From Gimesia fumaroli (GTDB taxonomy: Bacteria > Planctomycetota > Planctomycetia > Planctomycetales > Planctomycetaceae), in the NCBI RefSeq assembly GCF_007754425.1, contig NZ_CP037452.1, positions 4,191,164 to 4,255,163 of the forward strand: DNA of 64,000 nt. The letters are read 5' to 3'. Shown one piece after another: positions 1 to 64,000 of the stretch. Each line of letters starts with the position of its first letter. The stretch's first letter is position 1. The position numbers and the translations under genes are program-made. Below the pieces are notes generated by a model. It ran no database searches. It was not told the origin of the DNA and saw nothing but the letters and a program-made list of their open reading frames with translations.

Positions 1-412
1 TGATCGCCACGATTCGGTTCAATTTCGGATCCAGCGCGCGAAACACAATCCCCATCCCACCCTGCCCGATGACTTTTTGAATCTGATACTCTCCCAGCGT
101 TCCCAGCAGATCTGGATCATCGGAAGGAGTCAGAAAATCAAGCGGATACGAGGTGGTGTCCACAGGTCCCAGAGGGGATTTTTCCAGAAAACTCCCCGCA
201 TCATCATACGCCATAAGCAGCGCCTCAACGCGACGCCGCTGTTCCAGATTATCACCACACGTTTCATCCAGAAACTGAATACGCTCTGCCGGTGTTTTCT
301 TCTCCAACGCAATCAAAAACAGTCCCTCTATCGATTGAGGGTTTACGTTCTCTCGTGTTGGTTCTGGTTCTCGCTCAGAGTTTTCAGATGGGTCTGATTC
401 TGGATTGGACAT
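1..412 (-). CDS. Serine/threonine protein kinase, N-terminal part (cut by window edge)
   Basis: The open frame starts at an ATG read from 412 and runs off the left end, giving 137 residues. The first ~108 residues are an acidic leader with no signal peptide. After this the kinase fold begins with LGEYQIQKVIGQGGMGIVF, a textbook glycine-rich ATP loop (Gly116, Gly118, Gly121), followed by FRALDPKLNRIVAI leading to the invariant-lysine strand just outside the window. It lies downstream of an ECF sigma gene on the same strand (1541-2116). In planctomycetes such sigma factors are often paired with a Ser/Thr kinase that replaces the usual anti-sigma factor, so it is probably the signalling partner of that sigma factor. 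An IS element now separates the two. Catalytic residues and any membrane or sensor region lie outside the window. Confidence 0.9.
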   Translation of the reverse strand, partial: MSNPESDPSENSEREPEPTRENVNPQSIEGLFLIALEKKTPAERIQFLDETCGDNLEQRRRVEALLMAYDDAGSFLEKSPLGPVDTTSYPLDFLTPSDDPDLLGTLGEYQIQKVIGQGGMGIVFRALDPKLNRIVAI

Positions 413-605
413 GATTTTTCTTTTTCTTCAGGATGGGAATTCCCATCAGGAAAAGATTTCTAACCAGGACCGTCTTGGTCCCACGTCTACTATTCCATGC
501 GATTTTGACGAGCGGCGCGCCTCAGAGTTTCTGATAAAAAACGGTTTTTATTCAAAAACCAAATTCATCCTGTCACAACCCGATCGCTGTAAACCCATAA
601 TACTA

Positions 606-621
606 GAAGCTGTCTCATAAC
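606..621 (+). repeat. Left terminal inverted repeat of the IS
   Basis: GAAGCTGTCTCATAAC, immediately inside the TA target duplication at 604-605. It pairs with 1526-1541. Confidence 0.75.
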
Positions 622-687
622 GTCAAAAAAAGTGAACTGTTTGGCGTGATGTTTGCATGTAATGTTCTCCTGAAAGGAGAATTTCTC

Positions 688-1134
688 ATGTATATGACGC
701 TGGTCTGGTGGCCCAAACGAAAACGGGTTTCCACAAAAACAGCGTCCAGGACGGAACGCCCGGTCGTTTTGACCGATAAACAATGGTCTTTAGTCGCAAA
801 TTTGTTTCCCTGGACTCCCCCTTCCCAAAAAGGAGGACGTCCCAAGGCCCACCCGCGAGATTGCTTGGAAGGCATTCTCTGGATTTTGGTGACAGGAGCG
901 CGCTGGAAAGATTTACCAAAAGAGTATCCCTCTAAAGCGACATGCCATCGACGTTTCCAGCAATGGACGATCGAAGGACGGCTCTTGTCTGCCTGGCAAA
1001 TCATCTTAGAACGAATGGATGATGCCGGCCAAATTGATTTCTCTGAAACCTTTGCTGATGGCACGTTTGCCTCGGCAAAAAAGGGGGGAGAAGAGTTGGC
1101 CCGACTCGTCGTGGCAAAGGCACTAAAATCATGA
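688..1134 (+). CDS. IS5-family transposase, orfA
   Basis: This is the N-terminal half of a DDE transposase, 148 aa. The ATG at 688 is chosen because AGGAG at 675-679 sits 8 bp upstream; the frame is also open from a GTG at 646 without such a site. It shows the IS5-type N-terminal domain (LTDKQWSLVANLFP, then GGRPKAHPRDCLEGILWILVTGARWKDLP) and the first catalytic Asp in FADGTFASAKKGG. In this frame the product then loses similarity and ends in a short unrelated tail. The conserved continuation VGPTRRGKGTKIM lies in the -1 frame, reached at the slippery A AAA AAG at 1077-1083. OrfA is therefore best seen as the unshifted product of a frameshifted transposase gene. Confidence 0.85.
   Translation: MYMTLVWWPKRKRVSTKTASRTERPVVLTDKQWSLVANLFPWTPPSQKGGRPKAHPRDCLEGILWILVTGARWKDLPKEYPSKATCHRRFQQWTIEGRLLSAWQIILERMDDAGQIDFSETFADGTFASAKKGGEELARLVVAKALKS
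1077..1083 (+). promoter_or_regulatory. Putative -1 ribosomal frameshift site A AAA AAG
   Basis: In the orfA frame the codons are GCA AAA AAG GGG GGA. The heptamer A AAA AAG at 1077-1083 fits the X XXY YYZ rule and moves the ribosome into the orfB frame, where GGRRVGPTRRGKGTK of the transposase follows. A run of six G lies directly downstream. No stimulatory hairpin was demonstrated. Confidence 0.7.
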
Positions 1135-1532
1135 TCTTCGTCGATCGTCACGGGACACCTGTGGCGATCGACACAGAATCGGCCAGCCGTAGCGAAGTCA
1201 AGTTGATCGAGCCGCTTCTTGCAAAAAACACATTGCAAAATCGACAACCCGAGCGACTGGTTTATGACAAAGCCGCCGATTCGGACCCGTTGCGCAAACG
1301 GCTGATGGAAAATAAGATCGATCTGATCTGCCCGCATCGAAAATCGAGAGTCAAACCGCCGACGCAAGACGGTCGAAAGCTCCCACGCTTCAAACGACGT
1401 TGGATTGTGGAACGCAGTATTGCCTGGCTCCACAACTATCGTCGCATTGTCACGCGCTGGGAATATCACGATTACCTCTACGAAAGCTTTGTAATTCTTG
1501 GGTGTTTATTTACACTATTAAAAAGGTTTTGA
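1083..1532 (+). CDS. IS5-family transposase, orfB (catalytic half, read by -1 frameshift)
   Basis: This is the -1 frame continuation of orfA. A free-standing ATG exists at 1131, but conserved residues GGRRVGPTRRGKGTK are encoded upstream of it from 1083, so the frame is most likely entered by slippage on A AAA AAG (1077-1083). The fused protein would be about 281 aa, the usual IS5-family size. It carries the second catalytic Asp in LVYDKAADSDPLRKRL and the catalytic Glu in RRWIVERSIAWLHNYRR, followed by the typical RWEYHDYLYESFVILGC end. It stops within the right inverted repeat. A plain one-base deletion that broke the gene is the alternative, but the canonical slippery heptamer argues for programmed frameshifting. 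Confidence 0.82.
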   Translation, partial: GGRRVGPTRRGKGTKIMIFVDRHGTPVAIDTESASRSEVKLIEPLLAKNTLQNRQPERLVYDKAADSDPLRKRLMENKIDLICPHRKSRVKPPTQDGRKLPRFKRRWIVERSIAWLHNYRRIVTRWEYHDYLYESFVILGCLFTLLKRF

Positions 1533-1541
1533 GATGCCCTC
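1526..1541 (-). repeat. Right terminal inverted repeat of the IS
   Basis: Read on the minus strand this is GAGGGCATCTCAAAAC, matching the left end at 11 of 16 positions. It is followed by TA at 1542-1543. The orfB stop codon (1530-1532) lies inside it. Confidence 0.75.
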
Positions 1542-2116
1542 TAAACAGTTTGATCTTTGTCTGATTTGATTTTAGAAAATAACCAGGCTCGTGAATATGC
1601 CCAGTGACGTGCCGCGGTTGCCCGTGAAATTCCCAGTACTTCAGCTGCTTCCTGTTCACTCAGACCCGCAAAGTAGCGCAGCTTCACCAGTTCGGCTTTC
1701 TCCGGGCTTTCCTGTGCGAATTTGGTGAGCGCGGCATCCAACTCCAACAGATCATCTGCTTGATCTAGAGCCGGTGCGGCGATTTCCGGAAGATCAACAC
1801 GGTCGTGTTCGCCGCCATGCTTGACTCGTTTTTTCCGACGTGCATTCTCAATCAAAATGCGTCGCATCGATTCTGCAGCTGCGGCAAAGAAATGTCCTCG
1901 ATGATCCCATTGTTGTTCTTCGCCTTCACTACCCATAAGTCGCAGATAGGCCTCATGCACAAGCGCCGTCGCCGTCAACGTTTGCCCGGGTGCTTCGTGA
2001 GAAAGCTTATTCCCCGCCAGTTTCCGCAGTTCCGCATACACGATCGGCAATAGTTGATCGGTGGCAGCGACATCGCCCGACTCCATTGCCTGTAATATGC
2101 GTGTGACGTCCTGCAT
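1541..2116 (-). CDS. ECF sigma factor, Ser/Thr-kinase-associated planctomycete type
   Basis: The product is a 191-aa RNA polymerase sigma factor of the planctomycete ECF type that directs transcription of a stress or signalling regulon. The start at 2116 (MQDVTRILQAMESGD) gives the normal family length; the longer open frame to 2368 adds 84 residues with no domain character. Region 2 is visible as LLPIVYAELRKLAGNKL and ALVHEAYLRLMG, followed by GHFFAAAAESMRRILIENARRK. Region 4 is ELVKLRYFAGLSEQEAAEVLGISRATAARHWAYSRAWL, a helix-turn-helix. The stop codon TAG lies at 1541-1543, where its T and A are the IS target duplication and its G is the first base of the IS. The base beyond the other IS end (603) would also give TAG, so the protein is unaltered. 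It lies upstream of a Ser/Thr kinase on the same strand. Confidence 0.9.
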   Translation of the reverse strand: MQDVTRILQAMESGDVAATDQLLPIVYAELRKLAGNKLSHEAPGQTLTATALVHEAYLRLMGSEGEEQQWDHRGHFFAAAAESMRRILIENARRKKRVKHGGEHDRVDLPEIAAPALDQADDLLELDAALTKFAQESPEKAELVKLRYFAGLSEQEAAEVLGISRATAARHWAYSRAWLFSKIKSDKDQTV

Positions 2117-2221
2117 GATCACTTTCTCGATAGGACAATTCGTTGACTCAACTGTAGCCGATCTTCCCGGAGGTTTTACGATTCCATAGCACGCTTCAGT
2201 GTACCCGGTGATACGACCAAT

Positions 2222-2235
2222 GCAAAGCGCTTTGC
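2222..2235. promoter_or_regulatory. 14-bp perfect palindrome upstream of ECF sigma gene
   Basis: GCAAAGCGCTTTGC is a perfect palindrome about 105 bp before the sigma start codon on the minus strand. It could be an operator or simply chance; nothing else supports a binding protein. Confidence 0.3.
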
Positions 2236-2821
2236 TGACTGACACGAGAGCGTTCTTACAGATTATGTCCCTAATAAAAGAACGAAAATCAACTCTTGAC
2301 CTCGCTGCAACTCGAACGAACATGCGGGCTAAGCGTCGCGCGCGCGAGAGATCACTAGAACAGCGCACACTGATTCCCGATGAGCACTATAAAAACCGCT
2401 GATTTCAGAGCAATTTCCGAAAAAGCTGCTCACACGCCCCCCATGTATCATGACGCTTCGAACGACATTCAGAAGCGATCGCAGATGGATCAATTGGTAT
2501 CGCAAGGGGTTCACAAGGCAATGACGCATCAGATTTTTCTTCATTTTTTTTCTCTAAATTACATCTACAAAACGGAATAGACCTGGCTCTCATTCCAGTT
2601 GAGCAAACCGGATAGACTTTCCTGCCTGTTAAATGGAAGAGCCAGAAAACAAAGCGAGCGACATGCTACCGGAAAGACTCAAGAACCCAAAGATGAAAAC
2701 AACGTAGCAATGCTCATCTGAGCAACATAAAACATCTCGAAAAACCGTAACTGAAAAGATAATCACACGACTGAATTTCGCACTACAAACCAGGGCAATT
2801 CAACAAAATAAAGACTTACCT

Positions 2822-2867
2822 GGTGTCACTGTCGGCTCGTCCGACAGTGCGCGCGAGAACCATTCCT
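2822..2867 (+). repeat. 46-bp hairpin repeat, copy 1
   Basis: The core is a perfect 9-bp stem, CACTGTCGG (2827-2835) and CCGACAGTG (2841-2849), around a 5-nt loop, then a conserved tail GCGCGAGAACCATTCCT. It matches 4560-4605 at 42 of 46 positions, and two of the four differences lie in the loop. It lies downstream of the dioxygenase gene that ends at 2930. Confidence 0.8.
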
Positions 2868-2929
2868 TACACTAATTTAAACTGGTGTGAATATAGATCC
2901 AGCCAACGTTTCCAGTAGCGACAGGTTCT

Positions 2930-3502
2930 TCAGTCCTTCAACACAAACCGAAACGTCAATGAGATCCGTCTTCCCCGAGGCACTCGTTTCCCGTCGATTA
3001 AATCCGATTTTCTGGCGGCGATTCCATGCTTCCACTCATAACGAGCCACATCGCTGAAAACCAGCAGGCTGCGGGCCTTCAATGTCTGACTGATTTTCAC
3101 CTGATCCTTGACTCGTATAAAATCCATACCGACATGCGCCCCCAGGCTGATACTGGCGATCTGCGGACCAAAACAAGGCACACAATCCACATGTGCCGCA
3201 ATCCCCTGTCCTGGCTCATACTCATTAATAATCACCTGATCAGGAATCGTTTTGAGAACCCCCTCATCAACGAGACGCCCTGCCAGATCTCCGAGAGGTC
3301 CCGGGAGTTCACCCAGAAACAATGCCGAATCGATATCCCGTGAAGTATAGTCATAGCGATACCCATAATGCTGCACACGCCGCCTGAGTGTCGTATCCCA
3401 TGGCTGCTGATCGATCCAGTCAATCAACGCTGCCTCTTCTGCTTCAGACAGATAATCATCCTGCAGTACAAAACCTTCCACCTCATCAATTGAGCTTGTC
3501 AT
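2930..3502 (-). CDS. AlkB-like 2-oxoglutarate/Fe(II) dioxygenase
   Basis: This 190-aa cytosolic protein belongs to the AlkB family, which demethylates alkylated nucleic acid bases using iron and 2-oxoglutarate. The iron ligands are clear: HVD at residues 104-106 (NEYEPGQGIAAHVDC) and His159 (RYEWKHGI). The 2-oxoglutarate/substrate signature R-x5-R is Arg179 to Arg185 in RRISLTFR. The NEYEPGQGIAAHVD wording is closest to the ALKBH8/ALKBH4-like branch, so the true substrate (DNA, RNA or protein) cannot be told. The gene stands alone, and a 46-bp hairpin repeat lies 63 bp past its stop. It is full length with no N-terminal extension. Confidence 0.9.
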   Translation of the reverse strand: MTSSIDEVEGFVLQDDYLSEAEEAALIDWIDQQPWDTTLRRRVQHYGYRYDYTSRDIDSALFLGELPGPLGDLAGRLVDEGVLKTIPDQVIINEYEPGQGIAAHVDCVPCFGPQIASISLGAHVGMDFIRVKDQVKISQTLKARSLLVFSDVARYEWKHGIAARKSDLIDGKRVPRGRRISLTFRFVLKD

Positions 3503-3727
3503 GATACAATTCTCCCTACAGACATTCAGCCCCTAATCAGTTACATTACTTCAACTTATGAAGAGGCTTAATGTGTCGAATGAGAATCACAAAATCAAAG
3601 TCATTTCCCACTTTTTACTGAAAAAATGACCATTTTATTTCCCAAGCCATTTTTGCCATGCTGTATACGCATCAAACTCTAATTTACGCTATTTATTTTG
3701 CACTGTTTATTTGAATTGAGAGCTCAT

Positions 3728-4513
3728 ATGCGAATTACATTCCTGCTCCTTTGTTTTTCTCTGCTTTCGGTGCATGCATCTGCAACTGAGAAAACGACCA
3801 CTCGGAAACCTCTTCCTTCAGCGGGTGTCGTCCTGACGTTTGATGATCGTAATATGAATCAATGGGTCAAACAGATCCCCCTGTTCCAGAAGTACGATGC
3901 CAAAGTGACCTTCTTTGTCGATCACTTCCACACTCTCAAGCCACAACAAATCGTTGCACTCAAGCAACTGCAGGCAGCCGGCCATGCAATTGGCTGCCAT
4001 GGCGTCAAACATCGTAAAGCAGTCGACTTCGTCCGAGAGCACGGCATCGAACGATATCTGCAGGACGAAATCAACCCTGCGGTAAAGCGTATGACCGACG
4101 CCGGCATAAAGCCGACTGCGTTCGCTTATCCCAGCAGTTCCCGAAACGAAGAAATCGATCAGGCATTACTCAAAACATTCCGTCATCTCCGCGGCGGCAC
4201 CGGCTTGGCCCCGAACCAACGCATGCGTGATCTCAAACCGATTTTTGTTCCTGTCGATCAGATCCAACAGACCGGTTGTCTAATTGGCACCGGCATCGAT
4301 TACGCCGACACCGAGAAACGTCCCCACTATCTGACCGAAGTCAAAGACGCGATGGATCATGCCAAACAACGAGGCGAGATCGTCATCTTCTACGCCCACA
4401 ACATTAGTGACAATGGCCCCGGCCATCACCTGTCCCCTAAGGCACTTGAAGAGATTCTGGCACACGCCCAACAGATCAATCTGCCCACCTTAACCTACGA
4501 CGACCTGCCGTAA
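3728..4513 (+). CDS. Secreted polysaccharide deacetylase (NodB-like)
   Basis: The protein is 261 aa. The ATG at 3728 is preferred over the in-frame TTG at 3698 because it directly begins a signal peptide (MRITFLLLCFSLLSVHASA) and GAGAG lies just upstream. The NodB fold shows motif 1 as TFDD (residues 37-40, catalytic base and metal Asp) and motif 2 as HGVKH (His91, His95, metal ligands). FAYPSSSRNEEID corresponds to motif 3, with the usual Arg. Such enzymes remove N- or O-acetyl groups from cell-wall or extracellular polysaccharides in the periplasm or outside the cell. It converges with a sulfatase gene, and a hairpin repeat lies between them. The substrate is unknown. Confidence 0.88.
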   Translation: MRITFLLLCFSLLSVHASATEKTTTRKPLPSAGVVLTFDDRNMNQWVKQIPLFQKYDAKVTFFVDHFHTLKPQQIVALKQLQAAGHAIGCHGVKHRKAVDFVREHGIERYLQDEINPAVKRMTDAGIKPTAFAYPSSSRNEEIDQALLKTFRHLRGGTGLAPNQRMRDLKPIFVPVDQIQQTGCLIGTGIDYADTEKRPHYLTEVKDAMDHAKQRGEIVIFYAHNISDNGPGHHLSPKALEEILAHAQQINLPTLTYDDLP

Positions 4514-4559
4514 TTAATAAAATTGGGACCTATTGATACAACAAATTATCCCACATCCG

Positions 4560-4605
4560 GGTGCCACTGTCGGCTGGCCCGACAGTGCGCGCGAGAATCA
4601 TTCCT
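4560..4605 (+). repeat. 46-bp hairpin repeat, copy 2
   Basis: This copy has the same 9-bp stem (CACTGTCGG and CCGACAGTG) and GCGCGAGAA tail as 2822-2867, in the same orientation. It sits between the convergent deacetylase (stop 4513) and sulfatase (stop 4653), a position where it could fold as a transcript end. It lacks a T-run, so it is not a classical intrinsic terminator. Confidence 0.8.
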
Positions 4606-4652
4606 GACCTCTCCCTAAGAAGAATTGAATCAATATCGACTGTTTCAGAAAG

Positions 4653-6251
4653 CTATTTCTTCCCTTTCAACTTCGATTTCAACTCCACCTTGTCAGCCCA
4701 GGCAAACCAGTCTTGTGCCATTTGTTTCACACGGTCCGGATGTTGTGCTGCCAGATTGTTCGTCTCGCACCGGTCGGCGCTGATATCATACAGTTCCCAT
4801 TCTTTAACCTGCGTATCCCAGACCAGTTTCCACGGTCCCTGCCGCAATGCTCGGTTTCCCGACCAGTACCATGCCAGTGAATCGTGCAGCGTTTTTGCTT
4901 CCCCCTTTAAGAGAGAGAGCATGCTTTTTCCCTCCAGAGGCAAAAGCTCATGTCCCTGATAGGTCTTGGGATAGTCCGTTCCTGCCATCTCCAGAAAAGT
5001 CGGCATCAGATCGATAATATGAGCCGGGCTCCGGTTGATCGTATCCGCGGGAATATGCCCCGGCCACCACGCGATACAGGGAGTCGAAATGCCCCCTTCA
5101 TGCACCCACGACTTATAACGGCGAAACGGTGAATTCTGTGCCCAACCCCAGGAGGGTCCCACGGCGACATAGTCGTCTTTCGGCCCCGGTCTGCGAACCT
5201 TCGGATCACGTCCGCCGGGCTCCTCACTGCAACCACCGTTATCAGAGAGAAACAACACCAGCGTATTGTCCAACTGTCCGGTCTCTTTGAGAGTCGTCAT
5301 GATTCGACCGATGTTCTGATCCATACAGTCAATCATGGCCGCATAGACGGCCATGCGCAGATCTTCAAATTCATGATCCGCCGTTTCCCAGTCGTACGTC
5401 CGGCTGTCCCCTTCGGAAAGCGACCAGTTCTTCCCCGCCAGCCCCATTTCCTGCAGACGTTTCCAGCGATCCTTCCGCATCTGATCCCAGCCCATTTTGA
5501 ATTTGCCGACATACTTTGCGATGTCTTTCGGCTTCGCATGCAGCGGATAATGCGGGGCCGTATAACACAGATGAATAAAAAACGGTTTGTCTGCTTTACT
5601 GTAACGCTGAATCATTCCCAGCGTGTGATCAGTAAATGCGTCCGTCGTATAATAGCCGTCCTTGAATTCGGTGACCGCTTTGTCATCCTGCCCGAAACTA
5701 CGAATGCCGGCCCGTTTGTACGGCGGATCAGAAATCGTCGGGTCAAAGAAATTGCAGCAGCCGTCTAAGACGCCGTAATAGGAATCAAAGCCGCGAAAAA
5801 AAGGATGTGTCGTTTTGTCATAGCGATCAATCCAGCCACCGGGATACTTGCTTTTCGCATAACCTTTCGTTCGCATCAGATGCCATTTCCCACTGAGCCC
5901 CGTCTGGTAGCCGGCTACTTTCATCGCCTCGCCCAGTGTGACCATGTTCTGCCTTAGATGTCCCCCTTTGCCAAAGCGGGGATACAGGCCCGTCAGAATG
6001 GAAGCACGTGTGGTCGTGCATTTGGCGTTGTTGTAGAACTGAGTAAACCGCATCCCTTCACGGGCCAGTCGATTCAGGTTCGGCGTCTCGACTTCCCCGC
6101 CGTAACAACCGATATCAGAGAACCCCATATCATCGCACATGATCAGAATGATATTTGGCTTCTCTGCCGCCTGGAGAAACGTTGTCTGTATGCAGAGGAT
6201 GAAGAACAGACACAGAAAGACATTAAGTCGGCGAGAGCGCAAATTCGGCAT
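4653..6251 (-). CDS. Secreted arylsulfatase-type sulfatase
   Basis: This 532-aa formylglycine-dependent sulfatase hydrolyses sulfate esters, probably on polysaccharides. An N-terminal signal peptide (hydrophobic FLCLFFILCIQTTFLQAA) precedes KPNIILIMCDDMG, where Asp40-Asp41 bind calcium. The active-site signature is CTTTRAS with Cys78 as the residue to be converted to formylglycine. GKWHLM, FLSDNGG and the C-terminal GPWKLVWD/WELYD segments fit arylsulfatase A-like enzymes. The signature is CxTTR rather than the more common CxPSR, a variant seen in other bacterial sulfatases, so activity is likely. It is monocistronic and convergent with the deacetylase. Planctomycetes carry many such enzymes for sulfated algal glycans, but the substrate cannot be named. 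Confidence 0.92.
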   Translation of the reverse strand: MPNLRSRRLNVFLCLFFILCIQTTFLQAAEKPNIILIMCDDMGFSDIGCYGGEVETPNLNRLAREGMRFTQFYNNAKCTTTRASILTGLYPRFGKGGHLRQNMVTLGEAMKVAGYQTGLSGKWHLMRTKGYAKSKYPGGWIDRYDKTTHPFFRGFDSYYGVLDGCCNFFDPTISDPPYKRAGIRSFGQDDKAVTEFKDGYYTTDAFTDHTLGMIQRYSKADKPFFIHLCYTAPHYPLHAKPKDIAKYVGKFKMGWDQMRKDRWKRLQEMGLAGKNWSLSEGDSRTYDWETADHEFEDLRMAVYAAMIDCMDQNIGRIMTTLKETGQLDNTLVLFLSDNGGCSEEPGGRDPKVRRPGPKDDYVAVGPSWGWAQNSPFRRYKSWVHEGGISTPCIAWWPGHIPADTINRSPAHIIDLMPTFLEMAGTDYPKTYQGHELLPLEGKSMLSLLKGEAKTLHDSLAWYWSGNRALRQGPWKLVWDTQVKEWELYDISADRCETNNLAAQHPDRVKQMAQDWFAWADKVELKSKLKGKK

Positions 6252-6491
6252 AGTACTGCTTTATTTTAGGATGTGACTATGGAACATGGTAAAAAAGGTC
6301 CTCTTATTGTAAGCACTCTGGAGACAGGACTCAAACAATGATCTTTCCCATAGAACCGGTTCCCAGGAAATCCGGTAAGATCTGAGTTCCGAATTGATCT
6401 GGCTTTCTCGACCGGTTACAGTTTAAGGAACATTTATCAACTCTGAATCCCAGTTAAAAACTCCCTCTATCGCCGCTCCAGGAGATCAAAC

Positions 6492-7595
6492 ATGAGTCAA
6501 TCGAAACGGACACAAACACGTCGCGACTTTTTGAAAACCACTGCAGCCGGGACGACGGTTGCTCTGTTTGGCGCTCCCGCAATTCACGCCGGCACTAAAA
6601 CGGACTCGCGAATTGTGCTCGGTTCAGGTGACTATCAATACGAAGTCCAGCACAACTGTGTCAAATTACCATCTAAGTTCACCTGGCAGACAACGCACAA
6701 TGTCGCCGTGGATAAAGACGGTTTCCTGTATGTGATCCATGAAGGCCGCGCCAATCAGACAGATCACCCTTCCATTTTCGTCTTTGATCCGAACGGAAAA
6801 TATGTCCGTTCATTCGGCAAACAGTTTCAGGGAGGTGGTCACGGTCTGGAAGTCCGCCAGGAAGGCAATGAACAGTTTGTCTACGTCACCGCCTATCAGC
6901 ACCTGAAGACCTTCGCCAAGCTCGACCTGAAAGGGGAAACCGTCTGGCAGAAATATGCACCGATGGAATCCAAAGTGTATGCGGAAGGCGAAGCCGAACA
7001 CCCGAAAAAAGTCTGGGGCCGTGATCGATTTCTGCCGACTAACTTTGCCTTTCACAATGACGGCGGGTTTTATCTGGCCGATGGTTACGGTGCCTACCAG
7101 ATCCACCGCTACGACAAAGACGGCAAGTGGCAGTTCGCCTTCGGTGGAAAAGGCAAGGAAGACGGCAAATTCAATCTGCCGCACGGCCTCTGGATTGATG
7201 ACCGTCCGGGAAGGGACGCCTCGGTCGTCGTCGCCGACCGGGCCAATGCCCGCCTGCAGTGGTTCACACTCGACGGGAAACATCTGGAAACCATGACCGG
7301 CTTCATCCTACCAGCCAACCTGGATACACACAAAGAAGTTCTACTCGTCCCTGACCTGGCATCGCGTATTACGCTCCTGGGGCCCGATAACAAAGTTATC
7401 GCGCATCTGGGTCAGGACCCGGAATGGGAAAAAGTGATGAAATCTGCCAAACCCCGCATGCGGGAAACACCAGACAAATGGCAGGCCGGCCGCTTCGTAC
7501 ATCCACATGACGCCTGTTTTGACCAGGACGGCAATATTTTTGTCGCCGAATGGGTCGCCACAGGACGCATCACGAAACTGAAACGACTCGGCTAG
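6492..7595 (+). CDS. Tat-exported NHL-repeat beta-propeller protein
   Basis: The 367-aa protein begins with a twin-arginine signal (TRRDFLKTTAAGTTVALFGAPAIHA). The rest is made of repeated propeller blades with NHL character: TTHNVAVDKDGFLYVIHEG, SIFVFDPNGKYVRSFGK, FAFHNDGGFYLADGYG, GKFNLPHGLWIDDR and PHDACFDQDGNIFVAEW. Similar proteins are annotated as peptidylglycine monooxygenase-like or six-bladed propellers, but no copper or catalytic residues were identified, so a binding or scaffold role is as likely as an enzymatic one. GGAGATCAAAC before the ATG serves as ribosome site. The next gene, a HEAT-sialidase protein, starts 69 bp later on the same strand and may be co-transcribed. Confidence 0.82.
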   Translation: MSQSKRTQTRRDFLKTTAAGTTVALFGAPAIHAGTKTDSRIVLGSGDYQYEVQHNCVKLPSKFTWQTTHNVAVDKDGFLYVIHEGRANQTDHPSIFVFDPNGKYVRSFGKQFQGGGHGLEVRQEGNEQFVYVTAYQHLKTFAKLDLKGETVWQKYAPMESKVYAEGEAEHPKKVWGRDRFLPTNFAFHNDGGFYLADGYGAYQIHRYDKDGKWQFAFGGKGKEDGKFNLPHGLWIDDRPGRDASVVVADRANARLQWFTLDGKHLETMTGFILPANLDTHKEVLLVPDLASRITLLGPDNKVIAHLGQDPEWEKVMKSAKPRMRETPDKWQAGRFVHPHDACFDQDGNIFVAEWVATGRITKLKRLG

Positions 7596-7664
7596 TCTCA
7601 CCGAATAGCTCACCATAAGATTTAAAGCGCAATTTTCACGTTCACCTTCGGAAGAAGAAACACC

Positions 7665-9596
7665 ATGAAACGAACAGCGATCCTCTCCGCTCTGACCCTG
7701 ATTTTATTCTCGTTTTCCCTGCAGGTACTAATGTCAGCGAATCAGCCACAACCTGCGAAAATCAAATTAAGCCCGGAAACAGAAGCGCGCTGTCTGGAAG
7801 TACTGCGGGAAGCCATTCGCAGCGATGAGTTCTGGCCTTCCATGCACGCGGCCGAAGCACTCACGCTCGCTGGTAAGGGTGCTGAAGTACGTGCCATTGT
7901 GGAACCAAAACTGAAGACGGAAAAAGACGATCAACATCGCTGCGGCCTCGCCCGGGAACTGGTACGCGCCGGCGACCGCTCCAAAGCGGCAATCATGTTC
8001 CAGATTCTGGCAGGCAAAGATCCGCACGGACACGTACATGCCTGCGAATCGTTATACAAAGTCAATGAGCTGGGCGATGGCGTTTTGATCCGTGAAGCAA
8101 TGAAGTCAGAGAATCCCAAAAAAGCCATGATGGCAGCCGCCCTGCTCTGTCGCTGGGGAAATCCGGAGGCATTTAAAGTAGTTCGAAAGTATTTGAATGA
8201 TCCTGACGTGAGCATTGCCGCCACTGCAGCCTGGATCATTGCCCGTGTGGGAGACAAACAGGACATCCCCGCTCTGAAAGCAAACCTGAAACGAACCGAT
8301 GATCCGTTTCAGCGCGCGTATTTCGAAACCGCACTGGCCATGCACGGCGATCCGGAAGGTTTACAGGCAATTCAAAGGAACCTCTCCAGCGATAACGCGG
8401 CCGTCAAAACCTATTCCGCGATCTTTGCCGGCGAAGCAGGTGCCAGCAATCTGAAAGAAAAACTGAAGAAACAACTTAATGACGAGAATCTCGACGCGCG
8501 TGTCCGTGCCGCACAGGCACTGGTTGTCCTGGCTAAAAAAGATCAGTATCCCAAAAACGAAATCGTCGTGAACGATGTTTACGAATTTTCAAAGGAACAC
8601 CCTCGCTATAGTGAAGGCTCGATTCTGCCTTTAAAGGATGGCACTCTGCTCTACGCTACAACGCAGTTCATCGGCAGCGGTTCCGACTTCGCTACCGCCC
8701 GAATTATTGCAAAAAAATCAACCGACGGCGGGAGAACCTGGAGCAAACCGCATGTCTTGCAGGAGAATACCGGAAAGAAAAACGTCATGTCGGCCACGCT
8801 GCGTTACCTGGCAGGACCAATGCACGAAAAACGCCCTATTGGATTATTCTACCTCAAGAAAAATACACTCTCCGATCTGAAAGCATTTCTGAAAGTCTCC
8901 CACGACAATGGAAAAACATTTGGATCGCCGATTGAAATCACTGCTCCCCCCGGCTATCACGTGATGAACAACGACCGGATTACGATTCTCTCATCGGGCC
9001 GCTGGCTGGCACCGGTCGCTTCAACTGCCGATGTGCAGAAGTCAAATCATTTTGTCTCGACCTGTTTCATTTCGGATGATCTGGGAAAAACCTGGCGTCA
9101 ATCCAAAGGAAGCGTCGATTACGCAAAACGGGGCGCGATGGAACCGGAAGTCTTTGAATTAAAGGACGGCAAGGTGCTGATGCTCTTCCGCACTCAGTCC
9201 GGTCACATTGGTTCCAGTATTTCCAGTGACGGCGGAGATCACTGGGGCAAACCGGGTTTCTGGGGCGTGCGAGCGCCTGAAGCCCCTGCCACTCTCCGCC
9301 GCATTCCTTCGACTGGGGATTTGATGTTGATCTGGAACGACAACTTTGAACCGGGCGCAGGCCACAGCGGCAAACGTACGCCGCTCACCGTTGCCATCAG
9401 CGATGATGAAGGTGAGACCTGGAAGCACAAAAAGAACCTGGAAACCGATCCAGAACACACGTATTCCTACATCAGTCTGACGTTCCATCAAGGGAGAGCC
9501 ATCATGAGCTATTACGTCGGCGATGCCGACCATAAAATCTCATCCCGCTTCCGCTCCATTCCGCTGGCCTGGTTCTACCAGCCTGAGTCAGATTAA
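7665..9596 (+). CDS. Secreted HEAT-repeat/sialidase-like (BNR) protein
   Basis: The 643-aa protein has a signal peptide (MKRTAILSALTLILFSFSLQVLMSA) and two parts. Residues ~35-285 are alpha-helical HEAT-like repeats (ARCLEVLREAIRSDEFWPSMHAAEAL, then NPKKAMMAAALLCRWGNPEAFKVV and VSIAATAAWIIARVGD). Residues ~300-640 form a sialidase-type six-bladed propeller with Asp-boxes such as STDGGRTWS, SHDNGKTFG, SDDLGKTWR, SSDGGDHWG and SDDEGETWK. Sialidase-fold enzymes release sialic acid or act on related sugars; many planctomycete members are only called exo-alpha-sialidase by similarity. The arginine triad was not mapped. It follows the NHL-propeller gene closely and converges with a PQQ-propeller gene only 9 bp away. 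Confidence 0.85.
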   Translation: MKRTAILSALTLILFSFSLQVLMSANQPQPAKIKLSPETEARCLEVLREAIRSDEFWPSMHAAEALTLAGKGAEVRAIVEPKLKTEKDDQHRCGLARELVRAGDRSKAAIMFQILAGKDPHGHVHACESLYKVNELGDGVLIREAMKSENPKKAMMAAALLCRWGNPEAFKVVRKYLNDPDVSIAATAAWIIARVGDKQDIPALKANLKRTDDPFQRAYFETALAMHGDPEGLQAIQRNLSSDNAAVKTYSAIFAGEAGASNLKEKLKKQLNDENLDARVRAAQALVVLAKKDQYPKNEIVVNDVYEFSKEHPRYSEGSILPLKDGTLLYATTQFIGSGSDFATARIIAKKSTDGGRTWSKPHVLQENTGKKNVMSATLRYLAGPMHEKRPIGLFYLKKNTLSDLKAFLKVSHDNGKTFGSPIEITAPPGYHVMNNDRITILSSGRWLAPVASTADVQKSNHFVSTCFISDDLGKTWRQSKGSVDYAKRGAMEPEVFELKDGKVLMLFRTQSGHIGSSISSDGGDHWGKPGFWGVRAPEAPATLRRIPSTGDLMLIWNDNFEPGAGHSGKRTPLTVAISDDEGETWKHKKNLETDPEHTYSYISLTFHQGRAIMSYYVGDADHKISSRFRSIPLAWFYQPESD

Positions 9597-9605
9597 GGAA
9601 CGAAC

Positions 9606-10883
9606 TTACTTTCCGATGCAGTACAACATTTCCTGACGTTTACTATCGATTTCTTCTGAAACCCGCATGAAGATCCGGCTGTCACAAAACGTCGGTGTGG
9701 CGAAGACTTCCGTTCCCAGTTTATTTTCTGCCAGCAGTTCGAATTTGTTGGGATTCGCCTTGAAAATGTAAGTCTCGCCCCCTTCGTTGGTCACATAAAT
9801 CCGGTCTCCTACCAGAACGGGTGACGAGCTGAACGTGCCGCCCAGGCGTCCCTTCCAGACCTGTTTGCCGGTCTTCACGTCCCAGCAGATGGCCACGCCG
9901 TTATCGGTGACTGAAAAGATGTGGTCTCCTTTGATCAACATTGAAGGCACATACATGCGGGTACTATTTTCCCAGACCACTTCTCCCGAACCGTCGGCTT
10001 TGACGGCTGCCATATGATTTTTAGGATAACCGCCACTGGTCAGTATCAGTTCTCCATTGGTCACCGTGGACGTCACACATTCCGTTGTCGCGCCTTCAAT
10101 CTCCCACAGTTTTTTCCCGGTGAGCGGTTCGATGCCCGTTACCAGATCACAGCCCGTCATCAGGACCTGTTCTTTGCCAGCGACATTCAGAATGATCGGC
10201 GATGGATAATTGGGTGTTTTGGGACGATCAATTTTCCAGACAACTGAACCATCGGCCCGATTCAGGGCAGCCACTGCACCGCCCCCTTTATTATCAGCCG
10301 ACACAATTACCAGTGAATCATAAATCGCCGGTGAAGAACCATAGCCTTGATGAATAATATAATCCGTGATTTTCGTTTGCCACAATTGTTTACCATCCAA
10401 AGACAACGCCGTCGTATACGCGGCTCCATCATTAATGAAATTGATAAATAATCGTTTGCCGTCACAGGCAACAGTCGATGAAGCATGCGTCGACTTTTTA
10501 TTCCCCTTCTTACTGAACCCCCCTTTGTGAATGATCGTTTTCCAGACCTGTTTTCCCGTCGCGCGATCATAGCAGAGAACAAACTGTGTTTCCGTTTCCG
10601 TATCTGCTGAAGCCAGATAGATCCGATTACCGACCACCGTGGGCGAACTATAGCCCCGTCCAGGAACCGGAGTCTTCCAGATGATGTTTTCGGTCTCACT
10701 CCATTTTAACGGCGGATTCTGATTCGGGTTTGCAATTCCATTCCGTTGCGGCCCACGCCACCATGGCCAATCCGTCGATTTCACTTTAATCGAAGCTGTA
10801 GATACCACCTGCTTTTCGCCCGCGGATAATAAGGCCGGCTGACAGAATATCAAGGTCAGACAAACAACGAGAAACCGATTCAT
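9606..10883 (-). CDS. Secreted PQQ-like beta-propeller protein (BamB-like)
   Basis: The 425-aa start at 10883 is chosen because it begins directly with a signal peptide (MNRFLVVCLTLIFCQPALLSAG); an upstream in-frame ATG at 10928 adds an unlikely leader. The body is an eight-bladed quinoprotein-type propeller with repeated tryptophan docking motifs: WPWWRGPQRNGIA, ATGKQVWKTII, LDGKQLWQTKITD, ADGSVVWKIDRP, LTGKKLWEIEG and KTGKQVWKGRLGG. Planctomycetes have many such proteins; most are probably periplasmic scaffolds rather than PQQ dehydrogenases, because no dehydrogenase catalytic Asp context is evident. It converges with the sialidase-like gene. Another member of the family lies at 59535-60854. 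Confidence 0.85.
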   Translation of the reverse strand: MNRFLVVCLTLIFCQPALLSAGEKQVVSTASIKVKSTDWPWWRGPQRNGIANPNQNPPLKWSETENIIWKTPVPGRGYSSPTVVGNRIYLASADTETETQFVLCYDRATGKQVWKTIIHKGGFSKKGNKKSTHASSTVACDGKRLFINFINDGAAYTTALSLDGKQLWQTKITDYIIHQGYGSSPAIYDSLVIVSADNKGGGAVAALNRADGSVVWKIDRPKTPNYPSPIILNVAGKEQVLMTGCDLVTGIEPLTGKKLWEIEGATTECVTSTVTNGELILTSGGYPKNHMAAVKADGSGEVVWENSTRMYVPSMLIKGDHIFSVTDNGVAICWDVKTGKQVWKGRLGGTFSSSPVLVGDRIYVTNEGGETYIFKANPNKFELLAENKLGTEVFATPTFCDSRIFMRVSEEIDSKRQEMLYCIGK

Positions 10884-11239
10884 GGGTGTGCTTTCTAAAG
10901 GAAGGACAGCTTGGAGGAAACGGGACATTGACGTGAATCAATCTCAGAGAACGCAATTTATTGTAAACGCTCTGATATCAACCGCAAGCGCAGTCAGACT
11001 GTCCCCCTGAGAAAATAAGCACCCGTGCAGGAATAACAGAGGATTTTAACTCAGTTTAAGCACATCTCAAGCATTAACCTCTGCCTCTTTACATCGCGTT
11101 TAAAAAACTTCCCCCCGAATTTATTGCTTGATCCACAGGTTCAGATTGATACCTTAGAGTGAAATTCATGGCATTTCATTATTTATAACTTATCTTCGTT
11201 TTCCCGATGTTGCTTCTCCTTCGCTAGATTGGAAATCCG
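10884..11239. other. Divergent intergenic region, nothing recognised
   Basis: This is the spacer between divergent starts of the PQQ-propeller gene (minus) and the hypothetical gene at 11240 (plus). It must hold both promoters, but no clear elements, repeats or short genes were seen. Confidence 0.5.
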
Positions 11240-12370
11240 ATGTTAACGATCCTCTATGTCGCTCTGGGTGTGATTCTCGGTTTTGTGATTCTCATCCTGA
11301 TTATCTGGTTTTGGCTGAAATATAAATTCCGTAAGTTCACGTCCCGATTTGCGGAAGAACTAGCGGACGCATTCAAAAATGCAGGCGGCTTTGCTCCCCC
11401 ATTACGTATCGACCTCGAACCAATGGACGAACCGGAATGGACCGATAGCGAAAAAATAGCAATGCTCTCTGCCGCTCTGAATGAGGCAGGCTATGCACCA
11501 GATGGACTTTATGAAGCCTATGCCCCAGTTCATATTAAGATTCAGGGATTCAAAAACAGAAATCTGCCTGGTTTTGCAGCCCTTTATGAAATAGACCAGA
11601 TCGGCGCGATTCATCTGGATCTGGTTTGCGAATATTCTGATGGCACACATGTCACGGTCAGCACGGCTCCTGACGACGGCATGGACCATCCGGAATTCTC
11701 AACAATGATTCGCCTGTCCCACCTGGACCTTTCCAAACCAGAACAGGTTCAGGAGCTCTACCAACGGATGCAGGAAGAAATCAACGGAAAAACGATGGTC
11801 GACCAGACGAACCGATCATTTGAAGAGGTCTTCGAAAATTCCTGGGCACGCTCTATGGACTGGCGTATCGAACGCGGTGGCATCACGACCGCAGAAATCA
11901 TCCGGGTTGCTGAAATCAATGGTCAACCAAAACCATCGCAAGAAGAAATTGAAGTGGCAAAATTTCCCTGGAAGGAACAGATCGACTCTTTCATTACAGA
12001 CCAGATTCGCAAAAGCTACCTTAAAAACACAAACATGTCGGGTGATGAATGGGAAGAAACACTCGATCGCTTAGTCATTGTTCACGAAAAATCAGACCCC
12101 ACGCGTTTGATTTCAGAGCTGGCAGACATCATCACATATGACAATGACCTGGATGAGGAGGAAGAGGACGGTGAAGATCCCTACTTAAAAATGGAGCACC
12201 AGTTGAAAGCCGTCTTTGATTCGGAACCGTCCGTTATTGATGGTTTCCGCAAGGCGATGGAATTACTGCCTCCCAGAAAAGAATATACACATCACGGCTC
12301 TACCGAAACTCCGTGGAGAAGCGAAGTGTACCTCTCTCCTAATTTCTATGATGACGAAAACGATTTTTAA
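11240..12370 (+). CDS. Hypothetical membrane-anchored acidic protein
   Basis: I do not recognise this 376-aa protein. It begins with one strong transmembrane helix (residues ~3-27, ILYVALGVILGFVILILIIWFW) followed by a basic stop (KYKFRKF), suggesting an N-terminal anchor with the remaining ~340 residues in the cytoplasm. The soluble part is strongly acidic, with a run DLDEEEEDGEDP near residue 315, and contains no Cys-pair or nucleotide-binding motif. LNEAGYAPDGLYEAYAP and the following strands look like a compact alpha/beta domain. It lies alone between divergent and downstream genes with no obvious operon partner. It has normal coding character and a clear start at 11240. Confidence 0.75.
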   Translation: MLTILYVALGVILGFVILILIIWFWLKYKFRKFTSRFAEELADAFKNAGGFAPPLRIDLEPMDEPEWTDSEKIAMLSAALNEAGYAPDGLYEAYAPVHIKIQGFKNRNLPGFAALYEIDQIGAIHLDLVCEYSDGTHVTVSTAPDDGMDHPEFSTMIRLSHLDLSKPEQVQELYQRMQEEINGKTMVDQTNRSFEEVFENSWARSMDWRIERGGITTAEIIRVAEINGQPKPSQEEIEVAKFPWKEQIDSFITDQIRKSYLKNTNMSGDEWEETLDRLVIVHEKSDPTRLISELADIITYDNDLDEEEEDGEDPYLKMEHQLKAVFDSEPSVIDGFRKAMELLPPRKEYTHHGSTETPWRSEVYLSPNFYDDENDF

Positions 12371-12538
12371 TACTACCTCACTACAGCTCGTCCCTTGGTT
12401 TTGCTGATATGCTCTCAAGCGGAAAGATTCTCAAGGCAGCATCAATAACGCTTGATGTATCATTCTTCCAATTGGTACGATGGAACCAATATCGCGTGTA
12501 AACAATCCATTCCAGCATCCCCTTAGAGGAGAACCGTT

Positions 12539-13825
12539 ATGAGCAACGTCAACCGTCGCACGTTTATGGGAGCATCTCTTATCTGGGTGGGAGCATCGGC
12601 ACTGGGACAGGCCGCAGTTTCTGCTAACGAAAAAGTCAATGTGGCACTCGTCGGCTGTGGTGGTCGCGGGCGCGGGTTGGGAAGCTGGTTCTCAAAACTG
12701 CCCGACAGTCAACTGGTCGCAGTTTGCGATCCCGATCAAAGCCGCAGTGGCCAGATGGCAGATCAGATCGAAAAATCGGGCGCCAAACGCCCCAGGCTGG
12801 TAGAAGATTTTCGCTCGCTCCTTGACGGAAATGAAATCGATGCGATTGTCATTGCTACCCCCGATCATTGGCACACGCCAGCCGCGATCCTCGCCTGTCA
12901 GGCCGGGAAAGACGTGTATGTCGAAAAGCCCTGCTCTCACAATATCCATGAAGGACGGCAGTTGGTAAATGCCGCCCGTAAATATAAACGTGTGGTCCAG
13001 CATGGTACCAACCTGCGATCGACCCCCGTCTACGAAAAAGCCTGGAAACAGATTCAGGACGGCGTGATCGGCAAAGTGAAAATGGTTAAAGCCATCAACA
13101 ATCAACGCCGTGCCCTTTATCCCCCCCGCCCGAACGAACCCGTTCCCCAAGGAGTCAACTATGATCTCTGGCTGGGGCCTGCTCAAAAACGACCGTTCAA
13201 CCGCAACTGTTTTCATACATCCTGGCACTGGAACTGGGATTTTGGAACCGGCGACATCGGCAATGACGGCGTGCATCAAATTGATATCGGACGCTGGGGC
13301 ATGAATCTGAAAGCACCGAATGCGGTCTCCTGCAGTGCCGCCAAACTCGGCTCGAAAGGAGATGCCCAGGAAACGCCTGACACCATGGTCGTGACCTGGG
13401 AATACGATGACCTGCTCTACGTCTACGAACAACGCGATTTCACCCCGTATCGTATGCAGGCACATCGCTACGATAACGACAACATCTTTTACGGCGATAA
13501 AGGCTTCATGATGGTCGATCGATCGGGCTATCGCATCTTCTTCAAACACGAACGGGGCCCCGCTTTCGAACAGAAGTGGCAGGACACACCTACACATTAT
13601 CAAAACTTTATTGATTGCGTGAAAACCAGAAATTCACAAAACCTGCTGGCAGAAATTGAAGAGGGACACTACTCGGCCCTGCTCAGCCACCTCGGAAACA
13701 TTTCGTATCGCACCGGTCGACGTCTGGTATTTGATCCCCAAACCGAAACGTTCCCGGAAGATAAAGACGCCAACCAGTATCTGACGCGTGACTATCGGGA
13801 CGGCTTCGAACTGCCGCAGGTTTAA
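12539..13825 (+). CDS. Gfo/Idh/MocA-family oxidoreductase, Tat-exported
   Basis: The 428-aa protein starts with a twin-arginine-type leader (NRRTFMGASLIWVGASALGQAAVSA), so it is probably exported after folding with its cofactor. The Rossmann domain is typical: VNVALVGCGGRGRG (GxGxxG) near residue 35, AVCDPD at the end of beta-2, DAIVIATPDHWH and YVEKPCSHN (the EKP motif). The C-terminal domain shows DIGNDGVHQIDIGRWGM, which carries the catalytic His. Family members oxidise or reduce sugars and inositols with NAD(P), and Tat-exported versions are abundant in planctomycetes. GAGGAGAACCGTT precedes the ATG. A second family member starts 51 bp downstream and is likely co-transcribed. Confidence 0.92.
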   Translation: MSNVNRRTFMGASLIWVGASALGQAAVSANEKVNVALVGCGGRGRGLGSWFSKLPDSQLVAVCDPDQSRSGQMADQIEKSGAKRPRLVEDFRSLLDGNEIDAIVIATPDHWHTPAAILACQAGKDVYVEKPCSHNIHEGRQLVNAARKYKRVVQHGTNLRSTPVYEKAWKQIQDGVIGKVKMVKAINNQRRALYPPRPNEPVPQGVNYDLWLGPAQKRPFNRNCFHTSWHWNWDFGTGDIGNDGVHQIDIGRWGMNLKAPNAVSCSAAKLGSKGDAQETPDTMVVTWEYDDLLYVYEQRDFTPYRMQAHRYDNDNIFYGDKGFMMVDRSGYRIFFKHERGPAFEQKWQDTPTHYQNFIDCVKTRNSQNLLAEIEEGHYSALLSHLGNISYRTGRRLVFDPQTETFPEDKDANQYLTRDYRDGFELPQV

Positions 13826-13875
13826 TCATACAAAATTCTTCAACAACGAGCTTCCAATAGCGAGAAAGCAGATTC

Positions 13876-14916
13876 ATGGCAGACAAAGCAAAAGTAGCGC
13901 TCATTATAAGTGAAACGTCTGCGCATCTTGGCGCGTATTTTCCAGCTCTTGCTTCCTGTGAAGAGATCAGCGAAGTGATTCTCAGTGATGAAGGTCAAAA
14001 GCACGTCGCGTCAGCCCGCCAGAAACTGGGCGATAAACTCACGCGCGTGTATAACAGCCCTCAGGAACTGTTCAAAAAAGAAAAACCGGACATGGCGTTG
14101 ATCACCCTCGAAGCCGGCAAGGCTCCCGCAGCCATTGATCTCGCGCTGGAACATGGCTGCCCCGTCTTTGCCGAAAAACCCGCCTGCACGAATATAGATG
14201 CCTTTGAAGCGTTGGTTCAGAAAGCAGACTCGAAACATCTCAATTTAATGCTGGCACTCGCAAACCGCAACAATCCTGAAGTCAAAGCCGCCCGCCGGAT
14301 GATCCGCAAAGGAACATTCGGAAAAATTTACGGCATCGAACTCAATTTCATCGCCGATCAGACTCGCTTAACGAGTAAAAGCTATCAGGCCGGCTGGTTC
14401 GCACAAAAAAAACGTGCTGGTGGCGGTCACCTGATCTGGCTCGGCATTCACTGGCTCGACCTGGGAATGTATATCACCGATTCCAAAATCACCGATGTCA
14501 GCGGCTTTATCACCAATATCGGCGGGCAACCAATCGACGTGGAAGATTCAGCGGCCCTCAGTCTGAAATTTGACAAAGGCTTTCTGGGCACAATGACTTC
14601 AGGTTATTACATCAATCGGGGCAAACAGTCACTGATTAAAATCTGGGGGTCCAAAGGCTGGCTGGAAATGGATTACTCCACCGGTAAATATCTGCAATGG
14701 TCACTCTATGCTGACAAACCGGGAACCGTACATAAATTTGAGGAGCCGATTCAACCACGCGGCTATTCACCGTGTGTCCATGCCGCCGTCAGATCTGTGC
14801 TGGATAAAGAACCGCCCACACTCGACAGCCACGATAGTCTGCAGGTATTACGCACGATCTACGCCGCCTATAAAGCAGCCGAAACAGGACAAAGCCAGAG
14901 CATTCGCGTCGATTAA
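13876..14916 (+). CDS. Gfo/Idh/MocA-family oxidoreductase, cytosolic
   Basis: The 346-aa protein lacks a signal peptide. The EKP motif is present as VFAEKPACTN near residue 98 and the C-terminal domain has GGGHLIWLGIHWLDLGMYI with the likely catalytic His. The nucleotide-binding start (VALIISETSAHLGAYFPAL) does not carry a standard GxGxxG loop, so cofactor binding may be unusual or weakened; this is the notable feature of the protein. It follows the Tat-exported family member by 51 bp and converges with the sulfatase at 14940, suggesting a joint role in sugar breakdown. The substrate is unknown. Confidence 0.85.
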   Translation: MADKAKVALIISETSAHLGAYFPALASCEEISEVILSDEGQKHVASARQKLGDKLTRVYNSPQELFKKEKPDMALITLEAGKAPAAIDLALEHGCPVFAEKPACTNIDAFEALVQKADSKHLNLMLALANRNNPEVKAARRMIRKGTFGKIYGIELNFIADQTRLTSKSYQAGWFAQKKRAGGGHLIWLGIHWLDLGMYITDSKITDVSGFITNIGGQPIDVEDSAALSLKFDKGFLGTMTSGYYINRGKQSLIKIWGSKGWLEMDYSTGKYLQWSLYADKPGTVHKFEEPIQPRGYSPCVHAAVRSVLDKEPPTLDSHDSLQVLRTIYAAYKAAETGQSQSIRVD

Positions 14917-14939
14917 ATTCAAACGTCGACCGGCATCGG

Positions 14940-16409
14940 TTACTTCTGCGTATAAGAATGCCCCAGATCATTCGTACGAATGTCTTTCAACTTCGCTGCC
15001 AGCCGTTCCTGAAACACAGCGACGGTCAACGCATATTCGGGTTTCCCAACCAGATTCGTAAACTGCTGTGGGTCCTTTTCCATATCGTACAGCTCAGCAC
15101 CGGCGGAAGCGTCTTCTTTGTATTGAATATAGGCCCAGCGATCATCACGCAACAGAAATCCACGATTTCCCTTCCCCCGCGGGTCCACACTAAAGGCAGC
15201 ATCACGCACGCGCAGGCTCGGATTATCCAAAAGGGGGGCGAGATTTTTGCCTTGAATATTTTCGGGAACCTTCAAACCACACAGGCTGCTTAGTGTGGGG
15301 TACAAATCGAGCAGTTCGGCGAGTGAATCACAAACCGCAGGTTTCTTGCCGGGCACACTGATAATCAACGGCACCTTCGCCGACTCTTCATGCAAACTGA
15401 CCTTAGCCCAGAAGTCATGTTCCCCCAGGTGATAGCCATGATCGCTGGTGAAAATCACAATCGTCTTATCTTCAATCCCCGCCCTCTTGAGTGCATCAAG
15501 TACCTTGCCAACCTGTGCATCCATATAAGCAACAGACGCCAGGTAACCGCCAACGGCTTTCTTCTGCCGCCGCAAATCCATTTTCATGTTCACGCTGGTT
15601 TTATAATTGATGCCAAATTTCGGAATGTCGTCCCAGTCGCCCGGATATTTTTCAGGAAGAACGTGCTTACTGTAAGGCTTATAGGGTGGGTAATAAGACC
15701 GTGGTGCCACAAAAGGAACATGGGGTCTCACAAAGCCGACTCCCAGAAAAAACGGTTCGTCTTTGTGGGTCTCAATCAACTCTACTGCTTTCTTTGCAGT
15801 CTTGCCGTCGGAGTGCACCAGGTCATCACCGTCCGCTTCGACAACGACAAACGTATTGCCACCCACCGCAGGCTTTTTGCCATCGGGATTGTTTTCCAGC
15901 GTCTCCCCGTCGCCGGGCGCTTTCCATTCGGGCCCCTGGCTGTTAAATCGCTCCGCCCACGAGGCAGGATCGTCAGTGCCATTACTTCCTTTTTCAATGT
16001 CACCCGGCACTCCCATGTGATAAATCTTGCTGACGCGCGCCGTGTAGTAGCCGTTATTTTTAAAATGCTGTGACCAGGTTGCCCGGTCACCAATATAGGA
16101 TCTCGGACTGACATAACCAAAAGCCTTCGAGGCATGTGGATAATAGCCCGACATGAACGAAGCCCGGGAAGGACCACAATACGTGGCCTGGCAATAAGCG
16201 TGCGTAAAGCGCGTGCCCTTAGCGGCGATCGAATCGATATTAGGCGTTTGGCAGACCTTGTTCCCATAGCAGGAAAGGGCCGTCGAAGTCAGATCGTCCG
16301 AAATGATGAACAGCACATTATATTGAGGAGCGGCTGCTTGAGCAGTGTTTGAAAACGAAATAAGCCCCAAAAACAGGAAGGCAAAAAGCGGCAGGCAGGA
16401 TTTTTTCAT
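14940..16409 (-). CDS. Secreted sulfatase, iduronate-2-sulfatase-like
   Basis: The 489-aa protein has a signal peptide (CLPLFAFLFLGLISFSNTAQAA) followed by YNVLFIISDDL with calcium-binding Asp38-Asp39. The formylglycine signature is the canonical CGPSRAS with Cys78. HVPFVAPRSYYPPY, FTSDHGYHLGEHDFWAK and the C-terminal ELYDMEKDPQQFTNLVG are typical of the iduronate-2-sulfatase/choline-sulfatase branch. It should cleave sulfate from a uronic-acid- or sugar-containing polymer outside the cytoplasm. It converges with the Gfo/Idh/MocA pair, in line with a local sulfated-glycan degradation function, though that link is only by position. Confidence 0.92.
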   Translation of the reverse strand: MKKSCLPLFAFLFLGLISFSNTAQAAAPQYNVLFIISDDLTSTALSCYGNKVCQTPNIDSIAAKGTRFTHAYCQATYCGPSRASFMSGYYPHASKAFGYVSPRSYIGDRATWSQHFKNNGYYTARVSKIYHMGVPGDIEKGSNGTDDPASWAERFNSQGPEWKAPGDGETLENNPDGKKPAVGGNTFVVVEADGDDLVHSDGKTAKKAVELIETHKDEPFFLGVGFVRPHVPFVAPRSYYPPYKPYSKHVLPEKYPGDWDDIPKFGINYKTSVNMKMDLRRQKKAVGGYLASVAYMDAQVGKVLDALKRAGIEDKTIVIFTSDHGYHLGEHDFWAKVSLHEESAKVPLIISVPGKKPAVCDSLAELLDLYPTLSSLCGLKVPENIQGKNLAPLLDNPSLRVRDAAFSVDPRGKGNRGFLLRDDRWAYIQYKEDASAGAELYDMEKDPQQFTNLVGKPEYALTVAVFQERLAAKLKDIRTNDLGHSYTQK

Positions 16410-16615
16410 CTGTTTTCCTAATCAACGGAAGCAGGGAAACGGCGGGAGCTCTCTTGAGAGACGTCTATCCCATTCTATGGTTCTAGTTTCTGACCAACAA
16501 CTCATCAGTGGCTGTAAGGAATCACAGAATGCGTATCATTCATTGGATACGATCGACGCACACCTGTCAACACAATTGCTTCAAGAGCAAGAAACGAAAC
16601 ACGATGGCAATTTGC

Positions 16616-17896
16616 TCAGTCAAGCTCGCTGGCGGGGATCACATCAACGAACGAGACGCCGACACGCAGTTCGTCAAAGTCTGTCGAATAGCGACTGACA
16701 ATTTTGACCCGTTCGATTCTCAAGTCCGGCGCCATTAACCGCAGGTCGACTTCATCCAGATCGGGAATCCGGTTTAACGGCGGGTTTAGCCAAAGGTCGA
16801 CTTCTTCGGCCCCAGGGCGGAATAAAATCCGTACCACAAACAGCACCGCCTGCCCCGATAGAACATCACTGGAAGCCGTATTGATTTCCGTGCCATTTAC
16901 CTGCCCTGCAGCAGCCCAGTTACCCCGAACGGCTGAAGCCAGTTTACCGATTCTCAGACTCGACTCATTATTTCCGAAATCAAGATAGGCATAACGCCCG
17001 TCTCCGGCGTTGTCACAGGACTGTGCCATGAAGCTGAGCCAGAGAATTTCGCCATCCGCGCCGAATCCTTTATCGTCGGACAATGCATAAGGAACCTGCA
17101 AAAGATCGATGTGCCGCACCGAGACAGATTCTGCTGTATCTCCCGAACGGTATTGCCCCCCTTTGGTCAACAGCATATTCCCATGCTGGTCTGAGAAACC
17201 AAGCGGCCCGAACAGCCTCATATCATTCTTCCCCTGATTCTGTTTTTTGGGGTCCTGAATAATTGAGGATAACACTTTACTTTGATCGCGCCAGGGACCG
17301 GACCAGCCGATTCCTCCATCCAGATCATTCACCCCATCCGATTCTTTCTCAACCAACATTTCGGGAGAATAATCGAAGCCTTCATATAAAAATGGTTGAG
17401 CCGCCTTTCGTGCCATCAAAAAAGATTTCCGGGCATAATCAGACTCAAACGTGATTGCTTCGAATGCCTTATCTTCATCATAGGGAATTTGAAAATCCTT
17501 GATGAACATGACAGTCAGATTGATTGTCGAAACAATACCGATCCCCACCAGGAGAAACCAGCGCCATGTGAGCAAGGGACTCCGTTTCTCTTTCAAAGGC
17601 CGTTTGCGAGCCGTTCTCGTTTGAGGTTGTACTTCTATTTCCGTATCGGAAGGAAGAACCAACGGTTCTTTTTGTCGCGATTCCAGTTCACGGGCCTGGG
17701 CATCACCAATCGAACGCACCTGAAAACGCTGCCTCAAGTACGAATGTAGAAAAACGCGGCGAAACGCCTGATCGGCATTCTGGCCGTCGGTCTTAATCCA
17801 CTCTTCCAGCCTCTGTGCTTCTTCCGGAGAAAGCGTTTCGCCATCCAGGTAAGCATCGATATTTTCGAGCGCGGTGCTTTCTTTAATTTCCGACAT
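16616..17896 (-). CDS. Putative membrane anti-sigma protein with LamG-like outer domain
   Basis: The 426-aa frame starts at 17896 (MSEIKESTALEN), which overlaps the sigma gene stop by 14 bp and has GGTGAAG upstream; an in-frame ATG at 17926 is less likely. Residues ~8-60 (NIDAYLDGETLSPEEAQRLEEW, then QAFRRVFLHSYLR) resemble the short cytoplasmic domain of planctomycete FecR-like anti-sigma proteins. One transmembrane helix follows (WFLLVGIGIVSTINLTVMFI, about residues 110-130). The ~290-residue outer part begins LYEGFDYSPEM and contains many strands ending FDELRVGVSFVDV, the layout of a concanavalin/LamG-like sandwich. It would hold the overlapping ECF sigma factor inactive until an outside signal is sensed. 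Role inferred from context; ligand unknown. Confidence 0.75.
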   Translation of the reverse strand: MSEIKESTALENIDAYLDGETLSPEEAQRLEEWIKTDGQNADQAFRRVFLHSYLRQRFQVRSIGDAQARELESRQKEPLVLPSDTEIEVQPQTRTARKRPLKEKRSPLLTWRWFLLVGIGIVSTINLTVMFIKDFQIPYDEDKAFEAITFESDYARKSFLMARKAAQPFLYEGFDYSPEMLVEKESDGVNDLDGGIGWSGPWRDQSKVLSSIIQDPKKQNQGKNDMRLFGPLGFSDQHGNMLLTKGGQYRSGDTAESVSVRHIDLLQVPYALSDDKGFGADGEILWLSFMAQSCDNAGDGRYAYLDFGNNESSLRIGKLASAVRGNWAAAGQVNGTEINTASSDVLSGQAVLFVVRILFRPGAEEVDLWLNPPLNRIPDLDEVDLRLMAPDLRIERVKIVSRYSTDFDELRVGVSFVDVIPASELD

Positions 17897-18455
17897 TCGC
17901 TTCACCAGAGGCCCGTTTTTGAACACAATCCATCAGGGTTGTACGAATTCGAGACAGGGTCACTCGAACTGATCCTGTCGAAGTTCCCAGCTCCGTTGCA
18001 ATTTGCTTGGGTTTCATATCATCTGAATATCGCAAACCCAGTAAACGTCGGGAACGCTCTGTCAATTGCCCCAGACAATACTCCAGTAAATCCCGCTCTT
18101 CGGTCATCAGCTGCTGCACCCGGGAACAGGCATCTGCCAGAGCATCCATCGCCTCTCCCATAAACAGGACACGGTCACGCCGTTTGCCTCGATAGAAATC
18201 TGCAATTTTGATTTTCGCTATCCACAAAGCCCAGGGAAGAAAGGGACGCGAATTATCATATTCGTCATATCGCAATGCTACTTCTGCGGCCACCTCTTGT
18301 AGCAGATCTTCCGCGTCACTGAACTGAGGCGTTGATGCTACAACGAATGCCATCAGCGAAGGTTGAACCTTCACCCAGTTCCGCGCCAGTTCGGCACGAC
18401 TTTGTGCAGAATCAGTTTGAAGTGTTGTTGTCTGTGTCGCATCCATCGGGCACAT
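17883..18455 (-). CDS. ECF sigma factor (planctomycete/Verrucomicrobium type)
   Basis: The 190-aa sigma factor shows region 2 as SDAEDLLQEVAAEVALRYDEYDNSRPFLPWALWIAKIKIADFYRGKRRDRV and region 4 as LTERSRRLLGLRYSDDMKPKQIATELGTSTGSVRVTLSRIRTTL, ending in a helix-turn-helix. The WALWIAKIKIADFYR wording fits the Rhodopirellula/Verrucomicrobium ECF family. The first ATG (18455) has AGAGAAG 4 bp upstream; a second ATG lies 9 bp in. Its 3' end overlaps the putative anti-sigma gene, so the two are translationally coupled and should act as a pair. No autoregulatory promoter was recognised in the 507 bp upstream. Confidence 0.92.
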   Translation of the reverse strand: MCPMDATQTTTLQTDSAQSRAELARNWVKVQPSLMAFVVASTPQFSDAEDLLQEVAAEVALRYDEYDNSRPFLPWALWIAKIKIADFYRGKRRDRVLFMGEAMDALADACSRVQQLMTEERDLLEYCLGQLTERSRRLLGLRYSDDMKPKQIATELGTSTGSVRVTLSRIRTTLMDCVQKRASGEANVGN

Positions 18456-18962
18456 GCGTCTTCTCTTTTAGCAGTTAATTTTATTATCTAAATTTTCAGA
18501 TCATCGAAATAACGAGGGTTAACTCTGAACTGACAAACAAGTAATAGCAATATTTTATATTGTAGTAGAATCTATTAAGAATTGATGAAGATCGTGAAGA
18601 AGTTTGAATCAATCAAATAAAAAATTGAGTCTCAAACAATTTTGCTTTTTTTTGAAATTAGTTGTTAACGTTTTGAGGTCTTCTGCGATATACAATTGAG
18701 GGCAAGTTCACTTGCTGAGTAAACAGGGCATCAAAATCTCGTTATGGCTGCGAAAGCACACCATGAACAAATCTCTGCCTGAATCGCATGCCACTTGATT
18801 CACGAAAAAAACGAGGTCAACACGAGAGTGACGCCTGTTTTCTACGCAATGAAGCCACGAAAGCTTCCATAAAACGGTCAATGCCTCATTGGGCGATTTA
18901 TGAAACAACGTCGAGTCCCTTCTGGATTACTCACACAAATCGTTTCACATTACGCGCCACCG
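18456..18962. other. AT-rich intergenic region, no gene supported
   Basis: This stretch lies upstream of the ECF sigma gene. Its first ~200 bp are very AT-rich and probably hold the promoter. Short frames here lack start sites and domain character. Confidence 0.5.
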
Positions 18963-19568
18963 TCAATCCTGTTTGACAGGAATCGAGATCACCAGACCGG
19001 CAAATCGATCACGTTTATTTTTATTGGCGCTGAATCCAAGATGACACCCCAGGCATCCGTTGTTCATTAATGAGATTGCAACAGCCCGCCGATATACGCC
19101 TTTTTCCACACGCTCATATTCGTGCTTGCCTGCAGAGATCTCTTTCGCTGCCTGCTTCTCAAACTCCCCTTCCGGTTCGTGATCGATGCTCATCGCCTTG
19201 GCATTCACAGCGATCCATTTCGCCTTGATATTTTCCTGCTGCGCAATGTCAGCAAACATGTCTTCCATAACACGTGCAGGCACATTCGCTCTGTCATGAA
19301 AAAAGTAATGATGGTGCATCGCATCCAGAGTCGTCGCGTAAATATTATGCGTCAGCTTCGCTCGCTGGCGTGCTTCTGCAACCGTCACCAGACGCTTCAC
19401 CTTCGTTCGTTTCTCTTCTTTTTTCGTTACAGGAGCCGGCTTTTTCACTTTCGGACGCGATTGACTCTTCTCCACCTCAGGAGGGCCGGCAAACACAGCA
19501 ACCGCAATACTCAAGATACTCACCCCGGCAATTGCCGAACAAACTTTGACTGGCACTGGGAAAGACAT
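18963..19568 (-). CDS. Exported c-type haem protein, DUF3365 (Tll0287-like)
   Basis: The 201-aa protein has an N-terminal hydrophobic signal/anchor (VCSAIAGVSILSIAVAVFAG), a Lys/Pro-rich linker (residues ~35-60) and a DUF3365 domain. The haem-attachment motif CLGCH is at residues 172-176 (MNNGCLGCHLGFSANK). The domain is a PAS-like haem sensor fold known from Tll0287 of cyanobacteria; it may sense redox or gas ligands or carry electrons in the periplasm. AGGAG lies 8 bp before the start. The gene stands alone, so no partner can be named. Haem attachment would need the cell's cytochrome c maturation system. Confidence 0.85.
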   Translation of the reverse strand: MSFPVPVKVCSAIAGVSILSIAVAVFAGPPEVEKSQSRPKVKKPAPVTKKEEKRTKVKRLVTVAEARQRAKLTHNIYATTLDAMHHHYFFHDRANVPARVMEDMFADIAQQENIKAKWIAVNAKAMSIDHEPEGEFEKQAAKEISAGKHEYERVEKGVYRRAVAISLMNNGCLGCHLGFSANKNKRDRFAGLVISIPVKQD

Positions 19569-19884
19569 TCGATTGCTCCTGTATTCTGTCAGAAGTCCTT
19601 TGGGATCTAATTCACAAATTTGATTTCGCCAGCAATTGAGTCTGGCTCCGCTGGATCTATCAGTTTATTCGTTATCGCACCACAAAACAAGACGCATTTA
19701 TCCTGTTTTTAAGTTCAACTGTTGACAGAGGCGTCAAAGTCCGAGATCAGTTCTAAAACGTATTCCTCTTGAGTTCTAGCCCCTTCTCTTGTTATAAACA
19801 TACATTGATGTGTATCTCTGCATCCACTGAACTCAACCGACGATGCAAATACAGATGGAAATTGCAGAACCGGAAAGGAATAAG
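19569..19884. other. Divergent intergenic region, nothing recognised
   Basis: This is the spacer between the start of the DUF3365 gene (minus) and the DUF1501 gene (plus). No repeat, RNA or clear promoter was recognised. Confidence 0.45.
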
Positions 19885-21297
19885 ATGCTTTCATTCTTAA
19901 GCGCACAGAATCAGCAGAGTCGGACTAGATCACGGAGAGAGTTTCTCCGAATCGGTGCACTCGGACTCTCCGGGCTGACTCTAGCCGACTTATTGCGCGC
20001 AGAAGAACAGTCGGGGCTCCGATCTTCCAACAAAGCCATCATTAATGTGCATCTGGATGGTGGTCCGCCGCATATGGATATGATCGATTTGAAACCGGAA
20101 GCTCCGGTTGAAATTCGTGGCGAGTTCCAACCTATTTCTACCAGTGTCTCCGGCGTAAAAATATGCGAGTTAATGCCTCGCCTTGCCGCACAAGCCGATC
20201 AATTTGCCTTTGTGCGATCACTGGTTGGTTCAGCTGGTGCTCACGATGCGTTTCAGACACAATCAGGCTTTAAGAAAAAAGACATGCTCGCTGTGGGCGG
20301 TCGCCCCGCCATGGGTTCGGTTATCTCTCGACTCAAAGGATCTCCGCAGGATCTCTCGCCTCCGTTCGTCGACATCATGCAGGGACGGGGATTAGTTCGG
20401 AACAGCGCACGTCCGGGGTTTCTGGGTCCCGCGTACCAACCTTTCCGCCCCGATATCTCCGACTTGTTTCAGCGTAAGCTCGAAAAAGGTATGCAAGGTG
20501 AACTCAAGCGATTAGGCGCCGATCACCAAGTCAGCCTGAAGCTTAATCCATCGTTGAGCATGGAGCGGCTGGAAAACCGCACGACCTTACTTTCCGAACT
20601 GGATACCATTCGTCGCAAAGTTGATGCCAGCGGCATGATGGACGCGATGGATCGTTTTTCTCAGCAGGCCGTCAGCATTCTGACATCGGGCCGACTGGCA
20701 GATGCCATGGATTTAACATTGGAAGATCCGGCAACTTTAGCGCGCTATACTCCGGCACCACAAAATAGCTCATCTCGCTTTTACACCAGCGAAGGCCCTG
20801 ATGCGGTAAAGAAATTTCTGCTCGCTCGCCGCCTTGTCGAAGCAGGTGTACGTTGTGTGAGTATCTCAATCAGTGATTTCGATACCCACTCCAGCAATTT
20901 CAATCGGATGCGACAGCTATTGCCGCTAGTGGATCATGGTCTCACGACCTTAGTCTCCGACCTCAAAGAACGCGGCATGCTCGATGATGTCACCATTGTT
21001 GCCTGGGGAGAATTCGGCCGTACGCCACGCATCAACTCGAAAAATGGAGGCCGCGACCATTGGCCGCGTGTCGGACCCGCAATTCTTGCTGGCGGCGGAA
21101 TGCAGACCGGTCAGGTTATCGGCAAGACCGACCGCACTGCCAGCGCTGTGATTCAGCGTCCTGTGCACTACAAAGACATCTTTGCCACGCTCTACCATAA
21201 TCTCGGCATTGATCCGCATGCAATCACGCTCACCGACCCGCGAGGACGGCCTCAATATCTGCTGGATGCAGGCACACGACTGACTGAGCTGGTTTGA
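19885..21297 (+). CDS. DUF1501 protein, Tat-exported
   Basis: The 470-aa start at 19885 is preferred because GGAAAGGA lies just upstream; an ATG at 19843 is also in frame but has no ribosome site. A twin-arginine leader (RSRREFLRIGALGLSGLTLADLLRA) is followed by the DUF1501 fold, related to sulfatase/alkaline phosphatase-type hydrolases: INVHLDGGPPHMDMIDLKP, PVEIRGEFQPISTSVSGVKICELMPRLA, VAWGEFGRTPRIN and GGRDHWPRVGPAILAGGGMQTGQVIG. Members are hugely expanded in planctomycetes and usually paired with a DUF1553/DUF1549 cytochrome; here no such partner is adjacent. Enzymatic activity is unproven for the family. Two paralogues occur at 44670 and 47119. Confidence 0.9.
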   Translation: MLSFLSAQNQQSRTRSRREFLRIGALGLSGLTLADLLRAEEQSGLRSSNKAIINVHLDGGPPHMDMIDLKPEAPVEIRGEFQPISTSVSGVKICELMPRLAAQADQFAFVRSLVGSAGAHDAFQTQSGFKKKDMLAVGGRPAMGSVISRLKGSPQDLSPPFVDIMQGRGLVRNSARPGFLGPAYQPFRPDISDLFQRKLEKGMQGELKRLGADHQVSLKLNPSLSMERLENRTTLLSELDTIRRKVDASGMMDAMDRFSQQAVSILTSGRLADAMDLTLEDPATLARYTPAPQNSSSRFYTSEGPDAVKKFLLARRLVEAGVRCVSISISDFDTHSSNFNRMRQLLPLVDHGLTTLVSDLKERGMLDDVTIVAWGEFGRTPRINSKNGGRDHWPRVGPAILAGGGMQTGQVIGKTDRTASAVIQRPVHYKDIFATLYHNLGIDPHAITLTDPRGRPQYLLDAGTRLTELV

Positions 21298-21705
21298 ATC
21301 CTGACAAAAAACACTCCGGTCGGTAAGCTACTTGTTTAGTGCCTGGTATGCTCATTGTGGCGCAAAGAACTTAGTCTGTCGTATCGGGAAGTTACGAATC
21401 CCTAGTCTAACCAGTCCCTGAAAAATAGAACCACCTGCACTTTGGCCCGGTCCACTCTTTAACCCCAAAAACACAAGCTGAAGATCTGCCACTCTGCAAA
21501 CTATTGCTGGATAACTAAAACTTGACAGGCTGATTAAATGTGAAAACAGAACAAGATACTTGGCATGTCAAAGGATGTGCTAGATTGAATGTAATCCCGA
21601 AAATCGCACTGCGATGAGGTGTGTTCCTTGCTTGGGAAATAGTTAGCAAAGCCGGTTCGATAAACCGGCTATTTCACTCCAAATATCGATTACTCTCATC
21701 CATAT
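21298..21705. other. Intergenic region between convergent genes
   Basis: This region follows the DUF1501 stop and precedes the stop of the DUF1573 gene. It holds one hairpin (21650-21670) and no supported gene. Confidence 0.5.
21650..21670 (-). terminator. Hairpin downstream of the DUF1573 gene
   Basis: AGCCGGTT (21650-21657) and AACCGGCT (21663-21670) form a perfect 8-bp stem around a 5-nt loop, 36 bp past the minus-strand stop at 21706. The T-run on the minus side is weak (TTTGCT), so termination is plausible but not certain. Confidence 0.5.
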
Positions 21706-22710
21706 CTATTGAGAGATAATTCTCGCTTGCACCGGCAAATGAATCGATTCGACAGTCCCATCATCTAAGGTAACAGACAACTGCAACTGATCTTTGAAAA
21801 ATTCATCAGGGGAAGATGCCTTGAATTTCAATTTCACTTTCGCGACTGAATCAACCAGACCGACATCGGCAAGTGAGATAAAATCAGGCGCAGACTCAAG
21901 CTTAACGGACTTGAATTCCGAAGAAAGACGATCAACAATCTGAACCGATTGTTCGACTTCAGAGCTCCTGTTAACCAACCCAAAATTGACCCCTGATGGC
22001 GAAGCCTTGAGACGATTCAAGACAGTCAAAAACACATTCACACCTGTAGAAGAATCAATGCCTTTAAAACTGACATTGAACTTCGCCGTGTGGGATTCTA
22101 TCTGTTTCGGTGCAATCCCGTCAAAAATCAGCTTTGTTGCTACGTTCTCATCATTCGTGGTATTCTCGAAAGTCACGTTCAGTGAATCAAAAATCGAATC
22201 AACTGAAACGCTCTCGATCTGAAGGCCCGGAATATCAAATTCAGAATAAACTTTTTCCCCCGGAGTTACCGGTGGCAATGTCACGTAAAATGGACTGATT
22301 GAGTCGCCTGCTGCGAAGTCACCCGTTGCTGCCAGATCAAAATAAGGAAACTCCAGGTTGTCAGTCCAGACTTGGGCTGATATCTTGTGATGCCCTCGTA
22401 ATTTTTTTGTTTCGATCAACATCGTGATATCAGAATATTCGCCTGCTGGTACCATAAAGCTACTGACATCCAGCTTGGTGCACACGCACGAAGTCAGCGT
22501 GTTGGTAATCATTAACGGTTTTGCTGTAGCGTTGTGGAGCCGAAACGTGACGGACACCTCACTTTTTTCTTCCGGGTTAACTGAACCAAGAAGCTCGACT
22601 GAAGGAGAGACATAGACAGCTGCCGACGAAGAGCGATTGGCTCGCCAAAGAGAAGCAATCACCAGAACTCCAATTGTCACTGACAGAAATCCAACCAGAA
22701 ATCTACCCAT
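21706..22710 (-). CDS. Exported DUF1573 protein
   Basis: The 334-aa protein overlaps the preceding gene; the start at 22710 (second of two adjacent ATGs) has GGGAG at the best distance. An N-terminal helix (FLVGFLSVTIGVLVIASLW) acts as signal or anchor. The DUF1573 core follows at residues ~30-130: SPSVELLGSVNPEEKSEVSVTFRLHNATAKPLMI, then TSCVCTKLDVSSFMVPAGEYSDI with the Cys-x-Cys characteristic of the family and a GHHKISAQVWTDN strand. The rest continues as Ig-like beta segments. DUF1573 domains are extracytoplasmic beta-sandwiches of unknown function. It is the third gene of a set with a C-terminally anchored protein and a Cys-rich secreted protein, so it probably works with them at the cell surface or periplasm. 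Confidence 0.85.
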   Translation of the reverse strand: MGRFLVGFLSVTIGVLVIASLWRANRSSSAAVYVSPSVELLGSVNPEEKSEVSVTFRLHNATAKPLMITNTLTSCVCTKLDVSSFMVPAGEYSDITMLIETKKLRGHHKISAQVWTDNLEFPYFDLAATGDFAAGDSISPFYVTLPPVTPGEKVYSEFDIPGLQIESVSVDSIFDSLNVTFENTTNDENVATKLIFDGIAPKQIESHTAKFNVSFKGIDSSTGVNVFLTVLNRLKASPSGVNFGLVNRSSEVEQSVQIVDRLSSEFKSVKLESAPDFISLADVGLVDSVAKVKLKFKASSPDEFFKDQLQLSVTLDDGTVESIHLPVQARIISQ

Positions 22711-22721
22711 CATTTCTCCCT

Positions 22722-23792
22722 TTAACGAACGCGATACCACCAGGTAAATAGAGCAACAACGAGAATCGCATTGGCTATCAGCAAAATCATCCAGATCGAA
22801 GAACCAGACGACTTCACAGACAACTTTGATGTTGGATTCAGACGATCATGGAGGGGATTCATATATTTATCAGGTGTGGCTGTAACATACTCTGAGGACT
22901 CTTGACTTTCCCCCTGCAAAACTGCAAAGTTCCTCTCATACCGTCTAAAAAACTGAGAGGTAATCGGGAACTTGAGCCCCTCCAACTCTTTGGGTGTAAA
23001 CTTCATAATCTCTCGTCTGGCAACACCATAACCCGGGCCGGATAGTCTCCGCGCTACCTGCCGTGGAATAATGACTCCGTCAGTTAAATCAGCTTCAACC
23101 AATGATTCGATTGAAAGGCTACGCGCGGGAATGCCTGTCGTCAATTTGCTCTTGCATTTCACTTCACTCCCAACGACTGTAAGCTCATAACTTATTGATG
23201 CCGGATTTGTCGCATCATCATATTTAGCACTAACTGAATAGAACCCTTTCGATGGATCAACACGAACGACAGAATTGGGAACAGACAATACGGATGAGAT
23301 CGGGAAGCCGCCAATCTCTGTAATGGCCTTCAAATAAACAAGAATATTCTCGTTAATCGATGACGAAATCAGATTGGATTTACCAGGGTCTTGAATTCGG
23401 AGATTTGCATACGGTGTTAATGTCGAACCAACTGCGGTAAACCGATAAGCTGTGCCATCAGACAGAGCCAAGACCTCTTCGATGTCATTATACTGACTCC
23501 CCTTTCCTACAGCAGTCATCTCACTGCCTCCCAGGAATTCAACAACAACATTACCGGACTCTACCCAGATTCGCCCCTGAGACTGAAGCTTCAACCCCTT
23601 GAGATCAAAGTCAAGAGGACGATCATCTTCGCTCTCTCCACTATGGCAAATGAACTCTCCCTGAAAGTTCTTAGACATTACATCAGCCTGTGACAGGATT
23701 GCCGAAAATTGGGAAAGATCACTTCCTTCAGAACTGGAAGTGTTAAAGCAAATCGCGGCCCATAGAAATAGGGAAAATCTATACCAAGTCAT
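22722..23792 (-). CDS. Exported protein with C-terminal membrane anchor, unknown function
   Basis: I do not recognise this 356-aa protein as a known family. It has a cleavable-looking signal peptide (WYRFSLFLWAAICFNTSSS) and a long beta-rich middle (SQGRIWVESGNVVVEFLGG, DGTAYRFTAVGSTLTPYANL, KGFYSVSAKYDDA) that resembles the LolA/LppM-type lipid-binding or carrier proteins only in general outline. The C-terminus is a Ser/Lys linker, one transmembrane helix (SIWMILLIANAILVVALFTWW) and a basic end (YRVR), the layout of a C-terminally anchored or sorted surface protein; no PEP, LPxTG or similar sorting motif is evident. It is followed directly by the DUF1573 gene and preceded, after a 228-bp structured spacer, by the Cys-rich secreted protein. 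Confidence 0.75.
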   Translation of the reverse strand: MTWYRFSLFLWAAICFNTSSSEGSDLSQFSAILSQADVMSKNFQGEFICHSGESEDDRPLDFDLKGLKLQSQGRIWVESGNVVVEFLGGSEMTAVGKGSQYNDIEEVLALSDGTAYRFTAVGSTLTPYANLRIQDPGKSNLISSSINENILVYLKAITEIGGFPISSVLSVPNSVVRVDPSKGFYSVSAKYDDATNPASISYELTVVGSEVKCKSKLTTGIPARSLSIESLVEADLTDGVIIPRQVARRLSGPGYGVARREIMKFTPKELEGLKFPITSQFFRRYERNFAVLQGESQESSEYVTATPDKYMNPLHDRLNPTSKLSVKSSGSSIWMILLIANAILVVALFTWWYRVR

Positions 23793-23907
23793 GATACGTC
23801 ACCTGCATACCCAGGAATCTGGATGAGACAAGAAGGTCGAAAAGGGGAGATATGACATTCAGTCGCCAAGACCACTTACAGGGACTAATAAAAGCCCTTC
23901 ACGTCGG

Positions 23908-23937
23908 CAGACACCTAAATAGAATTTCTGGCGTCTG
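23908..23937 (-). other. Hairpin in spacer of the exported-protein cluster
   Basis: CAGACACC (23908-23915) and GGCGTCTG (23930-23937) pair with one G-T mismatch around a 14-nt loop. It lies between the Cys-rich gene and the anchored-protein gene and could add to transcript structure or processing there. Confidence 0.35.
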
Positions 23938-23948
23938 AATAAATCGAG

Positions 23949-24003
23949 TAGCGGGCGGCCCAGTTTTGGATAAAACTCATGATACCCGATTGTCCGCCCG
24001 CTA
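23949..24003 (-). terminator. Strong two-level hairpin after the Cys-rich protein gene
   Basis: An outer perfect 10-bp GC-rich stem (TAGCGGGCGG at 23949-23958 with CCGCCCGCTA at 23994-24003) encloses an inner stem-loop AGTTTT-GGAT-AAAACT (23962-23977). It begins 17 bp past the stop of the Cys-rich gene on the minus strand. No T-run follows, so it may act as a partial terminator or as a 3'-end stabiliser that sets expression of the first gene above the next two. Confidence 0.55.
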
Positions 24004-24020
24004 ACTGAATTCCGATCCTG

Positions 24021-24449
24021 TTAACCACCAGCAGGACATGCTGCGCCCGTTGGGCCAAATGCGGTCGTCGTACCACAAGTTGATGCCGCACCAGCTGCAC
24101 AATAAACCTGAGCTACTGGTGGCCAAATTGGACTAAGTGTACCAATTTTCTTTGTGCAATGAACTTCTTTTCTGCATACCCAAGACCCGTTGCCTTGTGA
24201 CATTTGACCTGAAGCCTGATTCCCATATGTTCCGAGCGGAACCACTACTGCATAAGTGTAGTAACCGCATGTTTGAATGGTATCAGGAAGCTGTAATCCA
24301 GTTGGACAAGGACCTTGATTTCCAATCGCAGACCAGTTACATGTCGTGGCAGGACCTACATTCCCTACGGTGTAACAGGGCCCCGCTATGGAATGACTGA
24401 CATAGCCCAAGGCCACGATAGACAACACGAATAACATACATTTTTTCAT
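24021..24449 (-). CDS. Small secreted cysteine-rich protein, unknown function
   Basis: The 142-aa start at 24449 has GGAGAATTACT directly upstream and begins a signal peptide (MKKCMLFVLSIVALGYVSHSIAG); the frame is open further but without support. The mature part, about 119 residues beginning GPCYTVG, has nine cysteines spread evenly (GPCY, TTCN, GPCP, QTCG, WVCR, VHCT, VYCA, STCG, AACP), is Gly/Thr-rich and has few charges, so it is probably disulfide-rich and extracellular. No known domain was recognised. It heads a cluster with an anchored protein and a DUF1573 protein and is separated from them by a strong hairpin. A structural surface component or a secreted effector are both possible. 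Confidence 0.75.
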   Translation of the reverse strand: MKKCMLFVLSIVALGYVSHSIAGPCYTVGNVGPATTCNWSAIGNQGPCPTGLQLPDTIQTCGYYTYAVVVPLGTYGNQASGQMSQGNGSWVCRKEVHCTKKIGTLSPIWPPVAQVYCAAGAASTCGTTTAFGPTGAACPAGG

Positions 24450-24935
24450 AGTAATTCTCCATTCCATAGATAAGGAACAATTAACCACAGACACATTTAA
24501 GTACACAATAACATCTTGTCCACATAAAAACAAGGGTTCTCTATGTACATAACAACAAAACCAATCATTGAAATCTACCTAGACCTAAATCTCATCCACG
24601 TTTCGTCAGGCTGCCTCAAAATGGCTTCATCCTGCGCCAGAGTACGCTTTCATTTCGAGAAGTGCTGACTTAGCCGGGCATACCCTGCTCATAGCTGACA
24701 AATTGTTCGAATTCAGGCCCAGTGGTTTATTTTTCTCAAGAGAGGCAGGCTCAATATCTGCTTGAAGCAGAAACCTCTCTGTCTAAACCATTTTGAATCT
24801 GAGTACACTCGTTTATCCTGAAGCACTCCTTGTTTCACTCTTGTGCGACATGTATGATCGTTAGGTCAAAGAAGATCCTATTATAGTCGCGTCAACAGCC
24901 TGATGTATCGCATCCTGACAGGAGAGCTTCCCACC
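24450..24935. other. Divergent intergenic region with a composite hairpin
   Basis: This is the spacer between the Cys-rich gene (minus) and the DUF1080 gene (plus). It should contain promoters for both. Apart from the hairpin at 24739-24780 no gene or RNA was recognised. Confidence 0.5.
24739..24780 (+). other. Composite hairpin upstream of DUF1080 gene
   Basis: AGAGAGG (24739-24745) pairs with CCTCTCT (24774-24780). The enclosed TCTGCTTGAAGCAGA (24757-24771) is itself a near-perfect hairpin. It lies about 155 bp before the DUF1080 start and could be a leader structure; no known riboswitch consensus was recognised. Confidence 0.4.
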
Positions 24936-25664
24936 ATGAAAAATATGATCGCCGCCCTGTATAGTTTTATCCTTTTTCTATTCTGCATCTTGTCTGGTGC
25001 GCAGGCAGACGGTCTGCCACACTATAAGCCATTGTTTAACGGCAAAGACCTGACCGGCTGGGTGAATGTGAATACGGATAAAGATACCTGGTACGTCAAA
25101 GATGGCATGCTGATCTGTACGGGACACCCCATCGGCGTCATGCGAACCGATAAGCAGTACGAAAACTTTCTGTTGCACGTTGAATGGCGGCACATGGAAG
25201 CAGGCGGCAATTCCGGTGTCTTTGCCTGGAGCGAAGGGACTGTTCCCGAAGGAAGACGCTTACCCAAGGGAATGGAAATCCAAATGCTGGAACTCGACTG
25301 GGTGAATCAGCACAAGAAAAAAGATGGCACCTTGCCCCCAATCGCGTATGTGCACGGCGAACTTTTCGGTGCCAACGGCTTGACCACGATCCCCGACAAC
25401 CCGCGGGGTACACGCAGCAAATCAATCGAAAATCGCTGTAAAGGAAAAGGGCAATGGAATGTCTACGATGTCGTTTGTGTCGATGGTGTCGTCAAACTTT
25501 CCGTAAACGGTAAATTCGTCAACGGCGTCCGAAACGCATCCATCAAAAAAGGCTATCTCTGCCTTGAATCAGAAGGGGCCGAAATTCAGTTTCGCAGTAT
25601 TCAGATCATGGAATTACCCCCCGGAGTCACTTCCAAAGCACAAACGGCCCCCCTGCTGAAGTGA
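24936..25664 (+). CDS. Secreted DUF1080 (3-keto-disaccharide hydrolase-like) protein
   Basis: The 242-aa start at 24936 begins a signal peptide ([21 protein letters not shown]). The DUF1080 concanavalin-like fold is clear: [33 protein letters not shown], then [21 protein letters not shown] and [12 protein letters not shown], ending [39 protein letters not shown]. The family includes enzymes cleaving 3-keto-glycosides and many uncharacterised carbohydrate-binding proteins. Planctomycetes carry dozens. It lies upstream of the DUF1592/DUF1552 pair on the same strand but is separated from them by a 10-bp inverted repeat. Confidence 0.9.
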
Positions 25665-25770
25665 AAACAGACAGATTCCTTAACTAACCTCATTAAATAC
25701 AACGAGTTGTGTCATTCTCCACAACTTGACTCTGGTCTCAAGACAGAATAAAATAATACCAATATGTTGA

Positions 25771-25801
25771 TCAGTCACAGAAACCACTATCCTGTGACTG
25801 A
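25771..25801 (+). other. Perfect 10-bp inverted repeat between DUF1080 and DUF1592 genes
   Basis: TCAGTCACAG (25771-25780) and CTGTGACTGA (25792-25801) are exact inverse complements around an 11-nt spacer. Without a T-run it is not a standard terminator. It lies about 80 bp before the next start codon, so it may be an operator or leader hairpin. Confidence 0.45.
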
Positions 25802-25879
25802 CGCAGCATATTCGTCCTCGCCTCTGCTCAGGCCAGTACGCAAAAGAGTTCCCACCTGTTTTTCCTGCCCTAAAGTGTG

Positions 25880-28189
25880 ATGCCAAGTATGATTGCCAGC
25901 CAGCAACATCGTCTATTTCGATTCCATATGACCGCACTTAGTCTGCTATCGGGAATCTGTTGTCTCATTTTTTCTCAGACTGTGTATGCTGCCGCTCCGA
26001 AACCACTCACCGGCGAACAGATCTACCGTAAAATGTGCGTTGAATGTCACGCTACCAACGGGCAAGGTGTGACGGACAAAGCCAACCCGTTTCACGGCAT
26101 GAAAACGCTGGTCGAACTCACCACACTCATCGACGAAACGATGCCCGAAGAAGATCCCGAACTCTGTCAGGGCGACGATGCCAAACGGGCTGCCCAATAT
26201 GTCTTCGATCGGTTTTATGCCAAACATGTTGCCGCTGCTGATAAAAGTGCACGCGTTCAACTCTCACATTTAACCGTACGACAGTATCTGTTCACAACAT
26301 CTGACTTGCTGTCGCATTTTCTGGGAAACGCCAAAGTCACCAGCAAGGAACGCGGACTCAATGCAGAATATTATGACAGCCGCAGCATGCGACGCGATAA
26401 GCGCGTCGTAAAACGAATTGATCCCGTAGTCAACTTCCAGTTCGGTAACAAAAAACCGGACGAGAAAATCACCAACGCGGAAGAGTTTTCCATGAAGTGG
26501 GAAGGCTCAGTCCTAGCAGAAGAAACCGGCGATTACGAATTCATTCTCAAAACAGAAAACGGTGCCCGCCTGTGGGTGAACCAGAAAGACCCGATTATTG
26601 ATGAATGGGTCAGTTCACAGGGACGCGCCAAAGAGCATAAGGCGACCATTCGTTTGCTGGGAGGTAAGCCTTACACCATCCGGCTGCACGTGTTCAAGTA
26701 CAAAGAAAAGTCTTCGTCGGTTGTCCTCGAATGGAAGCCTCCCCATAAAGCGCAGGAAGTCATTCCTCAACGCAATCTCACACCGCAACAGGTACCCGGA
26801 ACCTTTATTACGTCCACTGTCTTCCCGCCTGATGACAGTGTTTCCGGCTATGAACGCGGCACTGCTGTTTCCAAATCATGGGATGAAGCAACCACGTCGG
26901 CTGCCATCGAGATCATGACTGACGTAATCAAACATCTGGATCGCCTGGCCGGCACCAAACCGGACGCGAAAGATCGCAAAGAGAAAATTCAGAAATTCTG
27001 TCATCGTTTCGCCGAACTCGCCTTTCGACGTCCCCTCACCGACGAGCAAAAGGCCTTCTTTGTCGATCAGCATTTCAAACAGGAAGCCGCCGTTGAACTC
27101 GCTGTCAAACGTGTCGTTCTGCTCGTTTTGAAATCACCTCGTTTTCTATATACCGATCGAGAATATCCGGCGTTAGACGATTATGCCATCGCGTCTCGGC
27201 TCTCTTACGGTTTGTGGGATTCCATGCCCGACCGTCAATTGTTTGACACAGCCAAAGCAGGCAAACTGAAAACCCCTGCCCAGATCGCGCAACAGGCTGA
27301 CCGCATGCTGCGCGACCCGCGTGCCCAGTCCAAGCTGCGTTACTTCTTCCATCACTGGCTGCAACTCGACGAAAAAGAAGAACTCGCTAAAGACAAAGCG
27401 CTCTTCCCCGAATTCGATGAGTTGGTTGTCTCTGACTTGCGGACCTCGCTCGACCTGTTTATTGACGATGTTGTCTGGAATAAATCATCCGACTATCGGC
27501 AGTTGCTGCTCGCCGACTACGTTTACCTCAACCCGCGACTGGCCAAAGTCTACGACGTTAAAATTTCTGAGGGTCCGGAATTCCAGAAGGTCTCACTCGA
27601 TAAAGATAAGCGGGCCGGCGTGATCACGCACCCGTATATGATGGCCAACTTCGCGTATCACAATTTGAGTTCTCCCATTCACCGCGGTGTGTTTGTCACG
27701 CGGCGTTTACTGGGCCGAACATTGAAACCGCCCCCACAGGCAACAGAATTCAAAGACGGCGACTTCAAACCAGGCATGACCACCCGCGAAAAAGTCGCGT
27801 TGATTACCAAACCATCCGCCTGTATGTCGTGCCACAGCATCATTAATCCCCTCGGTTTTAGCTTGGAGCACTTTGACGCGATCGGCCGATATAGAGAACA
27901 GGAAGTCAAGAAAGCCATCAATGCCTCGGCTGAATTAACTTCTGTTTCGGGAGAAACTGTCAAGTTCAACGGAGCCCGGGATCTGGCCACCCATATCGCC
28001 ACCGACCATCACGCCCACGCAGCATTTGTCGACCAATTGTTTCACCAGGCTGTCAAACAGCCAATTAATGCTTATGGCAAAAATATTCGGGAAGAACTGA
28101 CCACAAAATTTGAAAAATCTGACTATAATATTCAACAGCTACTGATCGAAATCATGAAGGTTGCTGCCTTACATCAACCTCATTCCTGA
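25880..28189 (+). CDS. DUF1592/DUF1588/DUF1585 cytochrome protein with PA14 domain
   Basis: The ~769-aa exported protein is of the planctomycete-type cytochrome class. The ATG at 25880 is used; a GTG just before and an ATG at 25889 are alternatives. After a hydrophobic leader, a first c-type haem site CVECH is at residues 53-57. A PA14 beta-barrel follows ([18 protein letters not shown] to VVLEWKPP, about residues 155-290), then DUF1592 ([48 protein letters not shown]), DUF1588 ([19 protein letters not shown]), a second haem site [19 protein letters not shown] and DUF1585. The family is paired with DUF1552 proteins, as here, 14 bp upstream of one. A redox role on polysaccharides has been proposed but not shown. 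Confidence 0.9.
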
Positions 28190-28203
28190 GAAAGAGATAT
28201 TCC

Positions 28204-29523
28204 ATGAGATATCAATCCCGCCGCGCATTTTTAAAAGAACTCGGTCTCTCAACGGCTGTTCTGCCGCTGGTCATGCATTTGCCCAGCCTCGGCTTTGCCG
28301 CAGATCGAGCCATTCGTAAACAGCGACTGATCGTCATGTTCAGCCCTAACGGTATCGTTCCTAAAACGTATTGGCCGGACGAAGTCGGTGACAAGTTCGA
28401 ACTGAAAGAAATCATGCAGCCTCTGAAAGCCTATCAGGATCAGATGCTCGTGATCAAAGGGGTTGCAGACCGCGTTCGTGGTGACGGCGATAGCCACATG
28501 CGTGGCATGAGCTGCCTGCTGACCGGAATTGAATTGCTGCCCGGCAATATTCAAGGCGGTTCGCATACTCCCGCCGGTTGGGCCAGCGGTCAATCGGTCG
28601 ACCAGGAAATCAAGCGTTTTCTGCAAAGTCAACCGGAAACTCACACCCGCTTTGGCTCACTGGAGTTTGGCGTGAACGTGCCTCACCGGGCAGACCCCTG
28701 GACCCGCATGGTCTATGCCGGTTCCAACAAACCGATTGCCCCGATTGACGATCCCTATCAGATGTTCGAAAAGATTTACGGCCAGATGAAAGACCGAAAA
28801 AGTCTGGCCAGCATTCTGGATAATGTGCGGGAAGACCTGAAAAAGGTCAGAACCAAACTCAGCCGCGAAGACAAGCAGTTGCTGGAAGAGCATGAAACAT
28901 ATGTGCGACAAATGGAACAGGAACTCAAAGCGGGACAGGAACAAAAACTGTCCATCGAAGTTCCCGTGCAGGAAGTGGGCGTCAAAAATGACAACGATCA
29001 CATGCCTGTCACCAGTAAAATGCAGATCGACCTGATGGTCAACAGCTTGGCCAACGACATGGCCCGCGTTGCCACACTGCAATATACAAATTCGGTCGGT
29101 CAGGCACGGATGAAGTGGCTCGGCATCGAAGATGGTCATCACGGCCTGTCACACAAGCCGGACAGTGACAAAGATGCCCAGGAAAAACTGACCAAAATCA
29201 ACAAATGGTTCTGTGAGCAACTGGCTTACCTGGTTCAGAAACTGGATAAAACTCCCGAGCCCAATGGTGAAGGAACTCTGCTCGATAACACACTCGTTGT
29301 CTGGACCAACGAACTGGGTAAAGGAAACTCCCATACATTAAACGACGTCCCGCTGGTGCTCGTCGGTAAGGGGCTCGATTTCAAAATGGGACGCTCTCTC
29401 CAATTCAAAATGGTTCCCCACAACCGCTTCCTGATGTCACTGGCCCACGGCATGGGTCATCACGTAAAAACATTCGGAAATCCCAATTTCTGTGGCGATG
29501 GAATTCTGTCTGAATTGACTTAA
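28204..29523 (+). CDS. DUF1552 protein, Tat-exported
   Basis: The 439-aa protein begins with a twin-arginine leader ([28 protein letters not shown]) and the DUF1552 fold: [49 protein letters not shown], then [25 protein letters not shown] and [17 protein letters not shown]1552 is related to DUF1501 and the alkaline-phosphatase/sulfatase superfamily; function is unproven. It starts 14 bp after the DUF1592-type cytochrome and certainly shares its transcript, the standard pairing of the two families. A good intrinsic terminator follows at 29560-29602. Confidence 0.92.
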
Positions 29524-29559
29524 TTTCGTTCGCTCTCAGAAAGTGAAAACAATCATTCC

Positions 29560-29602
29560 ACTGCGTGTTCCTTTTACTTAAATAGGGACACGCAGTTTTT
29601 TC
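29560..29602 (+). terminator. Intrinsic terminator after DUF1552 gene
   Basis: ACTGCGTGTTCC (29560-29571) pairs with GGGACACGCAGT (29585-29596) with one G-T pair, followed directly by a run of T. It ends the DUF1592/DUF1552 operon. Confidence 0.85.
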
Positions 29603-29723
29603 TTGCAGTCACACCCTGGTATCTTTGACGATCTCGGACCACTCTGTCATAATTCATTTTCGAAATGAATCGAAAGAGATCTCCCCCGCCAGAGCCACTG
29701 ACGAGATGAAAGGCAGCCGCAAC

Positions 29724-30104
29724 ATGGAGCACATCACTCGCCCCAAAGAGGAAGACGAATACTTTTTCGAAGAAGGTTGCTTCATCCTCGAAATGTCGAG
29801 CCCCGATGTCGATCCGGAAGTCTCGCTGGCCAGAGCCCGAGTGGAGCCTGGTAAGAAAACCCGATTTCATCGACTCAAAGGCACATTCGAACGTTATATC
29901 ATGCTCTCCGGCACCGGTCTCGTTGAAGTCGGCGACTATCCGCCAACCGAAGTCCATCCCGGTGATGTCGTTCGCATCCCTCCTGACACAGACCAGAGTA
30001 TCACGAATATCGGCGAAGAAGATCTGGTCTTTTTCGTAGTCTGCAATCCCCACTTCCTGAAGTCGATCTACGTTGATTCTGAAGATCTGCGGCAGCAATC
30101 CTGA
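29724..30104 (+). CDS. Cupin-domain protein
   Basis: The 126-aa single-domain cupin starts at 29724 or possibly at the in-frame ATG 29706. The fold is visible as VSLARARVEPGKKTRFHRLKGTFERYIMLSGTGLVEVGD (cupin motif 1, with His in FHRL and Glu in FERY) and VHPGDVVRIPPDTDQSITNIGEEDLVFFVVCNPHF (motif 2). Motif 1 is short of the full HxH set, so metal binding may be altered. Cupins of this size bind sugars, act as isomerases or as metal-dependent oxygenases; the role here cannot be specified. It has no operon partner, lying between a terminator and the DUF1559 promoter region. Confidence 0.82.
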   Translation: MEHITRPKEEDEYFFEEGCFILEMSSPDVDPEVSLARARVEPGKKTRFHRLKGTFERYIMLSGTGLVEVGDYPPTEVHPGDVVRIPPDTDQSITNIGEEDLVFFVVCNPHFLKSIYVDSEDLRQQS

Positions 30105-30224
30105 GGTTCTGCTATCGGATCGGGCATTCTGCTATTAACGTCATTTCCATATAATAAATGATGAAATCACCACAAATTACAGTATTATTTCAGCCAAGAC
30201 TATTATTATGTTAAATTTACTTAC

Positions 30225-30254
30225 TTGATTTTCCTCCTACGGGCACGATAAACT
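30225..30254 (+). promoter_or_regulatory. Possible sigma70-type promoter of DUF1559 gene
   Basis: TTGATT (30225-30230) and TAAACT (30249-30254) are spaced by 18 bp, about 90 bp before the DUF1559 start. It is the best match in the region, but the consensus fit is moderate. Confidence 0.35.
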
Positions 30255-30343
30255 AGTTACACAATTGGTTATCGCTCGTTCAGCCTATTCTCAATGTATC
30301 CTCCCTGTATATTCCTTCCCTACATACTATCAAAGGTGATTTC

Positions 30344-31342
30344 ATGAGAGTCCATCCTCTGCGCAGTACGCGCACATCAGGATTTACCTTAATCGAACTT
30401 CTGGTCGTGATTGCCATTATCGCAATTCTGATTGCCCTGTTATTGCCTGCCGTTCAACAGGCTCGGGAAGCAGCCCGCCGCAGCCAATGCAAAAATAACA
30501 TGAAGCAGATCGGTCTTGCTCTGCATAATTATCACGACGTGTACACGAAATTGCCGATCGGTTCACGCTACCCTAATGATCAGCCTAACAACTGGCGTTT
30601 TGCACTGTTGCCCTATATGGATCAGGCCAACATCTACGAAAAAGCCAAAACCCGCCCAGGCAGTGATGTTGATTTCTGGGAAGGGGGCGGCGGAACTTAT
30701 AATGGTGACACTCTGCTCTTCAAAGACAAAATCATCACTCCTATTTTCATGTGCCCTTCCAGCGCTTCTCCCCAGTTCGAATATGCGAATGGCGAACAGG
30801 GACAGGGATCGCAGGGGCATCAGTATGTCGGGATCATGGGCGCTTATCCCGATCCGGCAGGACGCACGAATGTGTTTTATGAAACACAGTACAACAGCTT
30901 TGCCACCAACACAGGCTGCCTGTTGATTAATGAATGCCGTGGGATGAGAGATATTACCGACGGATCATCCAACACCATCATTGTGGGAGAGCAGTCACGC
31001 AGTTCAACAGGCACACCGAAACTGATGCAATCCATCTATACGTCCGGCTGGGCCGGCACCAGCAATTCAGGTACGGTGACACAATGGATCGCCGCCGGAC
31101 CAATGTTGCACAGGTTTGGTACCGGAGTGACTTCAGTCTATCACAACCCAAACCCGACTTCGACCGGCGCTGAAGCAAACGCCAAATGGGACTGGAACAC
31201 CCCCCTGACTTCGCATCACACCGGCGGCGTGCATGTCCTGCTGGGAGATGGCGCCACCCGCTTTCTCAGCGATAACACAGACTTGGTAGTAATCCAGCGG
31301 CTCTGCGTCCGCGACGATGGTCAGACCATTGGTGAATGGTAA
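30344..31342 (+). CDS. DUF1559 pseudopilin-like protein (H-X9-DG family)
   Basis: The 332-aa protein carries a type IV prepilin/pseudopilin leader: [27 protein letters not shown], cleaved before Phe by prepilin peptidase, then [26 protein letters not shown]. The C-terminus has the DUF1559 signature His-x9-Asp-Gly (HTGGVHVLLGDGATRFLSDN). AGGTGATTTC precedes the ATG. These proteins are the most amplified family in planctomycetes and probably form or decorate pilus-like or type II secretion structures; some have been linked to surface fibres and macromolecule uptake. It is followed by a terminator hairpin and a small lipoprotein, an arrangement repeated at 57281-58824. Confidence 0.95.
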   Translation: MRVHPLRSTRTSGFTLIELLVVIAIIAILIALLLPAVQQAREAARRSQCKNNMKQIGLALHNYHDVYTKLPIGSRYPNDQPNNWRFALLPYMDQANIYEKAKTRPGSDVDFWEGGGGTYNGDTLLFKDKIITPIFMCPSSASPQFEYANGEQGQGSQGHQYVGIMGAYPDPAGRTNVFYETQYNSFATNTGCLLINECRGMRDITDGSSNTIIVGEQSRSSTGTPKLMQSIYTSGWAGTSNSGTVTQWIAAGPMLHRFGTGVTSVYHNPNPTSTGAEANAKWDWNTPLTSHHTGGVHVLLGDGATRFLSDNTDLVVIQRLCVRDDGQTIGEW

Positions 31343-31384
31343 AACCATCACCTGTATTGTCTGCTTGAGAACATAACTTCCTCA

Positions 31385-31428
31385 CGTGATGCGATCAGAC
31401 TCGACTTTGATCACATCACGATTTTTTT
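31385..31428 (+). terminator. Intrinsic terminator between DUF1559 and lipoprotein genes
   Basis: CGTGATGCGATCA (31385-31397) and TGATCACATCACG (31408-31420) pair with one mismatch, followed by ATTTTTTT. It sits 16 bp before the lipoprotein start, so it may act as a partial terminator giving more DUF1559 than lipoprotein. Confidence 0.88.
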
Positions 31429-31443
31429 AACCGGAATCTTCAA

Positions 31444-31878
31444 ATGCAATTTAATCTGTTGAAATTCAATGCCTGCCTGCTCTCGACGATTGTGTTACTG
31501 ACAGGCTGTAGCGGGGATACTGACTCTCGTCCTGCGGTTGAAATCAAAGGCACCGTAACCTTGGATGGTGCCCCTCTCAAGCAGGCCAGCATTCAGTTCA
31601 CGTCTCCCAAAACGGGGGAAAGTGCCTACGCGAACCTGGATCAAAACGGTCAGTATTCGATCACGTTTCCCAAAGCAGACATCGGTTCTGCCTACGAAAT
31701 CACTATCACCCCACCAGTGGTAGAAGAAGAAAACGCGATGGCTCTGGCAGAAAAGCCCAAGGAAAAAACAGCCACCAAGATCCCGGCAAAGTACTCCAGC
31801 CGAACTACCAGTGGTCTAAAAGCAAAAGTTGAGCAAGCTGGTGCAAACGAAGCGAATTTCGAACTCAAAAGTAAATAA
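31444..31878 (+). CDS. Small lipoprotein, carboxypeptidase regulatory-like fold
   Basis: The 144-aa protein has a lipoprotein signal with lipobox LLTGC (Cys22). The mature part is one Ig-like/carboxypeptidase regulatory-like beta-sandwich: VEIKGTVTLDGAPLKQASIQFTSPKTGESAYANLDQNGQYSITFPKADIGSAYEITITPP, ending KIPAKYSSRTTSGLKAKVEQAGANEANFELKSK. The TKIPAKYSS..TSGL..V..G.NE..F.LK ending is typical of planctomycete lipoproteins that follow DUF1559 genes. It lies 101 bp after the DUF1559 stop with a terminator between. It probably sits on the outer membrane near the DUF1559 structure. A paralogue is at 57281-57673. Confidence 0.88.
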   Translation: MQFNLLKFNACLLSTIVLLTGCSGDTDSRPAVEIKGTVTLDGAPLKQASIQFTSPKTGESAYANLDQNGQYSITFPKADIGSAYEITITPPVVEEENAMALAEKPKEKTATKIPAKYSSRTTSGLKAKVEQAGANEANFELKSK

Positions 31879-31920
31879 CCAGATGCCCTCTCGTCGACAT
31901 TTTCCCCATGTTTCTGAATT

Positions 31921-32868
31921 CTATTCCATCGAACGGTAGTTCGCAGGCGTTGTTGGCTTGGGACCTTTCCAGTCAGGAAAAGGATACTTGGGACGCACCT
32001 TCAATGGTGGTAGCTCCTGATGAAGTACAAAGGGAATATATCCTTCCTGTCGTGTCTTCTCACCTTTATCTATTTCCCAGTACCACGAATTGGGTGCAGG
32101 CCTTAAATACATCCCATTGAAACGGAACCACTTGAACCACTGCTGAAACCGCGGTTTCAATTTTTCCGGCTTAACATCTTTCAACAAATCATCCCGTCCG
32201 GTTGCATGAGCCAGCAATAGAAAATTTTGCGCATACCACCAGTAGTTATCATCCGAACTGTCTTCCTTCATGTTGCGATAGAGATTCCCCAGAAGAATCG
32301 GAAAAAACAGATCATCAAACATATTTTCAAACCAGACGACAGACTGGTAGTACCGTGCCAATAACTTGGGTTCTTTCAAAAACTGACGAACCTGCAGTTC
32401 AGCAAAGATTATCTGTGCACGCCGCAATATCGGTTGGCCATCAGCATTAGCTGGTTTAACTCTTCGATTGGCTGGGAGAAGCTGAGACCGTGCCGCGACC
32501 AACCAACGCATATCGGTTTGGGCTCCCTCTTTTCCAAATTGATCAACGAAATATTTCAACCCTTCCCGCGGATTAGATGATTCGACGACCCTCCTTAATT
32601 CATCAAAACCAACAGACATGACTTCAATCCAGTATCCTTCCGAGCCTGCAGGCACCTGCTTGGTATCCGGAAACTCAGTCGTCTTGATCGTATCCCAGAC
32701 CTGATGGATTTCATCTTTTGACAATCGCTTTGCTGGATCACTTTTATTTTCTGCAGTTAGTTCATCCGCGAAAGAGAAATTCTGAAACAACGCTACCATA
32801 ACGAGTATTGTCGAGAGAGATCTACATCCAACGTAAGGGTCGGTCCGAAGTGGTTCTTCCGTAATCAT
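31921..32868 (-). CDS. Exported protein of unknown function
   Basis: I do not recognise this 315-aa protein. The ATG at 32868 (a TTG lies 9 bp earlier) leads to a hydrophobic segment (STILVMVALFQNFSFADE) that looks like a cleaved signal peptide. The rest is mostly helical and rich in aromatic residues (LLARYYQSVVWFENMFDDLFFPILLGNLYRNM, DDNYWWYAQNFLLLAHATGR, WFKWFRFNGMYLRPAPNSWYWEID) with no cysteine after the leader region. No catalytic or binding motif was found. It converges with the small lipoprotein gene and has no operon partner. Confidence 0.7.
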   Translation of the reverse strand: MITEEPLRTDPYVGCRSLSTILVMVALFQNFSFADELTAENKSDPAKRLSKDEIHQVWDTIKTTEFPDTKQVPAGSEGYWIEVMSVGFDELRRVVESSNPREGLKYFVDQFGKEGAQTDMRWLVAARSQLLPANRRVKPANADGQPILRRAQIIFAELQVRQFLKEPKLLARYYQSVVWFENMFDDLFFPILLGNLYRNMKEDSSDDNYWWYAQNFLLLAHATGRDDLLKDVKPEKLKPRFQQWFKWFRFNGMYLRPAPNSWYWEIDKGEKTRQEGYIPFVLHQELPPLKVRPKYPFPDWKGPKPTTPANYRSME

Positions 32869-33190
32869 CTTGATCAAACATCCTTTAGTAAGGGATCATC
32901 AATTCGGTTTCCAAGGGCATTTCTGAGAATAACACATTTCATCAAGATTAAAATTCCAAAGCGTCAGGAACTACTTATTGACGCCTTCCAAAGCCAACTT
33001 CCTGAAGTGGCCTCCGTTCTCAGAAAGGACCGATTTCCAGTATGAAATTCATGTCTATTTAACGTGAAACTTTTACTTAAGAAGTTTAATTATACCCATT
33101 CCACTCTGTGATACGGGAAGTTATACTCGAAGTATTGGTGATGCATTATCAAACACACCTTACTGGCTGACATTCAAAAAGGATCCTCAC
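32869..33190. other. Divergent intergenic region, nothing recognised
   Basis: This is the spacer between the exported unknown (minus) and the ceramidase-like gene (plus), presumably with both promoters. No motif, repeat or RNA was recognised. Confidence 0.45.
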
Positions 33191-35314
33191 ATGAAATCGT
33201 CACTCGCCCCCCTCCTGCTCGCCGCCTTTGCCTTACTCATTCCCACCCAGGTGTTTGCGGAACTTCAAGCTGGGGCTGTCATCGTCGATGTCACCCCCAC
33301 CAAATTCCCCGTACTCGTGAATGGCAGCATGACCAGTCGTAGCGTGAGTACGGTCAAAACCAAAATCAATGCACGCGCCATTGTGGTCGCTGACGACGAA
33401 GAACGTCTTGCCATCGTCGTAGTCGATAGTTGCATGCTGCCGCGTCCACTCCTGGATGAAGTCAAAAAACTAACTGCACAACGGACAAAAATTCCTGCAG
33501 ACCATATCCTGATTTCTGCCACACATGCCCACTCGGCTCCTTCCAGTCTGGCCTGTTTAGGCACAGACGCGGATCCCGAATATGTACCGTTCCTCAGAGG
33601 AAAACTGGTCGATGCCATCGCAGCCGCCGAAGCGAATCTGGAACCGGCTCAAGTCGGCTGGGGATCGGAAAACGCCGCCGACTACACCGCACTGAGGCGC
33701 TGGATTCTGCGTCCCGACCGCCTGAGAAACGATCCATTCGGCAATCCGACTGTCCGCGCCACCATGCACGCCGGCACCAACTGGGACAATGCCGTTGGCG
33801 AATCAGGACCGGAAGACCCGGAACTGTCTCTGATCTCTTTCCGGGCTCCCAATGGACGCCCGATTGCCCTGCTGGCTAATTTTTCCATGCATTACTTCGG
33901 TGATGCTTCATTGAGTGCTGACTATTTTGGCTTGTACTGTAACGGCCTGCAGGATCAACTGGGAAAGAAAGTCGACAAAGACGCGCCCCCTTTCGTCGCC
34001 ATCATGTCGCATGGCTGCAGTGGTGACATTTATCGTCGCGACTATACCAAACCCAAAGACCAGTGGGCCTTCACCAACGATATCAACGAATATGCACAAG
34101 GCCTCGTCAAAATCACCTTACAAGCCTACAAAAACATCAAATACAGACAAGACGCAGACATCGCAATGGAGGAGAACCGCCTGCAGATGAACTATCGCGT
34201 CCCCAATAAACAACTCCTGGTATGGTCACAAAAAATTGTGAAAGAACTAGGCGACCGCCTCCCCAAAACCCAGGAAGAAATCTACGCTCGCGAACAGGTT
34301 ATCCTGCACGAGCGCCAAAATACGGAAATCGTCACACAGGCTCTCCGCATCGGCGATATCGCCATCGCAACCACTCCGAACGAAACGTATGCGTTGACCG
34401 GTTTAAAATTGAAACGGCAAAGTCCGCTCGCCAAAACCATGGTCATCGAACTAGCCAACGGCGGCGATGGATACATTCCCCCTCCCGAACAGCATCTGCT
34501 GGGCGGCTATAACACCTGGGCCGCCCGCTCTGCCGGACTGGAAGTCCTCGCTGAACCGCGCATTGTGGAGTCCGACCTGGAACTGCTGGAGAAGGTCAGC
34601 AACCAGCGGCGCATATTTTATCAACAAAACCGCGGACCGGCTGCGGGAGCGATTCTGGCATTGAAGCCCGCCGCTTACTGGCGACTGGACGAATTCAATG
34701 GTCCCCGTGCCCGTGACGCCTCCGGCAATCAGCGCGATGCGATTTATGAACCGGCCATTGCGTATTTCCTGGAAGGCCCTAAATCGAAGTCGTTCTGTAA
34801 GGCAGACGAAACAAACCGGGCCGTCCATTTTGCCGGTAACCGTTTGCAGGCACGCATCAATGATCTGAAAGACCAGTATTCCATCTCGCTCTGGATCTGG
34901 AACGGGATGCCTCTGGATGCACGCGAGATTTGCGGCTGGATGTTTTCCCAGGGCCCCAACCATGGACTCGCCGCCTACGGCGATCATCTGGGACTGGGCG
35001 GAACCGAATTTCCCGGCAAGCTCGTCTTCATGAACGGCAGCGACCGCAAACCCCACGCCGGGCAGACTACCATTGAACGCTGGACTTGGAGTCAGGTCAC
35101 TCTGGTCCGTGACGGAGACTCTGTGAAAGTCTATCTGAACGGCAAGCCAGAGATCGAGTTGAAATCGGCTCCCGGAAAACCAGGGCCAATGCTCGAACAA
35201 CTCTTCTTCGGCGGACGAACAGACAATCAATCCAACTGGGAAGGACGCCTGGACGAAATTGCCGTGTTCAATCGGGCGTTGACACCTGCGGAAGTCAAAA
35301 CACTGGCGCAATAA
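33191..35314 (+). CDS. Secreted neutral ceramidase-like protein with C-terminal LamG domain
   Basis: The 707-aa protein has a signal peptide (SLAPLLLAAFALLIPTQVFA). Residues ~25-480 match the neutral/alkaline non-lysosomal ceramidase N-terminal family: LQAGAVIVDVTPTKFPVLVNG, LAIVVVDSCML, ILISATHAHSAPSS (zinc-binding His pair) and FVAIMSHGCSGDIYRR. Residues ~490-705 form a LamG/concanavalin-like domain (LKPAAYWRLDEFNGPRARDASGNQRDAIYE, ISLWIWNGM, WTWSQVTLVRDGDSVKVYLNG, GRLDEIAVFNRALTPAEVKTLAQ). The nucleophile region reads CSGDIYRR rather than the SPN of true ceramidases, so ceramide hydrolysis is uncertain. The LamG part probably binds a glycan or surface. A terminator follows. Confidence 0.87.
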   Translation: MKSSLAPLLLAAFALLIPTQVFAELQAGAVIVDVTPTKFPVLVNGSMTSRSVSTVKTKINARAIVVADDEERLAIVVVDSCMLPRPLLDEVKKLTAQRTKIPADHILISATHAHSAPSSLACLGTDADPEYVPFLRGKLVDAIAAAEANLEPAQVGWGSENAADYTALRRWILRPDRLRNDPFGNPTVRATMHAGTNWDNAVGESGPEDPELSLISFRAPNGRPIALLANFSMHYFGDASLSADYFGLYCNGLQDQLGKKVDKDAPPFVAIMSHGCSGDIYRRDYTKPKDQWAFTNDINEYAQGLVKITLQAYKNIKYRQDADIAMEENRLQMNYRVPNKQLLVWSQKIVKELGDRLPKTQEEIYAREQVILHERQNTEIVTQALRIGDIAIATTPNETYALTGLKLKRQSPLAKTMVIELANGGDGYIPPPEQHLLGGYNTWAARSAGLEVLAEPRIVESDLELLEKVSNQRRIFYQQNRGPAAGAILALKPAAYWRLDEFNGPRARDASGNQRDAIYEPAIAYFLEGPKSKSFCKADETNRAVHFAGNRLQARINDLKDQYSISLWIWNGMPLDAREICGWMFSQGPNHGLAAYGDHLGLGGTEFPGKLVFMNGSDRKPHAGQTTIERWTWSQVTLVRDGDSVKVYLNGKPEIELKSAPGKPGPMLEQLFFGGRTDNQSNWEGRLDEIAVFNRALTPAEVKTLAQ

Positions 35315-35350
35315 TTCACCCCTGATATTCGTTAGAAATCGTATCTTCCG

Positions 35351-35385
35351 AGCCCGGTCGTCAATTCGATCGGGCTTTTTCTGTT
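35351..35385 (+). terminator. Intrinsic terminator after ceramidase-like gene
   Basis: AGCCCGGTC (35351-35359) pairs with GATCGGGCT (35368-35376) with one G-T pair, followed by TTTTCTGTTT. Confidence 0.82.
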
Positions 35386-35595
35386 TGATATCCAAAATCC
35401 GTCACACAGGGTAAACATGGTACGTCTAAGAGCCGTAGTCAGGTTAGGAATCTCATTTTCTCACCAGGGAGCACAAAACATCCGTATTCATCGCTCTCAG
35501 ACAACTATATAATGGAGTGAATACACGTCTTACTGATCAACTTTGATAAACCGACATTTCGTTCTGCCTGTTTTTGATTCACAGTACAGCGCCGC

Positions 35596-37743
35596 ATGAC
35601 TGAACCAAACTTATCAACAACTGATAAAAAACTGCGCAGAATCTTGCTGTTCATTATCATAGCGAGTTTCATTCTGACGCCGATTTCCGCTCCCGATGTC
35701 TGGTGGCAACTGAGCCGGGGTCGTGTCGTGATGTCTGACCTTGCTCCGCCCGGCCCCGTATTAACAGCCGGCTCTCCAATCGCAGAAGCAGACTGGCTGG
35801 GTGGGCTACCATTTTATCTCTCACTCCAACTGGCAGGTTTTTCCGGTTTGATGCTGTTGAAATTCACCGCCGTGGGTCTGCTCTTATATCTGTTCATGAA
35901 GCATTTTGAGGAATCATTGAACTGGCTGGCGTTGGGCATTGTTGTGTTGGTTCTGATGACCGGCATCCCTGCCTGGCAACCAACGCCGCGATTACTCGAC
36001 TGCTGGTTCCTGTTTCTTACCTGGTTCTACACCGCACGCTGGAGCCGGGAACCAGGCACCAAAACAATGATCCCCATCTTGCTCGTACTCGCACTCTGGG
36101 CCAACTCGGCACCGCTCTGCCTGCTGGGAATCGCCGTCGTTGCACTACTCCCACACCTACCCGGGATCACGCTTGAGAAGAAATCACCTCTCAAACAGAC
36201 GAATCTACTGATTCTGTTTTCCGTGCTGGCACTCATGCTTACGCCCCGCGGGTGGTTAACTCCCTCTGATTCGTTCGTCCAACTTTTCCCCAGCGCGTTC
36301 TATCGGCAGGATCTATTATCACAGACAATCTGGCGACCCACGTTTCTCAATGGCGCCACAATTGAAGTCATCGGCCTGGCCATTCTGTCGATTGTCACGA
36401 TCCTGTTTCTCATCTTAAAATCGACTTCCTGGTCAGAAGCAGTCACCTTCCTGGCCTTCGCAATCCCGGCCTGGACCAATTATGACAGCCTCGGCCCCTG
36501 TGCGATTGGCATGGCGCTCGTGCTCGCACAGTCGATGCAGGCTCATCAATTCCAAGCCACTTTTTCAAAATGGAAACAGGCTGTTTCACCAGCCCTCGCC
36601 CGATATGCATTCATAATCGGGATTCTGATCCTAAGCTGGAAGTCGGCGGCTGGAAGTTTACCCGGGCAACCACAGCGTCTGGGCTGGGGCATCGCTCCCG
36701 AGCTGGATATCACACTATTAGGTCAAACCATTGGTCCCATCAATTACAAAGGGACCGCACACGGTATGGGAATCGCCCCCACCGGTATGCTGTGCTGGAT
36801 CAAAGCTGATCATAAAATCCAACCGGTCAGAACGCTCCGGCAAGCCCTTTTACAAGGACGTCTATTTGAAGAACTATCCTTGAATGAAGAATTATCCAAC
36901 GGCTGGATATTTCAGAAACCCCGCGCCGACGGAAGCTGGGGCGGCTGGTGGGTTCGTTTGAAAAACCGAGATTGCCAATTGCTGCTGGTTCCCAATGGAG
37001 ATGAAAAAACCATTCGCGCCCTGTTTGACAGTCGTTGGCAACCGATGTCCCTTGACGCCTCGGTCATTCCATTTGGCTGGTCCGGCGAACTTCTGAGCAG
37101 CCCTAAAATTGTAGAATTGTTACCTGCCAAAGAATTTGTGAATCAAGATCAGTGGTCCTACTCACTTCCCGTTCCCTCCGGTACACCGGAATGCTCTGAC
37201 TGGTGGGGAATTCTGACCGGTACATCCAACGTGGCGCCGGCATTACTACAGGCAAAAACATTTCGGGGTATGAAACTGTATACGGCGGCCCTGCGGGTAC
37301 TGCATCCGTTGCTGCAACACAATCCTACACCACAAGTCATTCGTGAATTCCAACTCTGCCAGAAAGAGCTGGCCTATCAGGAAAAACTGGAAATCGGGTT
37401 AAACATCCCCAGCTCTCTCAGAACAATTACACTGCTCCAACTTGCAGGAGATGCTGATTTAGACGTCGCAATCTCCGGTCCGACACTCGGTGGAAACGAA
37501 GATTCGCTGCGCACATCTGACGCACTTGAACGGGCCGTTCAGAATTACATTCACGGCGACTGGGACAAGGCCCTCAGTGATTTATCATACGAGGATAGCG
37601 AAACTCTCTACGCGAAAGCGCAGATCCTCCTGGAATCGGGGGCCCCCGGCAAGGCTAAAAAAACATTCCGTGAACTGATTCGACTTTACCCCAATGACCG
37701 ACTGGCGATTCCCAGTCAACAGATGTTGGACTCTCTTCCATGA
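35596..37743 (+). CDS. Polytopic membrane protein with C-terminal TPR-like repeats
   Basis: The 715-aa protein starts with a short polar leader and about ten transmembrane helices over residues ~15-355 (RRILLFIIIASFILTPISAPD, SGLMLLKFTAVGLLLYLFM, WLALGIVVLVLMTGIPAW, IPILLVLALWANSAPLCLL and more). PDVWWQLSRGRVVMSD and EADWLGGLPFYL resemble the first outer loop of GT-C-type membrane proteins with the D-x-W-W pattern, but glycosyltransfer is not established. Residues ~420-580 form a soluble region, and the end (HGDWDKALSDLSYEDSETLYAKAQILLESGAPGKAKKTFRELIRLYPND) contains TPR-like helices. Its stop overlaps the start of a seven-haem cytochrome gene (ATGA), so the two are made together and probably act together. 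Confidence 0.8.
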   Translation: MTEPNLSTTDKKLRRILLFIIIASFILTPISAPDVWWQLSRGRVVMSDLAPPGPVLTAGSPIAEADWLGGLPFYLSLQLAGFSGLMLLKFTAVGLLLYLFMKHFEESLNWLALGIVVLVLMTGIPAWQPTPRLLDCWFLFLTWFYTARWSREPGTKTMIPILLVLALWANSAPLCLLGIAVVALLPHLPGITLEKKSPLKQTNLLILFSVLALMLTPRGWLTPSDSFVQLFPSAFYRQDLLSQTIWRPTFLNGATIEVIGLAILSIVTILFLILKSTSWSEAVTFLAFAIPAWTNYDSLGPCAIGMALVLAQSMQAHQFQATFSKWKQAVSPALARYAFIIGILILSWKSAAGSLPGQPQRLGWGIAPELDITLLGQTIGPINYKGTAHGMGIAPTGMLCWIKADHKIQPVRTLRQALLQGRLFEELSLNEELSNGWIFQKPRADGSWGGWWVRLKNRDCQLLLVPNGDEKTIRALFDSRWQPMSLDASVIPFGWSGELLSSPKIVELLPAKEFVNQDQWSYSLPVPSGTPECSDWWGILTGTSNVAPALLQAKTFRGMKLYTAALRVLHPLLQHNPTPQVIREFQLCQKELAYQEKLEIGLNIPSSLRTITLLQLAGDADLDVAISGPTLGGNEDSLRTSDALERAVQNYIHGDWDKALSDLSYEDSETLYAKAQILLESGAPGKAKKTFRELIRLYPNDRLAIPSQQMLDSLP

Positions 37744-38909
37744 ACCAGAAATACCCGTTCATACCAACTCTGCTGATTCTGCTCCTGGCCTTCGCGTCAG
37801 GCACAGCCTGGTATCTGTACGGCTCGCAAGAAACGATTTCGTTTGTCCCCAATGTTCAATCAGCCGAACAACCAGTCAAAATGAAACAGTGTTGTGAGTG
37901 CCATGAAAAAGTTTGCCACCAATACACAGGAGCCCCCCACCTCAGAACTTTGAGAAAAGCCACCGCCCCAGGCGTGCTGGAGAAATTTGCAGGCAAAGAA
38001 GTCACCCTCAAAGAAAATGGGCTCACCTATCGTTTCTATGAAGAAGATGATGCCCTCTGGGTCAAGTGTGAGAATTACCCAACTCCGGTACGGATCGAAT
38101 GGGTCTTCGGTTCCGGCCTGCACGCCATGACTCCCGTCTCTCTATTCCCCAACGAAGCGGGAGAGTCAGAACTCCTGCAACACATTGTTTCCTGGTATCC
38201 TTCGGGAAAACTGGGAGTCACACTCGGACTTCAGGAACTTGCACACAACAAGACAGGTGTTCAGACACTGGGCGAAGTCAGCTCGCATGCCAAAACGATG
38301 AACTGTTTCGGCTGTCATTCATCCTACTTGGGCGATGTGCCAGGGGAAATTGAGCCCGCCCAGATGATCACAGGCGTCTCTTGCGCACGCTGTCACCTGA
38401 ATGGTGAAGAACACATCAAAGCTGTCGAACGGGGTGAAAAAGATTTGAAACTGGTCAAATGGAATCAATTAACGCCAATCGAATCCATTAACCGTTGCGG
38501 CGAATGCCATCGACGCTCTGATCAACTTGAACCAGATGAACTCCACCCGGACAATGAACTGCTCATACGTTTTGCTCCGGTCGGCATGTCGCAAAGCCCC
38601 TGCTTCCTGAAACAATCTGAAGTCAAACTGGCAGACGGAAAACCAGCCCGATTCGACTGTACCACCTGCCATAACCCGCACCAGCAGGCTAGCAGGGATC
38701 CTGAAGTCTATCGAAAAGTCTGCCTGAATTGTCACAGTGAGCAGCAAGACCACGCCCCCGTCTGTTCAAAAGAATCAATGCAAAGCCAGTGTCTGCAATG
38801 CCATATGCCCCCCGTCGAAGTCCACGACAACCTCAACTTCACCGATCACTGGATCCGCATCCGGGAGCGCGACAAAGAACGCTTTCCGGAATTTCAGTTA
38901 AACAAATAA
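37740..38909 (+). CDS. Membrane-anchored seven-haem cytochrome c
   Basis: The 389-aa protein has an N-terminal transmembrane anchor (FIPTLLILLLAFASGTAWYLY) and seven CxxCH haem sites: CCECH (51-55), CFGCH, CARCH, CGECH, CTTCH, CLNCH and CLQCH. Extra His residues (APHLRT, ADHxP-type segments, HMPP) can serve as distal ligands. The spacing and the C-terminal CTTCHNPHQQ, CLNCHSE, CLQCHMPP run fit the cytochrome c554/NapC-like multihaem electron-transfer group, not nitrite reductase, which lacks a match here. Its start lies inside the stop of the polytopic TPR protein (ATGA), showing coupling. It likely passes electrons across or along the periplasm; the donor and acceptor are unknown. Confidence 0.9.
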   Translation: MNQKYPFIPTLLILLLAFASGTAWYLYGSQETISFVPNVQSAEQPVKMKQCCECHEKVCHQYTGAPHLRTLRKATAPGVLEKFAGKEVTLKENGLTYRFYEEDDALWVKCENYPTPVRIEWVFGSGLHAMTPVSLFPNEAGESELLQHIVSWYPSGKLGVTLGLQELAHNKTGVQTLGEVSSHAKTMNCFGCHSSYLGDVPGEIEPAQMITGVSCARCHLNGEEHIKAVERGEKDLKLVKWNQLTPIESINRCGECHRRSDQLEPDELHPDNELLIRFAPVGMSQSPCFLKQSEVKLADGKPARFDCTTCHNPHQQASRDPEVYRKVCLNCHSEQQDHAPVCSKESMQSQCLQCHMPPVEVHDNLNFTDHWIRIRERDKERFPEFQLNK

Positions 38910-38923
38910 AAAAATGATATTGT

Positions 38924-38935
38924 CAGACGCGTCTG
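38924..38935. promoter_or_regulatory. Perfect 12-bp palindrome, possible operator
   Basis: CAGACGCGTCTG lies between the cytochrome stop and the Cys-rich gene at 38979, about 45 bp before that start. Its position fits an operator for a dimeric regulator of the small gene and exporter operon, but no regulator gene is adjacent. Confidence 0.4.
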
Positions 38936-38978
38936 CATGCTCTACGATAAAGTCACGTCTTTTTTATAGAGGTATACC

Positions 38979-39359
38979 GTGATCGGCAAACTGCTCACTC
39001 TACTGTTAACACTTCTGATACTCGCCTGCCCCTTTAATTGCATGCAGAGTAGCGCAGAAGATACAGACACAGCGGTTCACAGTTGCTGCAGTCATTGCCA
39101 GCCACCGTCATCGGAAAACCCATTGGCCCCAGAACCTGCTTCATCGGATTCCTGCCAGTGTTTTTGCTCAGGCGCGATTCTGGAAAACGCCGACCAGTTT
39201 GAACAGGCCAACCTAATCGTACTCTGGTTTGCAATCCCACAACAGGACGCCATCTTTCAACAAATCAGTATCAATCATCAGACGGACATCGTCCTCTTAG
39301 ATGCAGTTCCGCCCTCCGGCCGAGCTCTGCGCTGTCTGCAGATGTCATATCAGTGCTGA
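38979..39359 (+). CDS. Small exported cysteine-rich protein, possibly metal-related
   Basis: The 126-aa protein starts at a GTG with AGAGGT 6 bp upstream. A signal peptide (LLTLLLTLLILACPFNCMQSSA) is followed by a Cys/His cluster: HSCCSHCQPPSS and DSCQCFCSGAI, six cysteines plus two His in ~40 residues, which is suggestive of metal binding. The end carries a final LRCLQMSYQC. Short proteins with this composition are found beside efflux systems in planctomycetes, and here the next gene begins an ABC exporter operon 112 bp later on the same strand. I do not recognise a named family. Metal binding is an inference from composition and place. Confidence 0.72.
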   Translation: MIGKLLTLLLTLLILACPFNCMQSSAEDTDTAVHSCCSHCQPPSSENPLAPEPASSDSCQCFCSGAILENADQFEQANLIVLWFAIPQQDAIFQQISINHQTDIVLLDAVPPSGRALRCLQMSYQC

Positions 39360-39471
39360 TTCTCTTCTGAGCGTTCGACTCTCGAAATTCACTCGATTTC
39401 CGTTTCGATTCAGGCTGCGCGCAGGTAAATTGCTTTCTCGACGCTACCCTGAAACCTCAGAATGACGTTCT

Positions 39472-40641
39472 ATGATCTGGTTCTCTTTAATTCCCTGGGA
39501 ATACGGCGTGCGCAATCTATTCAGGCGTCCGATCCGTACCCTGCTCACGCTCACCGGCTTAACTACAGTGATTGTCCTGGTGTTCGTCGTGATCGGTTTT
39601 ATCCGTGGCCTGGAACATTCGCTGACCGTCAGCGGCGACCCCAATGTGGCAATTCTATTCTCCCTGGGGATGGGAGAAAACCTGGAATACTCATCCATCC
39701 CCATGCGAACCAGTGAGCTGGTTTCCGCCAGTGTGGCTGGAATCAAAACTTTTCATGATCGAAAATACGTTTCCCCAGAACTCTATCTGGGAACGCAGAT
39801 TGAAATTCCTGGTCAATCAGAAACAGCAATGGGACTGGTCCGTGGCGTAACCCAGTCAGTGCTGTTAGTACGTAGACAGGTAGAACTGGAATCCGGAAGT
39901 TGGCCGGGACCGGGTGAAATCATTGTGGGACAACTGGCGGCGACAAAACTCGGACTCTCAGCGCAGCAATTATCAGTCGGCAGCGAATTGAACCTGGAGG
40001 GGCGAACCTGGCACATCAGCGGAACCTTTTCCGCCGCCGGTTCCGCATTTGAATCAGAAATCTGGTGTCGTCTGGATGAATTACAGCAGGCAATGAAACG
40101 TCAGGATTTGAGTCTCGTCGCCGTGACGTTAAATTCCCCCTCCGACTACCCGGATCTGAACCTGTTTTGTAAGGAACGCCTGGACCTGGAACTGCAGTCA
40201 CTGCAAGAGGTGGACTATTATCAGAGTCTCAAAAAAGATTACGGCCCGATTCGGATGCTGGCCTGGCTCGTCGTCTTTTTAGTTTCAGGCGCTGGTGTGT
40301 TTGCCGGCCTGAATACGCTGTATGGTGCCGTCGTGGGTAGAACCAGAGAACTCTCTACCCTGCAGACCCTCGGTTTTTTACGACGCGCCATTGTGATCAG
40401 CTTGATTCAGGAAGGTCTGCTTCTGGCCACCGCGGCCAGCCTGATTGCGGCGTTGATCGCAATTTTCCTGATCAATGGAATTTCAGTGCGGTTCACAATG
40501 GGAGCGTTTACGCTTCAGATTGACAGCATCTCACTTTTAATTGGTTGTAGTGTCGGAATTCTGTTGGGTTTTCTGGGAGCAATCCCTCCGGCCCTGCGTG
40601 CGCTCCGGCTGCCAATTATCGATGGATTAAAATCAGTTTAA
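39472..40641 (+). CDS. ABC transporter permease, MacB/FtsX type (first permease)
   Basis: The 389-aa protein has the MacB/FtsX layout: TM1 at residues ~22-46 (TLLTLTGLTTVIVLVFVVIGF), a long periplasmic MacB-PCD-like domain, and three C-terminal helices (WLVVFLVSGAGVFAGLNTLYGAVV, GLLLATAASLIAALIAIFLI, IGCSVGILLGFLGAIPPALRAL). The coupling motif TRELSTLQTLGFLRRAI between TM2 and TM3 is characteristic (usually RTREIGxLRAxG). MacB-type exporters drive substrates from the periplasm by mechanotransmission rather than classic flux. It opens the operon with a lipoprotein, membrane-fusion protein, ATPase and second permease; a hairpin with T-run follows it. Confidence 0.9.
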   Translation: MIWFSLIPWEYGVRNLFRRPIRTLLTLTGLTTVIVLVFVVIGFIRGLEHSLTVSGDPNVAILFSLGMGENLEYSSIPMRTSELVSASVAGIKTFHDRKYVSPELYLGTQIEIPGQSETAMGLVRGVTQSVLLVRRQVELESGSWPGPGEIIVGQLAATKLGLSAQQLSVGSELNLEGRTWHISGTFSAAGSAFESEIWCRLDELQQAMKRQDLSLVAVTLNSPSDYPDLNLFCKERLDLELQSLQEVDYYQSLKKDYGPIRMLAWLVVFLVSGAGVFAGLNTLYGAVVGRTRELSTLQTLGFLRRAIVISLIQEGLLLATAASLIAALIAIFLINGISVRFTMGAFTLQIDSISLLIGCSVGILLGFLGAIPPALRALRLPIIDGLKSV

Positions 40642-40645
40642 CAAC

Positions 40646-40680
40646 TGCTCGAAAATCGTTTTTGAGCACACATTTTTTTA
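40646..40680 (+). terminator. Hairpin with T-run after first permease gene
   Basis: TGCTCGAAAA (40646-40655) pairs with TTTTTGAGCA (40659-40668) with one G-T pair and a 3-nt loop, followed by CACATTTTTTT. It lies inside the exporter operon and so probably attenuates rather than ends transcription. Confidence 0.7.
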
Positions 40681-40695
40681 AAAAGGATTGAAAGT

Positions 40696-41235
40696 ATGAA
40701 ACAGTTATTTCCTCACAGTTTGTTAATCACACTGGCAGCTTGCGTTTTTGTCGGCTGTGGAAATTCCAGCACTGCTCCTGAAAGTACTGGTGCGACAGAA
40801 ACAACAACTCCAGCGTCAACCTCGACCGTGTTGCTGACCAGCGAACCTGCGGGTGCCAAAGAAGTCATCGATGCCCGCAAAACAGCTCAAAATGACGAAG
40901 AAGTTGTTCTCGTTGGTCGTATTGGGGGCAGCGAAAACCCCTGGGTTGATAACCGCGCGGTCTTTTCGATCGTTGATAATTCATTAAAAGCCTGTAGCGA
41001 TATTCCCGGCGATGGTTGTGAAAAGCCTTGGGATTACTGCTGTGAAACCGACAAGCTCCCAACAGCAACGGCGCTCATCAAAGTCGTAGATGACAAGGGA
41101 ACGCTCATTAATGAAGACGCACGGAAACTACTCAATCTGAAAGAACTGCAAACCGTTGTCGTCAAAGGCAAAGCCCAACGTGATGACACAGGTAACCTGA
41201 CCGTGTTTGCTAATGGTATTTTTGTACGGAACTAA
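40696..41235 (+). CDS. Small exported lipoprotein, OB-fold-like
   Basis: The 179-aa protein has a lipoprotein-type leader (SLLITLAACVFVGCGNSS, with the lipid Cys probably in FVGC). After a Thr/Ser-rich linker, the domain EVVLVGRIGGSENPWVDNRAVFSIVDNSLKACSD to VVVKGKAQRDDTGNLTVFANGIFVRN has the strand order of a small OB-fold. It carries an unusual insert CSDIPGDGCEKPWDYCCETDKLP with four cysteines, which may bind a metal or form disulfides. It lies between the first permease and the fusion protein of an ABC exporter and is likely its periplasmic accessory. No characterised homologue is recognised. Confidence 0.75.
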   Translation: MKQLFPHSLLITLAACVFVGCGNSSTAPESTGATETTTPASTSTVLLTSEPAGAKEVIDARKTAQNDEEVVLVGRIGGSENPWVDNRAVFSIVDNSLKACSDIPGDGCEKPWDYCCETDKLPTATALIKVVDDKGTLINEDARKLLNLKELQTVVVKGKAQRDDTGNLTVFANGIFVRN

Positions 41236-41239
41236 TGAT

Positions 41240-42793
41240 ATGTCTCAAGTTGATTTATCACAATTAGCCATTGATCGCAGTGCGCCCTCGTCAGTTCGAG
41301 GGCACACGCGACTGCGGCTGATCACACGTTATCTCTTGCCGGGAACGCTGCTGGCTGGCTTCCTGGGATTAATGTACTGGGTTTCTCACGACCTGATCTT
41401 TCCTCCCAAACCAGTCACCGTCATGCCCGTGATTGTCACACAATCGACAATCCGAAATGCCGGTACGCCTCTCTTCCAGGCAGCTGGATGGGTCGAACCG
41501 CGGCCTACACCAATTCGCGTGGCAGCGCTCGCACAGGGAGTCGTGGAGCAACTCTTGGTCGTGGAAGACCAGTTCGTCAAACAGGGAGCACCAATTGCCC
41601 TTCTGGTCAAAGACGATTCTGAACTGACGCTAAAACATGCCATCGCCAGTATGAATCTACGGGAAGCAGAATTAAAACAGGCCCAGGCAACATTAAAAGC
41701 TTCCCAAATTCGCCTCGAACAACCCGTCCATCGCGAAGCAATCTTAAGATCGGCTGAAGCAGAGTTAGCTAAGATTGAAACCGAGTTAAAAAACTTACCC
41801 TTCATGGTCAGACGCGCCAAAGCAGAACTGAACTTCGCCAAAAATGATTATGATCGCAGGGTTTTAGCAAAGGCAGCGGTGACGAAACGCACCGTCGATG
41901 AATCTCTCACCGCGCTGGAAACAGCACGCGCCGCTCATGAAGAACTGCAGGGTCGAAAAACGTCCCTGGTAGCCGAACGAAAAGCATTAAAAGCGCGTAC
42001 AGACGCACTCCAGAAAGAATTCGAGCTACTCACGGAAGAAGTACAGGCACGCGATGAGAACGCGGCTAAAGTCCAGGCTGCCGCTGCACAACTCGCACAG
42101 GCACGCGTCGCCGTTGATGAAGCCAAGCTGGCACTCGATCGTATGACGATTCGCGCCCCGGTCGCAGGCCGCATCTATCGACTGATTGGACATCCCGGCT
42201 CCAGCGTAGGAAATATGATGACACAAATGATTGACCATGACGGCAGGACCATTGTGACCATGTATCAACCGGAAATGCTACAGGTTCGCGTCGATGTCCG
42301 TTTTGAAGACATTCCTAAAGTCAGTCTGCACCAACCCGTGCAAATTGATAATCCCGCGTTGGGTGAACCGGTAATCGGAAAAGTGCTTTATATCAGTTCG
42401 GAAGCAGACATTCAGAAAAATACCCTGCAGGTCAAGGTCGAAATCATAAACGCGTCACCTCTGCTCAAGCCGGAAATGCTGGTTGACGTCACATTCCTGG
42501 CCCCTGAACGACAGGCAGAAGCATTAAAGACAAATGCGGAAACCCGGATTTATGTCCCCAGAAAAATGCTGGAACAAGCAGACTCAGGACAGTCCTTTGT
42601 CTGGGTGGCTGACCAATCAAAACAGATCGCCCGGCGTCAGCAAATCGAAATCAGTCAAAAAACACAAGGTCCTCTGGTGGAAGTCACCAAAGGCTTAAAC
42701 CCAACCAGCCATCTGATCTCTTCACCTACCACAGATCTCCAGCCGGGAGAACGCATTGAAATCACTGGTGAATCCGATCAGGGAGGAAACTAA
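41240..42793 (+). CDS. Periplasmic adaptor (membrane-fusion protein), HlyD/MacA family
   Basis: The 517-aa start at 41240 lies just after the lipoprotein stop. One N-terminal transmembrane helix ([23 protein letters not shown]) is followed by the biotinyl-lipoyl-like half-domains ([41 protein letters not shown] and [23 protein letters not shown]) flanking a long coiled-coil hairpin (residues ~140-300, with [21 protein letters not shown] and heptads). A beta-barrel ([21 protein letters not shown]) and membrane-proximal domain end it. It would link the inner-membrane ABC permeases to an outer-membrane channel. No TolC-like gene is in the window, so that part must lie elsewhere. Confidence 0.92.
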
Positions 42794-42795
42794 TC

Positions 42796-43527
42796 ATGTC
42801 GCTCGTCATCATTAATAACCTGACCAAACAGTATCACAAGGGAGGCGAGACCATCACGCCCCTCGACCAGGTTTCACTGCAAATTGAACAGGGGGAATTT
42901 CTCTCGTTAATGGGCGCCAGTGGAACAGGGAAATCAACGCTTTTAAATCTGATTGCCAGCATTGATCACCCAGATTCTGGATCAATTATTGTGGACGGGA
43001 TCGAAATCACAGCACTCTCCCGCTCAAAACTGGCACGCTGGCGGGCTGCAAACATGGGTTACATCTTCCAGACGCATAACCTGGTCCCCGTGCTCACCGC
43101 ATATGAAAATGTAGAACTCCCGTTATTACTGTTACCCATGTCCCGCGCCGAGCGAAAAAAACGGGTCGAAGTGGCACTGCAGGCGGTCGACCTGCTCGAT
43201 CGGGCCGATCACTATCCGCGGCAAATGTCGGGGGGACAGGAACAACGCGTGGGCATCGCCCGAGCGATCGTCAAACACCCGAAAATTGTCGTCGCCGATG
43301 AGCCGACCGGAGACCTGGACCCGGAAACATCAGAACAAATTCTGAATTTGCTGCAACGCCTCAATCGAGAGTTAGACATTACCATGTTAATGGTCACCCA
43401 TGATTCAGAGGCAGCGCAGGTCGCGGACCGGCAGTTTTATCTCGATCATGGGAAACTCGTCCTGGTGAATGACGAAAAACCGAAAGCCCTCGCAACCACT
43501 GCCGCTCACGGTAAGGAACAATTATGA
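42796..43527 (+). CDS. ABC transporter ATPase, MacB/LolD type
   Basis: This 243-aa ATPase has all signature motifs: Walker [10 protein letters not shown] (about residue 40), Q-loop [13 protein letters not shown], signature [15 protein letters not shown], Walker [14 protein letters not shown] and switch His in VTHDSEAA. The [23 protein letters not shown] wording is diagnostic of the MacB/LolD subfamily. It hydrolyses ATP at the inner membrane for the permeases encoded on both sides. GGGAGGAAAC lies before the start, and its stop overlaps the second permease start (ATGA). The length and motifs are complete. Confidence 0.95.
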
Positions 43528-44663
43528 AGTTGGTCGGTTACATTCTCAAAACGCTCTGGGGGCACCGAGCCCGCACGATGCTCACCGTTGCCGGCTCTGC
43601 TGTCGCGCTATTTGTGTTCTGCTTCATCCAATCCATTCAGGAAGGAATGAACGATTTGAAACAGCGCCAGGAGGCCCGCGGTTCGTTGATCGTTTTCCAA
43701 GCTAATAAATTCTGCCCCGCCACCAGTCACTTACCTCAGGACTATGATCAACAAATTTCGAAGTTTACCGGGGTGAAAGACGTCATTCCAATCCAGGTCT
43801 TCACGAACAATTGTCGCGCGAGTCTGGATGTCGTCGTCTTCTATGGAGTGCCGCCGAAAAAACTACGCACCGCGCGGGACTTTCAATTCGTTTCGGGCAA
43901 CTGGACTGAATTTGAAACCCATCAGGACGCCGCCATCATCGGCCAATCCGTCGCCGCACGACGCGATATTAACGTGGGCGATAAATTTTCCATCGGCGAT
44001 CTCTCCGTGAATGTCGCCGGTATTTACAAAAGTGATAACCCAGCTGAAGAGAATTACATTTATAGCCACCTGGAGTTCTTACAGCGACGTCAAGGCGTCA
44101 ATCTGGTGGGAACGGTCACGCAGCTCGAAGTCATCCTGCAACCCGGCACGGATCCGATCACTGTCAGTGAAGCCATTGATGAACGCTTTCGGGGAGGTCC
44201 CGTCGAAACCAATACCCGCGCCAAAGGAGTCTTTCAGGCGAAAAGTCTTGGTGACTTATCCCAACTGATTGAAATGGCCCACTATCTGGGACTGGCCTGC
44301 GTCGGACTCGTGCTGGCACTCGTCGCCACCACAACACTGATGTCTGTTGAGGACCGCATACAGGAACACGCCGTCTTGCGGACGCTCGGCTTTTCGGGCT
44401 TCAAAGTATTTGGACTGATACTTGCAGAAAGTACGTTGCTCAGTCTCGCAGGAGGCCTGTTGGGAGTCGGAGCCGCGTTAATCATTCTTAAACTCAGTAG
44501 CCTTTCTGTGGGAGCCGAGGCAGTTACCGTCGCCTTTATTCCCTCCTTACATCTGGCCTGGGTCGGAATGCTGTTGGCGCTGGGTACGGGTATTTGCGCG
44601 GGTGTCGTTCCTGCCTGTTATGCCTCTCGTGCGGAAATCGTACCTGCATTGAGGCACATTTAG
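43524..44663 (+). CDS. ABC transporter permease, MacB/FtsX type (second permease)
   Basis: The 379-aa MacB/FtsX-type permease has TM1 ([22 protein letters not shown]), a periplasmic domain with [22 protein letters not shown]-type segments, and three C-terminal helices ([63 protein letters not shown]). The coupling segment [27 protein letters not shown] matches the family. It overlaps the ATPase gene by ATGA. As its sequence differs clearly from the first permease, the exporter is probably a heterodimer. It ends 7 bp before the stop of a convergent DUF1501 gene. Confidence 0.92.
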
Positions 44664-44669
44664 AATCGA

Positions 44670-46115
44670 TCAGGTAAGCCCCGGAATGGGCTCCCCTTCG
44701 TAGATATAGTGTGGCCGGTCAACATCGTCGTGCCAGTACGTTGTTTTAGGTAAGCCTAAGGCACGATAGATGGTTGCAGCAAAATTTTCCGGTTTCTGTG
44801 CCTGATCAATGGGAAACCCGCCAATTTTATCCGTCTTCCCAACGACGCGGCCCCCTTTGATCCCTCCACCGGCGAGAAATACGGATTGCACAGCGCCCCA
44901 ATGATCGCGGCCCGGCAAATCATAAACGCGCGCCAGTTGCGAAATCTTGGGTGTCCGACCAAACTCACTGCACATCACAACCAGGGTATCTTTAAGCTGA
45001 CCACTGTCTTCCAGATCATCCAGCAGTGCTGAAACAGCCCGGTCCGTGGGTGGCATTAAGTTATCTTTGAGATGTGGGAACATATTACCGTGAGTATCCC
45101 ACGATTCATTATTGCCCAGATTCACCTGCACCAGATTCACACCTGTTTGAATCAAACGCCGTGCCATTAGCAACGACCAGCCAAACGAGTTTTTACCGTA
45201 ACGTTCCTGAATCTTGTCGTCTGCGTTTGTGACATCCATCGCGTAATGTACTTTGTCATCATTCAGCAGAGAAATGGCAGCACTGCGATAGCGATCAAAA
45301 CTTTCTACCTGACCGGCACTGTCCAGCACGCGACGTTGTTTCCCCAACTCTTTTAAGAGACTAATCCGATTATTCATTCGTCCCTGCGTCATACCTTGCG
45401 ATAGTTTCAGATGCGGCGTCTGAAATACACGCTGATCCGCTCCACCGCGTCTCTGGTGATCGAAATCGTACTGCGGAAACGCACCATACGATTTACTATG
45501 GAACGGAGACGCTTCAATGAACCACGGATCACGATTCGATCCCATTCTGCCAGCAAATTGGCCGGGGATCACACGTCCGGAATTATGCACGATTTTGTCT
45601 GGCAGTACGATCGCAGGCGGCAGATTAGTACGGGAACGAATCACGTCGCCGGCGATGGCGGCGATCGAGGGATGGTCAGTACTCATCGGACGACTCGGAT
45701 TGAACCCGACTGGAATATCCGACCGCCCGGTTAAGATGATGTGATGTCCCATTGAATGTTCGTTCGAACCATGTGTCAACGAGCGACATAACGACCAGAG
45801 ATGACTCCGCTGTGCTAACATCGGCAGATGTTCAGAAATCTGCAACCCCGGAATTTTTGTCGCTATTGGATTGAATTCGCCTCGGATCTCATCACTGGCG
45901 TTCGGTTTCATATCGAAACTCTCATGCTGTGAAAGTCCGCCCGACAGAAAAATAAAGATACAGGATTTCGCAGTTTGGTGTTTAGAGGGAGCGGCTGCTT
46001 GAACCCGTAAAGCGTCCAGATGATTGATTCCTAACCCCAACAGGCTGATAGAACCTGCTTCCAGAGCCGTACGACGGGAAATAAGGGGATGGCTGGTAGA
46101 ATTATAAGCAGGCAT
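44670..46115 (-). CDS. DUF1501 protein
   Basis: The 481-aa start at 46115 (MPAYNSTSHPLISRRTALEAGSISLLGLG) has CAGGAGAG just before it; an ATG at 46154 is less likely. The leader contains an RRTALEAG twin-arginine-like motif. DUF1501 marks are IFIFLSGGLSQHESFDMKPNASDEIRGEFNPIATKIPGLQISEHLP, CSEFGRTPKI and GRDHWGAVQSVFLAGGGIKGGRVVGKTD. It is one of three solitary family members in this window; the usual DUF1553/DUF1549 cytochrome partner is absent. It is convergent with the ABC exporter operon, with only 6 bp between stops. No function is established for the family. Confidence 0.9.
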   Translation of the reverse strand: MPAYNSTSHPLISRRTALEAGSISLLGLGINHLDALRVQAAAPSKHQTAKSCIFIFLSGGLSQHESFDMKPNASDEIRGEFNPIATKIPGLQISEHLPMLAQRSHLWSLCRSLTHGSNEHSMGHHIILTGRSDIPVGFNPSRPMSTDHPSIAAIAGDVIRSRTNLPPAIVLPDKIVHNSGRVIPGQFAGRMGSNRDPWFIEASPFHSKSYGAFPQYDFDHQRRGGADQRVFQTPHLKLSQGMTQGRMNNRISLLKELGKQRRVLDSAGQVESFDRYRSAAISLLNDDKVHYAMDVTNADDKIQERYGKNSFGWSLLMARRLIQTGVNLVQVNLGNNESWDTHGNMFPHLKDNLMPPTDRAVSALLDDLEDSGQLKDTLVVMCSEFGRTPKISQLARVYDLPGRDHWGAVQSVFLAGGGIKGGRVVGKTDKIGGFPIDQAQKPENFAATIYRALGLPKTTYWHDDVDRPHYIYEGEPIPGLT

Positions 46116-46584
46116 CACGACTCTCCTGAATCCAAGAGATGATTTGAAGCGCAAGTGGGATATTTTAATATACTTTACAATGCATCAATATAACCTAATG
46201 CGTAGTGGAGCAAAAGTCCAATCGAAAGTATCTATCCGATCAGTTCTGTTTTTATTTTCGTACCAGGAAATGAGTCAGCACAACCTGTTTATAAAAAATG
46301 GCCTGTTTTCCAGTACTTCGGTAAAGGGATCTGAAATCAAAAAAACTCAGTTCATATTTTGATTGACGAACGACGATATTGATTATATGCTTTGCTCTGC
46401 TGATTCCCTCCCCATTCACCAGGTGGTGGCCGCGTGTGACTCGCTGAAAGTAGTCACTTTAAAAAAATCATTGTTTTGTTTCTTCTCAAGACCTGTATTG
46501 GAATCCGGGTCTAACTCTCAAGGATGATTGTGGGTGCTTTGCTGCGCCCCCAGACGCGCACCATGATGCGCACAGGAGAAATCA
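46116..46584. other. Divergent intergenic region upstream of LexA-like gene
   Basis: The region lies between a DUF1501 gene and the LexA-like gene. An inverted repeat GTGACT (46436-46441) / AGTCAC (46452-46457) is followed by TTTAAAAAAAT, and a GCGCA-type inverted repeat lies directly before the LexA-like start. Either could be a binding site; no standard LexA box was recognised. Confidence 0.4.
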
Positions 46585-46872
46585 ATGAACCAGTATCTAA
46601 CCAAACGTGAACAACAAATTCTTGATTATATTACCCGCCAGATTGACCACACAGGTATCGCGCCTTCCACACAAAATATTGCCACAGAATTCGAGATCCC
46701 TTCGTTAATCCGAGTCACGCGCTATCTAAATGGTCTCGAAGGAAAAGGCTGGATTCTCTGCAATTCTGACCAGCCAGGTGGAATCACGCTGATAGAGAAT
46801 GTTCGTAATTATCGACTCTCACTTTGTGGTGATATTGAGGGTGATCGAGTGGCCCTCAAAAAAAGACTTTGA
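46585..46872 (+). CDS. LexA-like DNA-binding protein without peptidase domain
   Basis: The 95-aa protein is the LexA N-terminal winged helix: LTKREQQILDYITRQIDHTGIAPSTQNIATEFEI (helix-turn-helix), then LIRVTRYLNGLEGKGWI. After it, ENVRNYRLSLCGDIEGDRVALKKRL resembles the very start of the S24 domain, but the Ala-Gly cleavage site and the Ser/Lys catalytic dyad are missing. So it cannot be self-cleaved and is a constitutive or ligand-independent DNA binder, or a shortened relic. AGGAGAAATCA precedes the ATG. Such short LexA-like proteins occur in planctomycetes, so a real family is plausible. Target genes are unknown. Confidence 0.82.
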   Translation: MNQYLTKREQQILDYITRQIDHTGIAPSTQNIATEFEIPSLIRVTRYLNGLEGKGWILCNSDQPGGITLIENVRNYRLSLCGDIEGDRVALKKRL

Positions 46873-47118
46873 GATGAGCCTGCTACGCGCATTTTCACTC
46901 TGACGGGCTGCAACAATCTCGTTTGATACTCCCATCCCTGTACATGATCAAAGGACAAATTATTTGCTTTATTTGCAGGCGAACAATTTCTTAATTTTCT
47001 TTATCTTTTAGGTCAATTCTTCTATCCAAGCACCACACATTAGTGTACGCTTATGTGACAAATTCATGCTTTATTACCGTATAAAAGAACAATCATTTTC
47101 TTCAGAAGGCAGAAATTG

Positions 47119-48465
47119 ATGCTCAGACTGGAAGACCAATCCATTCGACTCTGTGACAGGATGCCACGACGATCTTTTATGCAGATTGGTGGGTTGGCAA
47201 TGGGAGGCCTCTCACTTCCCCAAGTATTACGTGCACAGGAACAGAGCGGTAAAAAATCATCGCATAAAGCCGTCATCATGATCTTCCTCGCTGGTGGTCC
47301 GCCACATCAGGATATGTTTGACCTGAAACCGGATGCCCCCGATGAAGTCCGAGGCGAATTCAAACCGATCAACACCAGCGTGCCGGGAATTCAAATTAGC
47401 GAGCTCATGCCACGCGTGGCGAGCATGATGGATAAGTTTTCCATCATTCGCTCTCTAGTCGGCGCGGAAGGCCGACACGATTCTTTTGAGTGCTGCACGG
47501 GACATCATTTTCGCAGTTCCCAACCACAGGGAGGCTGGCCTGCACTGGGCTCAGCGCTCTCCAAAGTAAAAGGACCTGTAAACCCAACGGTCCCAGCCTA
47601 TATCGATTTGTCGCATACCATGGCACACAATCCCTGGAACATCAAAGGGCCCGGTTTTCTGGGACTGGAACATGCGCCCTTCCGTCCCGATGGCCGTGTG
47701 ATGGATAACATGACGCTTAATTCCATTTCCAACACCCGGCTCACGGAACGCGCCAGTCTCTTAAACAATCTAGACCGTTTTCGGCGTGTCTCAGAAACGG
47801 GACTCACAGATGGTACCTACGATGGATACACGAAGCAGGCATTAGAAGTACTCTCCTCATCTCAACTGGTGGAAGCCCTCGATCTTGAAAAAGAAGATCC
47901 CAAAGTCCGCGCCCGTTACGGTAAGGACAGTCCCAAAGTTTTAAACTACTCGCTCGATAAAGGCTATCAGGCGATTATGTCCCGCTTCCTGTTAGCACGA
48001 CGCGCTGTGGAAGCCGGTGCTCGCTGTGTAACCTGCAGCTTCGCCCACTTTGACTGGCATGGAGACAATTTCGGGCATGCCCGAAAAGTTGTCCCGCTAC
48101 TCGATCAAGGCGTCGCCGCCCTGGTGGAAGACCTGCATGAACGCGGCATGGATAAGGATGTCACTGTTCTGGTCTGGGGCGAATTTGGACGAACACCCAA
48201 GATTAATAAAAAAGCTGGCCGCGACCATTGGCCTCGAGTGCATGCAGCACTCATGGCTGGCGGCGGCATGAAAACCGGCCAGGTCATTGGTTCCACCAAC
48301 CGCCTCGGCGAAGAAGCTGTTGACCGCCCCGTGCATATGCAGGAAGTCTTTGCCACCCTGTATCATAATCTGGGCATCGATGTCGCATCGACAACAATCG
48401 AAGACAACAACGGCCGCCCCCAATATCTGGTTGATGAGCAAACGCCGATTCGTGAACTGGTATAA
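47119..48465 (+). CDS. DUF1501 protein, Tat-exported
   Basis: The 448-aa protein starts at the ATG 47119 (a TTG immediately precedes it), with AGAAGG upstream. The leader RRSFMQIGGLAMGGLSLPQVLRA is twin-arginine type. It has a complete DUF1501 domain: VIMIFLAGGPPHQDMFDLKPDAPDEVRGEFKPINTSVPGIQISELMPR, VWGEFGRTPKINKKAGRDHWPRVHAALMAGGGMKTGQVIGS. It is closer to the copy at 19885 than to the one at 44670 (compare RGEFxPIxTSVxGxxIxELMPR). It has no cytochrome partner nearby. The three copies in one window show the expansion of the family. Confidence 0.9.
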   Translation: MLRLEDQSIRLCDRMPRRSFMQIGGLAMGGLSLPQVLRAQEQSGKKSSHKAVIMIFLAGGPPHQDMFDLKPDAPDEVRGEFKPINTSVPGIQISELMPRVASMMDKFSIIRSLVGAEGRHDSFECCTGHHFRSSQPQGGWPALGSALSKVKGPVNPTVPAYIDLSHTMAHNPWNIKGPGFLGLEHAPFRPDGRVMDNMTLNSISNTRLTERASLLNNLDRFRRVSETGLTDGTYDGYTKQALEVLSSSQLVEALDLEKEDPKVRARYGKDSPKVLNYSLDKGYQAIMSRFLLARRAVEAGARCVTCSFAHFDWHGDNFGHARKVVPLLDQGVAALVEDLHERGMDKDVTVLVWGEFGRTPKINKKAGRDHWPRVHAALMAGGGMKTGQVIGSTNRLGEEAVDRPVHMQEVFATLYHNLGIDVASTTIEDNNGRPQYLVDEQTPIRELV

Positions 48466-48881
48466 GCTTCGCTGGTTACAATTAGTTTGCTGAACGGTAT
48501 CCTGTGAAATTACCTGGTTTTTCTATGAGAATACCAAGCGAGTGAATCTACAAAAACGTTCTTACATTGATCTTTTTGTACGTTCTGCTTCTCTCTACAG
48601 CCCTCATGATTCTAAACTTTTGCATCCCAGTATTTTTGCGATGTTTCAATTCATCAACACGGGCTGAGGTAAAGCACTCATTTCAAAAATAGTGAGCTCT
48701 TTTAATTTATAGATGGTCTATATTTTCTATGGAAACGCTCACTTTTCTATCTTCTGATTTGAATCGTAGCCATATGTCATTTTTTAACCAAACACATCAA
48801 AGCATTTTTACTTTGCATTTCTGTTGATCAATCTCCCCCGTTGTTCACAGGCTAGTGCAATGTGAATCTTCAGGGGGATCA
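48466..48881. other. Intergenic region upstream of signalling operon
   Basis: AT-rich spacer, likely the promoter region of the kinase-led operon at 48882. No gene, RNA or clear operator was recognised. Confidence 0.5.
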
Positions 48882-50564
48882 ATGATTCAGAGTGCGTTGA
48901 CTGAACCAATCGACGAGACCATTCCACCAAAATATGACCGATGCAAAAATCATGATGTCGTCATCAGCCCTGGTGGTACCATTCTGATTATCGAAGACAG
49001 TAATACGCAAGCGCGTATCATCGAAGAGTCTTTGAAAGAACTTCCACTTCAAATTCATTGCACGGGTTCCGGCCACGAAGCTTTAGAATGGTTGAAAGTC
49101 AATAAGGCCGTACTGTTACTCCTTGATTACGAATTGCCTGATATGAAAGGCATCGAGATCATTGATGAACTCGCCCGGCAGGGACAATACCTTGAATTCC
49201 TGGTGATGACAGCTCGTGGAAGTGAAACCGTCGCCGTACAAATGATGAAACGCGGTGCCGTCGATTATCTGATCAAGGATGATACTTTCACCAGTCTGCT
49301 CCCCACCATTGTTGAACGCGCATTAAAGAAAATCAAATCAGAGCAGATCCTGGAAATTGCCCAAAATGCGTTAAAGCAGGCAGAAAAAAGAACGCGGCTG
49401 ATCATCGATTCTGCAGCCGACGGTTTCATCTCCATGTGGGATGATGGCACAATTCTGGACTGGAATAAAGCAGCAGAACGGATTTTCGGCTGGAGTTATA
49501 AAGACGCCATCGAAAAGAATCTCATCGACATGATGATGCCAGAGAAACATCGTGAAGCGTTCAAAGATAAATTATTTGAGTTGAGAAACGAAGATCACAG
49601 TCTGACTCAAAATAAATTAATCGAAGCGACAGCACTCAACAAATCTGGACAGGAATTTCCGATCGAAATTTCCGCGTCCAGTGCCTCAGAAGGCGAACCC
49701 TGCGTATTGAACGCGTTTATCCGCGACATTTCTAACCGCCATATGCTGGAATCCCAGTTGATTCAGTCGGAAAAGCTGGCATCGCTTGGACAGCTGGCCG
49801 CCGGTGTCGCGCATGAAATTAACAATCCCGTTGGTTTCGTAAAAAGTAATGTCGGCACTCTCTGTGAATATGTAGATATTTTCACGCAGTTATTAAGCCT
49901 CTACGAGGAACTCTCACAAGCAATCCGATCTGGTGATAAATCTCAACAGGATCAGTTATTCAAGCAGATCCAGACGGTTCGCGAAGAAGAAGACCTCACT
50001 GATATTTTAGAAGACGTGAAGGAATTACTGACTGAATCGACAGACGGTCTGATCCGTGTCACAGAAATAGTTCAAAACCTGAAAAGCTTTGCCCGACTCG
50101 ATGAAGCCAGCATCAAAGAAGCAAATATCAATGATGGTATCACCGCCACCATGAAAGTAGTCTGGAACGAACTGAAATACAAAAGTGAAATTGTAACGGA
50201 TCTGGGAGAGATCCCCGACATCCGCTGTTCCCCCGGGCAACTGAACCAGGTCTTTATGAACTTACTGGTCAATGCAGCCCAGGCGATTCCGGAACGAGGC
50301 ACGATTTCGATTAAGACGGAAGCGACGGATTCAGAAATCATCATCAGCATCTCTGATACTGGTGTGGGCATTCCCGAACAGGAACTTTCACAAATCTTTA
50401 CTCCCTTCTACACCACCAAGCCAGTTGGTCAGGGAACCGGACTGGGACTCTCAATCATTTATGGCATCATTCAGAAACACAACGGAAACATTTCCGTCGA
50501 GAGTGAAGTCGGCACCGGAACGAAATTCACCATTCGATTGCCACTGGAAGGGATGAGTGCATGA
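48882..50564 (+). CDS. Hybrid sensor histidine kinase (REC-PAS-HisKA-HATPase)
   Basis: The 560-aa start at 48882 (MIQSALTE) has GGGGG 5 bp upstream. The N-terminal receiver (GTILIIEDSNTQARIIEESL to LLLLDYELPDMKG, phospho-Asp in LLDYEL) precedes a PAS domain (LIIDSAADGFISMWDDGTILDWNKAAERIFGWSYKDAIEKN). The kinase core shows the H box LASLGQLAAGVAHEINNPVG (phospho-His in AHEIN), N box VFMNLLVNAAQAI, G1 ISDTGVGIP and G2 GQGTGLGLSII. No membrane helix is present, so it is cytosolic and its REC may receive phosphate from another kinase. Its stop overlaps the next receiver gene (ATGA), making it the head of a phosphorelay operon. Confidence 0.93.
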   Translation: MIQSALTEPIDETIPPKYDRCKNHDVVISPGGTILIIEDSNTQARIIEESLKELPLQIHCTGSGHEALEWLKVNKAVLLLLDYELPDMKGIEIIDELARQGQYLEFLVMTARGSETVAVQMMKRGAVDYLIKDDTFTSLLPTIVERALKKIKSEQILEIAQNALKQAEKRTRLIIDSAADGFISMWDDGTILDWNKAAERIFGWSYKDAIEKNLIDMMMPEKHREAFKDKLFELRNEDHSLTQNKLIEATALNKSGQEFPIEISASSASEGEPCVLNAFIRDISNRHMLESQLIQSEKLASLGQLAAGVAHEINNPVGFVKSNVGTLCEYVDIFTQLLSLYEELSQAIRSGDKSQQDQLFKQIQTVREEEDLTDILEDVKELLTESTDGLIRVTEIVQNLKSFARLDEASIKEANINDGITATMKVVWNELKYKSEIVTDLGEIPDIRCSPGQLNQVFMNLLVNAAQAIPERGTISIKTEATDSEIIISISDTGVGIPEQELSQIFTPFYTTKPVGQGTGLGLSIIYGIIQKHNGNISVESEVGTGTKFTIRLPLEGMSA

Positions 50565-51352
50565 ACCAGAAAACGGTCCTTTGCGTCGATGACGAAATCA
50601 ATGTACTTCGATCTCTAAAACGATTATTGAGAAACGAAGACTATCAGTTAATTACAGCCAACGGTGGCGAAGAAGGTCTCGCTGTCCTCGCTGAAGAAGA
50701 AGTCAGCGTCGTCCTTTCTGACCAGAGAATGCCGGGGATGACGGGTACGGAATTTCTTTCGATCGTGAAAGAGAAATATCCGGAATGTGTCCGCGTGGTG
50801 CTTTCCGGGTATGCTGATGCGGCAACCATCCTGGATTCTATCAACAAAGGGGCCATCTACCGATTTCTAACAAAGCCCTGGAATGATGATGAAATCCGAG
50901 TCACCATTCGGCAATGTTTAAGTCAATATGAACTGCTGCAGGAAAATCGAAACCTGACAGAAGAGATTAAATTACAAAACGTTGAGCTGAATCGGCTCAA
51001 TCAACAATTGGAAGATCTGGTCGGAAAAAGCACACAATCATTACACTTTTCTCAGGATGTACTGGCCAAAATCCCTATTCCGGTTGTTGGAATCAGTGCG
51101 GAAAGTATCGTCGTTTTAGCAAACGAAGCGGTAGACCAGATGTTTCCCACATTACGTGAAGTTCACCTTGGTTCTGATATCAAAGATATTTTTTCCAGTG
51201 ATATTGTGGAAACCGTGACGAACTGTTTATCAGGCAGTAAGCAAACAGAATCCGTTCCTCTGACGATCGATAATAAGCAGGTCAAAATACACTGTAAAAA
51301 ACTGATGGACGGAGACCATTTGCGAGGATGTGTTCTCTCGATGGAAGAATAA
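50561..51352 (+). CDS. Response regulator with REC and PAS-like domain
   Basis: The 263-aa protein overlaps the kinase gene. The receiver occupies residues 1-120 (VLCVDDEINVLRSLKRLLRNEDYQ, phospho-Asp in VVLSDQRMPGMTG, Lys in RFLTKPWNDDEIRVTI). A coiled coil (LLQENRNLTEEIKLQNVELNRLNQQLEDLVGK) then links to a PAS-like C-terminal domain (LAKIPIPVVGISAESIVVLANEAVDQMFPTLREVHLG). It has no DNA-binding or catalytic output domain, so it probably signals by protein contact to the neighbouring HDOD or HD-GYP proteins. The DQRMPxMxG and LTKPWNDD wording is shared with the receiver of the HD-GYP protein at 52580. Confidence 0.9.
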   Translation: MNQKTVLCVDDEINVLRSLKRLLRNEDYQLITANGGEEGLAVLAEEEVSVVLSDQRMPGMTGTEFLSIVKEKYPECVRVVLSGYADAATILDSINKGAIYRFLTKPWNDDEIRVTIRQCLSQYELLQENRNLTEEIKLQNVELNRLNQQLEDLVGKSTQSLHFSQDVLAKIPIPVVGISAESIVVLANEAVDQMFPTLREVHLGSDIKDIFSSDIVETVTNCLSGSKQTESVPLTIDNKQVKIHCKKLMDGDHLRGCVLSMEE

Positions 51353-51353
51353 T

Positions 51354-52580
51354 ATGGATAAATCAAAGCTAAATGATATTTTGAACATGGTACGCTCCGT
51401 GCCGACACTCCCTGAAGTCGCTCAGGAATTAAGTCGGCTCGCGGGAGATCCTACAGCATCTGCACAAGACATGGCCCACGTCGCTGAAGCAGACTCGGGT
51501 CTAGCTGCGCAAATTTTGCGTGTGGTCAACTCATCATTTTTCGGATTTTCTCGACAAATCAGTACGATACCACAGGCAATCGTGGTTTTAGGTACTCACG
51601 GCGTTCGCAACATTGCCTTGGGACTGACCGTCTCGACCCTGCGACCCAAAACAGAATCACATTCACTACATTTTGATGTGGACGATTTCTGGAGACACTC
51701 ACTTTCCGTCGCAATAGGCGCTCGACAACTTGCCAGAGATCTCGTCATCTGCGATCCGGAAGAAGCTTTTCTGGCCGGATTGCTGCATGATATTGGCAAA
51801 TTGATTTTGATTGAATCCTGCACAGAACAGTATGAGGAAATAATTGGAGTAGCGCAATCGAATAATCAACCTCTCCACATTCTTGAAGAATCCCAACTCG
51901 GTTTTACGCATACTGATGTCGGATTTGCTCTATGCGAACGATGGAAGATTCCGGAATCAGTCGCTTACACCGTACAAAATCACCATAACTGGAATTGTGA
52001 CAGGCCCATTACCACAAAGCAGGATCAACTACTGTTCCTGGTAAATACCGCTAATAACTTAGCGAAAGTTTCAGGCATCGGTTTCAGTGGCAATGCATGC
52101 GTTACCCCATTTTGCATACAGACGTCCTTCTCACACAGATCACTTTCAGAGGCACTTCAAAAAACGCTGGAAATTCTTCCATCAGAAGTAGCACATACCG
52201 AGCACCTGTTTAATATTACGTCACAATCCGATTATGGAAATTTCGCGGATTCAGGTCACTTCTGTATTGGAGTCATCGTTCAGAATCCTGATCTGTATAA
52301 AATCATCAGTTTATTACTGTTAAGCCAGGGCATTGTTCCGGTCACACAGCAAGAGCAGATTCCGGCTGAATCAGAAATGATCGCCGTCCTTACAGATTCG
52401 GAATTGAATCCGGAATCCCTACCAGCAGGATGGTCTCAGCACATCATCACTTATCAGTATTCTGCCGAGTCAAACCAGCAGGGATTACAGCCAGACAAAG
52501 CCTTTGAAATTGATGTCGAACAACTCCGCATCTGGCTCAATGAGCAACTCCCAGCTTCTGCTTCGGAGGAATTAGTCTAA
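51354..52580 (+). CDS. HDOD-domain protein
   Basis: The 408-aa start at 51354 follows the previous stop by one base. Residues ~5-210 form the HDOD domain: LNMVRSVPTLPEVAQELSRLAGDPTASAQDMAHVAEADSGLAAQILRVVNSSFFGFSRQISTIPQAIVVLGTHGVRNIALGL, with an HD-like site LAGLLHDIGKLILIE still present and HTDVGFALCERWKIPESVAYTVQNHHN. The C-terminal ~130 residues (ICFCIGVIVQNPDLYKII-type) are unassigned. HDOD domains are non-catalytic HD relatives that bind partners and often link two-component systems to c-di-GMP and the cell cycle. It is followed directly (TAATG) by an HD-GYP response regulator. Confidence 0.88.
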   Translation: MDKSKLNDILNMVRSVPTLPEVAQELSRLAGDPTASAQDMAHVAEADSGLAAQILRVVNSSFFGFSRQISTIPQAIVVLGTHGVRNIALGLTVSTLRPKTESHSLHFDVDDFWRHSLSVAIGARQLARDLVICDPEEAFLAGLLHDIGKLILIESCTEQYEEIIGVAQSNNQPLHILEESQLGFTHTDVGFALCERWKIPESVAYTVQNHHNWNCDRPITTKQDQLLFLVNTANNLAKVSGIGFSGNACVTPFCIQTSFSHRSLSEALQKTLEILPSEVAHTEHLFNITSQSDYGNFADSGHFCIGVIVQNPDLYKIISLLLLSQGIVPVTQQEQIPAESEMIAVLTDSELNPESLPAGWSQHIITYQYSAESNQQGLQPDKAFEIDVEQLRIWLNEQLPASASEELV

Positions 52581-54058
52581 TGAATCCTAAAGTCATTTTT
52601 ATCGACGATGAACCACACATTTTAAAAGCCTTTGTACGACTGTTTCGTAAAGATCAGATTGATATCGTCACGACGACATCACCAGAAGAAGTCTGCCAGT
52701 TGGTACAGGCAGAGCCCTTCGCATTAATTGTCTCAGACCAACGTATGCCCGAACTGGAAGGTACGAAACTGCTGGAGCGCGTACGGGATCTCTCCCCTGC
52801 AACCATTCGTATTATCCTGACCGGTTACGCAGACAAAGATGCCGCCATCGAAGCCATCAACCAGGGATCAGTCTATCGTTTTTTAACGAAACCCTGGAAC
52901 GATGATGAATTACGAAATGAAGTCAAACGGGCAATCGACGAGTACATGCTCAGACAGGAGAATCGAAGACTCCAGGAGTTGACTCAGTCTCAAAACGAAG
53001 AACTACGTGATCTAAATCAGAACCTGGAATTAAAAGTTAAAGAGCGAACGGAAAAAGTCACGCTCCTGAACCAGCAGTTAAAACAGGGATTCATCGGCTC
53101 CATTCGTGCAATGGCACAACTGGGAGAAATGCACAGTTCTGACCTGGGGGAACATGCAAAACGGGTTACCGTCATGACCGGGCAGGTTGCAAAACAGCTC
53201 GGCTGCAATCTGGATGAACTGTTTCAAATCAACTCCGCAGCATTACTGCACGATATCGGTAAAATTGAGCTACCGGGAAATCTCTTATCAAAGCCTTACG
53301 ACAAATTGATTCCAGCCGAACAGCGACAGGTGCAAAACCATGTCTTACTTGGTGAGCAGATCGCACAAATGGTACCCAGTTTAGAAAAAGCGGCCGTCCT
53401 GATCCGCCATCACCACGAACGCTTTAATGGCTCTGGTTACCCTGATGGTTTGAAGGGCGAGGAAATCCCACTGGGATCACGTATCATAGGTGTGGCTGAC
53501 TATTATGACCATCTGCAAAATAGTCGCAGCAGTGCACAACAAAAGTCTCCCGAGGCGATACTGGAATCAATGGGGAGACTGACGGGAACCTGGTTTGACC
53601 CGAAAGTCGTAGCTGCGCTTCACCAATACCTGTTTCCAGATGAGCAGCAAAACGTCTTGTTGAAATACTTCAAAGACCGAACTGCAGACAACCCGCGACA
53701 GGAATCAGTATCACAAACACCAAAAGCAGAAACGTTGCTTCAGAAACAGCCAAATCAGCAAACCAGAGACGATCACCCTCTTAACGAGGACTTGGACGTC
53801 ACTGTAGAACATGATCGCCATGTGCGGCCTTATGAACTCAAACTGGGCATGACGCTTTCGCGCGATCTATTCTCAAATAACGGCGGTCTATTACTCCCTC
53901 GTGGAACCATATTGTCCCCAAAACACCTGGAGAATCTGAAATCACTTTCGCTGGCTAACCCGATTTCTGATCGAATTTTTGTCGAGCCAGAAATGACAAC
54001 AGACGAAACCAGTTCTGTCCCCGCAGAAACTCCCCTGAAGACACCAGTTCATGTTTAA
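52580..54058 (+). CDS. Response regulator with HD-GYP cyclic-di-GMP phosphodiesterase domain
   Basis: The 492-aa protein joins a receiver (residues 1-120, phospho-Asp in LIVSDQRMPELEG, Lys in RFLTKPWNDDELRNEVK) through a coiled coil to an HD-GYP domain (residues ~165-360). The catalytic set is intact: AALLHDIGKIELPGNLL (HD), AVLIRHHHERFNGSGYPDGLKGEEIPLG (HHE, GYP) and IIGVADYYDHL. It should degrade cyclic-di-GMP when phosphorylated, affecting motility or attachment, though this is not proved here. The C-terminus has a further ~120 residues (VRPYELKLGMTLSRDLFSNNGGLLLPRGTILSPKH) like the pillar segment of RpfG-type proteins. It overlaps the HDOD gene by TAATG. Confidence 0.93.
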   Translation: MNPKVIFIDDEPHILKAFVRLFRKDQIDIVTTTSPEEVCQLVQAEPFALIVSDQRMPELEGTKLLERVRDLSPATIRIILTGYADKDAAIEAINQGSVYRFLTKPWNDDELRNEVKRAIDEYMLRQENRRLQELTQSQNEELRDLNQNLELKVKERTEKVTLLNQQLKQGFIGSIRAMAQLGEMHSSDLGEHAKRVTVMTGQVAKQLGCNLDELFQINSAALLHDIGKIELPGNLLSKPYDKLIPAEQRQVQNHVLLGEQIAQMVPSLEKAAVLIRHHHERFNGSGYPDGLKGEEIPLGSRIIGVADYYDHLQNSRSSAQQKSPEAILESMGRLTGTWFDPKVVAALHQYLFPDEQQNVLLKYFKDRTADNPRQESVSQTPKAETLLQKQPNQQTRDDHPLNEDLDVTVEHDRHVRPYELKLGMTLSRDLFSNNGGLLLPRGTILSPKHLENLKSLSLANPISDRIFVEPEMTTDETSSVPAETPLKTPVHV

Positions 54059-54147
54059 GGAACTGGAATCTGACTTATCGTGAAATAGTGATGATGAAAT
54101 ATTCATCAGAGAAACTCAGTCTAACATTTTTCAATCTGGAGGAGTTT

Positions 54148-54621
54148 ATGAGCCAATCCATTCTTTTAGTCGATGACGAACCAATCTTACTGAAATGCGT
54201 CCGACGATTACTGCGGCCTTTAGAAAAAAAAGGCGTCATCGTCTGGACCAGTACTTCGGCAGAAGAAGCCGTTGAACTACTGGAAAAACACAGTATCGAT
54301 GTCGTCGTGACCGATGAAAACATGGTGGGTATGTCCGGCACAGAATTACTGGCCTGGATTTCAGAAAACTCCCCCGATACCAAAAGAATTGTTTTAACCG
54401 GGGATATCTCTGTTTCGATTGCGATGCGAGCCATCAACCACGCAGGCGTGGACGCCTATTTAACAAAACCATTTAACAATGCAGAGTTGCTGGATGCTGT
54501 ACTCAGTGCATTGCATTCCAAAGATCGAGAATCCCGTGTGCAGGCAATTCGAGAATCCATTCTGAAAGATCTGACAGACAAAGCCGAAGAACAGATCACT
54601 CACGAAAGCTCGACGTCTTGA
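54148..54621 (+). CDS. Single-domain response regulator with C-terminal tail
   Basis: The 157-aa protein starts at 54148 with GGAGG 6 bp upstream. It is one receiver domain: ILLVDDEPILLKCVRRLLRPLEKKG, phospho-Asp in VVVTDENMVGMSGTELL, Thr in IVLTGDISVS and Lys in LTKPFNNAELL, ending with ~25 polar residues. It is the last gene of the signalling operon, 89 bp after the HD-GYP gene. It may act as the shuttle between the hybrid kinase and other receivers. It converges with the pentapeptide/K+ channel gene. Confidence 0.9.
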   Translation: MSQSILLVDDEPILLKCVRRLLRPLEKKGVIVWTSTSAEEAVELLEKHSIDVVVTDENMVGMSGTELLAWISENSPDTKRIVLTGDISVSIAMRAINHAGVDAYLTKPFNNAELLDAVLSALHSKDRESRVQAIRESILKDLTDKAEEQITHESSTS

Positions 54622-54651
54622 ATTGAAGACAATGAGCTCAGGGATGCTGGT

Positions 54652-55893
54652 TTATTCGACTGAAGTAAAGCTGACACTCAGTCTGGTTATCAGCGAGCCC
54701 AGCAGAATGTAACCGATCAGAACTTCCAGCATTACCAATGCCTGGCCCGTCACACTCAACGGATTCGCATGAATATCACCAAACCCCAAAGTGGTCATGG
54801 TGACGCAGGAAAAATACAAACAGGAATACATGCGCATAAAAATACTGGCTCCCACCAACTTATTCGGAAGTTCGACAAACGGGAATTCAGAAGAAATGAT
54901 GTAATCATCCAGCAAGATAGAGCTGCTGTAAATCATCGCAAACAGGAAGGCAAACCCTACAATACAGGTCAGAATACGTTGAGTCGAATTCCCATAATCT
55001 GAAGTCCACCAGAAAGCCTGTATCGCCCATCTCTTAACCACAGGCATTTCCTGATATTTCTTTTCCCACATCTGGCGACGCATATTCCATTCAAGATAAC
55101 TTAAATCGGTAATCGGATTAAACCGGGCGGTACGCAAAGCTGTCCCTGTAGCATCAGACTTCTTATTGAATTTGCATCCGCTGAAATAGGTTCTGGCATC
55201 CACAATCACATTGGTCAATTCGACCGACTCCAGAACAGTACCTTGCAACAAAGCTAATGAGAGATCGGCTGCATTCAAGGTTGCTCCCGTGAAATTTGTT
55301 TCATTGAGTTTCGCGCCAGTCATATTGCACCAACTCAAATCTGCATCGCTCAAATTAGCTGAATTCAAATCCGCTTTTGTTAAGTTCGAGCCACTTAAAT
55401 CACACCAGCTCAGATCAGCTTTACTTAGATTTGCTTCAGTGAGATTGGCCTCCCGTAAGATTGCCATTTTGAAGATAGCCATCTTCATGTTGGCTTGACT
55501 TAAATTGACATTGAGTAAATTGGCATCTACAAATTCCGCATTAAACATCTGCGCTTTACTTAAGTCAGCGCTCAACAGATTTGCCTGCCCCAGTTGGGCA
55601 TCATGTAAATTCGCTTCAATCAAATTAGCATATCTTAAATTTGCTTCACTGAGATCAGCATGGAACAAATTCGCTTTGCTCAGATCGGTTTTGCTTAAGT
55701 TGGCTTTCTTCAGATTTGTGTGAAACAAATTCGCTTCACATAAATTCGCCCCATGCAAATTAGCCTCTCCCAATTCCACACCACCTAAATTAGCCCCACT
55801 CAAATCAAGTATTGTTTCCGGGTTTTCTGACCGCCACTTCGCCAGGGCTTCCGTCCCTTGCCTGACAATTTCCACGTGTTCCGGATTAGACAT
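54652..55893 (-). CDS. Pentapeptide-repeat protein fused to potassium channel
   Basis: The 413-aa fusion has residues ~30-240 made of A(D/N)LxxAN-type pentapeptides (DLSGANLGGVELGEANLHGANLCEANLFH and on to LNAADLSLALL), which fold as a quadrilateral beta-helix. The C-terminal ~150 residues hold two transmembrane helices (TCIVGFAFLFAMIYSSSIL and ALVMLEVLIGYILLGSLI) around a pore loop with the potassium filter TMTTLGFGDIHAN. So this is a two-helix, KcsA-type channel with a large cytoplasmic beta-helix, possibly a gating or sensing domain. GGAGAG precedes the start. It converges with the signalling operon. A role in membrane potential or osmotic response is inferred. Confidence 0.9.
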   Translation of the reverse strand: MSNPEHVEIVRQGTEALAKWRSENPETILDLSGANLGGVELGEANLHGANLCEANLFHTNLKKANLSKTDLSKANLFHADLSEANLRYANLIEANLHDAQLGQANLLSADLSKAQMFNAEFVDANLLNVNLSQANMKMAIFKMAILREANLTEANLSKADLSWCDLSGSNLTKADLNSANLSDADLSWCNMTGAKLNETNFTGATLNAADLSLALLQGTVLESVELTNVIVDARTYFSGCKFNKKSDATGTALRTARFNPITDLSYLEWNMRRQMWEKKYQEMPVVKRWAIQAFWWTSDYGNSTQRILTCIVGFAFLFAMIYSSSILLDDYIISSEFPFVELPNKLVGASIFMRMYSCLYFSCVTMTTLGFGDIHANPLSVTGQALVMLEVLIGYILLGSLITRLSVSFTSVE

Positions 55894-56180
55894 GAATCAC
55901 TCTCCATAGTTGATACCTGCAGACAATTGAAGCGGTATTATGAAAACCTGTTCCATTCGGAGCAAGAGAAGATACACGAACGGCTTTTAACTGAAGCCGG
56001 TAACATGCACCTAGAAGAAAAAGGAGGGAAATCTCTTCGTGTAAGACCCCATTCAGGATCTGATTAGCTAGTGAGAAAAGAAAATCAGTGTTCACACGAT
56101 ATCAAAAAAAGCATCATCTGGCGCAACATGATTGGGCAGAGGGAACTTACCTGAGAAGAGATCACTCTAACATGGCCGAA

Positions 56181-57164
56181 TTAAGGGCTAAAATTAGTTG
56201 ATTCATCTCCAGCCGCGGTCCCCAGTTCTTTAAAAACCTGAGAACTCATGTTCTCGCTCAAAAACCTGACGGCTCCATCTCCAAAACCAAAGTGCGCGCC
56301 ACCTTCGTGATCACTGCCGGCTGATTGATAGAAGTTATTATTGAATCCACCCGAGGTGCCTCCGGAAATCCCCGTATCGAACATCGTTGCCACGCCTCCT
56401 GCAGCCCAATTGTCCTGACTGGTATTCGGCGCCCCCGGCCCGCGTAGCTTCTGCAATTCTCCGGTCATGATCGTATTGGAGGTCCCATCATCGACATCAC
56501 GGATCACGGTGTCGCTGTTTACCGAAAACATTCCCAAAATTGCGTTGCTACCACCAAATGAACCAATCAGAGCATCTGTCCGGTGAGTCAGATGAATAAT
56601 GTTTCCATCGGCCCAACCATTTCCTCCTCCAATACAAACACCGTAATCACAGCCCCCTTGGTTGAAGCGATTGACCGGTTTTCCATTACGCGGATTTTCC
56701 CCCAGCATAATAGTATCATCAATTTTTCTAACCTTACTGCGCCGAGTGGGACAATAAAAAATTGGTACATTTACCTCAGCAATAGAACGGTTTCCAATGA
56801 CATTCGTCGAAAAATCCCATTGATTCGAAATCACGGCCTGATCGAGAAAGGGGAGAATTTGAACTAACCAACTTGTGCCATGTAAACCAGGCTCTGTCGT
56901 ACTCCCGGCATCGCCCCAAACATCATATGCACTTGATGTTGCAGTGTTGGCAATTGCTCCAGGCGGAAACAAACCATGCGTTTCATGATAATTGTGCAGC
57001 GCCAAGCCAAACTGCTTCATATTATTTCTACATGTGGTACGGCGCGCCGCTTCTCGAGCCTGTTGAACAGCCGGTAGTAGTAAAGCAATCAGAATCGCGA
57101 TAATAGCGATCACGACCAATAATTCAATCAACGTGAAACCGCGACTCTGCTTCGGACAACGCAT
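56181..57164 (-). CDS. DUF1559 pseudopilin-like protein (H-X9-DG family)
   Basis: The 327-aa protein has a prepilin leader ([28 protein letters not shown], then [26 protein letters not shown]) and the His-x9-Asp-Gly signature [20 protein letters not shown] near the end. AAAGGG lies before the start. The two copies in this set (this and 57787-58824) share [32 protein letters not shown]-type segments and so are recent paralogues, more alike than either is to the one at 30344. It follows the small lipoprotein (57281) by 116 bp on the same strand. It is probably part of a surface fibre or secretion system. Confidence 0.95.
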
Positions 57165-57280
57165 GACAGGGCCCTTTAGATAATAGAAATGAATCGCATG
57201 AATATTTTATCTAAATCATTGTATTTGACCTGAGAAACAGACAAGCATATCTGACGATGAGTTTGCTGTTTCAGAATTTT

Positions 57281-57673
57281 TTATTTTGACGTTAAATCAA
57301 AATTGAATTCGTTCGCACCCTCTTTGACATCAGCAGTGAGTTCTGATTCAACGCAATATTTGGCTGGGATTGTCTCTTTTTCATTATCCAGTTTACTAAC
57401 GACAACCTTATGCTTGCCAATCGCGGCTCCCTTTTCATCGCGAATATAAATCAGCTCATATTTTCCAGCACTATCTGTAGTAGCAGAAGACGATCGTACC
57501 CCTTCTGGCATAAATGTCACATTGGCGTCAGCCAGGGGAGCACCGTCCATTGTAATCGTTCCTGACACTTGCCCTAAATCGGGAGCATCACTACTCCCAC
57601 CACCGCAGGCCGCCAATGAGACTACAAATCCGAAACAAACGCAGGCTGTAATGAATGTTCTTAACTGATGCAT
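57281..57673 (-). CDS. Small lipoprotein, carboxypeptidase regulatory-like fold
   Basis: The 130-aa start at 57673 (MHQLRTF) begins a lipoprotein signal with lipobox SLAAC; the upstream ATG at 57700 is less likely. One beta-sandwich follows: LGQVSGTITMDGAPLADANVTFMPEGVRSSSATTDSAGKYELIYIRDEKGAAIGKHKVVVSK, with the IPAKYCVESELTADVKEGANEFNFDLTSK end typical of planctomycete lipoproteins paired with DUF1559. It lies between two DUF1559 genes on the same strand with a perfect terminator hairpin before it. It is the paralogue of 31444-31878. A surface-anchoring role near the DUF1559 structure is inferred. Confidence 0.88.
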   Translation of the reverse strand: MHQLRTFITACVCFGFVVSLAACGGGSSDAPDLGQVSGTITMDGAPLADANVTFMPEGVRSSSATTDSAGKYELIYIRDEKGAAIGKHKVVVSKLDNEKETIPAKYCVESELTADVKEGANEFNFDLTSK

Positions 57674-57728
57674 GCTCAAGGAATCCTTATCAAGAAACAA
57701 AACGAGAGTCGTTCTCAGAATTTAGACA

Positions 57729-57759
57729 AGCACAGAGAACTCATCCGGTTCTCTGTGCT
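57729..57759 (-). terminator. 12-bp perfect terminator hairpin between DUF1559 and lipoprotein genes
   Basis: AGCACAGAGAAC (57729-57740) and GTTCTCTGTGCT (57748-57759) pair exactly around a 7-nt loop. On the minus strand it lies 27 bp after the stop of the DUF1559 gene at 57787 and before the lipoprotein; the T-run is short (TGTCT). Likely a partial terminator, mirroring 31385-31428. Confidence 0.75.
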
Positions 57760-57786
57760 CTCATTTGAAAGTAAGACGTGAGGGTC

Positions 57787-58824
57787 TTAGAACTCACCTG
57801 CGGTTCGTTCACCATCAGCCGTGCCGATTCGGTTGAATGTCCTGGTATCAATATTCTCACTGATAAAACGGACGGAACCATCTGCCAAACCGAAGTGTGC
57901 ACCGCCGACATGGTCACTGCCAGGTGCTTCATACTGGCCACCATTGATGCCCAGGTTATTTCCACTTCCACTTTCAGTTGGGCTGGTAAGTTGTCCCATA
58001 TCAGTATCAAATATGTTAGCAACCCCCCCTGCTGCCCAGCCGTCCAGACTGAGAGTGGCATTACTTCCCGTTAACCGCTGCATCTCTCCGGTCATCAGTG
58101 TATTCGTAGTACCGTCTTTGATGTCACGCATTTGCGTATCACTATTGGAATAGAAAATCCCCAACCATCCTCCACCTAAAGTCCCGGCCCATTCATTACT
58201 TGCTCCAGGACCCAACGATTCATGACCTGTACCTGAAAACCCATCGCCAAATCCGTTACCAGAACCTTTGCAGGCACCATAATCGGTCCCCCCCTTTGTA
58301 AACGGATTCGTGATTGTCGTGGAGCCCGGAGTTTCATCGAGTTGCATTTTTTGATCAACTTTTCGAACTTTACTACGACGGGAAGGGCAATAAAATATCG
58401 GGATGTCAACTTCTGCAACTGCCCGATTGCCCATCACATTCGTATTGAAATTCCACTGATTATAAATATTAGCCTGATCGACAAATGGCAGGATCTGAAG
58501 CATCCAACTCGTACCATGTGCATTGACTGACGTTGTATTACCTGCTTCCATCCAATCACGATAACGAACTGCACCTCCGGAAACACCATTCGTAAGGGTA
58601 ACAACAGAACCAGGTGGGAAGACGCCATGCGTCTCATGATAATTATGTAATGCCACTCCGAATTGTTTCAGATTGTTCTTACAAGTACTACGCCTGGCCG
58701 CTTCACGCGCCTGTTGAACGGCCGGTAATAACAGCGCGATTAAAATCGCAATAATTGCGATCACGACCAACAGTTCAATGAGTGTAAACCCCGTCTTGTG
58801 TTTGCTCATGTGTTTAATTTGCAT
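57787..58824 (-). CDS. DUF1559 pseudopilin-like protein (H-X9-DG family)
   Basis: The 345-aa start at 58824 has GAGGAG 6 bp upstream; an inner ATG (58809) is also in frame. The leader is [28 protein letters not shown], then [26 protein letters not shown]; the signature [20 protein letters not shown] is complete. It is the first gene of a DUF1559-lipoprotein-DUF1559 set on the minus strand, with a strong hairpin after it. Its middle resembles that of 56181-57164. Pilin-like processing by a prepilin peptidase is expected. The exact structure formed is unknown. Confidence 0.95.
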
Positions 58825-59534
58825 AGCAACTCCTCAATATTTGGAAATGAAAAAAGAACATAGCTTTCCGGAAATAAACAACTTGAATTCAAAATGATTG
58901 AACAAGAAAGGACTGGAAACGCTGTCAGAATATTCAGATGGAAAAGCGAGTATGAAAACCAAGTGAATTCCTCTTAACTTCTTGCTCCAACATCATATAG
59001 AACATAGTTCCATTAATATTCATTCGTTTATTTAAGCAAAATATTTTCAATTGTCAAAATAATTCCCCATATCCCACCTTAATCCCTTTGATACCAGTCA
59101 CTTCCAATCGTCCTTAAATCCTGGAGAGCTGTATACTTTGTCTTCATTTCTGGTAACAACTGGCCAAATCAGGAAGCAATTTATGAAAAAAAGATGAAGA
59201 TGGTTAGAGAAAATCAGGGCTGAGTCCCTGAGTTCTGGTTAGAAGTAGGAAAGAAAATCATGATGTATTTTGCCGGGTTCGACATAATTTCAGACGTCTG
59301 GTCGTAGCGCAGGGGAGTCTGATTATTAACTGTCCAGCCTGCTGAGCAGTCCCGTTCCAGCTACAAATTAAGACTCTTACTGAAAACTTTGCGAACTGTG
59401 ATTTTAAGCAAGATATAATCGGGACATTGATCATTCCGACGACACTACTTACAGTAAATAGTGCGACGCACGGATCGCTTCTGAATTCAAACCGATAGAC
59501 ATCGCGCTGCCGCCAAACTAAAGGAAAAATACTA
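58825..59534. other. Long intergenic region, mostly AT-rich
   Basis: The region separates the divergent DUF1559 and PQQ-propeller genes. Its left half is AT-rich and likely holds the DUF1559 promoter. A short frame on the minus strand near 59214-59360 has coding-like codons but no start, so it may be a fragment. Nothing else was recognised. Confidence 0.5.
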
Positions 59535-60854
59535 ATGCCCCTTCGTATTCTATCTGCCATTACCCTGCTGTTATTCAGTTCTGCGTTCGCAAACGCTGAC
59601 GATTGGCCCCAGTGGCTGGGTCCCGATCGCACCAGTACCTGGGATGCTGCCGGTATAGTAGAGTCCTTCCCCGAAGAGGGGCTCAAAGTCGAATGGCGGG
59701 TTCCTGTAGGTCTGGGATACAGCGGCCCGGCAGTCGTCGATGATAAAGTCTATGTGCAGGACTACATCAAAAAATCAGGAAAGGTTGCAAATAATCCCGG
59801 AGGTCCTTCAAAGATTGAAGGAGACGAGAGAATTCAATGCCTCTCCGCTGACACAGGAAAAGTCATCTGGGAATATAAATATGACTGCCCCTACAACATC
59901 TCCTATGCAGCCGGCCCTCGTTGCACCCCCACTGTTGCTGACGGCAAAGTTTATGCCCTGGGAGCGGAAGGAAATCTAGTCTGTCTGGATGCAAACGATG
60001 GCAAAGTTATCTGGCGTAAAGATTTTAAAACCGACTATCAGGCAAAAACACCTTTCTGGGGGCACTCTGCCAGTCCACTGGTTGACGGGAATACTCTGTA
60101 CTGTCTCGTTGGCGGCAAAGACTCGCTTGCGGTCGCTTTTAATAAAGATACCGGCAAGGAACTCTGGCGATCGCTCGATAATGCAGAAACCGGCTACTGT
60201 CCCCCGACCATGATCACGCACAACGGTACAAAGCAACTATTGATCTGGCACCCTGCCTCATTGAATTCACTCAATCCAGAAACAGGCAAAGTCTACTGGT
60301 CAATTCCACTCAAACCCGCTTATAACATGTCCGTCACGGTTCCTCGGCAACACGGGAATTTCCTCTACGTCTCCGGCATTGGTGATGAAGCCGCCTGGAT
60401 TGAGCTTAAAAGCGATCCCAAACCTGCCGCCGAAATCGTCTGGAAAGGCAAAACCCGAGAGGCTCTGTTCTGCTGTAACAGCACTCCTTTTATTGAAGGC
60501 GATACGATCTACGGCAGCGATATTCAATCGGGGGATTTCATCGCCGTCAACCTGAAAGACGGCAAACGTCTCTGGGCCACCAAAAAAGTGACAAAAGCGG
60601 GCCGCCGCGATCGCCATGCGACCGCGTTCATCGTCAAGCACAATGACAAGTTCTTCCTGTTCACAGAAAAAGGAGACCTGGTTCTCGCCGATCTGTCTCC
60701 CGACGGCTACAAAGAGATCAGCCGCTTTCATGTTCTCGAACCAACTAACGAAGCCTTCGGCCGCCCTGTCGTCTGGAGCCATCCCGCATTCGCCAACCAA
60801 TCTCTCTTCGCTCGCAATGATAAAGAACTCGTCCGCGTGAGTTTGAAAAAGTAG
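59535..60854 (+). CDS. Secreted PQQ-like beta-propeller protein (BamB-like)
   Basis: The 439-aa protein has a signal peptide (RILSAITLLLFSSAFANA) and quinoprotein-type propeller blades with repeated tryptophan motifs: DDWPQWLGPDRTSTW, YSGPAVVDDKVYVQDYIK, DTGKVIWEYKYDCPYN, NDGKVIWRKDFKT, DTGKELWRSLDNAE, ETGKVYWSIPL and KDGKRLWATKKV. It is of the same broad type as 9606-10883 but not a close copy. Such proteins are common in planctomycetes and are mainly thought to be periplasmic binding or scaffold propellers; bound PQQ is not evident. AAGGAAAAATACT precedes the ATG. A good terminator follows at 60883-60925. Confidence 0.87.
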   Translation: MPLRILSAITLLLFSSAFANADDWPQWLGPDRTSTWDAAGIVESFPEEGLKVEWRVPVGLGYSGPAVVDDKVYVQDYIKKSGKVANNPGGPSKIEGDERIQCLSADTGKVIWEYKYDCPYNISYAAGPRCTPTVADGKVYALGAEGNLVCLDANDGKVIWRKDFKTDYQAKTPFWGHSASPLVDGNTLYCLVGGKDSLAVAFNKDTGKELWRSLDNAETGYCPPTMITHNGTKQLLIWHPASLNSLNPETGKVYWSIPLKPAYNMSVTVPRQHGNFLYVSGIGDEAAWIELKSDPKPAAEIVWKGKTREALFCCNSTPFIEGDTIYGSDIQSGDFIAVNLKDGKRLWATKKVTKAGRRDRHATAFIVKHNDKFFLFTEKGDLVLADLSPDGYKEISRFHVLEPTNEAFGRPVVWSHPAFANQSLFARNDKELVRVSLKK

Positions 60855-60882
60855 TAACCCCAAAATATATTTGATCTGAACG

Positions 60883-60925
60883 GTACCTCTGAGATTTCTC
60901 TGTTGATCTTAGAGGTACTTTCATT
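60883..60925 (+). terminator. Intrinsic terminator between convergent propeller and RND genes
   Basis: GTACCTCTGAGAT (60883-60895) pairs with ATCTTAGAGGTAC (60906-60918) with one G-T pair, followed by TTTCATTTT. It can serve the plus-strand propeller gene and perhaps both directions. Confidence 0.82.
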
Positions 60926-60960
60926 TTACTGGTAGAGAATTTATCAAGTAGCCTCACCCT

Positions 60961-63900
60961 TTACCGTAATACAGGCAACCGTTCTTTCAATTTCGAGAGC
61001 AGTGTGGCCCCCTGTTCCTCGCTCACAGGTTCGCCGACAGTCGCCCGTAGCGGACAATTTCGACACATCACCAGGATGTAAGCCGAAGGGATATAATATA
61101 GCGCCAGTAAGGTCGCGCCTCCCACGCCGCCGGCAATCGTAATCGCCAGTGGAGGCCAGAAACCGCCACCCGCAATGACTAACGGCACAAAACCGGCGAC
61201 CGTCGTCAGTGAAGTCGCCACCACATGCCGGGTCGAACGCAGCACGACATCGCGCACCACAACCCGGTTCCCTTTTCGTGACTCGGGATTCGCTCGTAAT
61301 TCTGCCAGCACCACAATCGCATCGTTAATCGCGACCCCTGCCAGGCCCATCGAACCGACGATCGCCATAAAGCCAAACGGAAACCCGAACAGCCAGAGCA
61401 TGCCCAGCCCCAGACCAATCGAAAGCAGCCCCACCGTCCCGACTAAAGCCGCCACACGAAAGGAGGAAAATGACAAAACCAGTGTCGCCACCATCAACAC
61501 CATTAAAACGCCGACATTTGCCATCAGGTTCCCTACAGCATCGTCACGTTTCGAGGCTTCGCCCCCCCACTCCAGTCGATAGCCAGGGGGCAGTTCAAAA
61601 CCGGCCTGTTTCATATTCGCCTGAAAGTCTGCCAACACCTTCGCCGGAAGGACCCCCGCTTTAATATAAGCCTGCACTTCGTTCATGCGTTCTCCATTGA
61701 AGTGCGAAATGGCTGCGACTTCAGACGACATCTGCACCTGGGCAATCGCAGTCAGCGGTACGAACTGAGACTGACCATCGCTTGTTTTTTTACTGGAAAT
61801 CAATTGCAACGAGGCAATGTCATTAATAGAGCCCCGTCGATTATGGGGTACACGAATCCGAACCGGCAGTTCCTCCGTCTCTTCCAGAATACTGCCCCCC
61901 AGTGCCCCTTCCAGTGCGGCATCCAACTGGCGCGAGATTTCAGCATGATCGAGGCCTGCCAGACGTGCCTGTTCTTCATCAATTTTCAACGTCAGCTTCG
62001 GTAACGGGTCGGCCAGCTCCGCTTTGTGATGCAGCACATCAGGGGTCTTACTCAAAATCGTACGCAGTTCATCACCACTCTGACTTAACTGATGCAGATC
62101 CGGACCAAATAACCTGACTTCTATCGGCGCATCGAATGGAGGTCCCTGCTCTAACTGCCTCACCAGCACACGCGAATGCGGTACCTTACGGTCAAGTTCC
62201 CGCTGCAACTCATGGATCAGCTCCTGCCCACCTGATGCCGAGTTGAGCTGTACCAGGGCCTGGGCATAGTTAGACGCGTTTTCACGCTTGGCAATAATAT
62301 TATAATAAAACTGTGGTGCACTCTCTCCCAGAAACCATTCGATCCCCTTCACTTGAGGATGCTCCAGAACCACGCGGCGAATCGTTTCGATCGTTTCCTT
62401 TGTCTCCGCGAGAGAAGCATGCGCATTCAACTCCAGCTCGATATTCACCTGATCGCGATCTGCGGGAGGAAAGAACTGTTCGGGCAACGATCCTGCCACC
62501 ATAAACCCACAAACAGGCAAGACACATCCCACCGCCACGCCAAGTAACGGGCGAGAAAACAGGATGTCCAGCGACTTCCGATATGCGTCGCGCATTCCCG
62601 CATGACTGAAACCAATCTGCCACCAGTGAGCGTTGAGCGGGTCTTCTTCCGGATCTGCAAAGAGCGCAGCAATTGCGGGAATAACGGTCATCGCCAGGAA
62701 GAAGGAACTGCTGATTGCCAGAATCACACTGACGGCAATCGAACCGACAAATTCTCCCGCGGGACCAGGCATCAGCGCGATCGGAGCAAACGCTAATACT
62801 GTGGTTAATGTCGACCCCAACAAGGGTACTGCCAGATGACGAACCGTCGAGATAACCGCATCATCGGGGGCCATCCCGGAATGTAATTTTGATCGCACTT
62901 CATCGACAACGACAATCGCATTATCGATCAACAGCCCCAGCGCAATAATCAGTCCTGTGACTGACATCTGGTGGATGGGAATATCCAGAAAACGCAATCC
63001 CGTCAGAACCATAAAGGCAGACAAAGGCAACGCCGTTCCAATCACCAGCGCATTCCGCCAGCCCATCATAAACACAATCACCGCGATGACGGCCAGCCCA
63101 CCGAACAATAAATTCCAGACCAGGCCATCCAGGCGTGCTTCCACATAGCGGTTTTGATCGAATAATGTCTGCACTTTCACGTCATTGGCCAGCCTCTGTT
63201 CAAATTCTTTAATAGCGGCGGTCGCTGCCTGGCTCCAGTGATCAATCCTCACGCTATCCCGCACGAACATACCTAAAGTCACTGCCGGTTTTCCATCTGC
63301 AATCACCAGACTGTTCAGAGGCAACGCGACTCCTTTTTTGATCGTGGCAATATCTCCCAACTGCACGGAATGGCCTTCCGCACCAAATTGAACCGGCGTG
63401 TTGGCAATCCGCGACAGGGAATCCAGTTCAGAATCCACGTCGATCGTCAAATCACTTTTCCGCCCACGCAGTAAGCCTGCTGTCAACTTGGCATCCGACG
63501 ATTCGACCTGATTCGCAATTTGCTGAACACTTAAGCCCAGAGCCGCAATACGATCAGGCTGAATTTCCGCAATAATTTCTTCTTCAGGATCGCCGAATGT
63601 ATCGATGTCTTCCGTACCGGAAATCGCTCGCAAACGGTCTTCCAGCTGCTTTGCCGTCCGCCTTAACACAGCATAATTCACATCATTCGGATTATCCCAA
63701 ACCAAAGCCACGATCAAAGCATATGCTTTGACTTCCAGTTCTTCAAAATCGGGTTCCTCTGCGCCGGCTGGAAATTCAACGCGTGCATCGTCAATTTTAT
63801 CCCGAATCCGCGACCAGACCTCGTCGACTTCGTACACATCATCCCGCAACTCAATCGTCATTGATGACATGCCGGTCCGGGAGATGGAACGCAGCTCTTT

Positions 63901-64000
63901 GATCTCATCGATCTCGCGAAGTTCCTCTTCGATCTTTTCAGAAACCAGCGATTCCACGCGTGTCGCGTCAGCGCCGGGAAAACGCGTATTCACTCGCGCG
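60961..64000 (-). CDS. RND-family efflux permease, N-terminus beyond window
   Basis: The 1013 residues visible belong to an AcrB/CusA-type resistance-nodulation-division transporter; the frame runs off the right end without a start, so perhaps ~40 residues are missing (ARVNTRFPGADATRVESLV follows the usual first helix and start of the porter domain). Two large periplasmic porter regions and the helices are clear: LLFGGLAVIAVIVFMMGWRNALVIGTALPLSAFMVL, TGLIIALGLLIDNAIVVVDEV (TM4 with the proton-relay Asp and the IDNAIVVV motif), VPLLGSTLTTVLAFAPIALMPG, and in the second half VGLLSIGLGLGMLWLFGFPFGFMAIVGSMGLAGVAINDAIVVLAEL. It exports drugs or other substrates with a fusion protein and outer-membrane channel that must be upstream, outside the window. 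Confidence 0.92.
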   Translation of the reverse strand, partial: ARVNTRFPGADATRVESLVSEKIEEELREIDEIKELRSISRTGMSSMTIELRDDVYEVDEVWSRIRDKIDDARVEFPAGAEEPDFEELEVKAYALIVALVWDNPNDVNYAVLRRTAKQLEDRLRAISGTEDIDTFGDPEEEIIAEIQPDRIAALGLSVQQIANQVESSDAKLTAGLLRGRKSDLTIDVDSELDSLSRIANTPVQFGAEGHSVQLGDIATIKKGVALPLNSLVIADGKPAVTLGMFVRDSVRIDHWSQAATAAIKEFEQRLANDVKVQTLFDQNRYVEARLDGLVWNLLFGGLAVIAVIVFMMGWRNALVIGTALPLSAFMVLTGLRFLDIPIHQMSVTGLIIALGLLIDNAIVVVDEVRSKLHSGMAPDDAVISTVRHLAVPLLGSTLTTVLAFAPIALMPGPAGEFVGSIAVSVILAISSSFFLAMTVIPAIAALFADPEEDPLNAHWWQIGFSHAGMRDAYRKSLDILFSRPLLGVAVGCVLPVCGFMVAGSLPEQFFPPADRDQVNIELELNAHASLAETKETIETIRRVVLEHPQVKGIEWFLGESAPQFYYNIIAKRENASNYAQALVQLNSASGGQELIHELQRELDRKVPHSRVLVRQLEQGPPFDAPIEVRLFGPDLHQLSQSGDELRTILSKTPDVLHHKAELADPLPKLTLKIDEEQARLAGLDHAEISRQLDAALEGALGGSILEETEELPVRIRVPHNRRGSINDIASLQLISSKKTSDGQSQFVPLTAIAQVQMSSEVAAISHFNGERMNEVQAYIKAGVLPAKVLADFQANMKQAGFELPPGYRLEWGGEASKRDDAVGNLMANVGVLMVLMVATLVLSFSSFRVAALVGTVGLLSIGLGLGMLWLFGFPFGFMAIVGSMGLAGVAINDAIVVLAELRANPESRKGNRVVVRDVVLRSTRHVVATSLTTVAGFVPLVIAGGGFWPPLAITIAGGVGGATLLALYYIPSAYILVMCRNCPLRATVGEPVSEEQGATLLSKLKERLPVLR

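Follow-up and report, generated by a model that had tools for sequence, protein, structure and literature searches.

A candidate mobile cassette for an exported cysteine-rich protein and its putative envelope partners in Gimesia fumaroli

Three consecutive minus-strand genes of Gimesia fumaroli are probably one example of a mobile cassette, found in Planctomycetota, that combines a hypervariable exported substrate (gene 1) with envelope machinery, these being the roles that we infer for the products. The genes lie in a 64,000-nucleotide stretch of contig NZ_CP037452.1 (positions 4,191,164 to 4,255,163), hereafter the window. The mobile-cassette reading follows from a layout that recurs, from the link of gene 2 to one family, from fusions among the machinery genes of other cassettes, and from the species-specific insertion that the window copy forms. 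In the literature searched, we found no description of such a system of a small Cys-rich secreted protein with membrane-anchored partners. A preliminary description of this DNA had likewise proposed an undescribed exported system made up of a Cys-rich protein and dedicated envelope proteins. The core of that idea gains from the recurrence of the layout in the genome, the genus, and the phylum, from a gene 2-C39-DUF1573 fusion, and from an enrichment test in loci not picked by Cys content, whereas a hairpin-set stoichiometry and a distinctive CxC motif in the DUF1573 protein, both part of the same proposal, were not supported.

The window copy of the cassette is a species-specific insertion of ~3.5 kb, as the aligned parts of its flanking genes are 115 to 244 bp apart in 15 of the 16 other Gimesia. 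Third-position GC also points to an insertion, at 0.35-0.46 in the trio versus 0.51-0.59 in seven other genes. These flanking genes, both on the plus strand and outside the cassette, encode a DUF1501 protein (19843..21297; Pfam PF07394) and a member of the 3-keto-disaccharide hydrolase family (24903..25664; Pfam PF06439). A degraded ~330-bp duplication, with no strand assigned and with approximate right boundaries in both copies, borders the insertion. Its left copy (21251..21577) contains the 3' end of the DUF1501 gene, intergenic DNA, and, at 21474-21577, a degraded remnant of the 5' part of the keto-disaccharide hydrolase gene, with 76% identity to this gene in genome G014. The right copy (24750..25080) contains a degraded 3' piece of the DUF1501 gene (24750-24799, 72% identity to 21251-21300), intergenic DNA, and the intact start of the hydrolase gene.

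The ORFs and the sequence agree with the preliminary description on the boundaries of the three successive minus-strand genes, on the coupling of genes 2 and 3 (the gene 2 stop ends at 22722 and the gene 3 ATG is at 22713), and on the Cys-rich 142-aa product of gene 1 (24021..24449, minus strand), which has 10 cysteines in total, 1 in the signal peptide and 9 in the mature part. The signal peptide, MKKCMLFVLSIVALGYVSHSIA, whose cleavage site was placed by eye, is followed by ~120 aa holding the nine cysteines and ending in CPAGG. Only the signal peptide precedes the first mature Cys, with no double-glycine leader. Neither gene 1 nor gene 2 had a match in Pfam, NCBIfam, PHROGs, or PADLOC, and for gene 1 the bacteriocin and RiPP family models of Pfam and NCBIfam, the PDB sequences, and the phages likewise gave none.

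By these searches gene 1 appears to have no detectable sequence homologue. A single-sequence search matched 0 of the 16 other Gimesia genomes and gave two weak matches, L011 and L012, in 98 other genomes; in both of these a stop interrupts the matching frame, and both lie in other Cys-rich contexts. Similarity to the counterpart in G031, a genome of another genus, was not significant, as 75 of 1,000 full shuffles scored as high, so the case for kinship of the two is built on their position, their size, the signal, and the Cys content. Across 27 comparisons of gene 1, one (own18 cys1) was equaled by 0 of 200 shuffles, possibly by chance. Sister cassettes do carry a small secreted Cys-rich ORF in the position matching gene 1. 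A GG at or near the C terminus, found in 7 of 8 aligned Cys-rich proteins, was considered as a signature of gene 1 and rejected because most other Gimesia cassettes have different C-terminal ends.

Gene 2 (22722..23792, minus strand) encodes an exported protein of 356 aa with a C-terminal transmembrane (TM) helix at residues 331-355 (22728..22802, minus strand), also a helix in the structural model, which is followed by basic residues and carries Asn341 (22770-22772). Single-sequence searches matched 0 of the 16 other Gimesia genomes and 0 of 98 other genomes, missing G031, which was in the set; a two-row profile matched only the own genome among 392 and nothing in the genome contigs collection, and there was no match among plasmids. 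Direct comparison with the G031 gene 2 gave a BLASTP E value of 3e-6 at 25% identity, and similarity persisted without signal and TM (z 10; 0 of 500 shuffles as high). The G031 protein in turn matches the profile of a family covered by no curated model, with an E value of 3.4e-8 without its TM. The window protein itself matches that profile at 4e-4 with the TM and at 1.4 without it, and a shuffled body joined to the real TM reaches 9e-4, although none of 20 such proteins outscores the real one. Because this direct match depends on the TM, we tentatively link window gene 2 to the unnamed family through its G031 homologue. Against 20 Gimesia members of the family, its score was equaled by 0 of 200 shuffles for L056 and by 1 of 200 for own24.

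The family is predicted to combine a LolA-like fold with a C-terminal membrane helix. In the PDB, the model of a family member (pLDDT 72, pTM 0.62) best matches proteins of the LolA superfamily (probability 1.00, E 1.2e-6), with RseB and MucB among the LolA-fold matches and ranked under LolA. The model of window gene 2 is poor (pLDDT 60, pTM 0.41; no PDB match at E<=1e-3), and its putative fold is therefore carried over from the family. The C-terminal anchor is present in 43 of 43 profile-picked members. Asn in the TM, once taken as invariant (22 of 22) in a set partly chosen by a pattern that requires it, is common but not universal: it occurs in 29 of the 43 profile-picked phylum members and in all 7 members from the own genome and G031 that were identified independently of the pattern, and is absent from L149, L151, and L154.

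Gene 3 (21706..22713, minus strand) encodes a DUF1573 protein of 335 aa with an N-terminal membrane anchor; besides its ATG, the frame offers a second open start, a GTG at 22740. It scores above the cut-off for Pfam PF07610 (E 4.7e-10; 39.8 bits against 26.1) and below that for NCBIfam NF041425, the OS_HP2 model (29.9 bits against 100). A single-sequence search matched 2 of 58 genomes, and the G031 relative aligns over residues 18-289 (E 2.4e-13; 27% identity across the alignment). The CVC motif at residues 76-78 (22480-22488) had been put forward as a distinctive feature. All seven aligned DUF1573 proteins have a CxC, however, with CGC in five, CNC in one, and CVC in window gene 3. A table in PMC9312934 lists DUF1573 selenoproteins in which UGC replaces CGC, which would fit a redox role. 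No established function for DUF1573 was found in the literature searched.

The preliminary description had made its proposal depend on joint conservation of the three genes in some relative. Judged by single-sequence search, the proposal looks refuted within the genus; judged by layout and profile, it does not. DUF1573 gave 12 matches in the own genome, 3 of them inside one 5,748-aa ORF and 9 at stand-alone loci; 5 of these 9 also have a Cys-rich and a TM protein, 1 has the TM protein alone, and 3 have neither partner (L017, L019, and L021). Of 30 regions retrieved from other Gimesia, 13 contain all three components, and G031 has a gene order identical to that of the window trio. Turnover among species is not total: L147/L154 and L152/L156, gene-2 loci without a detected DUF1573 gene, look orthologous by eye between the own genome and G014. 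Tandem gene-1 copies are seen in some cassettes, and transposase-like ORFs were noted by eye near several.

For the phylum, we surveyed 79 Planctomycetota loci located through a glycosyltransferase gene that the window cassette does not have. HMM or TM pattern identified a gene-2-like protein in 48 of them; DUF1573 is present in 37, both in 35, and both together with a Cys-rich protein in 26. In 78 of the 79 loci (L059, from Gimesia, was excluded), 21 of the 51 small ORFs near a gene-2 homologue were Cys-rich and carried a signal, versus 31 of the 399 at other places (p 4e-9, odds ratio 8.3). Of 38 gene-2 homologues in the glycosyltransferase loci, however, only 17 lie within 1.5 kb of a Cys-rich neighbour, and in the own genome L146, L148, and L150-L152 have none called. 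A strict profile count with a cut-off of E<=1e-15 retained 13 genomes out of 294, a figure that is no estimate of prevalence given this cut-off and the matching of general LolA-like proteins.

Sister cassettes add a C39 peptidase and a PMT_2 glycosyltransferase, neither of which is present in the window cassette; a C39 profile search of the window ORFs gave no match. The peptidase is often fused to DUF1573 and once additionally to gene 2. Both parts of the C39-DUF1573 fusions L029, L047, and L054 were recognised by Pfam (the DUF1573 part of L054 is 0.1 bit below the cut-off in one search and above it in another), the C39 part of L023 was recognised by sequence and local alignment, and the DUF1573 part of the gene2-C39-DUF1573 fusion L055 is below the cut-off at 20.3 bits. 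Nine aligned C39 stretches have Cys and His in place and, as judged by eye, Asp in eight, with Glu in L029. Among proteins with a nearby C39, 11 of 18 have a GG/GA-type site ahead of their first mature Cys, compared with 7 of 42 among those lacking one (p 0.001, Fisher test), by a pattern composed after examples were seen, with L059 excluded, and with some rows flawed (a misplaced match in L023, two clusters in L134) or doubtful (L060, L098_2065, and L134_1). L147, found later, fits this link, as it has DLSEMSHIRGG and a C39.

Taken together, these features are consistent with a pathway in which gene 1 would be exported by Sec and folded through disulfides at the cell surface. The tethered, Ig-like DUF1573 protein with its CxC might shuffle or guard those disulfides, and gene 2, a LolA-like pocket anchored through its C-terminal helix, may bind gene 1 and either retain it or pass it on at the membrane. 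The C39 peptidase of sister cassettes, itself exported, would cut off the double-glycine leader, and their PMT_2 enzyme would probably glycosylate the product; the window cassette would be a simpler form with a signal peptide only. The turnover of cassettes suggests a role in contacts between strains, as competition or recognition, and this is the weakest step. More tentatively, we raise the possibility of a phylum-wide set of unnamed mobile cassettes for varied proteins that are exported by Sec, rich in disulfides, often processed at a double glycine, and probably glycosylated. These proteins would mature in the envelope without an ABC exporter, by means of a LolA-like anchored partner and a DUF1573 redox protein, and would serve strain recognition or competition in the manner of polymorphic toxins and microcins.

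Several other explanations account for part of these data. Gene 1 could be a bacteriocin-like weapon that kills or inhibits close relatives, with gene 2 and/or the DUF1573 protein giving self-protection. Turnover among close species, the several cassettes per genome, the tandem gene-1 copies, the transposase-like ORFs, and the company of double-glycine leaders with C39 all speak for this, as do single Cys-rich proteins matching RiPP_CCRG-2 of NCBIfam (one of 33; E 5.5e-4) and Mersacidin of Pfam (E 0.016). We nevertheless regard it as rather doubtful, as most bacteriocins are smaller than gene 1, the window copy has neither leader nor C39, no ABC exporter was noticed on reading the ORFs, and the window proteins match no toxin, immunity, or defence family in Pfam, NCBIfam, PHROGs, or PADLOC. 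Alternatively, gene 1 could be a building block of the surface or matrix, such as a coat, fibre, or crateriform-pit protein that is cross-linked through disulfides and shows antigen-like variation. Its secretion and Cys content, the number of cassettes per genome, and the glycosyltransferase of sister cassettes would fit, but an orthologue was found in none of the 16 congeners, which argues against a core structure, and no repeat or self-assembly motif was seen by eye, making this reading unlikely.

It is less likely still that gene 2 is an RseB-like anchored sensor for which gene 1 is a signal, either of the envelope or between cells. RseB and MucB do appear among the family model's matches, and a single-pass anchor in which Asn is common could transmit a signal across the membrane; however, LolA outranks both, few residues follow the TM, and there is no regulator among the three window cassette genes. 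That three unrelated, fast-evolving exported genes became neighbours by chance in a recent insertion would explain why genes 1 and 2 have no orthologues in the genus by single-sequence search, but it is contradicted by the repetition of the trio in G031 and many other loci, by the enrichment, and by the machinery gene fusions, and is highly improbable.

The mobile cassette that we favour resembles known systems in part. C39/double-glycine systems for bacteriocin and RiPP export (AMS/PCAT transporters) share with the sister cassettes a Cys-rich precursor, a GG/GA leader, and C39, but the sister cassettes place a Sec-type signal peptide ahead of the leader and have an exported peptidase whose frequent fusion partner is DUF1573 instead of an ABC transporter, and the window cassette has neither leader nor C39, nor an ABC transporter among its three genes. 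LolA is a soluble periplasmic carrier; the gene-2 family resembles the LolA/LolB/RseB superfamily in the predicted fold of a member and differs in its C-terminal anchor. Gene 3 shares CxC and a score above the PF07610 cut-off with the DUF1573/OS_HP2 (seleno)protein subfamily, but has CVC in place of CGC and stays below the NF041425 cut-off. The NVEALA-type peptides of Bacteroidetes are small, exported, and Cys-rich, have a leader-like motif, and are sometimes found near DUF1573 genes, but none of our 33 Cys-rich proteins matched an NVEALA model of Pfam or NCBIfam at E<=0.1. The cassette supplies DUF1573 with a genomic context and a testable client, places C39 peptidases in an exported setting separate from ABC transporters, and keeps related partner proteins while the substrate may vary freely. 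If the role in strain contacts is true, it would add a family of such effectors in a phylum about whose interactions little is known.

The preliminary description had also taken a strong hairpin after gene 1 as a sign that this gene is made in larger amounts. The hairpin exists 3' of gene 1 (23949..24003, minus strand), with a perfect 10-bp GC-rich stem pairing 24003-23994 with 23958-23949. It exceeds shuffled sequences to a moderate degree (within 131 nt, z is -2.74, and across the full 228-nt gap between genes 1 and 2 it is -1.17), no terminator-like site or tail was found at the hairpin, and the 13 such gaps that we folded gave z from -3.5 to +1.7. As the hairpin is thus not consistent among cassettes, the inference of larger amounts is unsupported, and we dropped the hairpin as an expression signal.

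Three consecutive genes lie where the preliminary description had placed them, as a check of open reading frames (ORFs) and sequence confirmed, all on the minus strand: gene 1 (24021-24449), whose product has a signal peptide and nine cysteines in its mature part; gene 2 (22722-23792), encoding a protein with a transmembrane (TM) segment at the C terminus; and gene 3 (21706-22713), a DUF1573 gene scoring above the Pfam cutoff. Neither gene 1 nor gene 2 matched an entry in Pfam, NCBIfam, PHROGs, or PADLOC, and gene 1 had no match among PDB sequences. Single-sequence searches recovered neither of them from any of 16 other Gimesia genomes, and across 58 other genomes gene 3 matched only in G031, from another genus, and, weakly, in G082. 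G031 encodes a 147-aa secreted Cys-rich protein, a TM protein, and then DUF1573, in the same order and strand as in the window. Profiles of gene 2 and DUF1573 found nothing in the window beyond the trio's own genes. A further small Cys-rich ORF (38979-39359, plus strand; 126 aa, 10 Cys, signal-like start) is present. Just beyond the cassette flank, a small exported protein (18963-19568, minus strand) has a CxxCH motif and a Tll0287-like match (PF11845).

The trio is an orphan by sequence and a family by layout. The window's genome, a single contig of 7.7 Mb, contains 12 DUF1573 matches, three of them inside one 5,748-aa ORF. Five of the nine remaining loci (the window, L018, L020, L022, and L023) also encode a secreted Cys-rich protein and a second one anchored at its C terminus; L024 encodes just the anchored one, and at three (L017, L019, and L021) neither adjoins. 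For the other Gimesia genomes, we sampled 30 regions around accessory DUF1573 genes, excluding most giant-ORF matches and, on the basis of size, three genus-wide orthologue groups whose representatives are L017, L019, and L021. All three parts were found in 13 of these regions (L029, L031, L034, L037, L039, L042, L044, L047, L051, L053, L054, L055, and L056), with gene 2 identified partly through its TM pattern. Two copies of the trio occur in L047, and an extra pair of genes 1 and 2 with a candidate DUF1573 partner in L053. Some of the other 17 regions end at contig edges or show only gene 2 or a C39 peptidase with DUF1573; in the remainder the layout is absent. The 5,748-aa ORF, near 2.19 Mb in the window's genome (G000), and a 12,618-aa ORF near 2.49 Mb in genome G008 each contain several DUF1573 matches. 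A related gene 2 paired with a short DUF1573, lacking a Cys-rich gene and having similar neighbors, occurs in four Gimesia genomes (L024, L041, L043, and L045), and may be a domesticated form.

Against a profile of the other members, the window's gene 2 protein scored E 4e-4 (0 of 20 full shuffles), and it was the sole match in a control set of 123 ORFs over 133 kb. Without its C-terminal TM segment the score was E 1.4, and shuffled bodies carrying the real TM reached down to E 9e-4 (0 of 20 above the real score); the direct match thus depends on the TM segment. By sequence comparison, the firm link to the family runs through G031. With signal and TM removed, the window and G031 proteins were still homologous (z 10, 0 of 500 shuffles), BLASTP gave E 3e-6 for the pair, the G031 protein without TM matched the family at E 3.4e-8, and a joint profile of the two matched it at 96.5% and E 9.6e-10. 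The window protein's body compared with 20 Gimesia members mostly at chance level; L056 and own24 stood out, with 0 and 1 of 200 shuffles, respectively. A TM asparagine appeared invariant (22 of 22) in a set partly chosen by it; among the 43 members picked by profile, it was present in 29.

AlphaFold gave a poor model for the window's gene 2 product (pLDDT 60, pTM 0.41), which matched nothing in the PDB at E<=1e-3. For the Gimesia family member at L059, modeled with 43 sequences (pLDDT 72, pTM 0.62), the top-ranking solved structures belonged to the LolA superfamily (3buu; probability 1.00, E 1.2e-6); LolA, LolB, and RseB ranked lower. When the gene-2 set (44 scanned) was compared with curated families, none covered the set, and no more than one member matched any of them at E<=0.01.

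Sister cassettes contain further parts. A C39 peptidase (PF03412) adjoins or is fused to DUF1573 in L018, L029, L042 (under the Pfam cutoff), L047, L054, and L055, and that of L023 was recognized from sequence and local alignment. L055 encodes a single 913-aa protein in the order gene 2, C39, DUF1573, its DUF1573 portion falling below the cutoff. A PMT_2-type glycosyltransferase of ~600 aa is also recurrent (three scanned; L034 0.1 bit under the cutoff), and L023 has a MauE-like redox protein (PF07291, under the cutoff). A profile search of the window found neither C39 nor the glycosyltransferase. In C39 cassettes the Cys-rich protein tends to carry, after its signal peptide but ahead of the first Cys of the mature part, a double-glycine-like site, as in L047 (PLSLDQLQAVTGGGDC). 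A crude pattern, devised after examples had been seen and applied to rows of which some are mis-segmented or doubtful, found it in 11 of 18 proteins with C39 nearby versus 7 of 42 without (p 0.001; L059, sharing a contig with L054, was excluded). One of 33 Cys-rich proteins matched the RiPP_CCRG-2 model (E 5.5e-4). The window's gene 1 has no double-glycine-like site. Gene 1 sequences are highly divergent, to the point that similarity between the window's and its G031 counterpart was not significant (75 of 1,000 shuffles equally high). In L147, a later find, C39 occurs together with a Cys-rich protein whose double-glycine leader is clear (DLSEMSHIRGG).

Scanning genome_contigs with a glycosyltransferase alignment gave, from the best 80 of 438 relatives, 79 loci, 77 of them in records named Planctomycetota. 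Among these 79, a gene-2-like protein occurred in 48, DUF1573 in 37, both in 35, both with a Cys-rich protein in 26, and C39 in 16. For an enrichment test on 78 loci, chosen without regard to Cys content, a profile trained on Gimesia and G031 proteins found 38 gene-2 homologues in 36 loci. Of the small ORFs near a homologue, 21 of 51 encoded a Cys-rich protein with a signal, a tally that can include a small Cys-rich C39 protein, compared with 31 of 399 at other positions (p 4e-9). A neighbor of this kind lay within 1.5 kb of no more than 17 of the 38 homologues. This enrichment supports the link between genes 1 and 2, but is no guide to prevalence, because the loci were selected via the glycosyltransferase. 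Short contigs of two proteobacterial MAGs, one Rhodanobacteraceae (L080) and one Emcibacter (L115, also with Cys-rich, gene-2, and DUF1573 genes), bear a Planctomycetota-type glycosyltransferase and are probably mis-binned.

The layout recurs, machinery genes are fused in some cassettes, gene 2 encodes an anchored protein, and the window's copy is an insertion. We infer that gene 1 would encode the substrate, with the products of genes 2 and 3 as its partners in the envelope. DUF1573 may act as a thiol protein, given that PMC9312934 tabulates selenoproteins of this family whose CGC site reads UGC, and the predicted LolA fold of the gene-2 family suggests a holding or carrying role. Searches on DUF1573 in Planctomycetes, Planctomycetes with C39 peptidase, and NVEALA found no literature, and no description of the cassette was found in the literature searched, outside which most subscription papers and preprints lay. 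C39-processed exported Cys-rich peptides are already known; what appears new to us is their combination with DUF1573 and a LolA-like protein anchored in the membrane.

The cassette lies between a DUF1501 gene ending at 21297 and a keto-disaccharide hydrolase gene starting at 24903. These flanks are 3.6 kb apart in the window. Their aligned parts are separated by 115 to 244 bp in all the other 16 Gimesia genomes but G011, which was not resolvable; in the nearest, G014, they are 115 bp apart and 86% and 91% identical to the window's. Third-position GC is 0.35 to 0.46 in the trio versus 0.51 to 0.59 in seven other window genes. Two imperfect ~330-bp copies of a junction-spanning stretch enclose the cassette, the left with the DUF1501 end intact and the hydrolase start decayed, the right the reverse. 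This duplication fits either a circle that recombined into the shared junction or a cassette enclosed by an old tandem duplication.

Apart from the three core genes, the stand-alone DUF1573 matches in G014 comprise a single cassette, L056, so by DUF1573 detection no cassette of the window's genome occurs there. Two pairs of gene-2 loci without detected DUF1573 (L147/L154 and L152/L156), judged by eye, seem orthologous between these genomes, a likeness that would count against total turnover. Turnover and variety, and only these, suggest that the cassette could serve in competition or recognition between strains. Transposase- or integrase-like ORFs, identified by eye from ORF ends, lie near L034, L037, L039, L042, L044, L051, and L056, consistent with cassette mobility.
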